Below, piece after piece: positions 1 through 64,000 of a stretch of 64,000 bases of DNA. How positions within the stretch are numbered: position 1 is the first letter of the stretch; each line of letters opens with the position of its first letter. The notes below the pieces were generated by a model. It was not told the DNA's origin. It saw only the letters and a program-made list of their open reading frames with translations, and ran no database searches. Location of the stretch: NCBI RefSeq assembly GCF_000185965.1, contig NC_014924.1, forward strand, positions 1,240,001-1,304,000. Direction: 5' to 3'. The translations under genes and the position numbers were made by a program. The DNA comes from Pseudoxanthomonas suwonensis 11-1 (GTDB lineage Bacteria; Pseudomonadota; Gammaproteobacteria; Xanthomonadales; Xanthomonadaceae).

Positions 1-110
1 GCGGACGGCGGCCCGTGGCGTCCCCCGTGGCGGACCGCCTTGCGGCCGGGCTTGGGCCTTCCGCCCGCATCGGCGAGAATCGCGGACCAGCCGCCGTCAC
101 CGGAACGCCA

Positions 111-578
111 ATGCCCCGCAAGATCGTCGCCCGCAAGTCCCCCATCCACGGCAATGGCGTGTTCGCCGTGGAGCCCCTCCGCAAGGGCGAGCGCGTCATC
201 GAGTACAAGGGCATGCGCCGTACCCACGCCGAGGTGGACGCCGATTCCAGCGGCGACGTCGAGAGCGGGCACACCTTCCTGTTCACCCTCAACGACGACT
301 ACGTCATCGACGCCAACTACAAGGGCAACGACGCGCGCTGGATCAACCACAGCTGCGATCCCAACTGCGAGGCGGTGGTGGTCGAGGCCGACGGCGACGA
401 CCGCAGCAAGGACCGCATCTTCATCGAGGCGATCCGCGACATCCGTCCGGGCGAGGAGCTGACCTACAACTACGGCATCTCCCTGGCCGAGCGGCACACG
501 CCGCGGCTGAAGAAGATCTGGGCCTGCCGCTGCGGCTCGCCCAGGTGCACCGGGACCATGCTCCAGCCCAAGCGCTGA
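111..578 (+). CDS. SET domain protein
   Basis: A 155-residue single-domain protein with the SET methyltransferase fold, which uses S-adenosylmethionine to methylate lysines. The cofactor/knot motif NHSCDPNC, the downstream ELTYNYG motif and a C-terminal cysteine cluster of post-SET type (CRCGSPRCTG) are all present. The ATG at 111 is preferred over an earlier in-frame ATG at 15 because homology-like sequence begins at MPRKIVARKSPIHGNGVFA. Small stand-alone bacterial SET proteins are common in Xanthomonadaceae, but their substrates are mostly unknown. It converges on the gene at 588-1160 with a 9-bp gap. Confidence 0.85.
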   Translation: MPRKIVARKSPIHGNGVFAVEPLRKGERVIEYKGMRRTHAEVDADSSGDVESGHTFLFTLNDDYVIDANYKGNDARWINHSCDPNCEAVVVEADGDDRSKDRIFIEAIRDIRPGEELTYNYGISLAERHTPRLKKIWACRCGSPRCTGTMLQPKR

Positions 579-587
579 GCGAAGCGG

Positions 588-1160
588 TCACTCCGCGGCC
601 GGGATCCCCGGGTCGCGGTCCAGCAGCACGTACAGCCGGCCGTCCTGGACGCCGGCCGATTCGACCTGGATGCCGCCCAGCATCGCCGCCAGCGGCGGTT
701 CGATCCGGTACACCGGCTCGGTGCGCGCGTAGTCGGCCAGCCAGGTGTTGAGCAGGCCGCGGGTGCCGGCGTCCAGTTCCAGGCCGGCCCGTGCCGGGCG
801 GAAGTCCTCGATCGCCGGCTGGTCCAGGAAGAACGCCCTGGCCGCCGGGTCGTAACGCAACGCGCTGCTCAGGCGCACCCGTCCGACCGGGGAGGGCGCC
901 GCTCCCGCGGTCGCCGCGGCCAGGTCCAGCGCAAGCTGCATGCGGGTGCCCGGCGGCAGCTCCAGCGAGGGGTTGGAGACGGTCAGCCGGAGCAGGCCGC
1001 CAAGGGTGTCGTGGGTTTGCGGGAAGCGTTCCTGCACGAAGGCCTGGGCATCGCCGGCCTCCACGCTGAGCCGCCGGCCCTCGACGCGTGGCTCGGCCTG
1101 CGCGGCTGTCGGCACCAGCAGGGCGGCCAGGAGGGCGGGGAAAATCCGGGTCAGGCGCAT
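588..1160 (-). CDS. DUF1439 family exported protein
   Basis: A 190-residue protein starting MRLTRIFPALLAALLVPTAAQAEP, with a clear signal peptide cut after AQA. The mature part, with QAFVQERFPQ near its start and repeated beta-strand-like segments, looks like the DUF1439 family of periplasmic or lipid-facing proteins. The ATG at 1160 is chosen because it begins the signal peptide; the frame stays open further upstream but that part has no coding character. Its role is unknown. It lies downstream of the inner-membrane-anchored gene at 1216-1761 and may be co-transcribed with it. Confidence 0.75.
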   Translation of the reverse strand: MRLTRIFPALLAALLVPTAAQAEPRVEGRRLSVEAGDAQAFVQERFPQTHDTLGGLLRLTVSNPSLELPPGTRMQLALDLAAATAGAAPSPVGRVRLSSALRYDPAARAFFLDQPAIEDFRPARAGLELDAGTRGLLNTWLADYARTEPVYRIEPPLAAMLGGIQVESAGVQDGRLYVLLDRDPGIPAAE

Positions 1161-1215
1161 CGGTGGCTCCTCGCAGAGGGGAGCTCCATCGTGGCCAAGG
1201 CCGGTGAACCGGCCG

Positions 1216-1761
1216 TTAGTGGCGCCCGGGCAGTTCAGCCTGGAGCGCCGCCGAGGTGATTTCCCAGCCCTCGCCATCCTTGCGTGCGCGCAGGCGATAG
1301 TCGCCCTGGACCAGGCGCGTGCTGCCGTCCGCCAGCGCCAGGCGCAGGCGTACCGGCACTTCCACCACGCGTGGCACCGGATCGGCATCAAGCGGGCGCG
1401 CACTCGCGCTGGTGATCCGCAGGGAGCGGAACGGCTCCTTCGTGCGCAGGATGGCATCGCCGCGCGAGCGTCCGGGACGGCCCTTGGCCCACCACTGGTC
1501 GGCCTGCTGCGGGTCGGGGCCGGCCAGTGCGGCCAGGTAGGCATGCACCGCCGACCTGGCGCCTGCGAGCGCCAGGCTGCGGGCGCCATCGTCAATCAGG
1601 GCGGCATCCGCGGTGTCGGTTGCCTCCGGGGATTTCGGCTCCGCCCCGGTGTCGGCTGGCGGCGGTATGTCCAGCGGCGTGGCTGGCAACGGACGGCAGG
1701 CGCGCCAGGCCAGGACCAGGGCGAGCAGGACGACGATGGAGAGGATCAGGCGGTTACGCAT
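1216..1761 (-). CDS. membrane-anchored hypothetical protein
   Basis: A 181-residue protein with one N-terminal transmembrane segment (MRNRLILSIVVLLALVLAW), a proline-rich linker and a C-terminal soluble domain. The soluble part, with helix-rich residues around 65-90 and strands such as VRLRLALADGSTRLVQGDY and EGWEITSAALQ, resembles NTF2-like or periplasmic stress proteins, though no family can be named with certainty. The gap to the downstream gene is 55 bp, so the two may form one unit. Confidence 0.65.
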   Translation of the reverse strand: MRNRLILSIVVLLALVLAWRACRPLPATPLDIPPPADTGAEPKSPEATDTADAALIDDGARSLALAGARSAVHAYLAALAGPDPQQADQWWAKGRPGRSRGDAILRTKEPFRSLRITSASARPLDADPVPRVVEVPVRLRLALADGSTRLVQGDYRLRARKDGEGWEITSAALQAELPGRH

Positions 1762-1808
1762 GGGGCGACGACGGGAACGGCCGGCGCAGCTTACGGAACC
1801 GGGGCGGA

Positions 1809-2114
1809 TCAGTCGCCTGGGCGGACTTCGAGCCGGGCCAGCAGCTGTGCCAGCGGCTCCCGCAGCCCGACAAGCGGATCATCGGCGAGGGCGGGATGGC
1901 GGCGGGCGATGCCATCGAGCAGGCGTGCGCCGATCACCAGCGCGGTGCGCTCGTCGGCGCTGAGCCCGGGCAGGCGCTGGTTGCTTTCGACCACGCGCAT
2001 CCAGTCATCGACGCAGGGCTGTTCGAACTCGATCGAGCAGCGTCCCTGGCACGGCAGTCCGCCGTTCTCCACCGGGGTAACGGTGATGCGGTAGCGGTGG
2101 GGAGACGAAGCCAT
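1809..2114 (-). CDS. DUF3861-like small protein
   Basis: A 101-residue cytoplasmic protein starting MASSPHRYRITVTPVENGG. It keeps the layout I recall for DUF3861: an N-terminal strand pair with FEQPCVDDWMRVVE, then a helical part with ADERTALVIGARLLDGI. The ATG at 2114 is the first start that fits. The function of the family is unknown. Confidence 0.65.
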   Translation of the reverse strand: MASSPHRYRITVTPVENGGLPCQGRCSIEFEQPCVDDWMRVVESNQRLPGLSADERTALVIGARLLDGIARRHPALADDPLVGLREPLAQLLARLEVRPGD

Positions 2115-2203
2115 GGCGAGGGTCCTGCAGGTGTGTGCGGCCAAGATAGGCCCGCCGGCCGGCAGGGACGAGGCCCGTGGCCACGATGGACCGTTCCACT
2201 CCC

Positions 2204-2788
2204 TCAGGGCGGCGATGGTGGAGGCGCGGTGGCAAGCAGGCGCGGCAGCGGATTGGACGCGCCGCCGGGGCCGTAGATGCCGTAGTGCAGGTGTGGTGGC
2301 GTGGTGCGCGCGTTGCCGGTGTTGCCGACCGTTCCCAGCACGGTGCCGGCCTCGACCATGTCGCCGGCGGCCAGCCCCGGCGCCCAGTGGTCGAGGTGGG
2401 CGTAGTAGTGCGATTCGTTGCCCGGACCACGCACCCAGACCTGGCGTCCGCCGAGGCCGCGGTCGCGCACGGCGGTGACGATGCCGCGGGTGGTGCTGGT
2501 CACCGGCGTGCCGCGCGGCGCGAAGATGTCCAGGCCCTCGTGGCTGCGGTCGCTGTCGCGGGGCGCACCCCAGGTGTCGGCGATGCGGCCTGCCTCGACG
2601 CCTTGCACCGGTACCGGCAGCGTCTCCGGCGCCGGACTGCGCGCCAGTTCCCAGGTGAAGCGCGCACGCTGGGTGGCCGGGTGCTGCCATGCCCAGAGCA
2701 GGCACGCGCCCAGCACGCACAGCCACAGCAGGGTCCAGGCGGAACCGGCGAGGCGGCGGGCGAGGGTGGGGCGTCCATGGGCAGGCAT
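2204..2788 (-). CDS. M23 family metallopeptidase, membrane anchored
   Basis: A 194-residue protein with an N-terminal transmembrane segment (SAWTLLWLCVLGACLLWAW) and a LytM/M23 endopeptidase domain. The Zn-binding motif SHEGLDIFAPRGTPV and the second motif HLHYG are present, with YYAHLD between them, so the domain looks catalytically complete. Family members cut peptidoglycan cross-bridges in the periplasm. The first ATG is at 2788; an in-frame TTG at 2827 would add 13 residues. Confidence 0.85.
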   Translation of the reverse strand: MPAHGRPTLARRLAGSAWTLLWLCVLGACLLWAWQHPATQRARFTWELARSPAPETLPVPVQGVEAGRIADTWGAPRDSDRSHEGLDIFAPRGTPVTSTTRGIVTAVRDRGLGGRQVWVRGPGNESHYYAHLDHWAPGLAAGDMVEAGTVLGTVGNTGNARTTPPHLHYGIYGPGGASNPLPRLLATAPPPSPP

Positions 2789-2844
2789 GGACTGCAGGAT
2801 GGCGCGTGCTGCGTGCCCGTCGCGCAAACAGGGCGGACAGGCCG

Positions 2845-2879
2845 CAAATGAAAACGGGGCGGCCTTGCGGCCGCCCCGT
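2845..2879 (-). terminator. intrinsic terminator after the HU-like gene
   Basis: An 11-bp perfect stem (2854-2864 with 2869-2879) closes a 4-base loop. On the minus strand it is followed by TTTTCATTT. It lies 27 bp past the stop of the HU-like gene. Confidence 0.85.
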
Positions 2880-2905
2880 CGAAGAGCTTCAGCCAGTCGC
2901 GCCGA

Positions 2906-3334
2906 TCAGGCGGCAGCGTCCTTGAGCTTCTTCAGCGGACGCACCTTGACCTTGACCGAGGCCGGCTTGGCGGCGAACCACTGCTCTTCCTTGGTGAACG
3001 GGTTGATGCCCTTGCGCTTCGGCTTGGCCGGAACCTTGACCGAGGTGACCTTGAACAGGCCCGGCAGGGTGAAGCTGCCAGCGCCCTTCTTGCTGATCGC
3101 GCCGGAGACCGCATCCTCGACGGCAGCCAGGACGGCCTTGACGTCCTTGGCGACGACGCCGCTGGTTTCGGACAGGTGCTTGATCAGGGCGGACTTGCCC
3201 AGGACTTCCTTCAGCGGGGCGGCCTTCTTCGGAGCGGCAGCCTTCTTCGGCGCAGCAGCCTTCTTCACTGCGGTCGTCTTCGCCGCTTTGGTCGCGGCCT
3301 TCTTGGCGGCCGGCTTCTTGGTGGTCTTCGCCAT
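2906..3334 (-). CDS. HU-family DNA-binding protein with lysine/alanine-rich N-terminal tail
   Basis: A 142-residue nucleoid protein. Residues 1-45 form a histone-H1-like AKKAATKAAK/APKKAA tail. Residues about 48-135 form the HU/IHF fold, with LIKHLSETSG at the start and GSFTLPGLFKV in the core, and the DNA-binding arm region KPKRKGINPFTKEEQWF. The ATG at 3334 opens MAKTTKKPAAKK; the upstream frame is non-coding. Tailed HU variants of this kind are usual in Xanthomonadaceae. A strong terminator follows at 2845-2879. Confidence 0.9.
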   Translation of the reverse strand: MAKTTKKPAAKKAATKAAKTTAVKKAAAPKKAAAPKKAAPLKEVLGKSALIKHLSETSGVVAKDVKAVLAAVEDAVSGAISKKGAGSFTLPGLFKVTSVKVPAKPKRKGINPFTKEEQWFAAKPASVKVKVRPLKKLKDAAA

Positions 3335-3481
3335 AAATTTCCTGTTCCGTTCGATTGGATGGTGGGCCGAGAGGATCGGCACGGCGAATGTAGGCGATGA
3401 AGGCAGCGCCGCCAAGAGGAAATTCGCGCCAAAACGGCAAAAAAGCCGGCCAATAGGCCATAAGTCGCACCGGCGGGGGCG

Positions 3482-4288
3482 TCAGGGGCCGTTCCGGGCC
3501 CCGGAGCGGCGCGCCTGCTTGCGTTCGGCGACCTTCTGCGCGGCCTCGTGTTCGCGGGCGGTGCGCACCATTTCCCCCAGCCATCCGGCCAGCAGGTCGG
3601 TGTAGGCCAGCTGCTCCGGCTTGCCGGAAAACGCATGGTCGGCGCCCTGGATCCGGCGCCTGGTCAGGGAGCGCGCGTTGGAGAACGCGGCCGCGTAGTT
3701 CTCGCCGACCTGGTGCGGGACGGTCTGGTCGTGCTCGGCCTCCACCAGCAGCACGTCGCCCGGGAAACCATGGCTCGCACGCAGGGCGCGGTTGAGTTCC
3801 CAGGACACCGGGCGGCGGCGGAATGCGTGCAGGTCCGGGTCGGCATGCAGCTGGCGCTTGGGCAGCTCCCAGCCCTCGTCCTTGTAGAGCGCCGGGGAGC
3901 GCAGGGCCAGCCAGCGCACCGGGCGCAGCTCGGAAAGCAACGCGGCCAGGTAACCGCCGTAACTGATGCCCACCACGGCGATGGCCGAGGCATCCACGTC
4001 CGGGCGCGCGGCGAACCAGTCGTAGGCGGCGAGCAGGTCGGCCAGGTTCTGCGGACGGCTGACCGTTTCCCACTGCGCGGCGGTCTGCTCGTGGCCGCGC
4101 AGGTCGAAGGTCAGGCAGACGCAGCCGATGCCGGCGATGCGGCGGGCGCGGCCCAGGTCGTGGTCCTGGCTGCCGCCCCAGCCGTGCACGAACAGCACCC
4201 CGGGCAGGGCCGGCGGCGGCGAGAGCACGGTGCCGCGGACGACCTCGTCGTCGACCCTGATGTCGACCTGGTCAAGGCGGATTTCCAT
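3482..4288 (-). CDS. alpha/beta hydrolase
   Basis: A 268-residue cytosolic hydrolase. The triad is visible: nucleophile Ser109 in GISYGG, acid Asp187 in EAEHDQTVP and His218 in GADHAF. The oxyanion-hole motif HGWGGS is near residue 35. It belongs to the dienelactone hydrolase/acyl-peptidase-like group; the substrate is unknown. The gene lies directly downstream of the DUF3182 gene. In the frame-corrected version of that gene the two would overlap by 17 bp. Confidence 0.85.
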
Positions 4289-4303
4289 GCGCCACAGCGT
4301 ACT

Positions 4304-5395
4304 TCAGCACCGGTCCACGCGATGCGAGCGGATCGCGGAAGTGCACCTGCGCCGACGGCGGGGGCTGGTGCGCGGGATCGTGGCTCTCGTGGCAGGAAGT
4401 GGTGATCGCGCCCCCGCGAGGCGCCCGGACAGCAGCGCATCCAGCGCGACGATCTCGGCGGGGGAAGCGCCGCCCAGCCGCCAGGACTGCTCCAGCACGC
4501 CGCAGCGCCAGTTGCCGTGCGCGTCGTGCCCGGCGATGACGTCGTAGTTGCGGCGCGAGGCGAAGAAGCCGGGATGCACCGCTTCCACCGCGGCGTCATA
4601 GCGGCGCGCGCAGTCCAGGGCGTGGCGCTGCATCGCGTCGGTGGCGACCGGCTCCAGCGCGGCGTAGTCGCCGGCGACCACGTGCAGGCGGGAGCCGGTG
4701 TAGACCTCCAGTCCCTCGCGGTCCGGCGCCTGGTGCTGGGTGCCGAGGTAGGACAGCACCATGCCTGCGATCCTCACTTGGCCCACGCTGCAGGTGGTGG
4801 CGTCGACCAGGTCCTGCTCCAGGACCATGCCGTGCTCCTGCAGCTCCAGCCGGTCGAGCGCCGCCAGCGCCTCGTCCAGGGTGCCGGGGCAGTCCACCCG
4901 GCGCTGGCCGTTGCCACCGCGCGCCTGCGCCGGCTTGAGCCGGATCGCGCCGCCGCGGGCCAGCAGTTCGCGTCCGGCGAGGCCGGCGGACTGCGGACAG
5001 AACACGCTGAATCCATCCAGCACCACCGGCCGCAGGCGCTCGCCCAGCTCCGAGCGCCAGCCTTCGGGGATGGATGCGCATTCGCGCGGCAGGGCGTGGG
5101 TGATCACCTTGCTGGCGACGAAGGCATGCGGCACCACGCCGCCAAACAGGTCGTCCTCGTCGACGATGCCGAGGCGTGCGGCCTGCGCCGCGGTCAGGGT
5201 GTCGTCGGGGACGAAGTAGGGTCGCAGTGGCGGCGGATTGGCCGGGTCGTACGCGCCGGCGTACTCCCAGCCGGCCAGTTCGGCCAGGCGGCGCGCGACC
5301 CAGGCCTGCGATGCCTGCTCATGCCCGCTGCGTGGGTGCCCGCTCGCGCATACGGTGACCACCGAGCGCCTGGAGCGGTTGTCGGGGGAGGTCAT
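4304..5395 (-). CDS. DUF3182 family protein (ATP-grasp-like), C-terminus probably frameshifted
   Basis: A 363-residue open frame starting MTSPDNRSRRSVVTV. The conserved DUF3182 body is present: HEQASQAWVARRLAELAG, FVPDDTLTAAQAARLGI, DDLFGGVVPHAFVASK, IRLKPAQARGGNGQRRV and GVLEQSWRLGGASPAE. The family looks ATP-grasp-like but its reaction is not established. After about residue 320 the reading becomes Arg/Pro/Ser rich and unlike the family. A different frame in the same DNA (about 4410 down to 4272) instead reads [21 protein letters not shown], which resembles the family's C-terminal VYFRGxDPxxGPLTKYA. One missing base in the five-C run near 4410 would explain it. Confidence 0.75.
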   Translation of the reverse strand: MTSPDNRSRRSVVTVCASGHPRSGHEQASQAWVARRLAELAGWEYAGAYDPANPPPLRPYFVPDDTLTAAQAARLGIVDEDDLFGGVVPHAFVASKVITHALPRECASIPEGWRSELGERLRPVVLDGFSVFCPQSAGLAGRELLARGGAIRLKPAQARGGNGQRRVDCPGTLDEALAALDRLELQEHGMVLEQDLVDATTCSVGQVRIAGMVLSYLGTQHQAPDREGLEVYTGSRLHVVAGDYAALEPVATDAMQRHALDCARRYDAAVEAVHPGFFASRRNYDVIAGHDAHGNWRCGVLEQSWRLGGASPAEIVALDALLSGRLAGARSPLPATRATIPRTSPRRRRRCTSAIRSHRVDRC

Positions 5396-5604
5396 GCCGG
5401 CCGCTCCGCGGAAGGGACGGGACAACGCTGCGGGCTGCGCGGTGAAACGGGTGCGAAGGATCGGCGTCGCGCTGGCGGCCAGCAGATGCGTTTGCGGAGG
5501 TGTGTGGATCACGTTCCACGCCCGCGCCGGCGCGTGGCATCCAGCCTTGCTTGGGGCGGTGGCGCGCAGGCACCCCGCCTCACGGCGCCGGGGGGCGACG
5601 CGCA

Positions 5605-5637
5605 TAAAAAAGCCGGGGCATCTCGCGATGCCCCGGC
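5605..5637 (-). terminator. intrinsic terminator of the alpha-glucosidase gene
   Basis: An 11-bp stem (5612-5622 with 5627-5637) with a 4-base loop. On the minus strand a T run of six to seven follows. It lies 24 bp past the stop of the GH13 alpha-glucosidase gene. The rest of the 5396-5660 gap shows no gene. Confidence 0.9.
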
Positions 5638-5660
5638 CGGACTGCGGGCTGAGGGAGGGA

Positions 5661-7274
<1,614 letters not shown>

Positions 7275-7452
7275 ACGGGAACCATTACGGTTGGGATGCC
7301 GCGCTGGATTGCGCGGCCGGGTGGAGGACCGGCGGCCGTGCAACCCCTCGCACGCGCCGCCGTCGAACCGGCCGCGGCAGGCACCTGCCCGCCGCGCCGC
7401 TTTCATCGGCCGCCGCTATGGTAGTGGCGGCCCTTCGCGCCCGAGCCGGGGC

Positions 7453-7465
7453 GCATACGTATTCA
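7453..7465. promoter_or_regulatory. candidate LacI-family (MalR-like) operator, site 1
   Basis: The motif GCATACGTATTCA is a near-palindrome centred on ACGT. Its exact reverse complement occurs at 12416-12428 in the divergent pullulanase/MFS control region, and a LacI-type regulator lies in the same cluster. It sits in the 203-bp gap upstream of the alpha-glucosidase gene. The link to the regulator is inferred. Confidence 0.5.
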
Positions 7466-7477
7466 CCACGAACGCCT

Positions 7478-9544
7478 TCAGAGCGGCACGAAACGCACGG
7501 CCTGGCCGCCGCCGCGGCCGAGGCGCAGCTCGAGCACGTCGCCGGCACCGACCTCGCGGGTCTCGTGCACGAACGCCGCCGCATTGCGCTCCCAGTCGGC
7601 GCCATCGCCGTCGCGGTAGATCTCCGCGCGGTAGCGGCGGCCGGCATCGAGGAAGGACAGTGGCGCCTGCAGCACGCGCGGGGTGTCGTCGCCGACCGCG
7701 CCGAGGAACCACTCCTCGCCGCCGCGCGCCTTGCGCGCCAGCACCGCGTACTCGCCGACCGAACCGTCGACCATGCGGCTTTCCTCCCAGTCCACCGCCA
7801 CGTCGCGGATGAACTTCAGCGCCTGCGGCTGCTTCGCGTAATGCTCGGGCAGGTCGGCGACCATCTGCACCGGGCTGTACAGGACCACGTACAGCGCCAG
7901 CTGCTTGGCCAGGGTGCTGCGCAGCTTCTGGCCGTTGCGGCCGACCAGGCTGACGATGCCGGGGGTGAAGTCCATCGGCCCGGCGAGCATGCGGGTGAAC
8001 ACCAGGGTGGCCTCGTGCTCCGGCGGGTTCGGCGGATCGGCCCATGCGGCGAACTCCATGCCACGCGCGCCCTCGCGCGAGACCCAGTTCGGGTACGTGC
8101 GGCGCAGGCCGGTGTCCTTGACCGGCTCGTGCGCATTGACCGCGATCTTCCTCTCCGCCGCGGCCTGGACCACGCGCAGGTGGTGGTTGCTCATCCACTG
8201 GCTCTCGTGCCACTCGCGCACCACCGGGCCACCGGCCTGGTCCTGGCGCTGGATGTCGCCGGCGTCGCAGACGTAGCCGGTCTTGACCACGTCCACGCCG
8301 TTGCGCGCGTACAGGTCGAAGGCCGCCTCCAGCTGCCGCTCGTAATGGCTGACCGCGCAGGCGGTCTCGTGGTGGCCGATCAGGTGCACGCCCTTGCCGG
8401 CGGCGTACTTCGCCAGCTTCGGCAGGTCGAAGTCCGGGGTGGAGCGGGTGAAGTCGAAGCCCCAGCCGTTGGCGAACCAGTTGCCGTCCCAGCCGGGGTT
8501 CCAGCCCTCCACCAGCACGCCACGGAAGCCGTTCTTCGCGGCGAAGTCGATGTAGCGGCGGGTATTGGCGGTGGTCGCGCCGTGCTTCGGCCCGGTGCCC
8601 CAGGTCTCGGTCTCCAGGTGCAGCGACCACCACACGCCCACGTACTTGGCCGGTTTGAACCAGCTGACGTCGCCGATGGCGTTGGGCTCGTTGAGGTTGA
8701 GGATCAGGCTCGATTCGACCAGGTCGCCGGCGCGCTCGCCGATCTGGATCGTGCGCCACGGGGTGGCGAACGGGGTGGTGCGGTTCACCGCGCCGCCCTC
8801 GCTGGACGGGGTCAGCGCCGCGCGCAGCACGTTGGCGTCGCCGCGGGCCAGGTTCATGCCGGCGTAGTCGACCAGCGCCGCCTCGTGGATGGAGACATGC
8901 AGGCCGTTGCCGGTGCGCAGGGTCAGCGGCGTCTGCGCGGTGCCGATCTCGCGCAGCGGGGTGCGCGAATACAGGTATTCCTCGCGGTTCCACTCGAACG
9001 CCGGGATCCACCAGGCGGTGGTGTCGTCCGCATCGGCCAGGGCGAACTCGGTCAGCTCCTGGCGGATGCGCACCTGGCGCGGGGCCGGCTCGGCCGGGAA
9101 CTCGTAGCGGAAGCCGACGCCGTCGTCGTAGACGCGGAACACCACGTCGATCCGGCGCGGGGCCTCGCCCGGGGTGGCCGGGCGCTCGGCGAAGCGCGCG
9201 CGCAGCTCGTTGTAGTGGTTGCGGGTCAGCCGGCGCTCGCCCCAGGGCTGTTCCCAGGTCTCGTCGAAGCTGCTGCTGGAATGGTCGACCAGCTCCAGGT
9301 TGCGCTCGAGGCGGCCGTCGCCGAGCAGGAAGCCCAGGCGCGAGGAGGCGATCACCGGCTGGCCGTTGCGCTCGACCCGGTAGGCGAGGCGGTCCTCGTG
9401 CTGGGCCTCGATGGTCACCGCCAGCACCTGGCCGGGGGATTCGATCCGGGCCAGGTCGCGTGCCTGCGCGGGCAGGGCGGCGGCGGCAAGGAGCAGCAGG
9501 GCGAGCAGGGTGCCGGTGCGGCGTGGGGGGCGTCGTGCGGACAT
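7478..9544 (-). CDS. GH97 family alpha-glucosidase, exported
   Basis: A 688-residue enzyme with a signal peptide (LLALLLLAAAALPAQA). The layout is that of GH97, the SusB family: an N-terminal beta-sandwich (VLAVTIEAQHEDRLAYRVE and following), a (beta/alpha)8 barrel containing KNGFRGVLVEGWNPGWDGNW and VDVVKTGYVCDAGDIQRQ, and a C-terminal beta domain. SusB-type enzymes cut alpha-glucosidic bonds in the periplasm or outer membrane by inversion. It is flanked by the pullulanase and alpha-glucosidase genes and only 5 bp separate it from pullulanase, so these are probably co-transcribed. Confidence 0.9.
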   Translation of the reverse strand: MSARRPPRRTGTLLALLLLAAAALPAQARDLARIESPGQVLAVTIEAQHEDRLAYRVERNGQPVIASSRLGFLLGDGRLERNLELVDHSSSSFDETWEQPWGERRLTRNHYNELRARFAERPATPGEAPRRIDVVFRVYDDGVGFRYEFPAEPAPRQVRIRQELTEFALADADDTTAWWIPAFEWNREEYLYSRTPLREIGTAQTPLTLRTGNGLHVSIHEAALVDYAGMNLARGDANVLRAALTPSSEGGAVNRTTPFATPWRTIQIGERAGDLVESSLILNLNEPNAIGDVSWFKPAKYVGVWWSLHLETETWGTGPKHGATTANTRRYIDFAAKNGFRGVLVEGWNPGWDGNWFANGWGFDFTRSTPDFDLPKLAKYAAGKGVHLIGHHETACAVSHYERQLEAAFDLYARNGVDVVKTGYVCDAGDIQRQDQAGGPVVREWHESQWMSNHHLRVVQAAAERKIAVNAHEPVKDTGLRRTYPNWVSREGARGMEFAAWADPPNPPEHEATLVFTRMLAGPMDFTPGIVSLVGRNGQKLRSTLAKQLALYVVLYSPVQMVADLPEHYAKQPQALKFIRDVAVDWEESRMVDGSVGEYAVLARKARGGEEWFLGAVGDDTPRVLQAPLSFLDAGRRYRAEIYRDGDGADWERNAAAFVHETREVGAGDVLELRLGRGGGQAVRFVPL

Positions 9545-9549
9545 GGGGA

Positions 9550-12318
9550 TTACTCCAGGACGTAGACGAGGACGGTGCGCGGCGGCACGGTGAAGCGGCC
9601 GCGGGCGGGTTCATGGCGTGCTTCGCGCACGCGTGGATCGGCGGCGTGCGGGCCGCGCTGCAGCGGATGCAGGCGCCAGCGCTGGCCGCGCAGCTGCGGC
9701 AGTTCCAGCTGCTGTGCCTGCGGCGAGGCGTTGAGCAGGTAGAGGATCCCGTCGAAGCCGGCACCCGGATGGCCGCGGCCGTCGAGCAGGCCGGCGATCA
9801 CCAGCGGGTTCTGGCCGGGGCCGCTGTTGGGGAAGCTGAGCCGGCGCGAGACCTCTTCCGTGGTGCGCAGGCGGAACAGGCTGGAACTGGCGCGGATCGC
9901 GAGCAGCTCGCGCATGGCGTCGCGGGCGAAGGCGATGTCTTCCGGCGCCGGGCGCAGCGCCGGATCGGCCAGCCGCGGCGCGATCCAGGGCCAGTCGCCC
10001 TCGTTGCCGCTGGCAGGTGGCAGGCCGGTGCCGAAGAAGTTGTCCTGGCAGGTCCAGTCCAGCCGGTTGAACCAGTCGCCGGAGTCGTAGCTGTTGCGGT
10101 CCATGGACTTGGAGCGCAGCAGGTCGATGCCGGCGTGGTAATAGGCCACGCCCTGGCTCAGCGCGGTAGTAGCCATGCCCAGCACCTGCACCCGCGCGCG
10201 GTCGTGGGCCGACGTACCGGCGGGCAGGCGGTAGGCGTTGAGGTCGTACAGGGTCTCGTTGTCGTGGTTCTCGACGTAGTTGACGACTTCGCCCGGCGCA
10301 TGGGCGTAGCCGGCCGGCTGGCCGTTGTAGTCCACGGCGTGCAGCGGACGCGCACCATCGACCGTGTCCAGCACGTAGTCGCGCAGGGTCCCGGCCAGGC
10401 CGGCGCGGACCAGGTCGGCCGCGCGCAGCAGGGCGGCGCGGGCCTCGGCCGGGTCGTCACCCGCGGTCAGTTCGTTGGGCGCATAGCCCAGGCCGTTGAG
10501 CCAGCCCTGGCGGGCGACCTTGTCGCGGCCGCTGTCGCCGGGGCCACCGCCGCGCAGCGCATCGCGCCCACGGTCGCTGAAGGTGCCGATGCCGCTGCCG
10601 CCCAGCGACAGCTGCGAGGCCTGGACGAAGCGGGCGCCGTCGGCCACCTCGCCGAAGTTCCAGCCTTCGCCGATCAGCGGCACGTGGCGACCGGCGGCGG
10701 CGTCGACCCGCTGCTGCAGGGCTTCCATCGCCGCGCGCGGCTGGTGGCCCATCAGGTCGAAGCGGAACGAGTCGATGCGGTAATGCCGCACCCACAGCTC
10801 GGCCGAATCGATCATCAGCCGCGCCATCATCGCGTGCTCGGTGGCGGTGTTGCTGCAGCAGGTGCTGGTCTCGACCGTGCCGGCCGCGTCGAGCCGGTGG
10901 TAATAGCCGGGGACGATGCGGTCCAGCACCGAGCCGCGGTCCTGGCCGGCGGCGAAGGTGTGGTTGTAGACCACGTCCATGCCCACGCGCAGGCCCAGGC
11001 CGTGCAGGGCCATGACCATGGCCCGGAACTCGCGGATGCGTGCGGCGCCATCGGACGGATCGGTGGCGTAGCTGCCTTCCGGCGCGTTGAAGTGGAACGG
11101 GTCGTAGCCCCAGTTGAAGCAGTCGCGTGTGGCCACGGCCATCACCGCGGCCTGCTGCAGCGGGCTGGCGGCCGGCGCATCCGGCACCTGCGGCGTGGTG
11201 CACCCGGCTTCGGGCACGGAGGCGAAGTCGTACACCGGCAGCAGGTGGACGTCGCTCAGGCCGGCACGCGCGAGGCCCCGCAGGTGGGCGATGCCGTCGC
11301 TATCGCCGGCGGTGAATGCCAGGTAGCGGCCGCGCAGTGGTTCGGGAACGGTGGCGTCGCCGATGGAGAAGTCGCGCACGTGCAGCTCGTACACCGCCAT
11401 GTCCACCTGCGCCTCCAGCGCCGGCGGGCGCGGCGCCTGGTCCCAGCCATCCGGCTTGAGGGCCGCATCGTCCAGGTCGGCGACGTAGCTGCGGCGGGAG
11501 TCGGTGCCCAGGCTGACCGAATAGGGATCGGTGACCCGGTTGCGCACCAGGCCGGTGCCCGGCACGTGCACGTCCACCAGCCAAGTGTAATAGCTGCCGC
11601 GCAGGTCTTCCGGCAGGTGCGCGGTCCATATGCCGGTGTCGGCATCGCGCTCGGCCGGCACGCGGCGGATCGCCGCGCCCTGGTCGTCGGCATGCAGGCA
11701 CAGCGATGCCTCGCGTGCGGTCGGCGCCCATACGGAGAAGCGGGTGCCATCCGGCGAGGGCTGCGCGCCGGGCATCGGCGCATCGACCGCGGAGGCATAC
11801 AGGTCATCGAGTGCGCCAGGCAGCTGGGTCCTGGTCGCCTCCAGCACGCGGCCGCTCGCATCCTCGCGCACCAGCAGCAGGGCCTGGCGGTGCAGGGCAC
11901 GCAGGCCGGCGTCGTCCAGGCCGGTGGCGAGGGTGGCGCCGGCCGTGACATGGCGGAAGCGCTGCATGACCTCGTCGGCCGGTTGCGCTGAAGGGGTCAG
12001 CCCGATCGCCCGCGCAGCGCCGCGTATGCGCTGGCCGGGCTTCGCCACGGGCAGGGTGTCACCGGCGTAGAGGCGGTAACGGCCATCGACCGGTGCCCCG
12101 GGCCAGCGCAGGGTATGGCGGTCCAGCCAGATCGCGCGCGCTTCGGGGTGGGTGCCGGCATCGGCGGCCAGGACCACGGCATCGCCCCCATCGCATGCGG
12201 CGGTCGACGGCACGGCCGCCTGCGACGGCAGGGCGGCAAGCAGCAGGACGCAGCCGCCGGCCGCGCCAAACACATGGAACATGGCGCGCATGGTGCGCCG
12301 TTGCAGGCTATGTCGCAT
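9550..12318 (-). CDS. pulA: pullulanase-type alpha-1,6-glucosidase
   Basis: A 922-residue exported debranching enzyme. After a signal peptide come an N-terminal PUD-like domain ([20 protein letters not shown]), a CBM48-like domain ([19 protein letters not shown]), the GH13 barrel with Asp in [12 protein letters not shown], Glu in [10 protein letters not shown] and Asp in [11 protein letters not shown], and a C-terminal domain of DUF3372 type. This is the usual plan of pullulanase-type alpha-1,6-glucosidases, which remove branch points from starch or glycogen. The ATG at 12318 is preceded by a good ribosome site, GGGAGG. It diverges from the MFS transporter gene. Confidence 0.9.
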
Positions 12319-12415
12319 CGTCCCTCCCAGAACGCTCCGCGGCTGCGGCAGCGGGCCGCGACGCGAGGGGCCGAACTATTCCACGGGTGCACTGCAGCAT
12401 GGGCGGGCATGCCGA

Positions 12416-12428
12416 TGAATACGTATGC
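12416..12428. promoter_or_regulatory. candidate LacI-family (MalR-like) operator, site 2
   Basis: TGAATACGTATGC in the 207-bp divergent gap between pullulanase and the MFS importer. It is the exact reverse complement of site 1 at 7453-7465. Its position between two divergent glucan genes suits one operator controlling both directions. Confidence 0.5.
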
Positions 12429-12525
12429 ATGTGCTGTGCGTCGCGCGCTGGCGCCGCCTACCATGCCGGCAGCACCGCCGGCCGGCGGCTCGAGACATGA
12501 CGATTCCCGGAGGGGGGAACGCTTG

Positions 12526-14007
12526 ATGGATCGCAAACCACGCCTGTCGTTCTGGCAGATCTGGAACATGTGCTTCGGCTTCCTGGGCATCCAGTTCGGA
12601 TTCGCCCTGCAGAACGCCAACGTCAGCCGCATCTTCCAGACCCTTGGCGCGGACATGGAACAGGTGCCCGGGCTGTGGATCGCCGCGCCGCTGACCGGCC
12701 TGCTGGTGCAGCCGGTGGTGGGCTACCTGTCCGACCGCACCTGGTCCCCGCTGGGCCGCCGTCGCCCGTACTTCCTCGCCGGCGCGGTGCTGGCGACGAT
12801 CGCCCTGTTCTTCATGCCGCACTCGCCGACGCTGTGGATCGCGGCCGGCATGCTGTGGATCCTGGACGCGTCGATCAACATCTCGATGGAGCCGTTCCGC
12901 GCCTTCGTCGGCGACCAGCTGCCGCAGGAGCAGCGCGCCAGCGGCTACGCGATGCAGAGCTTCTTCATCGGCGCCGGCGCGATCATCGCCAGCCTGCTGC
13001 CGTGGCTGCTGGCCAAGGCCGGCGTGGCCAATACCGCCGGCCCGGGCGAAGTGCCCGATACCGTGCGCTACGCCTTCTACGTCGGCGGCGTGGTGCTGCT
13101 GGGCGCGATCGGCTGGACCGTGCTGCGCACCCGCGAATACGCCCCGGCCGAGCTGGCCCGCTTCGAGCAGGCTGAGCCGCCGGTGGAGCAGGCCGCCATC
13201 GCGGTGCCGGCGGCCGGTCCGCTGCCGGCGCTGGCCTGGCTGGTGGCCGGCCTGGCCCTGGCCGCGCTGATCGCCGCCAGCGGCTGGGACCGCATGCTCT
13301 ACGTGCTGGCCGGCATGCTCGCCGCCTACGGCCTGCTCCTGCTGCTGGCGCGGGTGCTGCCTCCCGGCGGCATGCTGCCGTCCATCGCCGGCGACCTGCG
13401 CGCGATGCCGCGCACCATGCGCCGCCTGGCCGTGGTCCAGTTCTTCTCCTGGTTCGCCCTGTTCGCGATGTGGATCTACACCACCGCGGCGGTGGCTGGT
13501 ACCCACTACGGCAGCAACGATCCGACCTCCGCCGCCTACAACGACGGCGCCAACTGGGTGGGCGTGCTGTTTGCCGCCTACAACGGCTTCGCCGCGCTGG
13601 CGGCGGTGGTGATCCCGTGGCTGGCCGGGCGCCTCGGCCTGCGCGGCACCCACGTATTCAACCTGTGCCTGGGCGCGCTGGGCCTGCTGTCCTTCCTGTG
13701 GGTGCGCGATCCGCAGTGGCTGCTGCTGTCGATGGTCGGCGTGGGCTTCGCCTGGGCCTCGATCCTCTCGCTTCCCTACGCAATGCTGTCGGACTCGCTG
13801 CCGGCGGCCAAGATGGGTGTGTACATGGGCATCTTCAATTTCTTCATCGTGATCCCGCAGCTGGTCGCGGCCAGCCTGCTCGGTTTCCTGCTGCGCGCGC
13901 TGTTCGGTGGCCAGCCGCTGTGGGCCCTGGCCCTGGGCGGCGCCAGCCTGCTGGTGGCGGCGGCCTGCGTGTTCGCCGTGCCGCGTCCGGCGGAGGCCCG
14001 CGCATGA
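12526..14007 (+). CDS. MFS sugar transporter (SLC45/GPH-like), probable maltose/maltodextrin importer
   Basis: A 493-residue, twelve-helix inner-membrane transporter. The loop motif LSDRTWSPLGRRRPYFL after helix 2 is typical of SLC45-type sucrose/maltose proton symporters, and FRAFVGDQLPQEQRASGYAMQS follows helix 4. The ATG at 12526 has a strong ribosome site (GGAGGGG) eight bases upstream. The 3' end overlaps the exported amylase gene by ATGA. The context of exported amylase and pullulanase plus cytosolic alpha-glucosidase makes maltose or short maltodextrin the likely substrate. Confidence 0.85.
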   Translation: MDRKPRLSFWQIWNMCFGFLGIQFGFALQNANVSRIFQTLGADMEQVPGLWIAAPLTGLLVQPVVGYLSDRTWSPLGRRRPYFLAGAVLATIALFFMPHSPTLWIAAGMLWILDASINISMEPFRAFVGDQLPQEQRASGYAMQSFFIGAGAIIASLLPWLLAKAGVANTAGPGEVPDTVRYAFYVGGVVLLGAIGWTVLRTREYAPAELARFEQAEPPVEQAAIAVPAAGPLPALAWLVAGLALAALIAASGWDRMLYVLAGMLAAYGLLLLLARVLPPGGMLPSIAGDLRAMPRTMRRLAVVQFFSWFALFAMWIYTTAAVAGTHYGSNDPTSAAYNDGANWVGVLFAAYNGFAALAAVVIPWLAGRLGLRGTHVFNLCLGALGLLSFLWVRDPQWLLLSMVGVGFAWASILSLPYAMLSDSLPAAKMGVYMGIFNFFIVIPQLVAASLLGFLLRALFGGQPLWALALGGASLLVAAACVFAVPRPAEARA

Positions 14008-15659
14008 GCCGCGTGCTGCGCAAGTCCCTGCTCGGTGCCGCTCTGGCGCTGGCCGCCGCGCCGGCCTTCGCCCAGTCCATCTATGGCACCCGCGAGCCGT
14101 TCGCCAGCGAGGCGGTGTACTTCGTCCTGACCGACCGCTTCGTCAACGGCGACCCGGCCAACGACCACCGCGACCAGGGTGGCGAACACCACACCTTCGA
14201 CCGCCCGCTGGAGCCCTGCGACGGCGTGGTCGGCAATGTCGGCTACCTCGGCGGCGACTTCCGCGGCCTGCTCGACAACGCCGGCTACATCGCCGACATG
14301 GGTTTCACCGCGGTGTGGATCACGCCGATCGTGGACAACCCGGACCAGGCCTTCACCGGCGGCGACCCGATCACCTGCGACGGCTTCCTGACCGACCAGG
14401 GCAAGACCGGCTTCCACGGCTACTGGGGCGTGAACTTCTACCGCCTGGACGAGCACCTGCCCAGCGCCGACCTGGACTTCGCCGGCCTGACCGCCGGCCT
14501 GCGCGGCCATGGCCTGAAGACCGTGCTGGACATCGTCGCCAACCACGGCTCGCCGGCCTGGACCATGCCGGTGGCGCAGCCGCAGTTCGGCCAGATCTTC
14601 GATGCGGAAGGCCGCCTGGTGGCCGACCACCAGAACCTGGAGCCGGAGCAGCTCGATCCGGCCGGCAACCCGCTGCACGCGTTCTACAACGCCAGGCGCG
14701 ACCTGGCCCAGCTGTCCGACCTGGCCGCCGACAACCCGGCGGTCATGGACTACCTGGTCGGCGCCTACCTGAAGTGGATCGGGCAGGGGGTGGACGCGCT
14801 GCGCATCGATACCATCCGCCACCAGCCGCTGCCGTTCTGGAAGGCCTTCACCGACCGCATCCGCGCCGAGTACCCGGGCATGTTCATGTTCGGCGAGTCG
14901 TTCGACTACGAGGCGGCGGGCATCGCCGAATTCACCAAACCGGAGAACGGCGGCGTCAGCGTGCTCGACTTCCCGATGAAGAAGGCCATGGACGAGGTGT
15001 TCTCGCGCCAGGCTATCGGCGGCTTCGAGCGGCTGGCGCAGGCGCTGTACCTGGAGGATGGCCCGTACGCCAACCCGTACGACCTGGCCACCTTCTACGA
15101 CAACCACGACATGCCGCGCATGGATGCCAGCGACGAGGGCTTCATCGACGCGCACAACTGGCTGTTCACCGCGCGCGGCATCCCGGTCGTCTACTACGGC
15201 TCGGAGATCGCGTTCATGGCCGGGCAGGGCGAGCACGGCGGCAACCGCGCCTACTTCGGCAGCGAGCGGATCGAGTCCGCGCCCGCGCATCCGGTGTACC
15301 AGCAGCTGCGGCGCATCGCCAACCTGCGCAAGGCCTCCCCGGCCCTGCAGCGCGGCGTGCAGCTGAACGTGGAGATGGAGGGCGACAGCGCGGTGTTCTA
15401 CCGCGTCTACGAGGATGCCGGCCAGGCGCAGACCGCGCTGGTCCTGCTCAACAAGGGCGACCGGGCGCGCACCACCACGGTCAGCCGCATGCTCCAGCGC
15501 GGGCAGTGGCGCGACGGCTTCAGCGGCGAGACGGTCAGGGTCGGGGGCAAACTCAAGGTCGAGGTGCCGGCGCACGGCGTGCGCGTGTTCCTGTTCGACG
15601 GTCCGGTGACCCGCACCGACCTGCGCGCGGCCGCGCTGCGCGCAACCCCGGCGCAGTAA
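14004..15659 (+). CDS. GH13 alpha-amylase, exported
   Basis: A 551-residue enzyme with a signal peptide (SLLGAALALAAAPAFAQS). The GH13 catalytic residues are present: Asp in GVDALRIDTIRH, Glu in MFMFGESF and Asp in YDNHDMPRM. An all-beta C-terminal domain follows. It is most like alpha-amylase or CGTase-like enzymes that cut alpha-1,4 glucan outside the cytoplasm. It starts on the ATGA overlap with the transporter stop, so the two are translationally coupled. Confidence 0.88.
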   Translation: MSRVLRKSLLGAALALAAAPAFAQSIYGTREPFASEAVYFVLTDRFVNGDPANDHRDQGGEHHTFDRPLEPCDGVVGNVGYLGGDFRGLLDNAGYIADMGFTAVWITPIVDNPDQAFTGGDPITCDGFLTDQGKTGFHGYWGVNFYRLDEHLPSADLDFAGLTAGLRGHGLKTVLDIVANHGSPAWTMPVAQPQFGQIFDAEGRLVADHQNLEPEQLDPAGNPLHAFYNARRDLAQLSDLAADNPAVMDYLVGAYLKWIGQGVDALRIDTIRHQPLPFWKAFTDRIRAEYPGMFMFGESFDYEAAGIAEFTKPENGGVSVLDFPMKKAMDEVFSRQAIGGFERLAQALYLEDGPYANPYDLATFYDNHDMPRMDASDEGFIDAHNWLFTARGIPVVYYGSEIAFMAGQGEHGGNRAYFGSERIESAPAHPVYQQLRRIANLRKASPALQRGVQLNVEMEGDSAVFYRVYEDAGQAQTALVLLNKGDRARTTTVSRMLQRGQWRDGFSGETVRVGGKLKVEVPAHGVRVFLFDGPVTRTDLRAAALRATPAQ

Positions 15660-15707
15660 GCAGCCTGGCAAGGGCGGGCGTGCCGGCCGGCGGCCCGCGA
15701 CGCCGGC

Positions 15708-16742
15708 TCAGCCCGGCCGCTGGCTGGATTCGCGGAGCACCAGCCGCACCGGCAGGCGCTGGCTTTCCACCGGCTCGCGCTGGACCAGGCGGATCAGGCT
15801 GTCGACCAGCACCTCGCCGGCCTGCTTGGTGTCCTGCTGCACGGTCGACAGTGGCGGCTGGGCGAAGCTGGCCATGGCGATGTCGTCGAAACCGGCCACG
15901 GCCACGTCCGCCGGCACGGCCAGGCCGTGCTCGCGCAGGGCCTTCATCGCGCCGAGGGCGATCAGGTCGCTGGCGCCGAACACTGCGTCGAAGACCTGGC
16001 CGGCGTCCAGCAGGGCGCGGGCGGCCTCGTAGCCGGACTGCTCGGTGGTGATGGCGTCGGCCTGCAGTTCGGGCAGGGGCTCGAGCCCGGCTTCCTGCAG
16101 CGCGGCCTGGTAACCGCGCCAGCGCTCGCGGAACTCCGGGTAATGCTCGGAGGCGTTGCCGAGGAAGGCGATCCGGCGGCAGCCGCGCTCCAGCAGGTGG
16201 GCGGTGATGTCGTGCCCGCCCTGGAAGTTGTCGCAGCCGATCGAGATCCCCGGCTCGCCCGGCAGGGCGGCGCCCCAGCGCACGAAGTGGGTGCCCTGTT
16301 CGACCAGCTGCTGCATCCGCGACTCCGACTCCAGGTAGTCGCCGTAGCCCAGCAGGATGATGCCGTCGGCCTTGTGGCTGTCGGCGAAGTCCGCGTGCCA
16401 GTTGGTCGACAGCTGCTGGAAGGAGACCAGCAGGTCGTAGCCACGCCGCGCGCAGGCCCGGGTGATCGAGCCGAGCATGGAGTGGAAGAAGGGGTTGATC
16501 AGCGAGTCGTCCGGGGTCGGATCCTCGAAGAACAGCAGGGCCAGGGTGCCGGACTGCTGGGCGCGCAGGTTGGACGCGTTCTTGTCGACCTTGTAGTTGA
16601 GCTCGCGGGCGATGGCGAGGATCCGGCGCCGGGTCTCCGGGCTGACCGACGGGCTGCCGCGCAGGGCACGGGAGACCGTGGGCTGGGAAACCCCGGCCAG
16701 GTGGGCGATGTCGAGCGAAGTGGCCTTTCCCCGGATGGTCAT
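15708..16742 (-). CDS. LacI-family transcription regulator of the maltodextrin locus
   Basis: A 344-residue repressor. Residues about 7-26 form the LacI helix-turn-helix (SLDIAHLAGVSQPTVSRALR), followed by the hinge region and a periplasmic-binding-protein-like sugar sensor domain that ends VVAGFDDIAMASFAQPPLSTV-like in the family pattern (here VAVAGFDDIAMASF). It converges on the amylase gene with a 48-bp gap. By position it probably controls the GH13/GH97/pullulanase/MFS genes through the two sites at 7453 and 12416; the effector would be maltose or a maltodextrin. This is inferred. Confidence 0.85.
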   Translation of the reverse strand: MTIRGKATSLDIAHLAGVSQPTVSRALRGSPSVSPETRRRILAIARELNYKVDKNASNLRAQQSGTLALLFFEDPTPDDSLINPFFHSMLGSITRACARRGYDLLVSFQQLSTNWHADFADSHKADGIILLGYGDYLESESRMQQLVEQGTHFVRWGAALPGEPGISIGCDNFQGGHDITAHLLERGCRRIAFLGNASEHYPEFRERWRGYQAALQEAGLEPLPELQADAITTEQSGYEAARALLDAGQVFDAVFGASDLIALGAMKALREHGLAVPADVAVAGFDDIAMASFAQPPLSTVQQDTKQAGEVLVDSLIRLVQREPVESQRLPVRLVLRESSQRPG

Positions 16743-16832
16743 GCTGCCGGCTCCTCCGAGCCAGGGACTGCAATACAGCGAGCCGCCATGATGCCATGGC
16801 CCCCCGTACTGCGTCCGCCGGCCCGGCTGCGA

Positions 16833-16838
16833 TAGAAT
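16833..16838 (+). promoter_or_regulatory. probable -10 box of thrS leader transcript
   Basis: TAGAAT, preceded four bases upstream by TG, lies 80 bp before the leader peptide start. No clear -35 is seen. A 7-bp hairpin (16850-16868) follows near the expected transcript start. Confidence 0.45.
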
Positions 16839-16916
16839 CGGGGCCTCGCCGCCGGCACGGTGCCGGCGAGCCCAGGAGCAAGGTGGCCCGCGCAAGGCGC
16901 CGGCCGAGCGTGCGAC

Positions 16917-16943
16917 ATGAGCACTACCACCGCCCACCGCTGA
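16917..16943 (+). CDS. putative thrS leader peptide (MSTTTAHR)
   Basis: A nine-codon open frame, ATG AGC ACT ACC ACC GCC CAC CGC TGA. Three consecutive threonine codons lie at 16923-16931, upstream of the threonyl-tRNA synthetase gene and just before an intrinsic terminator. Ribosome stalling at these codons when charged tRNA-Thr is scarce would free 16951-16956 to form the antiterminator. The ribosome-binding site is weak. Confidence 0.6.
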   Translation: MSTTTAHR

Positions 16944-16950
16944 CGCCCGC

Positions 16951-16989
16951 CCAGGCTGCCAACCCGCAGGCGCCTGGTGGCGCTTTTTT
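16951..16989 (+). promoter_or_regulatory. thrS transcription attenuator (antiterminator/terminator pair)
   Basis: The terminator is a 7-bp stem (16968-16974 with 16979-16985, one G-U pair) with a 4-base loop and six Ts. A competing hairpin pairs CCAGGC at 16951-16956 with GCCTGG at 16972-16977 and uses terminator bases, so only one can form. A ribosome at the leader stop codon (16941-16943) would cover 16951-16956 and favour termination; one stalled on the Thr codons would not. Confidence 0.6.
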
Positions 16990-17010
16990 GTTGGCCGCGA
17001 TGCGGCCAAC

Positions 17011-17099
17011 GGGATTCGGGATTCGAGATTGGGGATTGCCGCGCCGTCCCACTCGACCCGATCCCGCACTCGAATCCCGAATCCCCAATCCCGAATCCC
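17011..17099. repeat. GGGATTC/GAATCCC inverted repeat element before thrS
   Basis: Forward copies of GGGATTC/GGGATTG (17011-17037) face reverse copies of CGAATCCC (17071-17099), able to fold into a long hairpin. It ends nine bases before the thrS ATG. An 8-bp hairpin (16991-17009) lies just upstream. A second copy precedes pheT. Confidence 0.8.
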
Positions 17100-17108
17100 G
17101 GCCCCCAA

Positions 17109-19013
17109 ATGATCACCATCACGCTTCCCGACGGCAGCCAGCGACAGTTCGAAGGTCCCGTCACCGTGCTCCAGGTCGCCCAGTCCATCGGCGCCGGCCT
17201 GGCCAAGGCCACCGTTGCCGGCCAGGTCGACGGCAGGCTGGTCGATGCCTGCGACGTCATCGACCACGACGCCACCCTGCGCATCATCACTCCCAAGGAC
17301 GAGGAGGGCGTGGAGATCATCCGCCACTCCTGCGCCCACCTGGTCGGCCACGCGGTCAAGCAGCTGTACCCGGAAGTGAAGATGGTCATCGGCCCGGTGA
17401 TCGCGGAGGGCTTCTACTACGACATCTATTCCGAGCGCCCCTTCACCCCCGATGACATGGCCGCGATCGAGCAGCGCATGCGCGAGCTGATCGCCCAGGA
17501 CTACGACGTCGTCAAGAAGATGACCCCGCGCGAGGAGGTCATCAATGTCTTCAAGGCGCGCGGCGAGGACTACAAGCTGCGCCTGATCGAGGACATGGGC
17601 CCGGAAGTGACCGCGATGGGCCTGTACTACCACCAGGAATACGTGGACATGTGCCGTGGCCCGCACGTGCCCAACACCCGCTTCCTGAAGGCCTTCAAGC
17701 TGACCCGCATCTCCGGCGCCTACTGGCGCGGCGACGCGAAGAACGAGCAGCTGCAGCGTATCTACGGCACCGCCTGGGCCGACGAGAAGCAGCTCAAGGC
17801 CTACATCCAGCGCATCGAGGAAGCCGAGAAGCGCGACCACCGCCGCATCGGCAAGCAGCAGGACCTGTTCCACCTGCAGGAAGAGGCCCCGGGCCTGGTG
17901 TTCTGGCACCCCAAGGGCTGGAGCGTGTGGCAGGTGGTGGAGCAGTACATGCGCCGCGTCTACCGCGAGACCGGCTACGGCGAGGTGCGCTGCCCGCAGA
18001 TCCTGGACGTGAGCCTGTGGAAGAAGTCCGGCCACTGGGACAACTACCAGGACAACATGTTCTTCACCGAGTCCGAGAAGCGGACGTACGCGGTGAAGCC
18101 GATGAACTGCCCGGGCCACGTGCAGATCTTCAACCAGGGCCTGCACAGCTACCGCGACCTGCCGATCCGCTACGGCGAGTTCGGCTCCTGCCACCGCAAC
18201 GAGCCCTCCGGCGCGCTGCACGGCATCCTGCGCGTGCGCGGCTTCACCCAGGACGACGGCCACGTGTTCTGCACCGAGCAGCAGATCGAGTCCGAGGTGC
18301 GCGCGTTCCACGCCCAGGCGCTGAAGGTCTATACCGACTTCGGCTTCGAGGACATCCAGATCAAGATCGCGCTGCGCCCGGACAACCGCCTCGGCGACGA
18401 CGCCACCTGGGACAAGGCCGAGGACGCGCTGCGTTCGGCCCTGCGCGCCTCCGGCGTGGAGTGGCAGGAGCTGCCGGGCGAGGGCGCGTTCTACGGCCCG
18501 AAGATCGAATACCACCTCAAGGACGCCATCGGCCGCACCTGGCAGCTGGGCACCATGCAGGTGGACTTCATGATGCCCGGCCGCCTCGGCGCCGAGTACG
18601 TGGACGAGAACAGCCAGCGCAGGCACCCGGTCATGCTGCACCGCGCGATCGTCGGCTCCATGGAGCGCTTCATCGGCATCCTGATCGAGCACCACGCCGG
18701 CCAGTTCCCGGCCTGGCTGGCCCCGGTCCAGGCCGTGGTGATGAACATCACCGACGTCCAGGCTGAATACGTGAACGAAGTCCGGAAAGTCCTTGCAAAT
18801 CAAGGCTTCCGCGTCGAGGCCGATTTGCGGAACGAGAAGATCGGCTTTAAGATCCGCGAGCACACGCTGCAGCGCGTGCCATACCTGCTGGTGGTCGGAG
18901 ACCGCGAGAAGGAGAATGGCGCGGTGGCGGTGCGTACGCGTTCCGGCGAAGATTTGGGCACAATGTCGGTGTCCGACTTCGCCGATACCTTGCGTTCGCA
19001 GCAGTCGGCGTAA
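17109..19013 (+). CDS. thrS: threonyl-tRNA synthetase
   Basis: A 634-residue class II synthetase that charges tRNA-Thr in the cytosol. The order is TGS domain ([20 protein letters not shown]), the editing domain with [19 protein letters not shown], the catalytic core ([19 protein letters not shown], motif 2; [20 protein letters not shown], motif 3) and the anticodon-binding domain. It is full length for the family. The ATG at 17109 opens directly after the repeat element, so no standard ribosome site is seen. It is probably attenuated by the leader at 16917-16989 and is followed closely by infC. Confidence 0.97.
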
Positions 19014-19073
19014 AACAGACAACCCGTGGCGGCCCCTGCCGCCACGGCCCAGACAACCCCCGGAGACTGGAAT

Positions 19074-19595
19074 ATCAGCACCCCCGAGAAACAAAACCGG
19101 AAGAACCAGGAGATCCGAGTCCCGCGCGTGCGCGTGATCGGATCCGATGGCGAGATGATCGGCGTCCTGTCGCGCGACGAGGCCCTGCGCCTTGCCGAAG
19201 AGGAAGGCCTTGACCTGGTCGAGATCCAGCCGAACGCGGATCCGCCGGTCTGCAAGGTCATGGACTTCGGCAAGTTCAAGTTCGAAATGCAGAAGAAGGC
19301 CAACGAGGCCAAGAAGAAGTCCCGCCAGGTCGAGATCAAGGAAGTGAAGTTCCGCCCGGTGACCGACGAGGGCGACTACCAGATCAAGCTGCGCAACATG
19401 CGCCGCTTCCTGGAGGAAGGCGACAAGGTCAAGGTGAACATCCGCTTCCGTGGCCGCGAGATGAGCCACCAGGAGCTGGGCCGGCAGATGGCCGCCCGGA
19501 TCGAGGGTGACCTCGGCGAGGACATCGTGATCGAATCGCGCCCGCGCCTTGAAGGCCGGCAGATGGTCATGATGATCGCGCCGAAGAAGAAGTAA
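19074..19595 (+). CDS. infC: translation initiation factor IF-3, ATC start
   Basis: A 173-residue IF-3. The N-terminal domain starts [20 protein letters not shown] and the C-terminal domain ends [18 protein letters not shown]. The start is put at the ATC codon at 19074: it follows the ribosome site CGGAG and gives the usual N-terminus, whereas the in-frame ATG-like starts upstream add an unrelated leader. Rare AUU/AUC starts in infC are known to let IF-3 repress its own translation. It lies 60 bp after thrS, in the same operon. Confidence 0.93.
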
Positions 19596-19642
19596 GCCGC
19601 CCCAGGGTGGCGAGGGGCCGGCCGCAAGGTCGCGGTCCCAGG

Positions 19643-19669
19643 CGAAGGGCGCCCCCGCGGCGCCCTTCG
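19643..19669 (+). terminator. strong GC hairpin after infC
   Basis: An 11-bp perfect stem (19643-19653 with 19659-19669) with a 5-base loop but no T run. It may be an attenuating or RNA-processing structure between infC and the promoter for rpmI-rplT. Confidence 0.5.
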
Positions 19670-19755
19670 TCGCATCCGGCGTCCGCCAGGGCGGGCGCCC
19701 GTCGGCGGGGTGGTTCCCCGCGCGCGGCCACCCGCTGGGATGTAACCCCGCTGAT

Positions 19756-19784
19756 TTGCAAAGGAAAGCCGGGCGGCGCATAAT
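19756..19784 (+). promoter_or_regulatory. promoter for rpmI-rplT
   Basis: TTGCAA at 19756-19761 and CATAAT at 19779-19784 with a 17-bp spacer, an excellent sigma-70 match. It gives a leader of about 150 nt before rpmI. Confidence 0.8.
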
Positions 19785-19790
19785 GCGCGG

Positions 19791-19905
19791 CTCCGGTTCG
19801 CCGGAGGGCTGGCAACAGCATCAGGACCCGCCGTGTTTCCCCTTGGGGATCAGCGGCTTATAGACCGGTATGGGCATGGATGGAAAGCGTGGGGTAACCC
19901 ACCGC
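19791..19905 (+). promoter_or_regulatory. structured leader of rpmI-rplT, possible L20 autoregulatory site
   Basis: A 6-bp stem closed by a UUCG tetraloop (CTCCGG TTCG CCGGAG, from 19791) and a second stem with a GUAA tetraloop (GTGGG GTAA CCCAC, about 19891-19904) lie in the leader. Ribosomal protein L20 is known to repress this operon through leader RNA. That these hairpins are the binding site is inferred. No gene is seen in 19596-19941. Confidence 0.4.
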
Positions 19906-19941
19906 CCGTATCAGTGACAGTTCCCATCAAGGACATTCGCA

Positions 19942-20139
19942 ATGCCCAAGATCAAGACCAACCGGGCGGCGGCCAAGCGTTTCCGCAAGACCGCCTCCGG
20001 CAAGTACAAGGCTGGCCACGCCAACCGTAGCCACATCCTCACCAAGAAAGCGACCAAGCGGAAGCGCAACCTCCGGCAGACGAACCACGTCCGTGCCGAG
20101 GACGCAGGCCGTCTGGACCGCATGCTCCCGTATCTCTGA
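19942..20139 (+). CDS. rpmI: 50S ribosomal protein L35
   Basis: A 65-residue basic protein, [20 protein letters not shown]..., with the conserved [23 protein letters not shown] core. It is a component of the large ribosomal subunit. It lies 11 bp upstream of rplT. Confidence 0.97.
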
Positions 20140-20150
20140 GGAATTAGGAA

Positions 20151-21613
<1,463 letters not shown>

Positions 21614-21617
21614 GGGC

Positions 21618-21728
21618 GGGGATTGGGGATTCGGGATTGGGGATTCGTTCCCGGCCCGGACCCCAGACCCGGCATCGATGCGCAAGACGAATCCCGAATC
21701 CCGAATCCCGAATCCCGAATCCCGAATC
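21618..21728. repeat. GGGATTC/GAATCCC inverted repeat element between pheS and pheT
   Basis: Forward GGGATTGGGGATTCG-type copies (21618-21647) face five reverse CGAATCC units (21689-21728). The bases before pheT (CGGCTCCCAATG) resemble those before thrS (CGGCCCCCAAATG), so the same element type occupies both positions. Confidence 0.8.
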
Positions 21729-21738
21729 ACGGCTCCCA

Positions 21739-24156
21739 ATGAAATTTTCCGAGAACTGGCTGCGCAGCCACGTGTCGACCCTGGCCAACCGCGACGGGCT
21801 CGCGGCCACGCTGACGGCCATCGGCCTGGAAGTCGAGGAAGTCACCGCCCTGGGCGATGGCCTGGCCGGCGTGGTGGTCGGCCGCATCGTGGAAGCCGTC
21901 CGCCACCCGGAGGCCGACCGCCTGCAGGTGTGCAAGGTCGACATCGGCAACGGCGAGCCGCTGCAGATCGTGTGCGGCGCGCCCAACGCGCGCGTCGGCC
22001 TGGCCGCGCCGCTGGCGACGGTCGGTTCCAACGTCGGCGGCATGTCGATCAGGGCCGCGAAGCTGCGCGGCGTGGAGTCGTTCGGCATGCTCTGCTCGGC
22101 GAAGGAGCTGGGCCTGGACAGCGATGCCTCCGGCCTGCTGGAACTGCCGGCCGATGCGCCGGTCGGCCAGCCGCTGGCCGGGTACCTGGGCCTGCCGGAC
22201 GCCAGCATCGAGATCAAGCTGACCCCCAACCGCGCCGACTGCTTCAGCGTGCGCGGCATTGCCTACGACGTAGCCGCCGCGCTGGGCAGCGAGGTGGCGC
22301 CGATGGACAACGCGCCGGTGCCGGCCGCGACCGATGCGACCGTCGAGGTCGCGCTGGAAGCCGGCGAGCGCGTGCCGCGCTTCGTTGGCCGCGTGATCGA
22401 GGGCGTCGACCCGGCAGCCGCGACGCCGGTGTGGATGGCCGAGCGCCTGCGCCGTTCCGGCGTGCGTCCGATCAGCCTGCTGGTCGACGTCACCCAGTAC
22501 GTGATGCTGGAGCTGGGCCAGCCGATGCACGCCTTCGACCTGGACAAGCTGGAGGCGCCGGTCGTCGTGCGCCCGGCGCGCCAGGGCGAGGTGCTGAAGC
22601 TGCTGGACGGACGCGACGCCACCCTGGATGGCGAGTTCCTGGTCGTGTCCGACAGCCGCGGCGGCCGTGGCGCGCGCGCCGTGGCCGTGGGCGGCATCAT
22701 GGGCGGCGAGGACACCAAGGTCGGCGACAGCACCACCCGCGTGTTCCTCGAGGCCGCGCACTGGGTCCCCTCGGCCATCATCGGCCGCAGCCGCCGCCTG
22801 GGCCTGCACACCGATGCCGGGCACCGTTTCGAGCGCGGCGTGGATCCGGAGCTGCCGCGCGAGGCGGTCGAGTACGCCACCCGGCTGATCCTGGATATCG
22901 CCGGCGGGCGTCCCGGCCCGGTCACCGAGTCCACCGTGGCCGGCGCGCTGGCCGCGCCGCAGCCGATCGCGCTGCGGCGCGCACGCATCGCCCGCGTGCT
23001 CGGTACCGAGATCGCCGATGCCGAGGTCGAGCGCATCCTGCGCGCGCTGGGCATGGACGTTGCCGCCACCGCCGAGGGCTGGCAGGTGACTGCCCCGAGC
23101 CGACGCTTCGACATCGCGATCGAGGAAGACCTGATCGAGGAGCTGGCGCGCATCCACGGCTACGACCGCATCCCGGCCACCATCCCCGCCGGTCCGGCGC
23201 GGGTGGCCGCGGCCAGCGAGACCGTGCTGCCGGAGGCGGACCTGCGCCGCCACCTGGTCAGCCGCGACTACCTGGAAGCGGTGTGCTTCGCCTTCGTCGA
23301 CCAGAGGCTGCTTGAAGCCTGGGGCTGCACCGAAGGCACCGTGCCGCTGGCCAACCCGCTCAGCGCCGAGCTGGCGGTGATGCGTCCACGCCTGCTGCCA
23401 GGCCTGGTCGACGCGCTGGCGCGCAATGCCGCGCGCCAGGCCGGCCGCGTGCGCCTGTTCGAGCTGGGCCGGGTGTTCGCCGCAGACGGCGAGCGCCAGC
23501 CCGGCGCCCCGGCCCCGCGCGAGACCCGGCGCATCGCCGCGGTCGCCTGCGGCCAGTCCATCGCCGAGCAGTGGGGCCAGAAGGCGCGTCCGCTGGATTT
23601 CCACGACCTCAAGGGCGACCTCGAGTCGCTGGCCGCCCAGTCCGGCGCGCAGCTGGCGTTCCGCCCCTCGGCCGCGCCGTTCGGCCATCCGGGTCGCAGC
23701 GCCGACGTGTACCGCACCGACCTGGAAGGCGGCGAGGTGCTGCTGGGCTGGATCGGCCAGCTGCATCCGCGCCTGGCCAGGGCGCTGGAACTGGACGTGG
23801 ACGCCTACGGCTTCGAGCTGGACCTGGAACCGTTGCAGCAGCGTGCGCTGCCGCGTGCCCAGGCCCTGTCGCGTTTCCCGGCCGTGCGCCGCGACCTGGC
23901 CTTCGTGGTCGCCGAGCAGGTGGCCTGGGCCGACCTGGCCGCCAGTGTCCGTGCCGCGGCCGGCGAGGTCCTGCGCGAGCTGCAGCTGTTCGACCGCTAC
24001 CAGGGTCCGGGCGTTGAATCCGGGTTCAAGAGTCTGGCTATGGGCTTGATTTTGCAGGACAACACGCGCACTCTGACCGATCAAGACGCCGATGCCGTGG
24101 TGTCCCGCGTGGTGGCCGCCCTCGATAGCAGCCACGGTGCGAAGATCCGCGGCTGA
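21739..24156 (+). CDS. pheT: phenylalanyl-tRNA synthetase beta subunit
   Basis: An 805-residue subunit with the full domain order: tRNA-binding OB fold ([23 protein letters not shown]), B3/B4 editing domain, B5 domain, catalytic-like core and C-terminal ferredoxin-fold anticodon-binding domain ([14 protein letters not shown]). The ATG at 21739 begins the canonical [12 protein letters not shown]. Its ribosome site is masked by the repeat element. It is followed by ihfA after 14 bp. Confidence 0.97.
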
Positions 24157-24170
24157 TACGGGGAAAAGGA

Positions 24171-24476
24171 ATGGCACTGACCAAGGCGGAGATGGCCGAG
24201 CGTCTTTTTGACGAAGTCGGCCTGAACAAGCGCGAGGCGAAGGAGTTCGTCGACGCGTTCTTCGACGTGTTGCGCGAGGCGCTGCAGGACGGGCGGCAGG
24301 TCAAGCTGTCCGGCTTCGGCAACTTCGACCTGCGCCGCAAGAACCAGCGGCCGGGGCGCAACCCGAAGACCGGCGAGGAGATCCCGATCTCCGCGCGCAC
24401 CGTGGTCACCTTCCGCCCGGGCCAGAAGCTCAAGGAGCGCGTGGAAGCCTACGCGGGAGTGGCGCCGAATGCTTGA
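24171..24476 (+). CDS. ihfA: integration host factor alpha subunit
   Basis: A 101-residue HU-fold protein, [28 protein letters not shown], with the arm [27 protein letters not shown]. With IhfB it bends DNA and commonly assists tyrosine recombinases. It overlaps the MerR-type gene by 8 bp. A prophage attachment site lies about 450 bp downstream. Confidence 0.97.
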
Positions 24477-24825
24477 TCCGGGCAGCAACCGCGAACTTCC
24501 GCCGATCCCCGCCAAGCGCTACTTCACCATCGGCGAGGTCAGCGAACTGTGCGACGTGAAGCCGCACGTGCTGCGCTACTGGGAGACCGAGTTCCCCAGC
24601 CTCAGCCCGGTCAAGCGCCGCGGCAACCGCCGCTACTACCAGCGCCACGACGTGCTGATGGTCCGGCAGATCCGCAGCCTGCTGTACGAACACGGCTACA
24701 CCATCGGTGGCGCGCGCCTGCGCCTGGAAGGCGAGGGCGCCAAGCAGGAGTCTGCACTGAGCAGCCAGATCGTGCGCCAGGTGCGCATGGAGCTGGAGGA
24801 AGTGCTGCAGCTGCTGCGCCGCTGA
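24469..24825 (+). CDS. MerR-family regulator
   Basis: A 118-residue protein with an N-terminal MerR helix-turn-helix and wing ([43 protein letters not shown]) and a short dimerisation helix but no effector domain. This small MerR protein is conserved beside ihfA in gammaproteobacteria; its target is unknown. Confidence 0.9.
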
Positions 24826-24856
24826 TCCCGGGCTCGCGGTCGTGCCGGGCAACCGG

Positions 24857-24862
24857 TATAAT
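24857..24862 (+). promoter_or_regulatory. -10 box of tRNA-Pro promoter
   Basis: A perfect TATAAT, 30 bp before the tRNA 5' end. The -35 region is poor. Confidence 0.65.
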
Positions 24863-24892
24863 CGCCAGCCCGCCAAGGCGGGACGTTTTTCC

Positions 24893-24969
24893 CGGGGTAT
24901 AGCGCAGCCTGGTAGCGCACTTGTCTGGGGGACAAGTGGTCGTCGGTTCGAATCCGGCTACCCCGACCA
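24893..24969 (+). tRNA. tRNA-Pro(GGG)
   Basis: A 77-nt cloverleaf with encoded CCA. The acceptor stem pairs CGGGGTA with TACCCCG, the anticodon stem CTTGT/ACAAG encloses CTGGGGG with anticodon GGG, and the T arm holds GGTTCGAATCC. Its 3' part from 24923 is the left prophage attachment site. The gene remains intact at this end, but its original terminator is now at 60552-60580. Confidence 0.97.
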
Positions 24970-24972
24970 AAT
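24923..24972. other. attL core
   Basis: Fifty bases from GTCTGGGGGACAAG in the anticodon loop to CGACCAAAT just past the CCA end, identical to 60492-60541. The flanks differ on both sides. Confidence 0.95.
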
Positions 24973-24992
24973 TGAAAGGGGCGTGGAAGGGA

Positions 24993-25025
24993 GCAATAGG
25001 GTTTAGGTGCCTGAAACCCTATTGC
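24993..25025. terminator. perfect 12-bp inverted repeat at the left prophage end
   Basis: GCAATAGGGTTT (24993-25004) pairs perfectly with AAACCCTATTGC (25014-25025) around a 9-base loop. It spans the stop codon of the HNH gene and may end the leftward int operon, though no T run follows. Two direct copies of GCAACCTT (25024-25031, 25035-25042) adjoin it and could be integrase arm sites. Confidence 0.5.
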
Positions 25026-25789
25026 AACCTTGTCGCAACCTTATCCAGCCGGGCGATCCGCTTTCGAGCGATCGCCTTGGCCATCTCTACGAGCACGTCC
25101 TCGCCCCACTGGCTCATCGCGTAGTTGGCGGCGCAGCAGACGATCCGGCAGTTCTCCCTCGTGTAGCCCAGGGCCGAGTCGATACGGTCGATGCTGGGCG
25201 CCCAGGGCCGGCGCATCTTCCTCCCCGGGGGGAGGGTGCCCCGGTCCACCGAGAGGGCTATCCCGGTCACTGCGCACCGGCCACCGCTAGACTTCACCAT
25301 CTGCTCGACGTCCTCTATCTGCAGCTCGAATGGCAGGCCGCGCGCTGCGGCGTTCTTCTTCGCGGCCAGGTACAGAGGACGGATCCAGCCTGCCTCGGGC
25401 CGTGCCGGCCGCAGCCCAGTGCGCAGGGCCTGCGCTGGTGGCGGGGTGTACGCCCAGGAATGGCGGATCTGCTCCTGCTCGGATAGCCTCCGCTGCATGG
25501 GTAGGAGGTCCGGCATCCGCACCGCCACGATCCTCAGCAACTCGGGGTCTGCCTTGCCCCACGGGTAGCTCATGAAGCTCTGCCGGTAGATGTACTTTCC
25601 GCCACGAGGGGCTACTGGCCCGAAGGCCTCGTTGAGCAGCTCCGCGAGACGCAACGCAACCTCCTCGGCGAGGGTGCTCAGGTAGATCGTGCTGCCGTTG
25701 TCGGGCCGCTTGTAGCGCAGGGCGCCAGTGCGCGGATCGCGGGTGACCCTGCGCGGCAGGTCTAGGTTTTTGGTTCTGCGGCGTCCCAT
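25019..25789 (-). CDS. HNH-like endonuclease with integrase-like N-terminus
   Basis: A 256-residue phage protein. The C-terminal half has the layout GGRCAVTGIAL, then RRPWAPSIDRIDSALGYTRENCRIVC, which is typical of HNH-like phage endonucleases around the PSIDRID motif. The N-terminus (MGRRRTKNLDLPRRV, RYKRPDNGSTIYLSTLAEEVALRLAELL) resembles the arm-type DNA-binding segment of Rac-type integrases. It lies 3 bp downstream of the integrase, nearest to attL. It is probably a DNA-binding endonuclease; its role in the phage cycle is unknown. Confidence 0.6.
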   Translation of the reverse strand: MGRRRTKNLDLPRRVTRDPRTGALRYKRPDNGSTIYLSTLAEEVALRLAELLNEAFGPVAPRGGKYIYRQSFMSYPWGKADPELLRIVAVRMPDLLPMQRRLSEQEQIRHSWAYTPPPAQALRTGLRPARPEAGWIRPLYLAAKKNAAARGLPFELQIEDVEQMVKSSGGRCAVTGIALSVDRGTLPPGRKMRRPWAPSIDRIDSALGYTRENCRIVCCAANYAMSQWGEDVLVEMAKAIARKRIARLDKVATRLQ

Positions 25790-25792
25790 ATG

Positions 25793-26893
25793 TCACCTCC
25801 TGAGCGATAGCCCAGTCTCGACCTCGCTCCACGGCACCTCGTGCCCCTCCAGGTAGACGCTGGTCATCGCCTCGCTGGCGTGGCCCATGAGCGCCTGCAC
25901 CTGCTGCAGGGACCAGCCCTGTTCGCGCAGCAGCGCGCCGCCCAGGCTGCGGATCTCGTGGAAGGTGGGCGGGCTCTCGCCGCCGATGCCGGCCGCGTCG
26001 CGCGCCTCGGCGAAGGCCCGGGTGATCTGCTCGGGCATGACCTGCGTGTGGTGCACCCGACCGGCCGCGCCCTTGCCGCGCGGCTTGGCCTTCTCCGGCA
26101 GCCGGTGGACCAGGTAGGGCGACACCACCGCGTCCCGGCACCGGGCCACCAGCGCGGCCAGGTCGGCCCCCATCTTGATCCGCAGGCGCACAGCCGTGCT
26201 GCCCTCGGTTTTCTGCGGCACCACCCAGAGCGCGTCGTCGTGCACGTCGGCGAACCGCAGCGTGGCCACGTCCTCGCGCCGCAGCAGCGTCAGCAGAGAC
26301 AGGTCCATGGCGTTGCGCAGCCAGCCCGGGGCCTGGGCGTGGATGGCCCGGTAGGTGTCCAGCGTCAGCCGGGCGCGCTGGCGCGTGTGCGAGAACTTGC
26401 GGGTCAGCTCGGCCGGGTTGGAGTCGATCCAGCCCTCCTGCACCGCGCACGCCAGGATCCAGCCCAGCACCAGCCGGTAGGTCTGCCGGCCGCGCGCGGA
26501 TTCGGTGACGCCGCGGATGTACTCGGCGCAATCCTTGACGGTCAGCCCCTCCAGCTCCCGGCCGCCGATGTCGGCCTCTATGCGCTTGAGGAACACCCCG
26601 TACCAGGCCGCGGTCTTGGCGCCCCAGCCGCGGTGCGGCAGGTCGTCGGCGCGGAACACCGCCAGCGCGTCGGCCACGGTCCTGCCGGTCCCCACCACGC
26701 GCGCGACAAGGTCGTCGCTCGGCGTCAGCAGGGCGTTGAGCTTCCGGGCCGCGGCGAAGGCCTTGGCCTTGTCGGTGCCCATCCACGTCTCGGCCTTCGT
26801 CACCGGGTGGCGGTACTTGAAGCCGCCGCGGCCGGACGTGTAGAGGTTTGCCGGCCAGCCAGCGCGGGCCTTCGATCGCTGCCTCGGCACCAT
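25793..26893 (-). CDS. int: tyrosine-type phage integrase
   Basis: A 366-residue site-specific recombinase. Residues 1-50 form an arm-binding region (NLYTSGRGGFKYRHPVTKAETWMG), then a SAM-like core-binding domain and the catalytic domain. The catalytic set is visible: Arg in LLTLLRREDVATLRF, HEIR in TFHEIRSLGGALL, His in LMGHAS and the nucleophile Tyr in MTSVYLEG. The ATG at 26893 begins one base after the excisionase stop. It catalyses integration and excision at tRNA-Pro. Confidence 0.95.
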   Translation of the reverse strand: MVPRQRSKARAGWPANLYTSGRGGFKYRHPVTKAETWMGTDKAKAFAAARKLNALLTPSDDLVARVVGTGRTVADALAVFRADDLPHRGWGAKTAAWYGVFLKRIEADIGGRELEGLTVKDCAEYIRGVTESARGRQTYRLVLGWILACAVQEGWIDSNPAELTRKFSHTRQRARLTLDTYRAIHAQAPGWLRNAMDLSLLTLLRREDVATLRFADVHDDALWVVPQKTEGSTAVRLRIKMGADLAALVARCRDAVVSPYLVHRLPEKAKPRGKGAAGRVHHTQVMPEQITRAFAEARDAAGIGGESPPTFHEIRSLGGALLREQGWSLQQVQALMGHASEAMTSVYLEGHEVPWSEVETGLSLRR

Positions 26894-26894
26894 G

Positions 26895-27095
26895 TCAGCC
26901 GGTCCTCTCCAGCACGCGGCGCACCAGCTCGTCGCCATCGGCCAGCCATTCGGATTCGTCCACGTACCACGTGCCTCCGACCTTTTTCCCGGCCAGCTTG
27001 CCGGTGCGCAGCCAGCGGCGCACGGTCACCTCGTCCGGGGCGCTGCCTTCTTCGAAGTGGCGCTCCCGCCACTTTGGGATCGTGATCAGTCGCAT
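26895..27095 (-). CDS. xis: excisionase-like protein
   Basis: A 66-residue protein starting MRLITIPKWRERHFEEGSAP. It has a winged-helix/MerR-like DNA-binding motif, EVTVRRWLRTGKLAGKKVGGTWYVDESEWL, as in phage Xis proteins that direct integrase to excision. It overlaps the upstream gene by 10 bp and immediately precedes int. Confidence 0.8.
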   Translation of the reverse strand: MRLITIPKWRERHFEEGSAPDEVTVRRWLRTGKLAGKKVGGTWYVDESEWLADGDELVRRVLERTG

Positions 27096-27358
27096 CCGTC
27101 CCGGTCCTCCAGCAAGTGCTTCGTGTCGATCTTCCACCCGGCCTCACGCGCGCCCTGCAGCCGCAGCTCGGCCGCGTCGAACTCGTCCAGCTGGAGGAAC
27201 TCGATTGCGGCTTCGATGTGCTGGGGCGAGAACGGACGCTGCGACCAGAAGTAGTCGTAGACGTTGCCCTTGCTGCACTTCCACGCCGGGGCCAGGTCCT
27301 GCATCCGACGGCCTTCCTCTCGCAGGTGGCGGCGCAGAATGCCGCGCACGCTGTTCAC
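27086..27358 (-). CDS. small phage HTH-like protein
   Basis: A 90-residue protein with a GTG start at 27358, overlapping the upstream stop as GTGA. The segment MQDLAPAWKCSKGNVYDYFWSQRPFSPQHIEAAIEFLQL looks like a helix-turn-helix. It could be a regulator of excision. The frame is open further upstream but that reading is a shadow of the neighbouring gene. Confidence 0.55.
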   Translation of the reverse strand: MNSVRGILRRHLREEGRRMQDLAPAWKCSKGNVYDYFWSQRPFSPQHIEAAIEFLQLDEFDAAELRLQGAREAGWKIDTKHLLEDRDGCD

Positions 27359-27780
27359 GGCTCGGGGCACCCGGATGGGGCGGCCGCCGACTGCGCGGCC
27401 GCGGGCTGCTGGGGCGCGGCGAGCGCTGCCAGCTCCGCGTCGATGGCGTCGATCTGCTGCTGCACGCGGCCGTCCTGGTAGGCCCCATTTCCGAAGCTGT
27501 TGTTCAGGACGTTGCGGCGCTCCAGCAGGCGCGCGCGGCGGCCATCGGTGCCCACCGCCTCCCCGCTCGGCGCTGCGGGCCACGGCTTCTTCCCTTCGCG
27601 GGCTTCTTCATAGAAGTCCTGTGCGAAGAACGCACGCTCTGCATTGGCTGCGGCTGCGGCTGCGGGCTGCTGGGCGAGGGCGGCAACCATGTCCTTAGCC
27701 CATGCGTGCAGTACGTCGGCATTCATGGTCGGTCGGTACTCACGCAGGAGCGCCCGCACCGGGTCTGTGTTGTTGGTCAT
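27355..27780 (-). CDS. phage hypothetical protein
   Basis: A 141-residue protein, MTNNTDPVRALLREYRPTMN..., alanine- and glutamine-rich. It has a helical centre (RRARLLERRNVLNNSFGNG) and a coiled-coil-like segment near residues 100-120. It starts on the ATGA overlap with the upstream gene. No function can be assigned. Confidence 0.6.
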   Translation of the reverse strand: MTNNTDPVRALLREYRPTMNADVLHAWAKDMVAALAQQPAAAAAANAERAFFAQDFYEEAREGKKPWPAAPSGEAVGTDGRRARLLERRNVLNNSFGNGAYQDGRVQQQIDAIDAELAALAAPQQPAAAQSAAAPSGCPEP

Positions 27781-27944
27781 CGTGTCAGCGCCTCCAGGCG
27801 CTCGGCTTGTTCGGTGTAGTAGCGATACCGGCGGGTATCGTTCGGGAACTGCTGCAGCGATGCCTCTGCCGCCGCGCGCCACTGCTGTGCCTGCTTCTGC
27901 GGCGAGTCGCGGTAGAGGTCGCGCTGGGTGGTGTCGGATCGCAT
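27777..27944 (-). CDS. small phage hypothetical protein
   Basis: A 55-residue, highly polar, helical protein, MRSDTTQRDLYRDSPQKQAQ. It overlaps the next gene by ATGA, which supports it as a real coupled gene. No function is recognised. Confidence 0.55.
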   Translation of the reverse strand: MRSDTTQRDLYRDSPQKQAQQWRAAAEASLQQFPNDTRRYRYYTEQAERLEALTR

Positions 27945-27951
27945 GGCGACC

Positions 27952-28278
27952 TCAGAATGGGATGTCGTCGTCCGCGAAACCGTCATCGCTGACCGGGTCC
28001 TGTCGGGTCGCCGGAGCCGAGCGCTGCGCCTGACGCTGCGGAGCGCTGCGCTGCTGGCCACCACGCTCCCGGTCCGGCCTCCACTGGTCCACGGCCACGT
28101 ACCACTTGCCGCTGCTGCCGCTGACCTTGACCTCGGCGTTGATCCAGTCGCCGCCCTGCTGCTGCAGCCAGGCGATCAGCTCCTCGCGCTTGATCGACAG
28201 CTTGGCCTTGACGTACTCGGGCGCGTTCTCGTGGGGCGCCTTGGCCATCAGGCCGTCGATGAATTGGGTGTCGCTCAT
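27952..28278 (-). CDS. phage protein with SSB-type acidic C-terminal tail
   Basis: A 108-residue protein. The first 70 residues (MSDTQFIDGLMAKAPHENAP, AKLSIKREELIAWLQQQGGDW, KVSGSSGKWYVAVDQWRPD) form a compact domain common next to phage recombination genes. A Gln/Arg/Ala linker leads to the terminal DDGFADDDIPF, which matches the acidic tip through which SSB recruits partner proteins. It lies downstream of the annealing-protein and exonuclease genes. It is probably an SSB analogue or partner mimic; no canonical OB fold is evident. Confidence 0.6.
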   Translation of the reverse strand: MSDTQFIDGLMAKAPHENAPEYVKAKLSIKREELIAWLQQQGGDWINAEVKVSGSSGKWYVAVDQWRPDRERGGQQRSAPQRQAQRSAPATRQDPVSDDGFADDDIPF

Positions 28279-28432
28279 GTCTGCTCCGGTTGAATAGGTC
28301 CCGGTTACGGCTCCGGGGTCGCCTTTACGACCGATTGGCGCGGCTCACCGAGGGGAGCGGCTCGCCGCTGGGTGCGCCCCGTGGGGAGGCGGGGCGCGGG
28401 GCCGGCGCAGGGGAGGCGCCGGGTTCGGGGGG

Positions 28433-29500
28433 TCACTTCGCGGCCAGGTCCAGCGCGTCGCGGCGGAGTTCGTAGGCCTTCGTCAACTCGGGCTGCGCGT
28501 CCTGTGGCAGCATCCGCCCCAGGTCATACGCGGCGTCCAGCGCGTCCACGTCCTGCGCGGACTGGATGCCGGCGAGCACTTCGGCGAGGGTCGGGGCTTG
28601 CGGATCGGTCGGCTGCTCGGGCTGAGGCTTGGTCGCGCGCGCCTTCACCTTTTCGCGCAGACTCGCCGCAGCCGGAGCAGACTCGGCCGCCGCCTCGTCG
28701 ACCTCGAACCAGTCGGCCGGCACGCTCATGCCGTCGCGCAGGCTCGCCCAGATCTTCTTGAGCTGGACCACCTGCGCCGGGCGCGTGGCCTCCAGCCGGC
28801 ACTGATTGCGCTTCTCGATCTGCTGCTGCGTCACGCCGAACTGGTCGAATGCGGCCACCAGCTTCTTGAGGCCCTCGGCGGAGGTGTCGGCGCTGGCCTT
28901 CATGGTCTGCTCGCACTGCTTGACTGCGGCCTCGATCACATCGCCCGGGATCACGCCCAGGATGCAGGCACGCAGCCGGCGGGCGCCCTGATTGGCCACC
29001 AGCTCGTACACGTCGCGCGGATCCTCCAGCCGCTTCGCGCCCTGTCGGGTGTGCCGGACGTGTGGCACCTGGAACACCTTCACCTGACGGGTGTTCGTCT
29101 CGATGTCCCACGCAAAGGCTTCGACGGACGACTCGCCGTTGCGCTGCTCCAGCTCGCGGATGCCGAACTGCACGTTGCCCCAGCACTGGGCCGCGACCTC
29201 GGCCAAGCGGATGCTCGGGCCGGTCACGTCGCTGCCGCCGCGGCTGTAGCTGTAGAGCGCGCCCTCGGCGAGGGTGGGGCGGGTGCAGGCCTGCAGGATG
29301 CGGTCCATGGCCTCGATGGGGTCGCGCGGGAACTTCTTGGCGATGACCATGGCCGCCTGCACCTCGGCGATCTCGCGCTGCTGGCCGGCGTCGGCCATGG
29401 CGTTGTTGCTGGCGCGGGTAGCGATCGACGCGCTTCCGAACGGGTTGGCGCCGGCGGCGACGGGGGTGGTGTTCTGCTGGTGGTGGGCGATGGCGTTCAT
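28433..29500 (-). CDS. candidate phage single-strand annealing/recombination protein
   Basis: A 355-residue protein with a conserved core (VQAAMVIAKKFPRDPIEAMDR, YSRGGSDVTGPSIRLAEVAA, ANQGARRLRACILGVIPGDV) and a variable C-terminal tail. Proteins of this kind are widespread beside YqaJ-type exonucleases, where Red-beta/RecT-like annealing proteins normally sit. The sequence itself does not match RecT, Erf or Rad52-like motifs that I can recognise, so the role rests on context. It ends 154 bp before the SSB-tail gene. Confidence 0.5.
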   Translation of the reverse strand: MNAIAHHQQNTTPVAAGANPFGSASIATRASNNAMADAGQQREIAEVQAAMVIAKKFPRDPIEAMDRILQACTRPTLAEGALYSYSRGGSDVTGPSIRLAEVAAQCWGNVQFGIRELEQRNGESSVEAFAWDIETNTRQVKVFQVPHVRHTRQGAKRLEDPRDVYELVANQGARRLRACILGVIPGDVIEAAVKQCEQTMKASADTSAEGLKKLVAAFDQFGVTQQQIEKRNQCRLEATRPAQVVQLKKIWASLRDGMSVPADWFEVDEAAAESAPAAASLREKVKARATKPQPEQPTDPQAPTLAEVLAGIQSAQDVDALDAAYDLGRMLPQDAQPELTKAYELRRDALDLAAK

Positions 29501-29504
29501 GGGC

Positions 29505-30434
29505 TCAGTCCTTGATCAGGAGGCGACGGGAAGGGGTGCCGGGCTGGGTGAACTGCGCGGCGAGGTCGGGGTGGGCGGCCTTGAATGCCGCGACGTCGAA
29601 GCGTTGCGGAGCCTTGGCCAGCTTCCAGGTGGCCAGCACGCGGCCGTCCGGGCCAACCAGCGTGTCGCCGGCCTCGCCCAGGGCGTTGAGCAGGGCGGCG
29701 TCGGCGGCCTCCTTGGCGGCCTCCAGATCCTTGATCTGCTGGCGCAGGCGCCGGGCCTCGGCCCACGCCTCCGCGACGTCTGGGGCAGCCTGCACGCTGC
29801 CGGCAGCGGCCAGCCGCCCGTAACGCTGCTGCGCCTCGGCGAAGGACACCGGCGGCGGCTCGTCGCCGCGCACGACGCGGTCCCAGAACTCGGCCTCGGC
29901 CTCGATCAGGTCCGACTGCAGCGACGGGTCGGCCTCGACCACGTAGATGCGGAAGTCGCTGCCGCCGATCAGCACAGCCACGTCGGCCACCGGAAACCCG
30001 GTCACCGCCAGGTAGTGCTGCACCTGCAGGGCATATGCATCCGGCACTTCATCGGTGCCCGGCTCGCCCCAACCGGCGCCGGTGCGCGCGGTCTTGGCCT
30101 CGAACACGCGGCGGTCCTCGGTGAAGCCGTCCAGGTTGGCGACCATGAAGTGGTGCCGCTGGTGGCGCAGCATGCCGTCAGGCACCAGCACCGCCCGCCC
30201 GGTCACGTCCGAGTAGCGCTGCCGGATCACCGGCTCCAGCAGCCGGCCCCACAGCATCGGCGCGCTGTCGGAGTCGTCGCCGACCTCGCCGCGCTTCTCG
30301 CGGTAGACGTCCAGCGGGGTGCGGTAGGGCGACAGGCCCAGGATCGGCGCCACGTCGCTGCCACCGATCCCGGTCCGGCGCTCGGCCAGCCAGGCGCTGC
30401 GATCATCGGGTGCGGGCTGCAGATGCGCGTTCAC
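29505..30434 (-). CDS. YqaJ-type viral recombinase/exonuclease
   Basis: A 309-residue nuclease with the lambda-exo/YqaJ fold. The N-terminal WLAERRTGIGGSDVAPILGLSPY, the VFEAKTAR catalytic strand (E-x-K) and YALQVQHYLAVTGF are visible. The C-terminal 100 residues form a helical, coiled-coil-like tail. It resects dsDNA ends for annealing-based recombination with the neighbouring gene at 28433-29500. The GTG at 30434 is chosen because it gives a GTGA overlap with the upstream gene. Confidence 0.9.
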   Translation of the reverse strand: MNAHLQPAPDDRSAWLAERRTGIGGSDVAPILGLSPYRTPLDVYREKRGEVGDDSDSAPMLWGRLLEPVIRQRYSDVTGRAVLVPDGMLRHQRHHFMVANLDGFTEDRRVFEAKTARTGAGWGEPGTDEVPDAYALQVQHYLAVTGFPVADVAVLIGGSDFRIYVVEADPSLQSDLIEAEAEFWDRVVRGDEPPPVSFAEAQQRYGRLAAAGSVQAAPDVAEAWAEARRLRQQIKDLEAAKEAADAALLNALGEAGDTLVGPDGRVLATWKLAKAPQRFDVAAFKAAHPDLAAQFTQPGTPSRRLLIKD

Positions 30435-30631
30435 GCCTGCTGCGCCCCCGCGTCCTGCACTTGGCCGCCGCGGCCCATGACCTCCGCCACGTCGTCCGGG
30501 CGAGCGGCTGCGACGGTGTAGCGGCTGCGCGCGACGTGGGCGATGGCCTGAGCCTGCGACGTGGCGCGGACCAGGACGGTGGCCGGCGGATCGGCCTGCG
30601 TATCGGTGATCTTGTAGATGCGGGTGCTCAT
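30431..30631 (-). CDS. small phage hypothetical protein
   Basis: A 66-residue protein, MSTRIYKITDTQADPPATVL, with an alternating strand/helix pattern (VRATSQAQAIAHVARSRYTV) common in short phage proteins of the recombination operon. It overlaps the exonuclease start. Confidence 0.6.
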   Translation of the reverse strand: MSTRIYKITDTQADPPATVLVRATSQAQAIAHVARSRYTVAAARPDDVAEVMGRGGQVQDAGAQQA

Positions 30632-30657
30632 GTGGTGCGGTTCCTCGGGGTGGCGGG

Positions 30658-30891
30658 TCAGTGGGTATCGGTGGGCAGGCTGGGCCGGACCAGCGGCGCA
30701 TGCCGCTGCTGCCGGCGCTTGGCCACCGCGACGTACTCGCCGAACGCGGCGACGCCGAAGATCAGCGCGGCGGCCAACATCACGCTGGCCAGGCTCGGCA
30801 GGCCCTTGGCGGTCAGGTAGCCGCAGGCGACAGCGCAGGCGACGGTGGCGGCGAACATCAGCCAGAAGGGGCGGAAGGTCGGGCGGCTCAT
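30658..30891 (-). CDS. small two-helix membrane protein
   Basis: A 77-residue protein with two predicted membrane helices (FWLMFAATVACAVACGYL and SVMLAAALIFGVAAFGEYV) and a basic C-terminal tail. It is a phage early membrane protein of unknown role. Confidence 0.6.
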   Translation of the reverse strand: MSRPTFRPFWLMFAATVACAVACGYLTAKGLPSLASVMLAAALIFGVAAFGEYVAVAKRRQQRHAPLVRPSLPTDTH

Positions 30892-30903
30892 CGGTGGCTC
30901 CGG

Positions 30904-30990
30904 TCAGTTCGCCGCGAGCGCCATCGCCAGGGCGGCGATCAGCGCGCACAGAAGGAAGGTGTGGTCCTCGGTCCAGCGGGGGCGGGTCAC
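30904..30990 (-). CDS. 28-residue membrane peptide
   Basis: The GTG at 30990 overlaps the upstream stop as GTGA. The product, VTRPRWTEDHTFLLCALIAA and onward, is one charged segment followed by a single hydrophobic helix. It ends 12 bp before the next gene. The tight coupling supports expression. Confidence 0.45.
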   Translation of the reverse strand: MTRPRWTEDHTFLLCALIAALAMALAAN

Positions 30991-31295
30991 GACACAAGCC
31001 CCTGCAGCAGCAGCGACCCGGCGGCACCGACAGCCATGAACGCCGCGCCGAAGGCGACATCGCCCAGGGCCTTCTTGCGGATCTCCGCCAGCGTCAGGCC
31101 GATCTGCACCTGCGGGTTGTCGGCGGGCGCCGGGTACTCCGGCGTCGGGGCGAACTCCTTGGGGCCGTCCCAGCCAGTCCAGGTGCCCGACCCCACCAGG
31201 TCGGCGTTGCCCAGCTCCAGCACCTCGCCGGGGGAGGGCAGGCCCTGTTGCATGGCGGCGATGAACTCGGCGTCGCTCATGGGCTGGCGGCTCAT
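30987..31295 (-). CDS. phage hypothetical protein with C-terminal membrane helix
   Basis: A 102-residue protein, MSRQPMSDAEFIAAMQQGLP, with a soluble N-terminal part and one hydrophobic helix at the end (DVAFGAAFMAVGAAGSLLL). It starts on the ATGA overlap with the gene at 31292. Confidence 0.55.
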   Translation of the reverse strand: MSRQPMSDAEFIAAMQQGLPSPGEVLELGNADLVGSGTWTGWDGPKEFAPTPEYPAPADNPQVQIGLTLAEIRKKALGDVAFGAAFMAVGAAGSLLLQGLVS

Positions 31296-31633
31296 GCGTA
31301 CACCCCCGCCAGCTGCTCGACCGCCTCGGACTCGCTCAGCCACGGCTTGTCGTTCTGCCGGACCTCGACCAGTTCGCCGATATGGCGGTCGACGGCGGTG
31401 CGGAACAGGGCCATGAAGCCGACGGCGTCGCCGGTTCGCAGGAGCCGCGCGGCCGCCTGGGCCTCGTCCTCGCTCAGCGCCACCTCGCCCAGCAGGGCCG
31501 GGGAGTGCGCCAGCTGATCGCGCAGCTCGGCGTCGCGGTCTGCCTCGTAGTCGCCCAGCGGGGCGTTCTGCGGATCGCGCGGGCCGGAGAGGTCTCCGAA
31601 GCCGGGCATCCGGTGGTAGGCGAGGGCAGTCAT
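31292..31633 (-). CDS. phage hypothetical protein
   Basis: A 113-residue acidic, helical protein, MTALAYHRMPGFGDLSGPRD. It is coupled at both ends by ATGA overlaps in the leftward early operon. No family is recognised. Confidence 0.6.
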   Translation of the reverse strand: MTALAYHRMPGFGDLSGPRDPQNAPLGDYEADRDAELRDQLAHSPALLGEVALSEDEAQAAARLLRTGDAVGFMALFRTAVDRHIGELVEVRQNDKPWLSESEAVEQLAGVYA

Positions 31634-31932
31634 GCGGCACCCCCGAGCGTCCGGATGACTCGAGCCGGAGCCCAGTGAGCGTCGGAGCGCAGCATCGCCT
31701 TGACGGCTGCCACGGCGGACCCGGAGCGCGCGGCAGCGGCGGCCAGCACCGCCGGGTCAGCGGCGTCCACCAGGGCCTTGGCGCGGGCGCGCAGGACCCT
31801 CATCTCAGCCGCGTCCGCCTTGGCCTTGGCCCCGCGCTCGGCGGCCTGCTGCGCCTTGTACGCGTCCAGCTGCGCGTCGATGTTGCCGCGCTTGCTCAGC
31901 GGGACGTTGAGGATTCCGTGATCGAGGGCCAT
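31630..31932 (-). CDS. first gene of the leftward early operon, hypothetical
   Basis: A 100-residue protein, MALDHGILNVPLSKRGNIDA, with a central lysine/alanine-rich helix of about 40 residues. The ribosome site AGGAG lies 10 bases upstream. It is the promoter-proximal gene after the leftward promoter at 31991-32018. Confidence 0.65.
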   Translation of the reverse strand: MALDHGILNVPLSKRGNIDAQLDAYKAQQAAERGAKAKADAAEMRVLRARAKALVDAADPAVLAAAAARSGSAVAAVKAMLRSDAHWAPARVIRTLGGAA

Positions 31933-31990
31933 CGCTCTGTCTCCTGCCCCATCCCTCACCGCGAGGGGATCTGCTGGGCGATGGGGAGAC

Positions 31991-32032
31991 ATTACAGAAT
32001 CCTGTAATCCATTGTCAACAGGATTCTGTAAT
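31991..32032 (-). promoter_or_regulatory. leftward early promoter with two repressor operators
   Basis: On the minus strand TTGACA (32013-32018) and TGTAAT (31991-31996) are 16 bp apart. Two operators overlap it: ATTACAGAATCCTGTAAT (31991-32008) and TCAACAGGATTCTGTAAT (32015-32032), with centres 24 bp apart. The same arrangement recurs at the rightward promoter. It drives the recombination/integration operon and would be silenced in the lysogen. Confidence 0.85.
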
Positions 32033-32080
32033 TTTTCTTCGCAATGTATCGGGCCGCTTGCTCAGGGCGGCCGGAGGCTC

Positions 32081-32470
32081 TTAGTCGGCTACCGGCACGA
32101 CAACGCAGCCGGGCTGCGCCGTCCAGCTCAGATAGGCTCTGCCAGCAGCGTCAGTGCACATGAACACCGTTGGGCGCACGGAATCGGCCTCGCGCTGCCG
32201 TGCGGCTCTGGCTCGCTGACCAGCCTCCTGTCCCGCAAGGAACGACTGGAACGCGCTCGGGCGCGGAGTGTCTGCCTGGCTCCTGGGCAGGGAGGCGCTC
32301 GCCACGCACATTCCGTTCATGGTCGCGGCCGAGGACCGGCACTGATCGGCCGAGTAGTAGGTGCACTGTGGCGCGCCCCCGTAGCTCGGGACCACGCAGA
32401 ACGGCGCGCCCTGGGCAGCGGAGAGTACAGGGGCAAGTAGCGCTGCAGTTGCAATCAGGATGCGGTTCAT
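32081..32470 (-). CDS. exported cysteine-rich protein, lysogenic-conversion candidate
   Basis: A 129-residue protein with a signal peptide (ILIATAALLAPVLSAAQG). The mature part begins FCVVPSYGGAPQCTYYSADQCRSSAATMNGMC, like DUF3551-type small secreted proteins, and holds six cysteines in all. It is the third gene downstream of the repressor on the same strand, so it would be made in the lysogen. No phage function is evident. Confidence 0.6.
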   Translation of the reverse strand: MNRILIATAALLAPVLSAAQGAPFCVVPSYGGAPQCTYYSADQCRSSAATMNGMCVASASLPRSQADTPRPSAFQSFLAGQEAGQRARAARQREADSVRPTVFMCTDAAGRAYLSWTAQPGCVVVPVAD

Positions 32471-32479
32471 CGGCGGTCC

Positions 32480-32797
32480 TCAGGAAGCCGGGAGGCAATC
32501 TTCCAAGGACGCGCCAGTCTCGGCCGCGTCCACGTACCCCTGCATGCGGTCCAACAGGTCTTCCAGCTGGGGCATGCTCAGGTCGGATAGGTAGGACACC
32601 CCGCGGCTGTCCAAGAAGTGCGTGATGGCCGACCGCCACCCGTACAGGTCCGCAATGCGCAGGATCGCCCTGGTAGTGCGGGCGCGAGGCGACACATCGA
32701 CGGGCGGATGCTCCAGATCCGGCGCAACGCGGGCGGGCAGTGCAGCCTCCGACAGAATTGAGGCCAGCTCGTCGCGCAACATCGGGTTCATAGGCAT
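32480..32797 (-). CDS. hypothetical protein co-oriented with the repressor
   Basis: A 105-residue protein, MPMNPMLRDELASILSEAAL, mostly helical, with YGWRSAITHFLDSRGVSYLSDL. A GTG at 32800 would add one residue and gives a GTGA overlap with the repressor stop, so the two are coupled. No family is recognised. Confidence 0.6.
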   Translation of the reverse strand: MPMNPMLRDELASILSEAALPARVAPDLEHPPVDVSPRARTTRAILRIADLYGWRSAITHFLDSRGVSYLSDLSMPQLEDLLDRMQGYVDAAETGASLEDCLPAS

Positions 32798-33219
32798 CAC
32801 TCCATGGATATGAGAAGTCCGGCTAGGGCGGCCTGGACCGCCTGGGCGGATGCCGCGGCGGAGGCCTGTTCGTCCCTGTAGAGCGTGGCCACCAGCCGCG
32901 CCTTGATGCGAGGAGGGACCACCCTCCCGCTCTTGGCGATGGCGGCCTCGACGGTCTCCAGCAGGTCCGTCAGCTTCTCAACGTCCAGTCCCGAATCCTG
33001 AGACGGCCCGCCGGCCTTGGGGCCCTTGCCCGTCTCCAGGTAGCTGAGGCTCACGCCCAGCGCCTCGGCGATGACCCTGAGCTTGGTCGTGGTCTGCATG
33101 CCGCCGCGCTCGAGCTCGGCCAGCGTGCTGTAGCCCACCCCGGTCATCGCTGACAGGGCGGTGCGGGAGATCTTCCGGGCCTCGCGTTCAGCGCGGACCC
33201 TTTCGCCGACAGTGCTCAT
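32797..33219 (-). CDS. CI-like phage repressor, short form
   Basis: A 140-residue protein. Residues about 5-60 form an XRE helix-turn-helix (VRAEREARKISRTALSAMTG, STLAELERGGMQTTTKLRVIAEALGVSLSYL). The C-terminal 70 residues are helical and there is no LexA/S24 peptidase domain, so RecA-driven self-cleavage is not expected. It lies between the two operator pairs and by position maintains lysogeny. Confidence 0.8.
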   Translation of the reverse strand: MSTVGERVRAEREARKISRTALSAMTGVGYSTLAELERGGMQTTTKLRVIAEALGVSLSYLETGKGPKAGGPSQDSGLDVEKLTDLLETVEAAIAKSGRVVPPRIKARLVATLYRDEQASAAASAQAVQAALAGLLISME

Positions 33220-33241
33220 GCGGGAAGTCTCACAGCCTTCT

Positions 33242-33283
33242 GTAACAGAATGCTGTTGACACCGACCTACAGGATTCTGTAAT
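33242..33283 (+). promoter_or_regulatory. rightward early promoter with two repressor operators
   Basis: TTGACA (33256-33261) and TGTAAT (33278-33283) are 16 bp apart. Operators GTAACAGAATGCTGTTGA (33242-33259) and CCTACAGGATTCTGTAAT (33266-33283) have centres 24 bp apart, exactly as at the leftward promoter. The expected start point is within a few bases of the Cro-like ATG at 33292. Confidence 0.85.
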
Positions 33284-33291
33284 TTGCGCCC

Positions 33292-33498
33292 ATGGAATGG
33301 AAAACGCGCATTCAGAGCCTGATCGACGCCGGTATCCAGCTGGATGCCATTGCCGCGCGGATGGAGGTCACTCCGAACGCGCTCCGGGAAATCCTCGCCG
33401 GCCGGACCAAGGCACCGCGGGCTGCCGCGGCCTTCCGCCTGGCGGCCCTGACCCCGGCCTCGTTCCGTCCCCGTAAGCGGGCCCGCCGCCGTGCCTGA
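33292..33498 (+). CDS. Cro-like regulator, probably leaderless
   Basis: A 68-residue basic protein with a helix-turn-helix (LDAIAARMEVTPNALREILAG) and an Arg-rich tail. It is the first gene after the rightward promoter. The -10 box ends eight bases before its ATG and there is no ribosome site, so the messenger is probably leaderless or nearly so. Confidence 0.7.
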   Translation: MEWKTRIQSLIDAGIQLDAIAARMEVTPNALREILAGRTKAPRAAAAFRLAALTPASFRPRKRARRRA

Positions 33499-33557
33499 CC
33501 AGGACATGCCCAACAGCACGCTGCGCATGTCCGCGATGCTCGCGGTGCTGGACCTGT

Positions 33558-33833
33558 TCAGGCGGCTGGGGATTCCCCGTTTCGGCGATGTGCCGCAGCG
33601 CGGATCTCCGTCGCCAGGCCCTGCAGCGTCTGGACGTATGCCTCCTGGTACTCCGGGAGCTGGAAGTAGTCCTGCTGCATCTCCGCATCGACCCATTGCA
33701 GGTTCCGGGCGTCCCACGCCGCGAGGGCCGCAGCCGGGTCCGGGTGGGATGCAATGAGCACAGTCATCGCCTGGCGCATCGCGCCCGTCATCGCCAAGCA
33801 CTGCGTCAGCAGGCGCACTGCCGTTTCGTCCAT
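33558..33833 (-). CDS. phage hypothetical protein, antisense to the rightward operon
   Basis: A 91-residue protein, MDETAVRLLTQCLAMTGAMR, with coherent coding character (AALAAWDARNLQWVDAEMQQ, YFQLPEYQEAYVQTLQGLA). It lies convergent to the Cro-like gene, inside the path of the rightward early transcript. The function is unknown. Confidence 0.6.
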   Translation of the reverse strand: MDETAVRLLTQCLAMTGAMRQAMTVLIASHPDPAAALAAWDARNLQWVDAEMQQDYFQLPEYQEAYVQTLQGLATEIRAAAHRRNGESPAA

Positions 33834-33909
33834 GTCCGTCTCCGGTATCGGTGGTGGGGCCGCACTCCCATCGTACCGGCAGGCGGGCACCTCTCTGGCC
33901 GGCCACGCC

Positions 33910-34122
33910 TCAGTTCCCCAGCGGCGCCGGAAGCCTGAGCCGCAGCACCCGCGCTCCCCCGCGCGGGACCGGCTTGGGCTCCGGCCGCGGGCAGGTACGG
34001 AACTCCAGGCGGCCGTCGACCCGGCTCACCGCAACCACACCACCGCAGATCCGCACGAGCGTCACGACGTTCGGCGGGGCGGAGCGCACTAGATCGAACT
34101 GAGGCATGGGGCTGTTTTCCAT
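33910..34122 (-). CDS. small phage hypothetical protein
   Basis: A 70-residue protein, MENSPMPQFDLVRSAPPNVV, with strands TLVRICGGVVAVSRVDGRLEF and a basic Pro-rich end. A second ATG at 34107 would shorten it by five. It diverges from the gene at 34167, sharing a 44-bp control region. Confidence 0.5.
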   Translation of the reverse strand: MENSPMPQFDLVRSAPPNVVTLVRICGGVVAVSRVDGRLEFRTCPRPEPKPVPRGGARVLRLRLPAPLGN

Positions 34123-34148
34123 GCCTGTTTTTTCGCCCAAACCACGTT

Positions 34149-34184
34149 GGCAACGATAGGCAACCCATGGCAACCGATGGCAAC
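34149..34184. promoter_or_regulatory. four GGCAAC repeats at exact 10-bp spacing
   Basis: GGCAAC occurs at 34149, 34159, 34169 and 34179. The first copy is within the inverted repeat CGTTGGCAACG. The repeats run from the divergent gap into the first codons of the gene at 34167 and cover the place of its ribosome site. Same-face spacing suggests a cooperative operator. Confidence 0.5.
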
Positions 34185-34520
34185 CAGAAGTCCCTGAGCC
34201 TGGCATTCGGCGTCCACCACAGCCCGAAGGACGCGCCCGCCAAGGTGGTCCGGCAGATTGAATCCGAAGCCCAGGCCCTGGCGGTGGCAATCGCCGCCGG
34301 CCACCACAAGCTGGACTACATCGCCGCCTGCGTGGGCAAGTCGAAAGCCTACGTCTCCCGCCTGCAGCGCGGCGAGCGCCCGATTCCTTCGAAGCTGGTC
34401 GGGCCGCTGTGCGCGGCGACCGGCTCCAACCTCCTGCGCCAGTACATCGACCTGCAGCGCGCCCTGGAAGGGCAGTGCGAGGTCGCGCGGCTGGCTGAAC
34501 TGCTGAGGGCTGCCGCATGA
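34167..34520 (+). CDS. phage HTH regulator (CII-like position)
   Basis: A 117-residue protein with a helix-turn-helix (LDYIAACVGKSKAYVSRLQRG) and a C-terminal helical segment. It follows the Cro-like gene in the rightward direction, where CII-type or replication regulators usually lie. The GGCAAC repeats overlap its start, suggesting autoregulation. Its 3' end overlaps the next gene by ATGA. Confidence 0.65.
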   Translation: MATDGNQKSLSLAFGVHHSPKDAPAKVVRQIESEAQALAVAIAAGHHKLDYIAACVGKSKAYVSRLQRGERPIPSKLVGPLCAATGSNLLRQYIDLQRALEGQCEVARLAELLRAAA

Positions 34521-34840
34521 GCGCCGTCGTGAGCTTCCACAACACCACCGGCCTCACCGGCCGCCAGCTGATCGCCGCCAGCCGCGTGGCGAAGGGCCAG
34601 GAGGCCGCGGTGCTGGACGTGTTCCACGCCGCCGGCCGGCCGCTCAGCCCCTCCGAGGTCCACGCCCGCATGCCGGGCCGCGTCCTGCTGACCAGCGTGC
34701 GCCGGGCCATGTCGAACCTGACGCAGGCCGGGGCGCTGGTGAAGCTGGACCAGGTGCAGCCGGGCCCGTTCGGCCAGCCGGAGCACCTTTGGACGCTGCC
34801 GGGCGGGCAGGGCGAGCTGTTCGTGGGGAGGGCTGCCTGA
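34517..34840 (+). CDS. winged-helix-like phage protein
   Basis: A 107-residue protein. EAAVLDVFHAAGRPLSPSEVH, followed by LTSVRRAMSNLTQAGALVKLD, has the shape of a winged-helix DNA-binding domain. It ends on a TGATG junction with the next gene. The target is unknown. Confidence 0.6.
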   Translation: MSAVVSFHNTTGLTGRQLIAASRVAKGQEAAVLDVFHAAGRPLSPSEVHARMPGRVLLTSVRRAMSNLTQAGALVKLDQVQPGPFGQPEHLWTLPGGQGELFVGRAA

Positions 34841-35145
34841 TGTGCGACTGGATGCACCAAGAGGGCAACTGCATCGCCCGCGCCGAGCGCGCCATGCACG
34901 CCTATTCGCTGTGCTGCCAGGCCGGGGACACGATCCGCGAGCTGGAGCGCAAGCGCCGCGAGCAGCAGGGCGCCGAGGTCCTGGACCTGTTCGCCCAGCC
35001 GGTCGAGCAGGAGGTCATCGACTTCTGGTGGACCGTCCATAAGGCCTGCGGCCAGGAGTACCGCCGAATCGCCAAGCTGTTCTGGACGCGCTGCCAGCAC
35101 CCCTACGTCTACCGGCCGTTGCAGCCGGAAGGAGGGGCCGCGTGA
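34840..35145 (+). CDS. phage hypothetical protein
   Basis: A 101-residue helical protein, MCDWMHQEGNCIARAERAMH, with five cysteines and FWWTVHKACGQEYRRIAKLFW. It is coupled to both neighbours (TGATG and GTGATG). No family is recognised. Confidence 0.6.
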   Translation: MCDWMHQEGNCIARAERAMHAYSLCCQAGDTIRELERKRREQQGAEVLDLFAQPVEQEVIDFWWTVHKACGQEYRRIAKLFWTRCQHPYVYRPLQPEGGAA

Positions 35146-35483
35146 TGCTCGCCGCCTCCCTCGGAACCGGGGCCGGCGCTCCGCGCGCTGGAGCCATGGC
35201 CGACCTGGCCGCGCCGGTAAATGCGGCGCACACCCCGCGCGCCCAGCACGACCTCACCGGCTACGGGTCCATCCTGGCCACGATGAAGTTCATGCGGTGG
35301 GCTATCGAGCAGGACCGATTCCCCACGGTCGAGGCCGTGCAGTGCCGCTTCAAGGTCTGCCGCGCCACGGCCTACCGCTGGACCCTGGCGCTGGCCGAGG
35401 CCTACGGCATCGACCCGGCAATCCGCCACTCCTTTGAAGAGCCGGCCCGCCTTCGCCGCAACGGTCGGAGGACGGGCGCGTGA
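35142..35483 (+). CDS. HTH-like phage protein
   Basis: A 113-residue protein. The segment FPTVEAVQCRFKVCRATAYRW looks like a helix-turn-helix. The start may be GTG 35142 or ATG 35145, both behind GGAGG; an ATG at codon 19 is also possible. It is followed by a GTGA overlap. Confidence 0.6.
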   Translation: MMLAASLGTGAGAPRAGAMADLAAPVNAAHTPRAQHDLTGYGSILATMKFMRWAIEQDRFPTVEAVQCRFKVCRATAYRWTLALAEAYGIDPAIRHSFEEPARLRRNGRRTGA

Positions 35484-35821
35484 TCAGCCGCGACGACGCT
35501 CGGATGCTCGCCCTGGGCCGCGTGATGTCGCGCCGCCGCTGGGTGATCCCCGAGTACCCGCTCGCCGACACGGTCGAAGACGGGACCATCGGCTTCGGCC
35601 GCCCGCCCTGGCCGCGCTACGCGTGGGACCACGACCGGTTCGTAATCGCCGGCCACGAGTTCAGCGTGCGGGAGCTGCTCGCTGCGGTCGAGCGGCTCGA
35701 GGCCATGGCCGAACGGGCCACTGTCCGGCAGCTCGACCTCTTCGACGACCCAACCCCCCCTGCACGGGCCGAGGTTACGACCCGTTTTGGGCGTGCGGCT
35801 CACGGAGCATTGGCCGCATGA
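35480..35821 (+). CDS. phage hypothetical protein
   Basis: A 113-residue protein with GTG start, ISRDDARMLALGRVMSRRRW. It contains VIAGHEFSVRELLAAVERLEAM. It is coupled to both neighbours. No function is recognised. Confidence 0.55.
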   Translation: MISRDDARMLALGRVMSRRRWVIPEYPLADTVEDGTIGFGRPPWPRYAWDHDRFVIAGHEFSVRELLAAVERLEAMAERATVRQLDLFDDPTPPARAEVTTRFGRAAHGALAA

Positions 35822-36000
35822 CCAGCACCGCCTACCAGGCCGGCCGCTACGCACGCCAGGCCGCGCGCGGCCTCGACACCTGCCCGCGCTACGGGATCAC
35901 CCCGGAGGCGCGCGTTGAGGTCGCTGAGTGGCGCCGGGGCTGGAACGACCAGGACAGAGAGATGGCGGCCAAGCGGCCAGCCAAGAGGAACGCGAAATGA
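35818..36000 (+). CDS. Rmf/CrpP-like small protein
   Basis: A 60-residue protein, MTSTAYQAGRYARQAARGLD..., ending VEVAEWRRGWNDQDREMAAK. The pattern YQ-G-ARQA-G and the later EWRRGWNDxDRE match the ribosome modulation factor (RMF) family, whose host member dimerises ribosomes in stationary phase. A phage copy might bias host translation; that is inference. Confidence 0.6.
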   Translation: MTSTAYQAGRYARQAARGLDTCPRYGITPEARVEVAEWRRGWNDQDREMAAKRPAKRNAK

Positions 36001-36200
36001 GCATCACCCAGCGAATCAGCGACTACCTGCGGGAGCGGCGGATACGCCGGCTGTCCAGGCAGGCAAAGGCCGCGTATGCGGCAGGGGATCGGCAGCGCAC
36101 GCGCGAGCTGTTGGCGCTGCTGGCAATCGAAATGATGGCGCGCTCGCAGGAGCAGGCGGCGCGTTTGGACCGGGCCCACGGGCTCGACAGGGGCAAGTAA
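35997..36200 (+). CDS. small helical phage protein
   Basis: A 67-residue, arginine-rich helical protein, MSITQRISDYLRERRIRRLS. It overlaps the previous gene by ATGA and the O-like gene by TAATG. No family is recognised. Confidence 0.55.
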   Translation: MSITQRISDYLRERRIRRLSRQAKAAYAAGDRQRTRELLALLAIEMMARSQEQAARLDRAHGLDRGK

Positions 36201-36922
36201 TGGCCAGGATCCGCACGATCAAACCTGAGTTCTTCACCAGCGAGGACATCGTCCAGCTGTCGCCGCACGCACGGCTTCTGTACATCGCCTGCTGGTGCGA
36301 GGCGGACAAGGAGGGCCGGCTGCAGTGGAAGCCGTTGACCCTGAAAATCCGCTATTTCCCTGTGGACGACGTCGATATTCGCGCATTGTGCGAGGAGCTG
36401 ATCGACGCCGGGCTCGTCGTTCCGTATGGCGATGGCCTGGCCTACATCCCCAAGTTCGGCGCGCACCAGCACATCAACCCACGCGAGAGCGCCTCGCAGC
36501 TGCCCGCACCTGCGGGTGCAGCACGCGTGACTGACGCGTCGCCCACGCGTGGGGAACGCGACGACGACGCGCCGGCACCCGTCACTGACGCGCAGGGAGG
36601 AAGGGAAGGGAAGGGAAGGGAAAGGAAGGAAGACGCGTCAGGACGCGTCGGGCCGCGCAAGCGCGCCCCAGCCAAGCTCACCCTGCCGCCTGACTTCGGC
36701 ATCTCCGACCGTGTCCGGACATGGGCAGCCGAGAAGGGGCACGACCGCCTCGAGCAGCACCTGGAGTCGTTCCGGGCAAAGGCCCAGGCCAAGGGCTACA
36801 CCTACGCCGACTGGGACGCCGCGTTCATGGAGGCCATCCGCGAGAACTGGGCCAAGCTCCCAGCCTCCGGCAACGTCGTGCCGCTGGAGCATAGGCCCGG
36901 TGGTGGGAGGCGCGCCCTGTGA
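36200..36922 (+). CDS. O-like phage replication protein with internal origin
   Basis: A 240-residue protein. The N-terminal 90 residues (MARIRTIKPEFFTSEDIVQL, SPHARLLYIACWCEADKEGR) are the domain common in phage replication/primosome proteins next to DnaB. A low-complexity centre (about residues 105-150) is encoded by an iteron array and a polypurine tract. The C-terminal part (YADWDAAFMEAIRENWAKLP) resembles DnaT-like or helicase-loader tails. It probably marks the origin and loads the helicase encoded next, with which it overlaps by GTGA. Confidence 0.7.
   Translation: MARIRTIKPEFFTSEDIVQLSPHARLLYIACWCEADKEGRLQWKPLTLKIRYFPVDDVDIRALCEELIDAGLVVPYGDGLAYIPKFGAHQHINPRESASQLPAPAGAARVTDASPTRGERDDDAPAPVTDAQGGREGKGRERKEDASGRVGPRKRAPAKLTLPPDFGISDRVRTWAAEKGHDRLEQHLESFRAKAQAKGYTYADWDAAFMEAIRENWAKLPASGNVVPLEHRPGGGRRAL
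36523..36648. other. candidate phage replication origin: 11-bp iterons plus polypurine tract
   Basis: ACGCG-type units start at 36523, 36534, 36545, 36556, 36567, 36577 and 36588 (ACGCGT in the first three, then degenerate), a period of 11 or 10 bp. A 39-bp all-purine tract of GGGAA repeats (36594-36632) follows, then two more ACGCGT at 36633 and 36643. Iterons inside the initiator gene next to a helicase gene match the lambda O plan. Confidence 0.6.
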
Positions 36923-38199
36923 CCGACCACGCCTACGCTGAGGACGCCGTGCTGGCCGGCCTGATGGCCCGCAACGAGATATTCCACGAGGTCGCCCCGC
37001 TGTTGGGCGAGGAGCAATTCACCACGCCGCGCCGCCGCCGCATCTGGGCCGCGATCCGCGACCGGCTGCGCGAGGGCCAGCCGGCCGACGTGGTGACCAT
37101 GTGCGACGCCCTGCCAGGCGACGCCAGCGAGCTGATCGACCTGGCCAAGAGCATGGCTACGGGAAGCTCCGTTGCCTCGTACGCTGCCCTGGTGCGGGAG
37201 CACTGGCGGATGCGCGAGGCCGGCAGCATCGCTCAGCGCCTGCTGTCCGGGGCCCGGGAGCGCGAGCCCGGGGCAGTGGAGCAGGCAATCGCCGAGCTGA
37301 TGGCGCTCAACGCCCACCACGCCGAGCACGAGTACACCGGCAAGCAGATCCTGGCGCTGGCGTTCGAGGTCGCCCAGCAGGCGTTCCAGAACGGCGGCGC
37401 CATCCCGGGGATCACCACTGGCCTGCAGGAGCTGGACGAGATCCTTGGCGGGTGGCACGACTCAGACCTGACCTTCATCGGCGGCCGGCCCGCAATGGGC
37501 AAGACCGCATTCATGCTCGGTCTGGCCGAAGCCGCGGCAGACTCCGGCCGGCGTGTTGGCATCGTCAGCGCCGAGCAGCCGGCCGTGCAGCTGGGCATCC
37601 GGCGTGCGGCTCTCGCCTCCGGTGTCGGCGCCCAGGCCATCCGCGCGGGCAACCTGCAGGACGAGGACTGGTCGAAGATCACCGCCGGCATCTCCCGGGC
37701 GCGCGATCGGCACCTGCGCGTGTTCGACCGGTCCGCAGTCTCGCTGGACGAGCTGGTCTCGGTCGCCCGGAAGTGGAAGCACAACGACGGCCTGGACGTG
37801 CTGTTCATCGACTACGCCCAGCGCATCACCGTGCCCGGCGCCGACCGCATCACCGAGGTTTCCCAGATCGCCCGAGGCCTCAAGAACCTGGCGCGCGACC
37901 TGAACATCCCCGTCGTGTCCCTGGCCCAGGTGGTCAAGGGCGTGGACAGCCGGCCGGACAAGCGCCCCAACGCCGGCGACCTCGCCAACAGCGACGAGCT
38001 GACCCGCGAGGCCGACCAGGTGCTGATGCTCTACCGCGACGAGGTCTACAACCGCGAGAGCCCGGACAAGGGCGTTGCGGAAATCCTGATCGAGAAGAAC
38101 CGGCATGGGCCGACCGGCTTCAAGCGCGTCCGCTTCGTCGCCGAGACCATGGCGTTCGAGTCGTTCGCTCGCCGGGCTGACTGGGAGGAAGCGGCATGA
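36919..38199 (+). CDS. DnaB-like replicative helicase
   Basis: A 426-residue helicase with a GTG start. Residues 1-100 form the DnaB N-terminal domain ([20 protein letters not shown]). The RecA-like core has Walker [11 protein letters not shown] (Lys195), Walker [13 protein letters not shown] and a C-terminal motif [13 protein letters not shown]. It unwinds DNA 5' to 3' at the fork and presumably works with the O-like protein upstream. Confidence 0.93.
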
Positions 38200-38333
38200 G
38201 GAGGAACCATCCGGACGCATCGCGCGCGCGCGTTTTGCCGGGCAGCTGGCGGTGGCTGGGATTCGGGCTGTGCGCGGTGTCGGCGGGCCTGGTGCTGTGG
38301 GCCGGGGCGGTGCTGGCGGGGGTGTGGGCGTGA
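38196..38333 (+). CDS. 45-residue membrane protein
   Basis: A short gene between the helicase and Rus[21 protein letters not shown], then one hydrophobic helix ([20 protein letters not shown]). It overlaps the helicase stop by ATGA and the RusA start by GTGA, which supports it. Confidence 0.5.
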
Positions 38334-38713
38334 TCGCCAGCCTGATCCTCCCGTGGCCCTCCCGGCAGCTGCACCCCAACGCCCGCCTGCACTGGGCGCG
38401 CAAGGCGAAGGCCACGAAGGCCGCGCGTGCCCAGGCGTTCGCGCTGGCCCGAGCCGCGGGGTGGGGCGCGCTGCAGCTGCCGGCGGGCCGACTGCACCTG
38501 CACCTCGACTTCTACCCGCCGGACCGCCGGCGCCGCGACGACGACGGCCTGCTGGCAAGCATGAAAGCCGCCCGCGACGGCCTCGCAGACGCGCTCGGCA
38601 TCGACGACTCGCGCTTCATCTCGCACCCCTGCGTCCGCGACGAGGTCCGCAAGGGCGGCGAGGTGCGCATCCGCATCACCGCAGGAGAACACCCATGCAG
38701 CCCCAACCCCTGA
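38330..38713 (+). CDS. rusA: RusA-family Holliday junction resolvase
   Basis: A 127-residue protein with a GTG start. The catalytic aspartates are visible as the Asp70-72 cluster in [20 protein letters not shown] and Asp92/93 in LGIDDSRF, in step with the family pattern. It cuts four-way junctions, probably during phage recombination or before packaging. Confidence 0.9.
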
Positions 38714-38892
38714 CCCAGGCCGAGCTGGACCGGCTGACCGACGAGCAGGTGCACGCCCTCGAGCGCGCGTCGCAGCGGCTGGCCGACGAGACCCAGCGCC
38801 AGGCCGCGCACTACCAGCGCACTGCCGACCGGATGCGCAAGGCGCTCAAGAACCGCAACCGGAGGAGGGCTGAGCATGGCGAACGTGCGTGA
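38695..38892 (+). CDS. small coiled-coil phage protein
   Basis: A 65-residue, almost wholly helical, charged protein, [20 protein letters not shown]. It overlaps the ends of both neighbours. No function is recognised. Confidence 0.55.
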
Positions 38893-39571
38893 GCTGCTGG
38901 GCAGGCTGAACCAGCAAACCATCCGCTACGACGTGGGCCGCGGAGGCATTGCGGAGCTGACCAACCAGGACATCGCCGCGGCGCTGGCGTTCGTGGAACC
39001 AGGCCTCGGGCGCGAGTTGCTGGAGGCCTGCTGGTGGCCGGACGGCGCGGCGCTGCGGCGCAAGCAACTGCGGGACCAAGTGCTGGCGCTGGTGCAGCCT
39101 GAGCTGCGCCGACAGTGCCGGGCGCTGGAGGAGGCCCGAATCGACGTCGGCATTGCCAAGGCCTGCATCGGCTGGGGTGGCGCGGCGACGGCTGAGCAGG
39201 CGCGCGAGCTGGAGCGAGCCACGGCCAGGCTGGAGCGGGCCGCTGCCGAATGCTGGCCGCGCACCACGCTGGAATCCCTGCCGACGCTGGCGCAGGCCGT
39301 CATCCGTGAAATCGCCCACCCGAACCTGTGCAGCGACTGCGAGGGCCGCGGGCACCGGGTGGCGGGCGAGCTGGTGGTTGCCTGCATCGCCTGCAGCGGG
39401 CACGGCATCACACCCATGTCCGACCGCAAGCGCGCAGCGGCCATCGGGCGGGACGAATCGACGTACCGACAGACCTGGCGCGGGGTGTACCAGTGGCTGC
39501 TGGTGCGGATGCGCGACGCCGAGAGCCAGGCCGCGGCACAGCTGGCGGCGGCGCTGTCGAGGGCCGCATAG
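38876..39571 (+). CDS. Q-like antitermination protein
   Basis: A 231-residue protein at the end of the early rightward operon. It carries a zinc-knuckle pattern CxxC...CxxC (Cys152, 155, 170, 173) in NLCSDCEGRG and VACIACSGHG, then a helix-turn-helix-like segment (DRKRAAAIGRDESTYRQTWRG). This is the layout of phage Q-type antiterminators, which let RNA polymerase read through terminators into the late genes. Several terminators in the late region fit this role. Confidence 0.75.
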   Translation: MANVRELLGRLNQQTIRYDVGRGGIAELTNQDIAAALAFVEPGLGRELLEACWWPDGAALRRKQLRDQVLALVQPELRRQCRALEEARIDVGIAKACIGWGGAATAEQARELERATARLERAAAECWPRTTLESLPTLAQAVIREIAHPNLCSDCEGRGHRVAGELVVACIACSGHGITPMSDRKRAAAIGRDESTYRQTWRGVYQWLLVRMRDAESQAAAQLAAALSRAA

Positions 39572-39574
39572 CGT

Positions 39575-39655
39575 GCGGGGTTGAGTCCCCCGCGCATTTC
39601 CTGCCAGTCTCGCCACACCCACACGAGCCCGCCCTCACCGGCGGGCCGTTTTCGT
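39575..39655 (+). terminator. late-leader hairpins and intrinsic terminator
   Basis: A 6-bp stem (39575-39580 with 39588-39593) is followed by a terminator with a 7-bp stem (39627-39633 with 39640-39646) and TTTTCGTTT. Placed just after the Q-like gene and before the lysis genes, it is where a Q-dependent late promoter/terminator would be expected. No promoter boxes are clear. No gene is seen in 39572-39782. Confidence 0.7.
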
Positions 39656-39782
39656 TTCCGGGGTTCGGGCTGGGGGTTCCCGGCCGCCCCGACCCTCCAC
39701 GCCCGCCAACCCTCTCCGGACCACCAATCCCCGACCCTGAGCCGGGCGCGGTGGCGGGCACCTATCGCTGCGAGGCCAGACC

Positions 39783-40343
39783 ATGCGATCCATCTACGTA
39801 TCGGCCGGGCACTCGGGGACGGACCCCGGCGCGGTCGCCAACGGGCGGCGCGAGGCAGACATCGCGGTCGAGTTCCGCAACCTGGTCCGGTTCTACCTGG
39901 ACCGGCACAACGAGGAGCTGGCCGGCGGCGCCCCGCGCACCCACAAGGACGCGATCCACGTGGGCACCGATGGCGCAGGCACCGAGAACCTGCCCCTGCG
40001 CCAGGCCGCGGCGGACGCCCGCAAGTTCGATGTGGCCGTGGAGTTCCACTGCAACGCAGCGACGAGCCCGGCGGCCACCGGATGCGAGGTGCTGGCCGGG
40101 CCGAAGGACATGGCGCTGGCGGCCAGGATCAGCGCGGCGCTGTCCGGGGCGCTGGGCATCCGCGACCGCGGCGCCAAGCCGGAGAACGCCGGGCAGCACC
40201 AGCGGCTCGCCTTCGTGCAGGCCGGTGGGCTGATCGTGGAGCTGTTCTTCATCACCAACCCGTCTGACCTGGCCGCCTACGACGCGCGCAAGTGGCTGGC
40301 GGCCCGCGCCGTGGCGAGGGTGCTGACGGAGGCCGCGGCATGA
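39783..40343 (+). CDS. endolysin, N-acetylmuramoyl-L-alanine amidase (Amidase_3)
   Basis: A 186-residue amidase with the Amidase_3 zinc set: His10 in SAGHSGTDPGA, Glu24 in READIAVEF, His89 in VEFHCNA and catalytic Glu153 in LIVELFF. It cuts the amide bond between MurNAc and L-Ala. There is no signal peptide, so export depends on a holin. It is the first late gene, followed by holin-like and spanin genes. Confidence 0.92.
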   Translation: MRSIYVSAGHSGTDPGAVANGRREADIAVEFRNLVRFYLDRHNEELAGGAPRTHKDAIHVGTDGAGTENLPLRQAAADARKFDVAVEFHCNAATSPAATGCEVLAGPKDMALAARISAALSGALGIRDRGAKPENAGQHQRLAFVQAGGLIVELFFITNPSDLAAYDARKWLAARAVARVLTEAAA

Positions 40344-40624
40344 TCGCGCCGTGGATTCTGGCAGGGGTCGCGTCCTTTATCGCTGCCTTGGCGATGTGGA
40401 TCGTGAACCGAGCCACCGGTCGAATCGACAACCTTGAGGCGGAGCAGGTCCGGCTGCGCCAACGGATCCACGAGATGGAGCTGCAGGCCGAGCGCCGGCT
40501 GGCGACGAAGGACGACGTGCGAGAGATCAAGCTGCACGTGGAGTCCATCGCGGCCACGCTGGGCGAGGTCCGGGACATGGTGATCCGCATGGAGGCTGCT
40601 GGTGGAGCAACCAATGCCCGCTGA
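40340..40624 (+). CDS. small membrane protein of the lysis cassette
   Basis: A 94-residue protein with one N-terminal membrane helix (WILAGVASFIAALAMWIV) and a coiled-coil tail. It overlaps the endolysin by ATGA. It could be a holin or antiholin. Confidence 0.6.
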   Translation: MIAPWILAGVASFIAALAMWIVNRATGRIDNLEAEQVRLRQRIHEMELQAERRLATKDDVREIKLHVESIAATLGEVRDMVIRMEAAGGATNAR

Positions 40625-40952
40625 GCTGTGCCAGACCGTGAGCAAGCTGGAGGAGTTGGCACAGGACACGCTGCGCCGGCTGGAGCGCGCGACCAAGGCC
40701 CAAGGCAGCAGCAACGTCAGCAGCATCACCGTGCAGGCCGGCGGGGTCGGCGTGTGGCTGTCGGCCACCTGCTGCGCCGTGATGCTGGCCGCCCTGCTGG
40801 TGCTGGCCGTGGTGGGGGCAGCGGCCTACACCGACATGCGCGCCGATATCCGCGCGCTGCGGGACACTGACAACGCCATCCGGGCGTACATCCACACCGG
40901 CATCCTCAAGCCGGCCACCGACGAGAACCGGGAGACTGAGGATGTCCGCTGA
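40614..40952 (+). CDS. small membrane protein of the lysis cassette
   Basis: A 112-residue protein with a central membrane helix (VWLSATCCAVMLAALLVLAV). A GGAG site precedes the ATG at 40614. It overlaps both neighbours. It is probably a holin-like or structural accessory. Confidence 0.6.
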   Translation: MPAELCQTVSKLEELAQDTLRRLERATKAQGSSNVSSITVQAGGVGVWLSATCCAVMLAALLVLAVVGAAAYTDMRADIRALRDTDNAIRAYIHTGILKPATDENRETEDVR

Positions 40953-41256
40953 GGAAGAAATCATCATCATCGGTGGCGGCAAGGGCGGCCCCGGGAAGAA
41001 GCCGAACTCTGCTGAGCCAGCCGTGGAGGTCACTGTGGCGCCGCAGGGCGTCGCCCGGTTCCGTGACGTGCTCAAGCAGTACAGCACGTGGGCGCTCGCC
41101 CTGATCGTCGCTGGCCCGGACTTGTACCAGGCGGCGTCCTCGCTGGGCCTGCTGTCTGACCAGCAGGTTCCTGATGCGCTAGCGTGGTCCATTCGCGGCT
41201 TGGCTGGCCTGGGCTTGGCCGTCAAGTTCATCCGCCAAACCCGACCGGCGGCCTGA
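40942..41256 (+). CDS. holin-like protein
   Basis: A 104-residue protein with a polar N-terminus (MSAEEEIIIIGGGKGGPGKK) and two hydrophobic segments (WALALIVAGPDLYQAASSLG and IRGLAGLGLAVKFI). Its place between the endolysin and the spanins suggests a holin, but several membrane proteins here could serve. Confidence 0.6.
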   Translation: MSAEEEIIIIGGGKGGPGKKPNSAEPAVEVTVAPQGVARFRDVLKQYSTWALALIVAGPDLYQAASSLGLLSDQQVPDALAWSIRGLAGLGLAVKFIRQTRPAA

Positions 41257-41259
41257 CGC

Positions 41260-41655
41260 ATGAACGGCTACGCGGACCTCATCAAGATCGGCTTGGCCCT
41301 GCTGCTGTGCGCCGGCGTGGCCCTGTGGGGCCGGAGCTGCGGCAAGGACGCCGGCCTGCAGCAGGGTCAGAAGGAACGGGCCAGCCTGGAGGATGCGCTG
41401 GCAAAGTCCAACCGCGACCTGAGCGCCTGCACCGCATCCGTGGGCCTGGCCAACAACATCGCCGACGCCGCAGCAGCTGAGGCCATCCGGCAGCAGGAGC
41501 TGGCCGAGCAGGCCGCCCAGCGCGCCGCCCAGGCCAAGGCCGACGCGGACAAGCGCATCGCCAACCTCAACCGCCAGCTGCAGGACGCCCGGCGCAACCC
41601 GGACGCGGCCGCGCAGCTGGACCTCGAGCTGCACCCGTCCATCCCACTGCTGTGA
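41260..41655 (+). CDS. Rz-like inner-membrane spanin
   Basis: A 131-residue protein: one N-terminal membrane helix (IKIGLALLLCAGVALWG), then a long coiled coil. This is the i-spanin pattern. Its stop overlaps the downstream o-spanin-like gene by GTGA. Confidence 0.75.
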   Translation: MNGYADLIKIGLALLLCAGVALWGRSCGKDAGLQQGQKERASLEDALAKSNRDLSACTASVGLANNIADAAAAEAIRQQELAEQAAQRAAQAKADADKRIANLNRQLQDARRNPDAAAQLDLELHPSIPLL

Positions 41656-41933
41656 GCCTGACCATGCGCCTGATCGCCGCCACCGCCGCTGCCCTGCTGC
41701 TGGCCGGCTGCCAGACCTGCCCGGAGCGTGTGCCCGAGGTGGTGAAGGTCCCGGTGCGCGTGACCGTCCCGGTGCCGGCTGAGCTGAGCGCCCCGTGCCC
41801 GGTGGCGCGCGCCGAGTCCCGCACCGTCGAGGCCGTGGTCTCGGCCTACAACGCAAACGTCGAGCACCTGGAAGCCTGCAACCGGAAGCTGGGCGAGATC
41901 CGCGCGCTGCCAACGGGAGATGTCACGCCATGA
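41652..41933 (+). CDS. Rz1-like outer-membrane spanin lipoprotein
   Basis: A 93-residue protein whose signal peptide ends in the lipobox LLAGC (ALLLAGCQTCPERVPEVV), followed by a Pro/Val-rich stretch. It pairs with the i-spanin to fuse inner and outer membranes at lysis. The start may be GTG 41652 or ATG 41664. Confidence 0.75.
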   Translation: MSLTMRLIAATAAALLLAGCQTCPERVPEVVKVPVRVTVPVPAELSAPCPVARAESRTVEAVVSAYNANVEHLEACNRKLGEIRALPTGDVTP

Positions 41934-42310
41934 GCCGCGCCACCACCGCCTACGCCTCGGCCTACCAGCCGGACCGCGTGCACGTGGCTGCCTTCCGGCG
42001 CCGGCAGAAGGCGACGATCACTGCCGACTTCACCGCGGTGGTGCCCGAGGGCGTGACCATCGAGGCGGCCACCTGGCGAACCACCGCGCCGTGGCCGCTG
42101 GTGATGGCGGATGCGGCGATCGACGGCGCCAAGACCCGGGTCATGGCCGACTTCCAGCAGGCCGGCTGTTCCGGGCTCAAGGCCACCGTGACGCTGAGCG
42201 ACGGCAGCATCCACAACCAGGTCTTCGCGTTCGAGGTCGTCGACTGCCCGTTCTTCGGCGAGCCGGTAGCCCCGGCGCAGGGTCCGCAAGATCTGACGGT
42301 GACGGCATGA
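41930..42310 (+). CDS. phage hypothetical beta-rich protein
   Basis: A 126-residue protein of Ig-like, all-beta character (KATITADFTAVVPEGVTIEA, LKATVTLSDGSIHNQVFAFE). It lies between the lysis genes and the terminase small subunit, coupled to both by ATGA. It may be a virion decoration or tail-associated protein. Confidence 0.6.
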   Translation: MSRATTAYASAYQPDRVHVAAFRRRQKATITADFTAVVPEGVTIEAATWRTTAPWPLVMADAAIDGAKTRVMADFQQAGCSGLKATVTLSDGSIHNQVFAFEVVDCPFFGEPVAPAQGPQDLTVTA

Positions 42311-42765
42311 GCACCGGCCGTACGCCCGAGATCGCGGACGAGGTGCTGGCCCGGCTGTCCGAGGGCGAGCCGCTGCGCGCGATCCTGCGCAGTGACCCGG
42401 AGCGATTCCCAGGCAAGAGCCAGTGGTATGCGTGGATGGCCGAGGACGAGGACCTGGCCGCCCGCTTCCGCCAGGCACGGGAGGAGGGTGCTGACGCCAT
42501 CGCCGAGGAATGCCTGGAGATCGCAGACGACGCCCGAAACGACTGGATGGAGCGTCAGGGCGAGGACGGGCAGGGCGAGGGCTTCCAGCTCAACGGAGAG
42601 CACGTCCAGCGTTCCAAGCTGCGCATCCACACGCGCATGCAGCTCCTGGCCAAGTGGTTCCCGCAGCGCTACGGCGACAAGGTGGCAATGGAGCACACCG
42701 GCCCCGGCGGCGGACCCGTCCAGACTGTGACCCGCATCGAGCGGCGCATCGTCAAGGCCGAATGA
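42307..42765 (+). CDS. terminase small subunit
   Basis: A 152-residue protein. The N-terminal HTH-like part (EIADEVLARLSEGEPLRAIL) and the later ECLEIADDARNDWMERQGED and QRSKLRIHTRMQLLAKW are typical of small terminases that recognise pac DNA. It overlaps the large subunit by ATGA. Confidence 0.85.
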   Translation: MSTGRTPEIADEVLARLSEGEPLRAILRSDPERFPGKSQWYAWMAEDEDLAARFRQAREEGADAIAEECLEIADDARNDWMERQGEDGQGEGFQLNGEHVQRSKLRIHTRMQLLAKWFPQRYGDKVAMEHTGPGGGPVQTVTRIERRIVKAE

Positions 42766-44081
42766 GCGCGCTGCAGATCGACACGGCGGCCGTATTCGAG
42801 CCGCTGCTGGCGCCTGCGCGCTACAAGGGCGCCCACGGCGGCCGCGGCTCCGGCAAGTCGCATTTCTTCGCCGGCCTGGCCGTCGAGGACGCGATCGCCT
42901 TCCCCGGCGACGCCGGCGAGGGCCTGCGGATGGTCTGCATCCGCGAGGTCCAGAAGTCGCTGAAGCACTCGGCCAAGTCGCTGATCGAGGCCAAGCTGGC
43001 CGAGTTCGGGATGCGCGAGGCCGACGGCTTCAAGGTGTTCAACGAGGTGATCAAGACCCCCGGCGACGGGGTGATCATCTTCCAGGGCATGCAGGACCAC
43101 ACGGCCGACTCGATCAAGTCGCTGGAGGGCTTCCACCGCGCCTGGGTCGAGGAGGCGCAGAGCCTGTCGAGCACCTCGCTCGGCCTGCTGCGCCCGACCA
43201 TCCGCTGGGAGGACGCCGGCCGCGGGCTGACCTCGGAGATGTGGTTCGGCTGGAACCCGCGGCGCAAGACGGACCCCGTCGACGTGCTGCTGCGGGGGCC
43301 TGAGCCGCCGACCGGCGCCGCGGTGGTCCGGGCCAACTGGTCGGACAACCCGTGGTTCCCGTCGGTGCTCGAGCAGGAGCGGCTGGACTGCCTGCGCAGC
43401 ATGCCGGACCAGTACGAGCACATCTGGGAGGGCGGGTACGCCACCGCGGCCACCGGCGCGTACTTCGCGCAGGCCCTGGTGACGGCCAAGAGCGAGGGGC
43501 GCATCGGTCGGGTCGCTGCCGATCCGCTGATGACCACCCGGGCGTACTGGGACATCGGCGGCACCGGCGCGAAGGCCGACGCCTGCGCTATCTGGATCGT
43601 GCAGTTCGTGGGCCGCGAGGTCCGGGTGCTGGACTACTACGAGGCACAGGGTCAGCCGCTGGCAACCCACGTGGCCTGGCTGCGGTCCCGGGGCTACGAG
43701 CGCGCCCAGTGCGTGCTGCCGCACGACGGCGCTGCGAACGACAAGGTTCACCAGGTCAGCTACCAGAGCGCGCTGCAGCAGGCCGGCTTCGATGTGCGGG
43801 TGATCCCGAACATGGGTGCCGGCGCCGCCAGCAAGCGCATTGAGGCGGTGCGCCGGCTGTTCCCGGCCATCTACTTCCACGAGACCACCACCGAGCCCGG
43901 GCGCGATGCGCTGGGCTTCTACCACGAGCGCAAGGACGACAAGCGCGGCATCGGGCTCGGCCCGGAGCACGACTGGTCTAGCCATGCGGCTGACGCCTTC
44001 GGCCTGATGGCCGTGGACCACGAACAGAACGGCCCGGACCGCAAGCCGGTCCGCCTCAACTTCACTTCCGAGTTCGCATGA
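42762..44081 (+). CDS. terminase large subunit
   Basis: A 439-residue packaging motor. Walker A is GGRGSGKSHF (Lys32), Walker B is FHRAWVEEAQSL, and the C-terminal RNase-H-like nuclease has YWDIGGTGAKADAC and a late acidic SHAADAFG. It is of the PBSX/Terminase_3 type. It translocates and cuts concatemeric DNA into procapsids. Confidence 0.93.
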   Translation: MSALQIDTAAVFEPLLAPARYKGAHGGRGSGKSHFFAGLAVEDAIAFPGDAGEGLRMVCIREVQKSLKHSAKSLIEAKLAEFGMREADGFKVFNEVIKTPGDGVIIFQGMQDHTADSIKSLEGFHRAWVEEAQSLSSTSLGLLRPTIRWEDAGRGLTSEMWFGWNPRRKTDPVDVLLRGPEPPTGAAVVRANWSDNPWFPSVLEQERLDCLRSMPDQYEHIWEGGYATAATGAYFAQALVTAKSEGRIGRVAADPLMTTRAYWDIGGTGAKADACAIWIVQFVGREVRVLDYYEAQGQPLATHVAWLRSRGYERAQCVLPHDGAANDKVHQVSYQSALQQAGFDVRVIPNMGAGAASKRIEAVRRLFPAIYFHETTTEPGRDALGFYHERKDDKRGIGLGPEHDWSSHAADAFGLMAVDHEQNGPDRKPVRLNFTSEFA

Positions 44082-46135
44082 TGGCCGAGACCAAGCCCGA
44101 CAGCCCCGGCTTCGCAACCGAGCGCCAGGGCGTGAGCAAGGAGGATCTGCACAAGGAGATGCTGCAGCGGCACAAGGAGTGCTGGGACTTCTGGAAGCCG
44201 CAGTACGACGCCGCGCGCGAGGACGTGGAGTTCGCGTTCACCCCGGACAGCCAGTGGGATAGCTGGATGACCGAAAGCCGCCGCGGCCGGCCGATGTACA
44301 CGGTCAACCGCGTGCGCCAGGCGCTCAAGCAGATCACCAACGACCAGCGCCAGAACCGGCCGCAGGCGAAGGTGCGCGCGGCCGAAGGTGGCGATTCCGA
44401 CCTGGCCGAGGTGCGGCAAGGCATCATCCGCGGCATCGACAGCCAGATCGACGCGCAGCGCGCCGTGGACACCGCGTTCCTGTTCGCGGTCGGCGGCGGC
44501 TACGGCGTGTGGCGGATCAGCACCCGGTACGCCGACGACGGCGGCTTCGATCAGGTCATCGAGCGCGAGGAGATCGCCGACCCGTTCACCGTGGTGTTCG
44601 ACCCGGCGGCCAAGAAGAAGGACCGCCGCGACGCGCGCTACGCCTTCGTCGACACCAAGTTCGCCCGCTCCGAGTTCAAGGCCCGCTGGCCAAACGCCAA
44701 GGTGGTTCCGATCGACACGGTCACCGAGTCGAATCTGGACTGGTGGGGCGAGCACGAGGTCACCGTCGCCGAGTACTGGTACAAGAAGGCCGAGCAGGTC
44801 GAGATCGTGCTGCTGACCGATGGCAGCGTGCACGAGGCGGCCGACCTGGCGCTGATCGAGGACGAGCTCGCCAAGGCGGGCATCACCATCCAGCGGCGCC
44901 GGGTGATCGAGCGCGACAAGGTGTACCAGTGCATCGTATCCGGAGCCGAGATCCTCGAGGGCCCCAACGAGTGGGCCGGCAAGTACATCCCGCTGGTGCC
45001 GTGCTGGGGTGAGCTGATCAGCGTCAAGGGGAAGGACAAGTTCTTCGGCGCCACGCGCTTCGCCAAAGACGCGCAGCGCATGTACAACTACGAGCGCAGC
45101 ACGTTCATCGAGACGCTGGCGGACCAGCCGTACAGCCCGTTCATGGCCGACGCGGCGTCGATCGAAGGCTACGAGTCCCAGTACCAGTCGCTGCGCACCA
45201 GGCGCCCGCCGGTGCTGCTGTACAAGGCCAACCCTGGTCTGCCGAACGGGGGCAAGCCGTCCCGCGAGGCGCCGCCGGCATTCCCGGCCGCACTGGCGCA
45301 GGCGGCGGCGATCAGCGGCGACGACATCAAGGCCGCCACCGGCATCCACGACGCCAGCCTGGGCGCACGCTCCAACGAGACCAGCGGCCGGGCGATCCTG
45401 GCGCGCCAGCGCGAGGGCGACGTCGCCAACTTCGACTACATCGACAACCTCAGCTACGCGCTCAAGTACGACTTCGAGATCCTCAACGACCTGATCAGCG
45501 CGGTCTACGACACCGAGCGGCAGATCCGGATCGTGGGTGACGACGGCGCCGAGAAGGTGGTCGCGGTGAATCGCACCGTGGTCGACGAGCAGACCGGCCA
45601 GGCCGTGACGCTCAACGATCTCACGCAAGGCCGCTACGACGTGTCGGTGACCGTGGGCCCGAGCTACACCACCCAGCGCATGGAGGCCGCCGAGGCCATG
45701 ATGCAGCTGGCCAACGACCCATCGCCCATCGGCATGGTCGCCAAGTACGGCTTCATCAAGAACCTGGACGCGCCGATGCTCGAGGACGTGCGCGAGGCTG
45801 CCCGCAAGCTGCTGGTCAACCAGGGCCTGCTGGAGCCGGCCGAGGGCGAGCAGCCACCGCCGCCGCCGCAGCCCAACCCGAGGGACGTGGCCGCCGCGGA
45901 GAAGGACGGGGCCACCGCCCGCAAGGCCCTGGCCGAAGCCGAGGGCCAGGAGATCGAGAACCAAGTCGCCGCGTTCCAACTCGGCGCACAGATGGGCGCG
46001 CTCGGCATCGCCGCGCCGTCACAGCCACTTCCGCCGGCAATGGCACCGAATCAGCCCCCGCAAGGGGGCTTTTTTGTGGCCGACGCCGGCGCACCCGCAG
46101 GACCCGCACCGGGCGGTTTCCCGGGCCAGCCCTGA
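44078..46135 (+). CDS. P22-like portal protein
   Basis: A 685-residue portal. Conserved P22-type portal segments are present (YTVNRVRQALKQITNDQRQN, FAVGGGYGVWRISTRYADDG, SGDDIKAATGIHDASLGARS). The last 40 residues are Pro/Gly rich. The codons for QPPQGGFF (46051-46075) also form a perfect terminator-like hairpin, so the natural C-terminus deserves checking. Confidence 0.92.
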   Translation: MMAETKPDSPGFATERQGVSKEDLHKEMLQRHKECWDFWKPQYDAAREDVEFAFTPDSQWDSWMTESRRGRPMYTVNRVRQALKQITNDQRQNRPQAKVRAAEGGDSDLAEVRQGIIRGIDSQIDAQRAVDTAFLFAVGGGYGVWRISTRYADDGGFDQVIEREEIADPFTVVFDPAAKKKDRRDARYAFVDTKFARSEFKARWPNAKVVPIDTVTESNLDWWGEHEVTVAEYWYKKAEQVEIVLLTDGSVHEAADLALIEDELAKAGITIQRRRVIERDKVYQCIVSGAEILEGPNEWAGKYIPLVPCWGELISVKGKDKFFGATRFAKDAQRMYNYERSTFIETLADQPYSPFMADAASIEGYESQYQSLRTRRPPVLLYKANPGLPNGGKPSREAPPAFPAALAQAAAISGDDIKAATGIHDASLGARSNETSGRAILARQREGDVANFDYIDNLSYALKYDFEILNDLISAVYDTERQIRIVGDDGAEKVVAVNRTVVDEQTGQAVTLNDLTQGRYDVSVTVGPSYTTQRMEAAEAMMQLANDPSPIGMVAKYGFIKNLDAPMLEDVREAARKLLVNQGLLEPAEGEQPPPPPQPNPRDVAAAEKDGATARKALAEAEGQEIENQVAAFQLGAQMGALGIAAPSQPLPPAMAPNQPPQGGFFVADAGAPAGPAPGGFPGQP
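46053..46075 (+). terminator. intrinsic-terminator-like hairpin inside the portal gene
   Basis: A 7-bp stem (46053-46059 with 46064-46070) closed by GCAA, with T at 46070-46075. It lies in the translated 3' end of the portal gene, 60 bp before its stop. Confidence 0.7.
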
Positions 46136-46162
46136 GCAGGGCCTTTCGCCGTGGAGGCGCAC

Positions 46163-47119
46163 GTGACCGACAGCACCAATACCAGCAACACCGAGATCAA
46201 GCCGCGCGAGCCGGTGGACAACAGCCACCTGGACGCAGGCATCGCCGCGCGTGAGGCCCGCAAGGCCGCCGCCGAGCCGCAGAAGCAGGAGGCCGCGCAG
46301 CCGGCCGCTGCCGACGAAGGCGACGACGGGCAGGACCAGCGACCCAACACGCAGAACCAGCCCGAGGAATCGGCGGACTCGGATTCGGGCGATGCGCCCG
46401 CAAAGCCCCGGAAGAAGCCCGGTGTGCACCAACGCATCGATGAGCTGACCAAGGCGAGGTACGACGCAGAACGCGAGGCCCAGTACTGGCGTGAGCAGGC
46501 GATGCGGCAGCAACAGCAGCCGCCACAGCCCGCCCAGGCCGGCACCGAGCCCGCGCCCGCGGCGGCACATGCGGAGACCGACGAGCCCACGCTGGAGTCC
46601 TGCGACTTCGACGTGGCCGAGTTCAACCGCCGCCACTACCAGTGGCTGCGGGAGCAGGAGAGGAAGCAGGAGCAGGCGCAGCAGCGGCAGCGCACCCTGG
46701 CGGAGCGGGTGGAGGCCTTCCGGACCGAACACCCCGACTACGACCAGGTGGCGCTCAACCCGCAGGTCCCGATCACCAAAGCCATGGCCGAGGAGATCAT
46801 CGAGACCGACAACCCGCCTGCGATCGCCTACTACCTGGGCCAGAACCCGCAGGAAGCCGCCGAGATCGCGCAGATGTCCGAGCGTGCGATGAGCCGAGCG
46901 ATCGGCCGCATCGAGGCGAAGCTCAGCGCGCAGGCCGCGCCGCCACCGCCGCCCACGGCTCAGCCCAACCCCAAGACCGTGACCCGCGCCCCTGCGCCCG
47001 TCACGACGCTCTCCGGCGGCGCGCCGGCCGTCACCAAGTCCCCGGACCAGATGACCCAGCGCGAGTACGAGCAGTGGCGCCGGGAGCAGCGTGCGGCCAA
47101 GGGCCTCCCGAACCGTTAA
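46163..47119 (+). CDS. scaffolding protein
   Basis: A 318-residue, charged, Gln/Glu/Ala-rich helical protein between portal and coat, as in P22 gene 8. The C-terminal PDQMTQREYEQWRREQRAAK is a helix-loop-helix likely to bind coat. The GTG at 46163 is chosen for its GGAG site; a GTG at 46151 would add four residues. Confidence 0.85.
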   Translation: MTDSTNTSNTEIKPREPVDNSHLDAGIAAREARKAAAEPQKQEAAQPAAADEGDDGQDQRPNTQNQPEESADSDSGDAPAKPRKKPGVHQRIDELTKARYDAEREAQYWREQAMRQQQQPPQPAQAGTEPAPAAAHAETDEPTLESCDFDVAEFNRRHYQWLREQERKQEQAQQRQRTLAERVEAFRTEHPDYDQVALNPQVPITKAMAEEIIETDNPPAIAYYLGQNPQEAAEIAQMSERAMSRAIGRIEAKLSAQAAPPPPPTAQPNPKTVTRAPAPVTTLSGGAPAVTKSPDQMTQREYEQWRREQRAAKGLPNR

Positions 47120-47143
47120 TCCCATTCCGAAGGAACCAGGCAC

Positions 47144-48361
47144 ATGGCCAACCAGTACCTCACCACCAGCCTGATCACGCGCGAGATCCTCAGCGCGCTG
47201 CGTCAGAAGTTCACCTTCCTCAACCGCATCAACATGGAGTACAGCGACGAGTTCGCTGTCACCGGCGCCAAGATCGGCAGCACCGTCAACATCCGCGTGC
47301 CGACCAACGCCAAGGTCCGCAAGGGCCGGATCATGGATGCCAGCAACATGGTCGACAAGACCGTGCCGCTGACCATCACCGACCAGGACGGCATCGACCT
47401 GGTGTACAGCTCGGCGGACTTGGCGCTGGACATCGACGACTTCCGCGCTCGCTACCTGGAGCAGCCGCTGGCCAACCTGGCCTCCAGCATCGAGTCGCAG
47501 GTGATCCAGCGGTCCCTGCCGTACGCGGCCAACTTCGTCGCCAACGCCGACGGCAAGCTGGACCTGCGTGAGGCCCTGCTGGCCAACAAGCTGCTGACCG
47601 ATAACCTGGCCCCGTCCGAGCGATTCATGCTCACCAACACCAGCGGCACGGTGCAGGTGATCGACCAGCTCAAGGGCCTGTTCAACAGCCAGAGCCAGCT
47701 CAAGCGCCAGTACGAAGAGGGCCTGATGGGTCGCGCCGCCGGCTTCGACTGGTACGAGACCGCGATCATGCCGGCGCAGAGCCTGGGCACCGCCGCCGCG
47801 GGGACCGCTGCCGGCTACCTGATCAACGGCGTGCCGACCGACGGCTCCGCCACCATCGCCATCGACGGCGGCACTGGCACCCTCAAGGCCGGCCAGCACG
47901 TCACCTTCGCCAACGTGTACGCGGTCAACCCGGCGACCAAGGAGAGCACCGGAGCGCTGCGCACCTTCGTGGTCACCGACGACTACGCCGGCGGTTCCGG
48001 CGGCCTCAAGGTGTCCCCGGCGATGGTCCTGACGGGCCCGGAGAAGAATGTCACCGCGCTGCCGGCCGACAACTCCGCCGTGACCGTCCTGGGCGCCACC
48101 GGCCAGACCGGCATCAACCTGGGCTTCGCGCGCGACTTCGTCACCTTCGCCTCCGTCGACATGCCCCTGCCGGAGAACAAGGAGGCCAGTCGCGCCGCCA
48201 TCGGTGGCCCCGGCGGCCTGAGCGTCCGGCTTATCCGCGACTACGACACCGCCAACGACCAGTTCCTGAACCGCGTGGACATCCTGTGGGGTTCGGCCGT
48301 GCTGCGTCCGGAGTTCGGCGTGGTCATCCCGAACGATCCCACCAACTTCACCAGCGAATAA
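47144..48361 (+). CDS. P22-like major coat protein
   Basis: A 405-residue capsid protein of the P22 gp5 family (HK97 fold with an inserted domain). Conserved segments include MANQYLTTSLITREILSALR, TDQDGIDLVYSSADLALDID and RSQVIQ-type LASSIESQVIQRSLP. Ribosome site AAGGAA lies ahead of the ATG. It is followed by two small genes and a terminator. Confidence 0.93.
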   Translation: MANQYLTTSLITREILSALRQKFTFLNRINMEYSDEFAVTGAKIGSTVNIRVPTNAKVRKGRIMDASNMVDKTVPLTITDQDGIDLVYSSADLALDIDDFRARYLEQPLANLASSIESQVIQRSLPYAANFVANADGKLDLREALLANKLLTDNLAPSERFMLTNTSGTVQVIDQLKGLFNSQSQLKRQYEEGLMGRAAGFDWYETAIMPAQSLGTAAAGTAAGYLINGVPTDGSATIAIDGGTGTLKAGQHVTFANVYAVNPATKESTGALRTFVVTDDYAGGSGGLKVSPAMVLTGPEKNVTALPADNSAVTVLGATGQTGINLGFARDFVTFASVDMPLPENKEASRAAIGGPGGLSVRLIRDYDTANDQFLNRVDILWGSAVLRPEFGVVIPNDPTNFTSE

Positions 48362-48373
48362 GGAGGAACCCCC

Positions 48374-48574
48374 ATGGCCCTTTCCAACGACACCCAGGCC
48401 GCCGCCGCGCAGGAAACCGCCGACGGCACCCTTGTCGGCCGCAACTCCACCAGCAAGGTCGGCTTCTACGGCACCACGCCGACGGTCCGTCCGCAGGTGG
48501 CCGCCTCCCCGAACGCGCAGGGCATCGTCGATGCCCTCAAGGCGCTGGGCCTGATCACCCAGGCCGCCAGCTAA
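48374..48574 (+). CDS. small virion-module protein
   Basis: A 66-residue protein, MALSNDTQAAAAQETADGTL, that contains KVGFYGTTPTVRPQV. A conserved short gene of this pattern often follows phage coat genes; it may be a head decoration or fibre-like protein. AAGGAGG precedes it. Confidence 0.65.
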   Translation: MALSNDTQAAAAQETADGTLVGRNSTSKVGFYGTTPTVRPQVAASPNAQGIVDALKALGLITQAAS

Positions 48575-48583
48575 GGAGCCGCC

Positions 48584-48853
48584 ATGACCGCCGAGAAGAA
48601 GCACGCGCTGTACCTGGTCAAGGACGGCGAGAACGGCGGCACGCCGCGCCTGTTCGCCGCCGAGGACGTCGACGCGGCCAAGGCCAACGGCTGGGCCGAG
48701 CCGGACTTCCCGAAGTCCAACGGCGAGCCGTGGAACGCCGAGGGTGACCTCGACGCCCAGGACGCCGCGGCGGAGCTGGCCCAGGCCAAGCGCGACGGCG
48801 AGGAGAAGGCCGCGGCGAAGGAAGCCGCCAAGGCCGAGTCCAAGAAGAAGTAA
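48584..48853 (+). CDS. small virion-module hypothetical protein
   Basis: An 89-residue protein with an N-terminal strand-rich part (HALYLVKDGENGGTPRLFAA) and a lysine/alanine-rich helical tail. A terminator follows it. Confidence 0.6.
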   Translation: MTAEKKHALYLVKDGENGGTPRLFAAEDVDAAKANGWAEPDFPKSNGEPWNAEGDLDAQDAAAELAQAKRDGEEKAAAKEAAKAESKKK

Positions 48854-48860
48854 CCACCCA

Positions 48861-48890
48861 GGGGCCGGCGCAAGTCGGCCCCTTCTCTTT
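48861..48890 (+). terminator. intrinsic terminator within the late operon
   Basis: A 7-bp stem (48861-48867 with 48876-48882), an 8-base loop and TTCTCTTT. It lies between the coat cluster and the gp4-like gene, so late transcription probably needs antitermination here. Confidence 0.75.
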
Positions 48891-48901
48891 CTGAGGTCCG
48901 C

Positions 48902-49300
48902 ATGGCCAAGGTGCAGGAAATCGTTGCCCGGGCGCTCCGCCTGATCCAGGTGCAGGACGCCCGGCAGCCGGTGAAGGCCGTGGACATGCAGACCGGCATC
49001 GCGGTGCTCAACGCGATGTGCGCGCGCTGGGAGGCCAACGGCCTGGCCATCGGCTGGCGGCCGGTCAGCAACCCGTCTGAGGACATGCCGTGCCCGCCGG
49101 AGGCCGAGGAAGCCATCGCGTTCAACCTCGCCCTGACCCTGGCGCCCGAGTACGGCACCGAGGCTCCGGGAATCGTGGTCGGTGCTGCTGCGCGCGGACT
49201 CTCCGACCTGCGGGCCGACGTGAAGGCGTCCAACCCCCTGCGCCCTGACCGCGGCGTGCTGCCGCACGGCTACGACACCCGCACGGATCGCTTCTACTGA
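48902..49300 (+). CDS. P22 gp4-like head-tail/packaged-DNA stabilisation protein
   Basis: A 132-residue protein of the gp4 tail-accessory type, with AKVQEIVARALRLIQVQDAR and LRPDRGVLPHGYDTRTDRFY. In P22 gp4 is the first plug protein added beneath the portal. It is followed directly (TGATG) by the gp10-like gene, as in P22. Confidence 0.8.
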   Translation: MAKVQEIVARALRLIQVQDARQPVKAVDMQTGIAVLNAMCARWEANGLAIGWRPVSNPSEDMPCPPEAEEAIAFNLALTLAPEYGTEAPGIVVGAAARGLSDLRADVKASNPLRPDRGVLPHGYDTRTDRFY

Positions 49301-51705
49301 TGCGCAACCAGCCCGTCCCCCTGGTCACTGGCTTCTACGCTGACCAGGACCGTCCGTTCTCGCAGCAGGACGTGTGGAACTACCTGCCGTGCCGCGCGGA
49401 GAAGCAGAGCACGCGCTCGCCCCTGATGCTCAAGACGCCGCCGGGCCTGTTCCCCTGGCTCGAGCTGGAGGGCGCGCCGCCGGTGCGCGGGATCCACGAC
49501 TGCGAGGGCCGGCTGTTCGCGGTGATCGGCTCGACGCTGTATCGGCTGTCGCCCAAGGGCGTGGCCATTCCGATTGGCTCGATCCCGGGCACCGGCCGCG
49601 TGTCGATGGACCACAACCAGCGCGCCAACGGGCAGCAGCTGACGGTGGTCAATGGCAGCGCCGGCTACGTCTTCGACACCCACACCGAGGTGTTCGAACG
49701 CATCACCGACAGCGGCTTCCCTGGCTCGCCCATCGTCCGGTTCATGGACGGCTACATGCTGGGACTGGATCCGGCGGGGCGGTTCGCGTTCAGCAGCGGA
49801 GCCGCCAACGCGCTGGACTACAACACCCTGGACCGCTGGACCTCCGAATATCGCCCGGACCGCCTGGTCAGCATGGCCCGGCTGGGCGGCGAGCTCCTGC
49901 TGCTGTCGGCAAACTCGGGCGAGTTCTTCGGCAACACCGGCGCCGCGCAGCAGCCGTTCCGCTCAAAGCGCATCTTCCTGGACAAGGGCTGCGCCGGCCC
50001 GCACACGGCGGTCGAGGCCGACAACACCGTCTTCTGGCTCGGCTCCGACGGCTACTTCTACCAGCTCGACGGCTACAACAGCCGTCGCATCTCCACGCGC
50101 CCGATCGAGCAGGCGATCCGCGGCCAGGACTGGTGGAACGCGTTCGGCTTCGTGTGGGAGTCCGAGGGACACACCGTCGTCTACTGGACCTTCCTCAACG
50201 GGCAGACCTGGGGCTGGGACACCTCGCAGCAGGAGTGGCACCGCCGCGAGTCCTACGGCCTGGACCGCTGGCGCCCCAGCTGCACCGCGCGCAGCGGCAG
50301 CGCCTGGTACGCCGGCGACTTCCAGAAGGGCCGAATCTGGCGCCTTGACTGGGGCTATCCGTGGGAGGGCGATACGGAGTTCGTGTCCGGCTTCACCCTG
50401 CCGGTCATCCACGACAACCAGAACGAGCTCGTGCACAGCCGGCTCGAGCTGGTCATGGACGTGGGGCAGGTCGCGGTGGCTCCGTCTCAGTTCCCGGAGC
50501 AGCCCGACCCGCCTTCCATCGAAGGGCACCCACCCGATGGCGTTGTCTCCATCCCTTACGCGGGCTTCCAGCCGACCGTAACGCAGGGAAGCGCTGGCAT
50601 CGCCAAGGTCGCCATCGTCTCCGGGAGCCTTCCCCCCGGCATCGAAGTGAGCAATGGGGTACTCGGAACCGAGCCGCCGCAGAAGAGCGGCACGTACACG
50701 GCCACCTGGCGTGTTACCGACAGCAACGGACTCTGGGCCGAGATGGAGCGCACCTTCTCGGTCGCATGCTTCGTGGAGGAGCCGACGCAGTTCATGGTGC
50801 ACGCCTACGGCCAGGTCCGATTTTCCGCCGATGGACTGGACTGGGGCGACTGGGAAGACGCAACCATTACCGGGAGCCTGATCACGGGGCTTAGCGACGG
50901 GTTCGTCATCTACGGAACCAATACGCCGTTTGTAAAGACCGTTGATGGCTCTGAGTTCACCCCTGCGACTGGCTCCAACTCGTCCCCTTCGTCAGGTGTC
51001 AGACAGTCGCAAGCGTCTATTGATGGCGAGAAGTTCGTAGCGGCAGGCGGCGTCCATGCCGTCAGGTACACCACGGATATTGCGGCGTCGTTCGATTCGG
51101 GAGAGGCGCCTAGTACCGCCATCTATTCCGTTGTCCCGCTCGGGGCTGGTTGGCTTGGCGTACAAACCCATCGACTTTACATGGCGCCCACTCCGGATGG
51201 CTCGTGGACAGAAACACTTGGCGCAGCTATTGGGCGTGACTTCTTATGCGCGTGGTCAGATGGAGGTCGTGCGCTCATTGGGGGGCTGACACCATCCGGG
51301 CCGGCCGCATGGTTTACGAGTAACGGAGCGTCGATTGGCGCACAGGCGCTGCCGTTCGTCTCAGCAACGAAGGTCACGGCCGTCTGCAAGGAGGCAGGTG
51401 GCGCGCGCTGGCTTCTCGGCACCGACAGCGGAGAGCTGGCCTATCTGGATGACGACGGGGAGGAGTGGGTGCTGTCCAGTACGGTCCTCCCGCATCCGGT
51501 CACCTGCATCGCGCATAACGGCATGCGTTTCGTGGCGACGTGCCAAGAGGAGGGCATCGTCGATCACCAGACCGAGGCCTGGTACAGCAACGACGGAGAT
51601 AGCTTCACGCACGCGTGGACCGAGGTGGCAGCCAACGCAGGCGTAACCGTGGCTGCCACCACCTACCAAGGCGCAGCTCCCGTCTGCGATATCACAAATG
51701 GCTGA
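49300..51705 (+). CDS. gp10-like DNA stabilisation protein with a large C-terminal insertion
   Basis: An 801-residue protein. Residues 1 to about 390 match P22 gp10-type stabilisation proteins (AYGVR-like SAGYVFDTHTEVFERITDSG, FFGNTGAAQQPFRSKRIF, DNTVFWLGSDGYFYQLDGYN). The family's last 70 residues are missing here and instead are encoded by the next gene. Residues about 400-490 form an Ig-like/putative He_PIG segment (VSGSLPPGIEVSNGVLG), and the rest has repeated SxDGxxW-like motifs of a beta-propeller. The insert has visibly lower G+C and altered codon use. Confidence 0.8.
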   Translation: MRNQPVPLVTGFYADQDRPFSQQDVWNYLPCRAEKQSTRSPLMLKTPPGLFPWLELEGAPPVRGIHDCEGRLFAVIGSTLYRLSPKGVAIPIGSIPGTGRVSMDHNQRANGQQLTVVNGSAGYVFDTHTEVFERITDSGFPGSPIVRFMDGYMLGLDPAGRFAFSSGAANALDYNTLDRWTSEYRPDRLVSMARLGGELLLLSANSGEFFGNTGAAQQPFRSKRIFLDKGCAGPHTAVEADNTVFWLGSDGYFYQLDGYNSRRISTRPIEQAIRGQDWWNAFGFVWESEGHTVVYWTFLNGQTWGWDTSQQEWHRRESYGLDRWRPSCTARSGSAWYAGDFQKGRIWRLDWGYPWEGDTEFVSGFTLPVIHDNQNELVHSRLELVMDVGQVAVAPSQFPEQPDPPSIEGHPPDGVVSIPYAGFQPTVTQGSAGIAKVAIVSGSLPPGIEVSNGVLGTEPPQKSGTYTATWRVTDSNGLWAEMERTFSVACFVEEPTQFMVHAYGQVRFSADGLDWGDWEDATITGSLITGLSDGFVIYGTNTPFVKTVDGSEFTPATGSNSSPSSGVRQSQASIDGEKFVAAGGVHAVRYTTDIAASFDSGEAPSTAIYSVVPLGAGWLGVQTHRLYMAPTPDGSWTETLGAAIGRDFLCAWSDGGRALIGGLTPSGPAAWFTSNGASIGAQALPFVSATKVTAVCKEAGGARWLLGTDSGELAYLDDDGEEWVLSSTVLPHPVTCIAHNGMRFVATCQEEGIVDHQTEAWYSNDGDSFTHAWTEVAANAGVTVAATTYQGAAPVCDITNG

Positions 51706-51919
51706 CCACACCATCCGCATGAGCTACTCCGACGACGGCCAGCCGAACTGGTCCGAGTGGGATGAGGCCAGCATCGGCGAGACCGGCCAGTACGGTCTGC
51801 GCATCGAGTGGACGCGGCTCGGCCGCTCCCGCCAGCGCGTCTACCGGTTCGAGTGCAGCAGCCCGCGCCGCCGCGACGTCCTGGCCGTGGTCGGCGTCTT
51901 CCAAGGAGTGAACCGGTGA
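51698..51919 (+). CDS. detached C-terminal domain of the gp10-like protein
   Basis: A 73-residue protein containing IRMSYSDDGQPNWSEWDEAS and YGLRIEWTRLGRSRQRVYRF, the domain that normally ends gp10-type stabilisation proteins. Its ATG lies 8 bp before the stop of the large gene, in the +1 frame. With residues 1-390 of the upstream protein it sums to about 463, near the 472 of P22 gp10. Confidence 0.7.
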   Translation: MADHTIRMSYSDDGQPNWSEWDEASIGETGQYGLRIEWTRLGRSRQRVYRFECSSPRRRDVLAVVGVFQGVNR

Positions 51920-52359
51920 GCGATAGCGAGCTGGCCCAGGTCGATGGCGCGCTCGAAGCGCTGCCGCCCCGTCCGACATACGAACAGGTGCGCCGCCTGG
52001 AGGCCTGCATGGCGCAGATGCCGCAGGTGGAATGCCCGCTCGAGCACCACTTCGCGCATGGCGTCTACGGCCGGCTGATGCACGCCAAGGCCGGCACGGT
52101 GATCGTCGGCAAGATGCACCGCTTCTCGACCCTCAACGTGTTGCTGGCGGGCGTGATCCGGGTGACGGGCCCGGACGGGGCGGTGCGCGACCTGCGTGCG
52201 CCCTGCATGTTCGTCTCCCCGCCCGGCTGCAAGAAGGTGGGCGCGGTGATCGAGGACGTCCAGTGGTTGAACGTGTTCCCCACCAAGCTCACCGACGTGG
52301 CTGCCATCGAGACGCAGTTCACCATCCCCGAAACCCCATTGATTGAGGACCAGCCATGA
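51916..52359 (+). CDS. cupin-domain phage protein
   Basis: A 147-residue protein with GTG start (GTGA overlap). Residues about 35-125 form a cupin-like double-stranded beta helix (LEHHFAHGVYGRLMHAKAGT, HRFSTLNVLLAGVIRVTGPD). Cupins of this kind occur in the virion module of several podoviruses. The His residues could bind a metal; no enzyme activity can be claimed. Confidence 0.7.
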   Translation: MSDSELAQVDGALEALPPRPTYEQVRRLEACMAQMPQVECPLEHHFAHGVYGRLMHAKAGTVIVGKMHRFSTLNVLLAGVIRVTGPDGAVRDLRAPCMFVSPPGCKKVGAVIEDVQWLNVFPTKLTDVAAIETQFTIPETPLIEDQP

Positions 52360-52940
52360 GCATGGTTGCAGTAGCCGTCGTCGGCAGTGCCGCCGTCGGC
52401 GCCTATGCCGCAGACAAGTCGGCCGACGCGGCCAAGAGCGCTGGCCGCAATGCCACCGCCGAGTCGGCGCGGCAGTACAACCAGACCCGTGAGGACATGC
52501 TGCCGTGGCTGGACGCCGGCGGCTGGGCCCTGGACCGGCAGAAGCAGGTCCTGATGGGCGACTACTCCGGCTTCCTCAACAGTCCGGACTACCAGGCTGC
52601 GCTGCAGCTGGGCACCGAGGCGCTGGACGCCGGGGCCACGGCGCAGGGCAACCTGTGGGGCGGCGGTGCCGACGCCGACCGGATCCAGTTCGGCCAGCAG
52701 CTGGCCACCCAGAACCTGGGCAACTACTGGAGCAAGCTGGCGGGCCTGTCGCAGACCGGGCAGGGCACCGCAAACCAGCTCGGCGGCTTCGGCCAGGCCC
52801 ACGCCAACAACGTGGCGCAGAACCAGTGGGGCGTGGCCAACGCACGCGCGTCCGCCTACGGACAGATGGCCGACTCGGTCAACAGCGGCATCAACGCCGG
52901 CATGGGTTACTACGGCTACAAGAAGGGGTATGGAACCTGA
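52356..52940 (+). CDS. P22 gp7-like DNA ejection protein
   Basis: A 194-residue, Ala/Gly/Gln-rich protein, MSMVAVAVVGSAAVGAYAAD, with SAREYN-like SARQYNQTREDMLPWLDAGG and repeated NQxG motifs. This segment is common in ejection proteins that travel with the phage DNA into the cell. It is coupled to the next ejection gene by TGATG. Confidence 0.75.
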   Translation: MSMVAVAVVGSAAVGAYAADKSADAAKSAGRNATAESARQYNQTREDMLPWLDAGGWALDRQKQVLMGDYSGFLNSPDYQAALQLGTEALDAGATAQGNLWGGGADADRIQFGQQLATQNLGNYWSKLAGLSQTGQGTANQLGGFGQAHANNVAQNQWGVANARASAYGQMADSVNSGINAGMGYYGYKKGYGT

Positions 52941-54685
52941 TGGCCACCAACGCATTCGCTGCATTCGTCCAGGGGCAGCAGGCCGGCCAGCAGGCCCGCG
53001 CCTACCAGCAGCAGCAGGAAGACCGCAACGCTCTGCGCACGCTGGCGCCGCAGATCCTTGCCGGGGATGTGGGCGCGTTCACCCAGGCCGCGGCCATCGA
53101 TCCGAAGGCGGCGACCGCGGTCCAGGATGCGGGCGACGGCCAGCTGCGGCGCCTTCGCGGCGCGCTGGACTACTTCGGCCAGGCGCTGGAGTCTGGCGAC
53201 GACCGCGTGATCCAGGCGCGCTTCAAGGAGATCAGCCCGTTCCTGAGCCGCGTCACCGGCAACCCGGCGCCGCCGGCGTGGACCGAGGAGATGCGCCCGG
53301 CCTTCGAACAGGCGCGCCAGCGCGTGTCGATGGCACCGGCCGGCGCGGGCGAGGCAGAGCCCACCCAGTTCCGCGCGCTGCACATGCAGGCCCTGGCCGC
53401 TGGCCACAAGCCCGGCACGGACGGCTACCGCGACTTCTTCCGCCGCGCCAACGGCGAGATCGCGCGCCAGTCCAGTGCCGCCATCCAGTACAAGGAGATC
53501 ACCGGCCCGGACGGCCGCACTTACCTGGTGGCCACGGACCCGCGCGAGATCGGCGCCACCACCATCGGCGGCGGGCCGTCGTTCGGCTCCTTCGCTGGGC
53601 CGGTGCAGGGCCAGCCGTCGGCGCCGGCCCCGGCTGCGGGCACCCCGGCCCAACCGTCCGGCGGCGATCCGTTCGCCACGCTGCACGCCGCGGTGCCCGG
53701 CCTGCGCGTCACCAGCCAGACGCGCACCCCGGAGGAGAACGCGCGTCTGCCCAACGCCGCGCCGAACAGCCACCACCTCACCGGGAACGCGCTGGACATC
53801 GGCACGCCAACGCCCGAGCAGCAGGCCGGCATCCGCCAGTGGGCCGCGCAGAACGGCTACGAGGTGATCAACAACTACCAGGACGGCCACTGGCACCTGG
53901 AGCCGGCGAGGCAGGGTCGCGCGCCGGCGCCGGCAGCCCCGGACCGCCTGCTGGTCTCCGACCCGGTCAACGGCGGGCTGGTGGGCGGCGGCAACCCCTT
54001 CGCCAGCCGCAGGCCGGAGGACCAGGCTGCAGCGACCGAGGCAGCCAAGCTGGGTGTGCAGCTGGAGTACGCCCCGCAGGTGGCCGCGGCCGAGGCCGAA
54101 GCCGCCCGCGCCAAGAAGCTGGCCGAGGCGGGTGCCGAGCGCGAGGCCCAGGCGCCCAAGCGCATCGCCAGCTACCGCCAGGCGCTGCAGGCCGCGGGCA
54201 ACGTCGAAACCTCACTGAAACGGGCTCTGGAGATGATCGGCCCGACCAGCACCGGCTTCGTCGGCGCCCGCCTGCGCGGCGTGGAGGGCTCGCCGTCCTA
54301 CAACCTGGCCGCCGAGATCGAGACGGTGAAGGCCAATCTCGGCTTCGACCGCCTGCAGCAGATGCGCGACAACTCGCCCACCGGCGGCGCCCTTGGTGCC
54401 ATCGCCATCCAGGAGCTGATCGCTCTCCAGTCCACTATCGCCAACCTGGACCCGAACCAGAGCGCCGAGCAGCTCCGGACGAACCTGGGCCGCGTGCAGC
54501 AGCACTACGCCAACTGGCGGTCTGCGGTGGAACAGGCGCTGGCCGAGGAGGAGCGGGGGGGCGCCGGCCAGCAGCAGGCGTCGGCCGCCAACCTCACCCG
54601 CGTGCAGAGCGCGGCCGACTACCAGGCCCTGGCCCCGGGCGCCGAGTACATCGCCCCTGATGGCAGCCTGCGGAGGAAGCGCTGA
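52940..54685 (+). CDS. ejection protein with embedded M15-type peptidase domain
   Basis: A 581-residue protein. The outer parts are Ala/Gln-rich and helical like ejection proteins. Residues about 250-325 form a D-Ala-D-Ala carboxypeptidase-like (M15) domain with His278/279 and Asp286 in NSHHLTGNALDIG and HxH at 317-319 in GHWHLEP. Such a domain would open peptidoglycan during DNA entry. Confidence 0.8.
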   Translation: MATNAFAAFVQGQQAGQQARAYQQQQEDRNALRTLAPQILAGDVGAFTQAAAIDPKAATAVQDAGDGQLRRLRGALDYFGQALESGDDRVIQARFKEISPFLSRVTGNPAPPAWTEEMRPAFEQARQRVSMAPAGAGEAEPTQFRALHMQALAAGHKPGTDGYRDFFRRANGEIARQSSAAIQYKEITGPDGRTYLVATDPREIGATTIGGGPSFGSFAGPVQGQPSAPAPAAGTPAQPSGGDPFATLHAAVPGLRVTSQTRTPEENARLPNAAPNSHHLTGNALDIGTPTPEQQAGIRQWAAQNGYEVINNYQDGHWHLEPARQGRAPAPAAPDRLLVSDPVNGGLVGGGNPFASRRPEDQAAATEAAKLGVQLEYAPQVAAAEAEAARAKKLAEAGAEREAQAPKRIASYRQALQAAGNVETSLKRALEMIGPTSTGFVGARLRGVEGSPSYNLAAEIETVKANLGFDRLQQMRDNSPTGGALGAIAIQELIALQSTIANLDPNQSAEQLRTNLGRVQQHYANWRSAVEQALAEEERGGAGQQQASAANLTRVQSAADYQALAPGAEYIAPDGSLRRKR

Positions 54686-56745
54686 TGGCCGAGAACTTCT
54701 GGGAGCAGGACGAGGTGATCCAGCCCGCGCCTGCCCAGGCGATGGCCGGCAGTGCGCCCGGCGGCAACCCTTGGGACGACGACCCGATCATCGACGAAGG
54801 CCCGGGCCTGGAGATCGACATCATCGGCGGAACGCCGGTGAGCACGGCCGCGGCCACGAGCGCTAACGACCCGGTCGCGGGCGGCTTCGTGCGGGATCTC
54901 GGTATGGGCCTGCGCTCGACGATCCAGGGCACTGGCGCCCTGATCGGGGCCATTGGTGGCGACGCCTTCAACCACTATCTGGTTCCCGGCGACCAACCCA
55001 GCTACCGTGACGCCGCGGCGGGCTTGGCTGACCGGCTGGGCCTTCCGACGCCAGAGACGGGCCGCGAGCGCGTCATGGGCGACATCGGTGAGGCGCTGAC
55101 CGGCACGGCGCTGACCATGGGCCTCGGCGGCGCGCTGAACGCCGGGCGGTCCGCTGTGGCTGCGCCGTCCGTGCGCACCGCCGCCGCCGACCTGCTGACC
55201 GCCCAGCCGAAGCTGCAAGCCGTCAGCACCGCCACCGGCGCCGGCGCGGCGGGTGTGGCGCGCGAGACTGGCGCAGGCGAGGGCGCGCAGCTGGCTGCCG
55301 GCCTGGTCGGCGGGTTGGCTCCGGGCGTGGGCTCCGCTGGCAGCGCGGCGGCCCTGCGCGGCGCCGTGCGCGGTCGCAGTGGCGAGCAGATGCGCCGCAC
55401 CATCGACGACTTCGCCCAGGTCGGAGCCACGCCGTCCGTCGGGCAGGCCTCGGGCAACTGGTTCGCGCAGGGCATGGAAAACCTGCTGGCCGGCGGACCG
55501 ACCTCGGCGGGGGTGATGAACCGGTTCGCCGAGCGGCAGGCGGATGACATCGGCGCCGGCCTCGGCGAGATGGCCGAGAGCCTCACCCGCAACGCCAGCG
55601 GCGAGCGGGCCGGCCGGGCGATCGAGCGCGGCGTGGAGACGTTCAGCCGCAACGCCAACGCTGTGAAGCGCGCGCTGTACTGGGACGCCGACCGCAAGAT
55701 CCCGCAGACGACCCCGGTGCCGCTGGCGAACACCTGGCAGACTGTCGTGGACCTGACCACGCCGACGCAGGGCGCCGCGGCCACCACCGCCGCGCTGGTG
55801 AACCCGCGCATCGCGCAGCTTCGGCAGACGCTGGAGCAGGACTTGGCCGCCGGCGGCGGGGCGATCAGCTACGAGGCGCTCAAGCGCATCCGGACAGACA
55901 TCGGCGAGGCCATCTCCGACTATTCGCTGTCGCCGGACACCCCGACGCGTGAGCTCAAGCGCATCTACGCCTCGCTGTCGCGGGACATGGAGGCCGCCGC
56001 CCAGGCCCAGGGGCCGGAGGCTGTGGCTGCTGCGCGCCGGGCCAACAACTACACCCGCGCCGTCGCCGACAGGCTCGAGCAGGTGCAGCGCGTCATCGAT
56101 CGCAATGGCGGCCCGGAGAGGGTGTTCCAAGCGGCCATGTCCGGCACGAAGGACGGCGGCACCACGCTGCGCGCGGTCATGCAGTCGCTGCCGAAGGACG
56201 GCCAGCGCGCCGTCACCGCCGCGGTGATCAAGCGCATGGGTATGCCGACGCCCGGCCAGGCCGGTGCCGATGCCGCGGAGGAGTTCAGCGCCAGCACCTT
56301 CCTGACGAACTGGAACCGCGTCAGCCCGGAGGCGCGGCGTGCGCTGTTCGACCGGCACGGGCCGGGCTTCACGAAGCAGATGGATCGGATCGCGCGGGTG
56401 GCCCAGAACCTGCGGGAGGGCTCGCGTGTCTACGCAAACCCTTCCGGCACTGCGAACCGAGCCGCGGCGATGACCTATGGGGCGTCGCTGGTCGGCAGCC
56501 TGTTCACCGGCGGCACTACGGGGCTGGTGGCTGCTGGCGTCGGCGCCAACGCCCTGGCCCGCTGGATGACCAATCCCACGGTGGTGAAGCGACTCGCGGA
56601 CACGACCGTCCTGCCGAAGGGCGCGATCCCGGGGATGATCCAGTCGATGCGAGTGGCCGCCGAGCGTGACGGCGACCAGGACCTGTCAGAGGTGGCCGCT
56701 GTACTGCAGCAGCTTGAACAGGAAGAATCCGGCGCCGCCCAGTAG
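54685..56745 (+). CDS. large DNA ejection/internal virion protein
   Basis: A 686-residue protein, largely helical and Ala/Gly rich, with hydrophobic glycine-rich segments (GTALTMGLGGALNAGRSAVA, ALIGAIGGDAF). Position and character match P22 gp16/gp20-type ejection proteins. The last 60 bp overlap the reverse-strand gene at 56686-56880. Confidence 0.75.
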   Translation: MAENFWEQDEVIQPAPAQAMAGSAPGGNPWDDDPIIDEGPGLEIDIIGGTPVSTAAATSANDPVAGGFVRDLGMGLRSTIQGTGALIGAIGGDAFNHYLVPGDQPSYRDAAAGLADRLGLPTPETGRERVMGDIGEALTGTALTMGLGGALNAGRSAVAAPSVRTAAADLLTAQPKLQAVSTATGAGAAGVARETGAGEGAQLAAGLVGGLAPGVGSAGSAAALRGAVRGRSGEQMRRTIDDFAQVGATPSVGQASGNWFAQGMENLLAGGPTSAGVMNRFAERQADDIGAGLGEMAESLTRNASGERAGRAIERGVETFSRNANAVKRALYWDADRKIPQTTPVPLANTWQTVVDLTTPTQGAAATTAALVNPRIAQLRQTLEQDLAAGGGAISYEALKRIRTDIGEAISDYSLSPDTPTRELKRIYASLSRDMEAAAQAQGPEAVAAARRANNYTRAVADRLEQVQRVIDRNGGPERVFQAAMSGTKDGGTTLRAVMQSLPKDGQRAVTAAVIKRMGMPTPGQAGADAAEEFSASTFLTNWNRVSPEARRALFDRHGPGFTKQMDRIARVAQNLREGSRVYANPSGTANRAAAMTYGASLVGSLFTGGTTGLVAAGVGANALARWMTNPTVVKRLADTTVLPKGAIPGMIQSMRVAAERDGDQDLSEVAAVLQQLEQEESGAAQ

Positions 56746-56880
56746 AAGTAGGCCCGCGCCAACGATCTTCACGACCATGCCGGCGTCGCCCAGCCAGCCC
56801 TCGTCCGAGCCGTCTTGATCCAGCCACGTCTTCGGCCGGCCACCGGGGTTCGACAGATCGAAGTCGGGCTTCTTGGTCAT
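56686..56880 (-). CDS. small membrane protein at the P22 sieA position
   Basis: A 64-residue protein with a polar N-terminus (MTKKPDFDLSNPGGRPKTWL) and one membrane helix (VVKIVGAGLLLLGGAGFFLF). It is the only reverse-strand gene in the late region and lies between the ejection and tail genes, where P22 carries sieA and its immunity genes. It may be a moron for superinfection exclusion; that is inference from position and topology. Confidence 0.6.
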   Translation of the reverse strand: MTKKPDFDLSNPGGRPKTWLDQDGSDEGWLGDAGMVVKIVGAGLLLLGGAGFFLFKLLQYSGHL

Positions 56881-56897
56881 GCCGCGAACCCTATCAC

Positions 56898-56920
56898 AGC
56901 CCCGCCTAGCGGGGCTTCTT
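56898..56920 (+). terminator. terminator between ejection and tail genes
   Basis: An 8-bp stem AGCCCCGC (56898-56905) with GCGGGGCT (56909-56916), loop CTA, then TCTTCATTT. On the other strand it lies just upstream of the small membrane gene. Confidence 0.75.
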
Positions 56921-56936
56921 CATTTCCGGAGCCCGA

Positions 56937-57743
56937 ATGTCCACCTTCCGCATCCTTGACCAAGCGCCCCAGTACCTGCTGCCCGACGGCAGGGTCAACG
57001 CCGGCGGCAGCCTGACCTTCTACGAGACCGACCTGACGACGCCGAAGCTCACCTGGTCCGATCCGGACCAGACCACGCCCAACCCCAACCCGATGCCGCT
57101 GGATGCGGCGGGGCGCACGCTCTACGACGTGTGGGGCGAGGGGGAGTACGGAGCGGTCATGCGCGACGCCGCCGGCGTGGCCATCTGGACCCGCAACAAC
57201 GTGCGCCTGGGCGGTGACGCCGGGCAGGAGATCCCGGCGCTGGTGGCGGGGCAGTTCCTGACCAACGACGGCTCGAACCTGCAGTGGGCGCCGATCCGCG
57301 AGGTTCCGGACCCGACGGGCTCCAACGGCCAGGTTCTGTCCACGGACGGCACCAACTTCAACTGGATTCCGCTGCCCGAACCGCCGGAGAGCGACATCGG
57401 CGTGCAGGTCGGCGCCGCCGGCTACCAGTGGACGAACGGCCTGCTGATCCAGTGGGGCGCCGGCCAGGCCCCGGCGAGCGGCGACAAGTCGACCTCCGAG
57501 GCGGTCGAGTTCCCGATCCTGTTCGACGACACCCCTTACTTCGTGGGCCTGACCCCGCGTCTTGGCACCATCACCAGCAACGGCTCGTTGGTCTGCGCCA
57601 CCTACACCAACCCCGGCAGCAGCGGGTTCAACGCCAACTTCAGCCTCGCCGACGACGACAACAAGTCGTGGAAGGCGATCAACGTGGCTGTGCCGTTCAC
57701 CTGGATGGCGATCGGCAAGAAGGCGACCCGCCCCGATGCCTGA
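56937..57743 (+). CDS. tail fibre-like protein
   Basis: A 268-residue protein. The N-terminus (LLPDGRVNAGGSLTFYETDL, TPNPNPMPLDAAGRTLYDVW) is a known podovirus particle-binding/collar-type domain. The C-terminal part (YQWTNGLLIQWGAG onward, FVGLTPRLGTITSNGSL) resembles gp53-like fibre tips. It probably takes part in host recognition. Confidence 0.75.
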   Translation: MSTFRILDQAPQYLLPDGRVNAGGSLTFYETDLTTPKLTWSDPDQTTPNPNPMPLDAAGRTLYDVWGEGEYGAVMRDAAGVAIWTRNNVRLGGDAGQEIPALVAGQFLTNDGSNLQWAPIREVPDPTGSNGQVLSTDGTNFNWIPLPEPPESDIGVQVGAAGYQWTNGLLIQWGAGQAPASGDKSTSEAVEFPILFDDTPYFVGLTPRLGTITSNGSLVCATYTNPGSSGFNANFSLADDDNKSWKAINVAVPFTWMAIGKKATRPDA

Positions 57744-58551
57744 CCTCGGCATGCTGAGGGCGCAGGCGCCCATCGTCCTGCAGGACGGCCGGCCGACGCC
57801 GGAGTTCTACGGCTACCTCCTGGGCCTGGACGCTGCACGCGGCACCGACTACGCCGCGCAGTTCCAGGCGCTGGCCGCGCGCGTCGCGGCCCTGGAGGAG
57901 GGCGGGACGCTCGCCCTGCGCGGCATCGGCTCGGTCAGCGTGCGCAACGGCGTGGTGCAGCTGCTGGCCGACGAGGACAACCTGGCCGGCAACAGCTACT
58001 ACGGCGCCAACGCCGCCGGGGAGCGCGGGTTCTGGCCGGTGGTGGACGCACTGGCCGCCGGCATCGGCCTGACGAAGGTCGCGCAGGTGCCGTGGAACGT
58101 GCTGGGCGAGCTGGACGACACCAGCCAGCTGCCGGCCTCGGCCGCCGCCGGCGACGCCTACCTGATCGACGGCGACTACTGGGTCTGGGGCAGCGGCGAG
58201 TGGAGCAACGAAGGCCCGCCACCCAACGCCGCAACTCTGGGCCTGTACCCCGGCACCGCCGAGGACGACGCCCTGCTGTGGGACCCGGTCGCAGGCGACT
58301 ACGTGCCCGCGCCGGCGCTGCGCAACCCGCTGGAGGCCCCGGGCGATCTGGTGCGCGCGGACGGCAGCGCCAAGCCTGAGCGATTGCCGGTGGGCACGGA
58401 CGGCCAGGTGCTGACCGTGGTGGCGGGGATGCCGGCGTGGGCGCCGCCCCCGGCCGCTCCTGCCGGCGGCGAAATCCTCGTGGCTGACGGCGTCTCGCCT
58501 CCCGTCATGCTCACCGACGACGGCGAGACCGACTTCCTCTACCAGGGGTAA
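57736..58551 (+). CDS. tail-associated structural protein
   Basis: A 271-residue protein, MPDLGMLRAQAPIVLQDGRP, with repeated fibre-like segments (DAYLIDGDYWVWGSGEWSNE). It overlaps the previous gene by 8 bp. It probably belongs to the tail fibre complex. Confidence 0.65.
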   Translation: MPDLGMLRAQAPIVLQDGRPTPEFYGYLLGLDAARGTDYAAQFQALAARVAALEEGGTLALRGIGSVSVRNGVVQLLADEDNLAGNSYYGANAAGERGFWPVVDALAAGIGLTKVAQVPWNVLGELDDTSQLPASAAAGDAYLIDGDYWVWGSGEWSNEGPPPNAATLGLYPGTAEDDALLWDPVAGDYVPAPALRNPLEAPGDLVRADGSAKPERLPVGTDGQVLTVVAGMPAWAPPPAAPAGGEILVADGVSPPVMLTDDGETDFLYQG

Positions 58552-58553
58552 CG

Positions 58554-59156
58554 ATGAAGGCCTCCGACAACGAATTTCCCAAGCTGATCCTCACCGAGGG
58601 CGCGCCCCCGGCCACGCCGGACGCTGGCACGGTGAAGGTGTATGCGAAGACCGATGGCGCCGTGTACGCGATGGACGACACGGGTGCGGAAACGCCGCTG
58701 GGCGGTGGGGGCGGGGGCTCCGGCGACGTGGTCGGGCCTTCCAGCGCCGTCGACGCGCGGGTGGCCGTATTCGACGGCACCAGCGGCAAGCTGATCAAGG
58801 ACGGCGGCGTGACCGTCGACGAGCTGGTGGCACAGGCGCGCACCTCGCCAGAGAACGTGCAAACGGGCACGGCCTACACGCTGGTCCTGGCGGACGCCTT
58901 CAAGCTGGTGGCGATGAACAACGCCAGCCCCAACACCCTGACCGTGCCGCCCAACAGCGCCGTCGCGTTCCCGGTTGGGACCCGCATCGACCTGAGCCAG
59001 GACGGCGCCGGCCAGACCACCATCGCGGCCGGCGCAGGGGTGACCATCCGCACGCCGGAGACGCTCAAGATCCGCAAGCAATACGGCAAGGCCACGCTCA
59101 TCAAGCGGGCGACCGACACCTGGGACCTGGAGGGCAACCTGGAGGCGACGCCGTGA
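58554..59156 (+). CDS. tail-associated structural protein
   Basis: A 200-residue, beta-rich protein, MKASDNEFPKLILTEGAPPA, with VYAKTDGAVYAMDDTGAETP and a Gly-rich linker. The segment YTLVLADAFKLVAMNNASPN occurs in many phage tail proteins. It is coupled to the next gene by GTGA. Confidence 0.65.
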   Translation: MKASDNEFPKLILTEGAPPATPDAGTVKVYAKTDGAVYAMDDTGAETPLGGGGGGSGDVVGPSSAVDARVAVFDGTSGKLIKDGGVTVDELVAQARTSPENVQTGTAYTLVLADAFKLVAMNNASPNTLTVPPNSAVAFPVGTRIDLSQDGAGQTTIAAGAGVTIRTPETLKIRKQYGKATLIKRATDTWDLEGNLEATP

Positions 59157-59920
59157 TTCCGCTTGGCATCCTCGCCGCGGCGTCGCCGCGAATCGCGCCG
59201 GCGCCTGTCCCCGAGGTGCCGGCGGATATATTCGCCGTCCCGGATACGCCGGGCTTTTGGTTTGACCCCTACGACCTAAGCACGCTGTTCCAGGATGCCG
59301 ATTGCGAGGTCCCCGTAGAAAACGATGGCGATTGGCTGTGGGTGGCGCGAGACAAGTCTGGCAATGGCCTGGATGCTGTCGCGGAGTCCTCGGGAACGCG
59401 CATCAAGTGGCGCACCGATGGGTCGCGGTGCTGGTTTGAGGGCAACCCGTCCGGCGGCGGGCGGCTGCGAATCGGCGGCTCCTACGCGGACACCAACTTT
59501 AGCGCCCTGCATCTAATCGCGCGTGCGCGCTCGGCCGCGGACACCAAGGGCCTGGTGGGCAAGCCGAACGCATCCCCTGCGGCCAGCCCATGGCTTCGCT
59601 GGGCGCTTGTCCACCAAACAGGTGCCCGCCTGCAGACGTGGTTCCAGGGGGCGCAGTACGCGACGGCGAACGGCTCCTGGAATATTGGGAGCGACGTGAC
59701 GGCGAGCCTTGATTCCGTGGTTGGCCAGCTCCGAGTCGGAAGCACCACCGCCTCCTTCACCCCTGCCACAATCACCTACCCCAACAACCTGCCGGCGTAC
59801 TTCTTCGACGACGGCAATGGCAACTATTTCAACGGCAGGTGCTATGGCCTTGTCGGCGTGGGTCGCGCGATGGTGGGCAGCGAGGCATCGGACCTGCGCG
59901 ACTACATGGACACCCGATAG
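59153..59920 (+). CDS. tail protein with lectin-like domain
   Basis: A 255-residue protein. From residue about 35 (FWFDPYDLSTLFQDADCEVP, VARDKSGNGLDAVAESSG) to the C-terminus (GRCYGLVGVGRAMVGSEASD) it has the concanavalin/laminin-G-like jelly-roll pattern typical of phage receptor-binding or tail-tip proteins. It is the last recognisable phage gene. The GTG start gives a GTGA overlap. Confidence 0.7.
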   Translation: MIPLGILAAASPRIAPAPVPEVPADIFAVPDTPGFWFDPYDLSTLFQDADCEVPVENDGDWLWVARDKSGNGLDAVAESSGTRIKWRTDGSRCWFEGNPSGGGRLRIGGSYADTNFSALHLIARARSAADTKGLVGKPNASPAASPWLRWALVHQTGARLQTWFQGAQYATANGSWNIGSDVTASLDSVVGQLRVGSTTASFTPATITYPNNLPAYFFDDGNGNYFNGRCYGLVGVGRAMVGSEASDLRDYMDTR

Positions 59921-60491
59921 CCGCGGCCCCGTTCCAGGGATGGGCGGGGCGGCTGGTCTCGGCTCCTGCGACGCATGCCGCAGAGAATCGACCTCACGGC
60001 GCGCCACTCCCCCCGGTCGCGTCGTGCCGGCCGCGCTACTCACCATGGCGCGCGAGACGCCCGCGAGGCTCGTCGTGATCCGGCTTTCCCTTCGTGCGCG
60101 GCGGGCTGGGTGATCGCCGCGAACGTCGAGCCGGGGCTGGTGGCTGCGGGGCGGTGCTGTAGGAGTTCCCCGACACGCCCCTCAGGCGCCGGCCGACTGC
60201 CGGCGGCTCGCGGTCGCGGCATGATCGCCACCGGCCGGCCCGCGCGGTGCCGCCCCTCCGGGGTCTGCCGTTCCCACGCGCGGGCCGGTCTCACTCGACT
60301 TGTGGCGCCGCCGTCGCGGCCGGCGAGACGGCCGGGCGGTGCGCGGCGGGCGAGGCCGCCAGAAGGGGCAGGCTGCAACCCTATCGCCCTGTAACTCATT
60401 GATCGCATTAGCCCGCATGGGCCTGTTTTTCTCGGGTTGATTCCGGGCATTTCTCCTGTCCCAGCGGGCACTTGCGCCGCTGACGCCCCAA
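59921..60491. other. non-coding attP-proximal region
   Basis: About 570 bp with no credible gene on either strand. It holds a 7-bp GC hairpin (60187-60205) and a weak terminator (GCCC GCAT GGGC then TTTTT, about 60411-60430). It may contain integrase arm sites on the right. Confidence 0.5.
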
Positions 60492-60541
60492 GTCTGGGGG
60501 ACAAGTGGTCGTCGGTTCGAATCCGGCTACCCCGACCAAAT
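60492..60541. other. attR core
   Basis: Fifty bases identical to 24923-24972, a partial tRNA-Pro from the anticodon loop onward. Confidence 0.95.
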
Positions 60542-60551
60542 CAGTACGAGA

Positions 60552-60580
60552 GCGGCTGCCGGAAACGGCAGCCGCTTTTC
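60552..60580 (+). terminator. original tRNA-Pro terminator
   Basis: A 9-bp stem GCGGCTGCC (60552-60560) with GGCAGCCGC (60567-60575), then TTTTCGTTT. It follows the attR partial tRNA and must have ended the tRNA-Pro transcript before integration. Confidence 0.85.
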
Positions 60581-60678
60581 GTTTGGGCCCGCGCGGGCGA
60601 TCCGGTCGACAGGGATCCGCCTGCACTGCGCGGGCAGCTTCCGCGCAGTGCGCGCCGCAATGGCGCCCCGGGGGTGGT

Positions 60679-61413
60679 TCAGCCCTTGGCGGGAAGCCCT
60701 GCAGGACCTCGCACCGTCCTCGCCCAGGAACTGCAGCGAGGCGTGCCGTCGGGTTCGACCGGCATCATGATCCGCGGCCGGCCCTGCTTGTCGGCCATGA
60801 CCACGGCCGGGCGGATTGGCGCGGGTGCGGCCGACGAACAGGCGCTGGGTCTGCGCGCCACCGGTCCCGCGCCACCTCGCCGCCAGGGCGTCGCGCTCCG
60901 GGCCCGCCGGCAACTTGCTGAAGGCCTCGTACAGCGGACGTATTCCTTCTCCTGGCCGCGGTCGTAGATCGACAGGCCGGTCTCCATGCGGCCGCTGCTC
61001 TCGTAGTGGTGCAGGGCCAGCTGCTGGTCGCCGCCGTAGCGGTCCATGGACAGGTGCACGCCGCCGCTGCCCTTGCCCTCCTTGCCCGCCTTGCCGGCGT
61101 AGATCAGGCCGCCGGCCTCGTTGCCCTCCTCGTTGAAGAACGGCATGCCCGGCTTACCCTTGCGGTCGCTGTCCAGCTCGCGGCCGTTGACCACCGGGCC
61201 GGCAGGAGCTTGCCGTTGGCGAGGGCCAGGGCGCGCGAGCCATCGGCGTTGACCACGTTGATCCGTTCGACGGTGATCCCGCTGAACTCGGTCTTGTCGT
61301 TGTGGTCTGAGGCACCGGTAAGCACGGACGCCGGCGAACACGCCGGTGGCGAGCAGGCAGAGCTTGAGCAGGCGGTGCTCGGCGCGCAGCCGCGCGACGG
61401 CATCCTGTTGCAT
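60679..61413 (-). pseudogene. multiply frameshifted exported/membrane protein gene
   Basis: Starting at ATG 61413 (MQQDAVARLRAEHRLLKLCL), protein-like sequence continues only by switching frames: LLATGVFAGV, then VLTGASDHNDKTEFSGITVE (about 61335-61205), then ELDSDRKGKPGMPFFNEEGN to SIYDRGQEKEYV (about 61200-60945), then LYEAFSKLPAGPERDALAAR, then ADKQGRPRIMMPVEPDGTPR, then LQFLGEDG and a final frame ending at 60679. That needs about six small indels. The joined product would be about 240 residues with one membrane helix; no family is recognised. Confidence 0.65.
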
Positions 61414-61589
61414 CGATGCCCCATGTCGCTGGTCGGGAGCTGGCCGCGGCGGTCGCCGCGAGCACCCACCGGGCACGAGGGCGCCGGTGCGTGGCTGAAG
61501 TGCCGCGGGTGGGCGTTGCGGACGGCACATCGGCATGGCGCATGGCCGCCGCCGGCGGATTTTCGAAGTTCAACCATGGAGGGATTCGG

Positions 61590-62684
61590 ATGCGACGCAT
61601 GCTGGGCTGGTGGATGACATTCCTGCTGGGCGCGGCGCCCATCGCGGCGATGGCGCAGGCGGATGCACCCGTGCCGGTGGATGGCGACGGGGATGTGGTG
61701 GACATGGCTCCGGTGCTGGTCGCCGGTGTCCAGCCCGGACCAGGGCTGTGGCGGGTCAGCAAGGACGACCATGTGCTCTACATCCTCGGTACCCAGTCGC
61801 CGCTGCCGCGCGACATCGACTGGGACGCGCGCGAGGTGCGCGAGGTGCTGGACGAGGCGGGCGCGGTGCTCGGCTCGCCGGGCCTGTCGGTCGACGCCGA
61901 CGTCGGATTCTTCCGCGGCCTCACCCTGGTGCCATCGGCGATGAAGGCGATGCGCAATCCCGGCGGAGCGACGCTCGCCGAGGTGCTGCCGCCGGAGCTG
62001 TACGCACGCTGGTCGCCACTGAAGCAGCAGTACATGGGCCGCGACCGCGGGGTGGAGAAGAAGCGCCCGCTGATCGCCGTGTATGAGCTCTACAAGGCCG
62101 CGCTGGACCACAGCCGGCTGCGCCAGGGGGGAGTGGTCGGGCCGGTACTGGCAAAGGAATTGAAGGCGCGTGGCCTGGAGTCCACCTCGACCGTACTCAA
62201 GCTGAAAATCGAGGACCCGCGCCAGGCCCTGGCCGATTTCCGCGGCGAGGCGCTCAAGCCGCAGGACCTGGAGTGCTTCGTCGCCACGCTCGACGTGATC
62301 GAGCAGGACCTGCCGCGGATCGCCGCACGCGCCAACGCCTGGGCGGTAGGCGACGTGGCCGCGATGCGGTCGATGCCGCGCAACCGCCGGCAGCTGGCCG
62401 ACTGCATGGATGCCTGGGTGCAGACCGAAGCCGCGCGCAAGCGCGGCTTCACCGACATCGAAGCGCGGATCCGCGACCGCTGGGTGGCCGCGGTGGAGAA
62501 GGCGCTGGCCGCGCACAGTGTCTCGTTCGCGACGATGAGCATCGACACCCTGCTGTACGACCGCGAGGGTTATCTGGCCGCGCTTTCCGCGAAGGGCTAC
62601 CGCATCCAGGCGCCGGACGAGCTGGAGGAGGCGGACGAAGAGTTGCCGGCGGAAGATGCGCCGGACGCTGCAGCCACCGGCTGA
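61590..62684 (+). CDS. TraB/GumN family protein
   Basis: A 364-residue exported protein with a signal peptide (WWMTFLLGAAPIAAMAQA). The TraB/GumN pattern is seen in GLWRVSKDDHVLYILGTQSP near the start and in the C-terminal FATMSIDTLLYDREGYLAAL. Family members are proposed metalloprotease-like proteins of unclear role. The ATG at 61590 has GGAGGG upstream. Confidence 0.8.
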   Translation: MRRMLGWWMTFLLGAAPIAAMAQADAPVPVDGDGDVVDMAPVLVAGVQPGPGLWRVSKDDHVLYILGTQSPLPRDIDWDAREVREVLDEAGAVLGSPGLSVDADVGFFRGLTLVPSAMKAMRNPGGATLAEVLPPELYARWSPLKQQYMGRDRGVEKKRPLIAVYELYKAALDHSRLRQGGVVGPVLAKELKARGLESTSTVLKLKIEDPRQALADFRGEALKPQDLECFVATLDVIEQDLPRIAARANAWAVGDVAAMRSMPRNRRQLADCMDAWVQTEAARKRGFTDIEARIRDRWVAAVEKALAAHSVSFATMSIDTLLYDREGYLAALSAKGYRIQAPDELEEADEELPAEDAPDAAATG

Positions 62685-62692
62685 TACGGCAA

Positions 62693-62710
62693 CGGCCGCT
62701 TTCGCGGCCG
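62693..62710. terminator. hairpin between convergent genes
   Basis: A 7-bp GC stem CGGCCGC/GCGGCCG with loop TTTC lies between the convergent TraB/GumN and dxs genes. No T run, so confidence is low. Confidence 0.4.
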
Positions 62711-62743
62711 GGAAGGCAGGAGGCCCAAGGCCCCCTTCCAGGA

Positions 62744-64000
62744 TCAGCCGCCCGCTGCCAGCGGCAGGGCGCCTTCGCCGGAGGCCAGCTGCGGCCAGCG
62801 GCGCAGCAGCGAGGCGCGGATGCCCGCGGCGTCGATGCCGGCCTCGGCCAGCAGGTCCTCGCGGCTGGCGTGGTGCTGGAAGGCGTCCGGCAGGCCCAGC
62901 TGCAGCACGGCCATGGCGATGCCTTCGGCGTTGAGCAGCTCGGACACCGCCGAGCCGGCGCCACCGGCGACGACGTTGTCCTCGATCGTGACCAGGCCGT
63001 CGTGCGTGCGCGCCAGCTCGAGAACCAGTGCGCGGTCCAGCGGCTTGATGAAGCGCATGTTGACCACGGTCAGGCCCAGCTCCGCGCCGACCTGCTCGGC
63101 GGCCGTCACGGTCGCGCCAAAGGCCAGCAGGGCCACGCGCGAACCGTTGCGGCGCAGCTGTGCCTTGCCGATCGGCAGGGTGTCCAGGGCCGGCTCGATC
63201 GCTACCCCGGGGCCGGTGCCGCGCGGGTAGCGCACCGCGGCCGGGCCCGCATGCTGGAGGCCGGTGGTCAGCATCTGCCGGCACTCGTTCTCGTCGGCCG
63301 GCGCCATGACGACCATGTTCGGCACGCAGCGCAGGAAGCTCAGGTCGAGGTTGCCGGCATGGGTGGCGCCGTCGGGACCTACCACGCCGCCGCGGTCGAT
63401 CGCGAACAGCACGTCCAGGTTCTGGGTGGCCACGTCGTGGACCAGCTGGTCGTAGCCGCGCTGCAGGAAGGTCGAGTAGATCGCGACCACCGGCTTGGCG
63501 CCCTGGGTGGCCATGCCGGCGGCCAGGGTCACTGCGTGCTGCTCGGCGATGGCCACGTCGAAATAGCGCTGCGGGTACTCCTTCGAGAACCGCACCAGCC
63601 CCGAGCCCTCGCGCATGGCCGGGGTGATGCCCAGCAGGCGCGGCTCGGCGGCAGCCATGTCGCACAGCCAGTCGCCGAAGACGTCGGTGTAGGTCGGCTT
63701 CTTCGGCCCCGTCTTGGGGGCCAGGCCCTTGGCCGGGTCGAACGGACCCACGGCGTGGTAGCCGATCTGGTCGCCCTCGGCCAGCTCGTAGCCCTTGCCC
63801 TTGGTGGTCATCACGTGCAGCAGCTGCGGGCCCTTGAGCGACTTGGCGGTGCGCAGCGCGGCGACCAGCGCGGGCAGGTCGTGGCCGTCGATCGGGCCGG
63901 TGTAGTGGAAGCCCATCTGTTCGAACAGGGTGGAGGGCACGAACATGCCCTTCCAGTGGCCTTCCCAGCGCTTGACGAAGCGCGCCGGCGGGCTGTGCTT
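62744..64000 (-). CDS. dxs: 1-deoxy-D-xylulose-5-phosphate synthase, 3' part
   Basis: The last 418 codons of a thiamine-diphosphate enzyme that makes DXP from pyruvate and glyceraldehyde-3-phosphate, the first step of the MEP isoprenoid pathway. Visible are [54 protein letters not shown] and the C-terminal [19 protein letters not shown]. The reading frame is open to 64000, so the N-terminal part lies outside the window. Confidence 0.96.

What the first reader, a model, noticed from the sequence alone, without database searches (positions are those of the whole stretch)
49300..51919. gp10-like virion gene split by a roughly 410-residue insertion of Ig-like and beta-propeller-like sequence
Residues 1-390 of the 801-residue product look like P22 gp10. 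The domain that normally ends gp10 is instead a separate 73-residue gene at 51698-51919. The two parts add to about 463 residues, near gp10's usual length. The intervening 1.2 kb has an Ig-like segment and repeated SxDG/W motifs, lower G+C and different codon use. It looks like an acquired domain that may add host-binding or stability to the tail plug, with the detached end made by coupled translation (8-bp overlap) or by frameshifting.
Basis: partly seen in the sequence, partly recalled or inferred. Interest (0 to 1): 0.75.

Follow-up and report, generated by a model that had tools for sequence, protein, structure and literature searches.

The report
Phage tail-hub protein split by cassettes
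In this prophage a core tail protein has been cut into two genes by an exchangeable outer domain, and relatives show the same cut, or a rearranged order of the protein's parts, many times over with different domains, which suggests that these viruses free one end of an essential part to carry swappable modules.

Summary
Confirmed, and larger than the finding says. The 801-aa ORF (49300-51705) is the P22 gp10 hub (PHROG 578 positions 1-401) plus a 411-aa cassette; the 73-aa ORF (51698-51919) is the missing gp10 C-module (positions 409-463). Relative L009 has an intact 477-aa gp10. Of 105 representatives (window included; sampling favours split forms) 71 are split and 34 fused; the body tree needs at least 11 changes of state. 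In 65 of 71 the C-module starts within about 25 nt of the gp10 stop, in all three frames, so a conserved frameshift is ruled out and stop-restart translation fits. Eight of 12 pairs with bodies 94-97% identical carry cassettes whose distal parts do not match; the window's borders are sharp (50470, 51698). No readable row lacks the C-module: four that seemed to carry it at gp10's N-terminus (circular permutation, three) or downstream (one). AlphaFold2 folds intact L009 well; in the window's 801-aa chain alone the N-terminal and body-end platform strands have low confidence. Best reading: the C-module rejoins gp10 as a second chain and completes the adaptor-facing platform, leaving gp10's C-terminus free for an exchangeable, perhaps host-surface-binding, cassette. 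Virion data are needed.

The parts
49300..50469 (+). gp10 body: N-terminal platform strands, hub beta-propeller and the first platform strands after it (residues 1-390)
   Evidence: PHROG 578 1-401/486, E 1.3e-89; homologue of chains 7eeq_1 and 9vyg_M; 30-nt identity to L004/L011/L002 is 80-97% in 50350-50469 and 53-57% in the next 30 nt
50470..50784 (+). cassette, proximal Ig-like (He_PIG-like) segment; its end was set at 105 aa for analysis
   Evidence: He_PIG sub-threshold; 34-45% identity to the first ~100 aa of many other cassettes; block pLDDT 74-92 over residues 391-490
50785..51705 (+). cassette, distal propeller-like domain, ending the 801-aa ORF (stop 51703-51705)
   Evidence: AF2 model: repeated strands 527-777, pLDDT about 50-86; the whole cassette aligns with those of L035 (29.5% over 393 aa) and L002 (28% over 406 aa); GC3 0.69
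51698..51705 (+). stop-restart overlap ATGGCTGA (8 nt); no Shine-Dalgarno complementarity before this ATG
   Evidence: sequence; duplex energy 0.3 kcal/mol; 50 of 65 adjacent split representatives have offsets -1, -4 or -8
51698..51919 (+). gp10 C-module, 73 aa, separate gene; in intact relatives the last ~70 residues of gp10
   Evidence: PHROG 578 409-463/486; alignment of 21 C-modules; dN/dS 0.05-0.27 computed from the ten pairs
48902..49300 (+). gp4-like head-tail adaptor gene, the expected neighbour of gp10
   Evidence: PF11650 P22_Tail-4 E 7.3e-7; phrog_637 E 8.6e-22
51916..52359 (+). next gene (147 aa from a GTG that I chose; it overlaps the C-module stop as GTGA); PHROG short tail fiber / tail fiber adhesin
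   Evidence: phrog_12032 E 1e-32, phrog_24280 E 5.3e-32

Best explanation
The tail hub of this P22-like prophage is a two-chain gp10. The platform domain, which in intact relatives is made of the N-terminus, the strands after the propeller and the C-terminal ~70 residues, is cut between the second and third of these pieces. Chain A (801 aa) carries the propeller hub and, on its freed C-terminus, an Ig-like stalk plus a propeller-like head. Chain B (73 aa) is made by stop-restart translation at the 8-nt overlap and packs back onto chain A to complete the platform that faces the gp4 adaptor ring. Because chain B restarts independently of frame, cassettes can be exchanged without keeping frame at their 3' end. 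Shown by sequence: the architecture, homology of both parts, recurrence, frame independence, cassette exchange, constraint on chain B, and intact and circularly permuted relatives. Inferred: reassembly in trans in the virion, the coupling mechanism, and that the cassette acts at the host surface.
For: Both ORFs match consecutive parts of one profile. Intact 477-aa relative L009, 70% identical. Of 105 representatives 71 are split and 34 fused; at least 11 changes of state on the body tree, 11 forced by starred branches, shuffled mean 29 (quick method, SH-aLRT only). Adjacent restart in 65 of 71, offsets -1/-4/-8 in 50 of those 65; frames +2/+1/0 = 42/18/6 of 66. Of 12 representative pairs with bodies 94-97% identical, 8 have whole cassettes 27-34% and distal parts 23-32% identical, seven of these with C-modules 88-100% and one 76%. 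Sharp DNA borders. dN/dS of the C-module 0.05-0.27. AF2: intact L009, block pLDDT 60-89 at residues 1-50, 83-89 at 361-400, 65-90 in the C-module; window chain alone 31-54 at 1-50 and 39-40 at 361-390, the propeller between mostly 82-96. L009 model matches P22 gp10 8u10 at TM 0.82/0.83 over 502 columns; the window model at TMt 0.56 over 331 columns. T7 paper: the platform contacts the adaptor and has three strands from the N-terminal 45 residues (PMC6702177, passages). C-module at the N-terminus of gp10 in 12 of 16 rows (11 contigs). The same GTA_TIM + C-module, 73% identical over 591 aa, is fused to the body in L036 and is a separate ORF in L095.
Against: No protein or virion data. Contacts in the models were not inspected (no coordinates on hand). 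The drop in confidence of the 801-aa chain may partly reflect its length or alignment; low stretches also occur in the cassette (491-525, 778-801 and others) and at 317-322, and the control, an intact relative without its C-module, was not folded. L036 keeps a 526-aa insert in one ORF, so splitting is not required; L190 is split with only about 27 residues after the body, so a large cassette is not required either. Four of the 12 close pairs share their cassette (66-96% identical). Restart sites of relatives have Shine-Dalgarno complementarity like that of gp10 starts (mean -5.0 against -4.4 kcal/mol, random -3.1), so independent initiation is possible in many of them.
Confidence: 0.78

Rival explanations
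1. Programmed frameshifting or stop bypass joins the cassette to the C-module, so that the virion holds one long gp10 chain.
For: The ORFs overlap by 8 nt, and one relative (L036) has all parts in one ORF.
Against: All three frame relations occur among relatives (42/18/6 of 66); in L002 the C-module follows a TAA with its own ATG; in L089, L093, L095, L101, L102, L173 and G1040 it is separated from the gp10 ORF by other coding sequence or is part of another protein; 10 of the 12 free C-modules aligned begin M-[ASPT]-D.
Confidence: 0.05
2. The C-module has left the hub and serves another, free role; gp10 manages without it.
For: It can sit several genes away from gp10 (L101, G1040).
Against: It is present in every readable row: 135 of the 153 rows, and the 4 others that were not cut short, on a second look; it also occurs fused to the N-terminus of gp10, beside its expected packing site; AF2 gives low confidence to the partner strands without it.
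Confidence: 0.1
3. The cassette is structural: it stabilises the tail, docks fibres or spikes, or senses attachment, and does not itself bind host receptors.
For: In T7 the fibres sit between nozzle fibre dock and adaptor, next to the platform (PMC6702177, passages); the prophage has separate tail-fibre-like genes downstream.
Against: Replacement of whole distal domains between 94-97% identical bodies and a lectin-type fold in some cassettes (Laminin_G_3 in 3 of 73) look like diversification of surface recognition.
Confidence: 0.35
4. Decayed prophage gene or sequencing error.
For: The window is a prophage (50-bp att repeat).
Against: The same arrangement occurs in many contigs and genomes; dN/dS of body and C-module is low.
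Confidence: 0.02

Closest known systems
P22 gp10 / Sf6 gp8 (packaged DNA stabilisation protein; PHROG 578, head closure Hc3)
   Different: The solved P22 and Sf6 chains are single, about 470 residues; here the chain is cut inside the platform domain and carries a 411-aa cassette
Pam1 and Pan3 hub proteins (7eeq, 9vyg)
   Same: Closest solved sequences (E 7.3e-16 and 7.1e-15) and close folds
   Different: Single chains of about 445 residues
T7 gp12 nozzle (tail tubular protein B)
   Same: Propeller plus a platform built from N- and C-terminal strands; outer domains added to the hub; its authors suggested a circular permutation in its history (PMC6702177, passages)
   Different: Its extra domains lie in a blade-3 loop and between propeller and platform, in one chain; here the cassette lies inside the platform and the rest of the platform is a second gene
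GTA TIM-barrel domain (PF13547)
   Same: Makes up one in-frame insert (L036) and one separate cassette + C-module gene (L095)
   Different: Not in the window; shows that the site accepts enzyme-like folds

Membership tests
P22 gp10 / PHROG 578 hub | Sequence profile over the N-terminal and propeller part | tested here: met
   residues 1-397, profile 1-401/486, E 1.3e-89
P22 gp10 / PHROG 578 hub | Sequence profile over the C-terminal part | tested here: met
   met by the separate 73-aa ORF, profile 409-463/486, E 2.1e-6
P22 gp10 / PHROG 578 hub | Fold of the known gp10 chain | tested here: met
   met for the intact relative L009; the window's 801-aa chain alone matches gp10 chains over 310-345 columns, TMt 0.55-0.59
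P22 gp10 / PHROG 578 hub | One contiguous chain of about 470 residues | tested here: not met
   two ORFs, 801 and 73 aa; hence called a split variant, not a plain member
P22 gp10 / PHROG 578 hub | Gene order portal, scaffold, coat, gp4, gp10 | tested here: met
P22 gp10 / PHROG 578 hub | Hexamer that binds the adaptor ring and a tail needle | not testable with these tools
   no virion data; no gp26-like match among the window proteins scanned, and not all ORFs were scanned
BNR/Asp-box propeller | Pfam BNR match in the window's insert | tested here: not met
   no BNR match; 8 of 73 inserts match BNR
He_PIG Ig-like domain | Score above the Pfam cut-off in the window's insert | tested here: inconclusive
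   15.9 bits against a cut-off of 24; it aligns with the Ig part of other cassettes, of which 46 of 73 match He_PIG
Programmed frameshift gene | Fixed frame relation between the two parts | tested here: not met
   frames 42/18/6 of 66

The most novel reading that the evidence does not exclude
A core phage tail-hub domain is kept in working order in interchangeable topologies (one chain, two chains, circularly permuted, or with the missing piece carried by a cassette protein), because its completing module docks in trans; this makes the hub's free C-terminus an evolvable socket for swappable surface modules, a second site of host-recognition diversity besides tail fibres and spikes.
Probability: 0.5. 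Interest if true: 0.88.

Novelty: new variant of a known kind. Interest (0 to 1): 0.8.

Why it matters
The gp10/nozzle proteins with solved structures are single-chain hubs. Here the same domain is found whole, cut in two and circularly permuted, with a hypervariable module at the cut. It offers a natural system for testing how split and permuted domains assemble, makes the permutation proposed for the T7 nozzle part of a testable pattern, and points to a place besides fibres and spikes where short-tailed phages may vary their surface. It may also explain small unannotated genes that follow oversized gp10 genes.

Tried and rejected
Rejected: a conserved frameshift (frames differ); sequencing error or decay (recurrence; dN/dS). 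My own first result that L126, L127, L131 and L177 lack the C-module was wrong: it came from my choice of start codon and from short flank. The module is at the N-terminus of gp10 in the first three and about 1.6 kb downstream in the fourth (L178).

Rows left out: I left out 24 loci by hand as short-flank copies of loci also held with longer flank; one of them, L031, is a second gp10 place in genome G299 and was not examined further. Of the 153 rows left, 14 end inside gp10 (end of contig or of the fetched stretch). L100 (body broken by a frameshift in that contig) and L174 (body too short) were dropped before the 105 representatives. Representatives were merged when bodies were at least 97% identical, the class the same and the insert length within 3 aa; this takes out near-copies that share a cassette, so the pair counts lean towards differing cassettes. 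The 105 are no random sample: scan A3 used split queries and kept 80 of 101 loci. The family scan is less selected, but its query was the window's body: 17 of 395 genomes match, of which 9 split, 7 fused without a large insert and 1 fused with one. In 6 of 71 split representatives the C-module is not adjacent or is part of another protein. The script's start picks for L078, L081 (-11) and L075 (+12) are GTGs; the ATG that fits the alignment lies at +1, +1 and +24.

Phage isolates: 18 records are listed in both (60 of 165 and 32 of 32 rows listed); body and C hits lie at most 280 nt apart, so none of these 18 has a large insert. I compared listed coordinates and opened no record.

Led nowhere: NCBIfam, 0 families for 4 proteins. 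Pfam on the window's distal cassette. Foldseek on the 801-aa model, besides gp10 chains, returned mostly tandem-propeller proteins of many kinds. Literature: ten searches listed nothing that I recognised as a split or permuted gp10. I saw passages of PMC6702177, PMC10386132 and PMC10684548, and the others as search listings only; the library lacks most subscription papers.
Full report
What is there. The window holds a P22-like prophage bounded by a 50-bp direct repeat at 24923-24972 and 60492-60541, at tRNA-Pro. Around the finding the order is portal, scaffold, coat, gp4-like adaptor, the 801-aa ORF, the 73-aa ORF, a gene with PHROG short-tail-fibre matches, and a DNA-ejection-like gene. The 801-aa ORF matches PHROG 578 (head closure Hc3, the P22 gp10 family) at profile positions 1-401 of 486 and the 73-aa ORF at 409-463. 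The two ORFs are thus consecutive parts of one hub protein with 411 residues between them. The insert has lower G+C and GC3 (0.69 in its distal part against 0.944 and 0.932 in body and C-module).

An intact relative. Locus L009 (70% identical body) has a single 477-aa gp10 in which the strand before the cut runs directly into the C-module. Its AlphaFold2 model (mean pLDDT 88.7) matches the solved chains of P22 gp10 (8u10, TM 0.82/0.83), Sf6 gp8, Pam1 and Pan3 over nearly the whole chain.

The split is recurrent. In 395 genomes of the host's family, 17 match the window's body; 9 of these are split, 7 fused without a large insert, 1 fused with a large one. One split form lies in a genome of another family of the class (G831, L056). 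With viral contigs added, 133 usable rows, the window among them, reduce to 105 representatives: 71 split, 34 fused; the sampling favours split forms. On a tree of the bodies the state changes at least 11 times, and starred branches force 11 (quick method, SH-aLRT support only).

How the C-module is translated. In 65 of 71 split representatives its start lies within about 25 nt of the gp10 stop; in 50 of these 65 the offset is -1, -4 or -8. The frame relation is +2 in 42, +1 in 18 and 0 in 6 of 66 (which counts L095 by its cassette ORF). A frameshift would need a fixed relation; stop-restart does not. The window's restart has no Shine-Dalgarno complementarity (0.3 kcal/mol), which fits coupling. 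Over 65 relatives, however, the mean is -5.0 kcal/mol, like gp10 starts (-4.4) and below random sites (-3.1), so many relatives may also initiate independently. The C-module is under purifying selection: dN 0.012-0.17 against dS 0.25-0.96 in ten pairs, ratios 0.05-0.27.

Cassettes are exchanged. Of 12 representative pairs with bodies 94-97% identical, 8 carry cassettes that are 27-34% identical as a whole and 23-32% in their distal part: L033/L060/L061 (three pairs), L074/L076, window/L004, window/L011, L032/L079 and L078/L083. In seven of these the C-modules are 88-100% identical, in L078/L083 76%. The other four pairs share their cassette (66-96%): L151/L157, L096/L097, L086/L087 and L004/L011. 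Over all 197 pairs with bodies at least 72% identical, 180 have distal parts under 35%, while the first 105 residues average 40%. The way representatives were merged favours differing pairs (see Tried and rejected). Between the window and L004, L011 and L002, 30-nt DNA identity is 90-93% in 50440-50469, 53-57% in the next 30 nt, 30-37% in 51669-51698 and 77-97% in the 30 nt from 51699. Of 73 inserts scanned at E <= 0.01, 46 match He_PIG, 13 or fewer match any one propeller model, 3 Laminin_G_3 and 1 GTA_TIM. Among three bodies that are 96-97% identical, L033 has He_PIG plus weak propeller matches below Pfam's cut-offs, L060 He_PIG plus an unassigned part, and L061 a Laminin_G_3 domain (67 bits, cut-off 27.6). 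The distal part of L004, L007, L011 and L187 looks to me like a sugar-binding jelly roll; this is recalled and matched no model. The window's whole cassette is nearest to those of L035 (body 42% identical) and L002; its best local matches to L004 and L011 cover only the first 116-132 residues.

The C-module is kept, in several topologies. One search found it in 135 of 153 rows; 14 rows end inside gp10, and the remaining four resolved on a second look. In L126, L127 and L131 it lies at the N-terminus of gp10, before the body, and the cassette is at the free C-terminus. A further scan raised this to 12 of 16 rows, from 11 contigs; in L185, L186 and L189 the contig ends at or before the end of the body and L184 ends inside the cassette, so the full order is seen in the other eight rows. 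Of the other four rows, L187 and L190 are split and L188 and L191 are cut short. L131's N-terminal module is 38% identical to the window's 73 aa over 65 residues. In G1040 and L101 the C-module follows two other genes, in L173 one 166-aa ORF. In L089, L093, L095 and L102 it is the C-terminal end of another protein. The GTA_TIM plus C-module protein of L095 is 73% identical over 591 aa to the segment fused in frame to the body in L036. L190 is split with only about 27 residues after the body.

Structure. In T7 gp12 the platform, which binds the adaptor, is a jelly roll with three strands from the N-terminal 45 residues and the others from the C-terminal domain; the authors suggested a circular permutation (PMC6702177, passages). 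A study of podovirus hubs notes that only the central propeller segment aligns reliably between distant members (PMC10386132, passages). In L009 the strands before the cut (372-380, 387-398), after it (409-415, 426-429, 438-443, 450-458, 463-474) and at the N-terminus are predicted with block pLDDT 60-90. In the window's 801-aa chain, modelled with 31 rows, the propeller is mostly 82-96 (59-72 in 311-330 and 351-360), but residues 1-50 fall to 31-54 and 361-390 to 39-40. Parts of the cassette are low too. So the body segments that should meet the C-module are those that lose confidence when it is absent. This is a prediction: contacts were not inspected, and the control, an intact relative without its C-module, was not folded.

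Interpretation. The simplest account is that the 73-aa chain completes the platform in trans, and that freeing gp10's own C-terminus lets an outer cassette be attached and exchanged. Circular permutation looks like a second solution to the same problem. L036 (large insert, one ORF) and L190 (split, hardly any insert) show that neither the split nor the large cassette strictly requires the other. The exchange pattern and lectin-type folds suggest a role at the host surface, but fibre docking or stability cannot be told apart from it here.

Limits. Hosts of the viral contigs and names of the G-handle genomes are not known from the calls. That the window is Pseudoxanthomonas suwonensis 11-1 is recalled from the IMG identifier, not shown by a call; the nearest named relative is P. 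jiangsuensis. That the arrangement is not in print rests on the ten searches named under Tried and rejected, in a library that lacks most subscription papers.

Noticed in passing
24893-24972 and 60492-60541: Prophage of about 35.6 kb integrated at tRNA-Pro(ggg), with a 50-bp direct repeat as att core.
   Followed up: partly
L126, L127 (= L179), L131, L180-L186, L189: gp10 genes with the C-module at the N-terminus, that is, naturally circularly permuted.
   Followed up: yes
L173 (166-aa ORF after gp10) and L131 (ORF 1048-1501 nt after gp10): ORFs that look HNH-endonuclease-like (recalled motif, not searched) near the gp10/C-module junction.
   Followed up: no
L089, L102: gp10 stops 13-14 aa after the body and is followed by a glycosyltransferase-like ORF (recalled motif, not searched), then by a protein that ends in the C-module.
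   Followed up: partly
51916-52359: The 147-aa gene after the C-module matches PHROG short tail fiber and adhesin families; several other loci have different small genes at this place.
   Followed up: no
56937-59920: Run of short tail-fibre-like genes (268 aa with Gp53-like_C, then about 270, 200 and 255 aa); no P22-type tailspike was recognised among those scanned.
   Followed up: partly
L093, L101, L178: Short repeated segments rich in GG-S/N-LR at the gp10 cut site in place of an Ig cassette.
   Followed up: no
phrog_19101 (595 positions): An unknown PHROG whose positions 525-587 match the window's 73 aa better than PHROG 578 does; it may be a family of large-insert or cassette + C-module proteins.
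   Followed up: no
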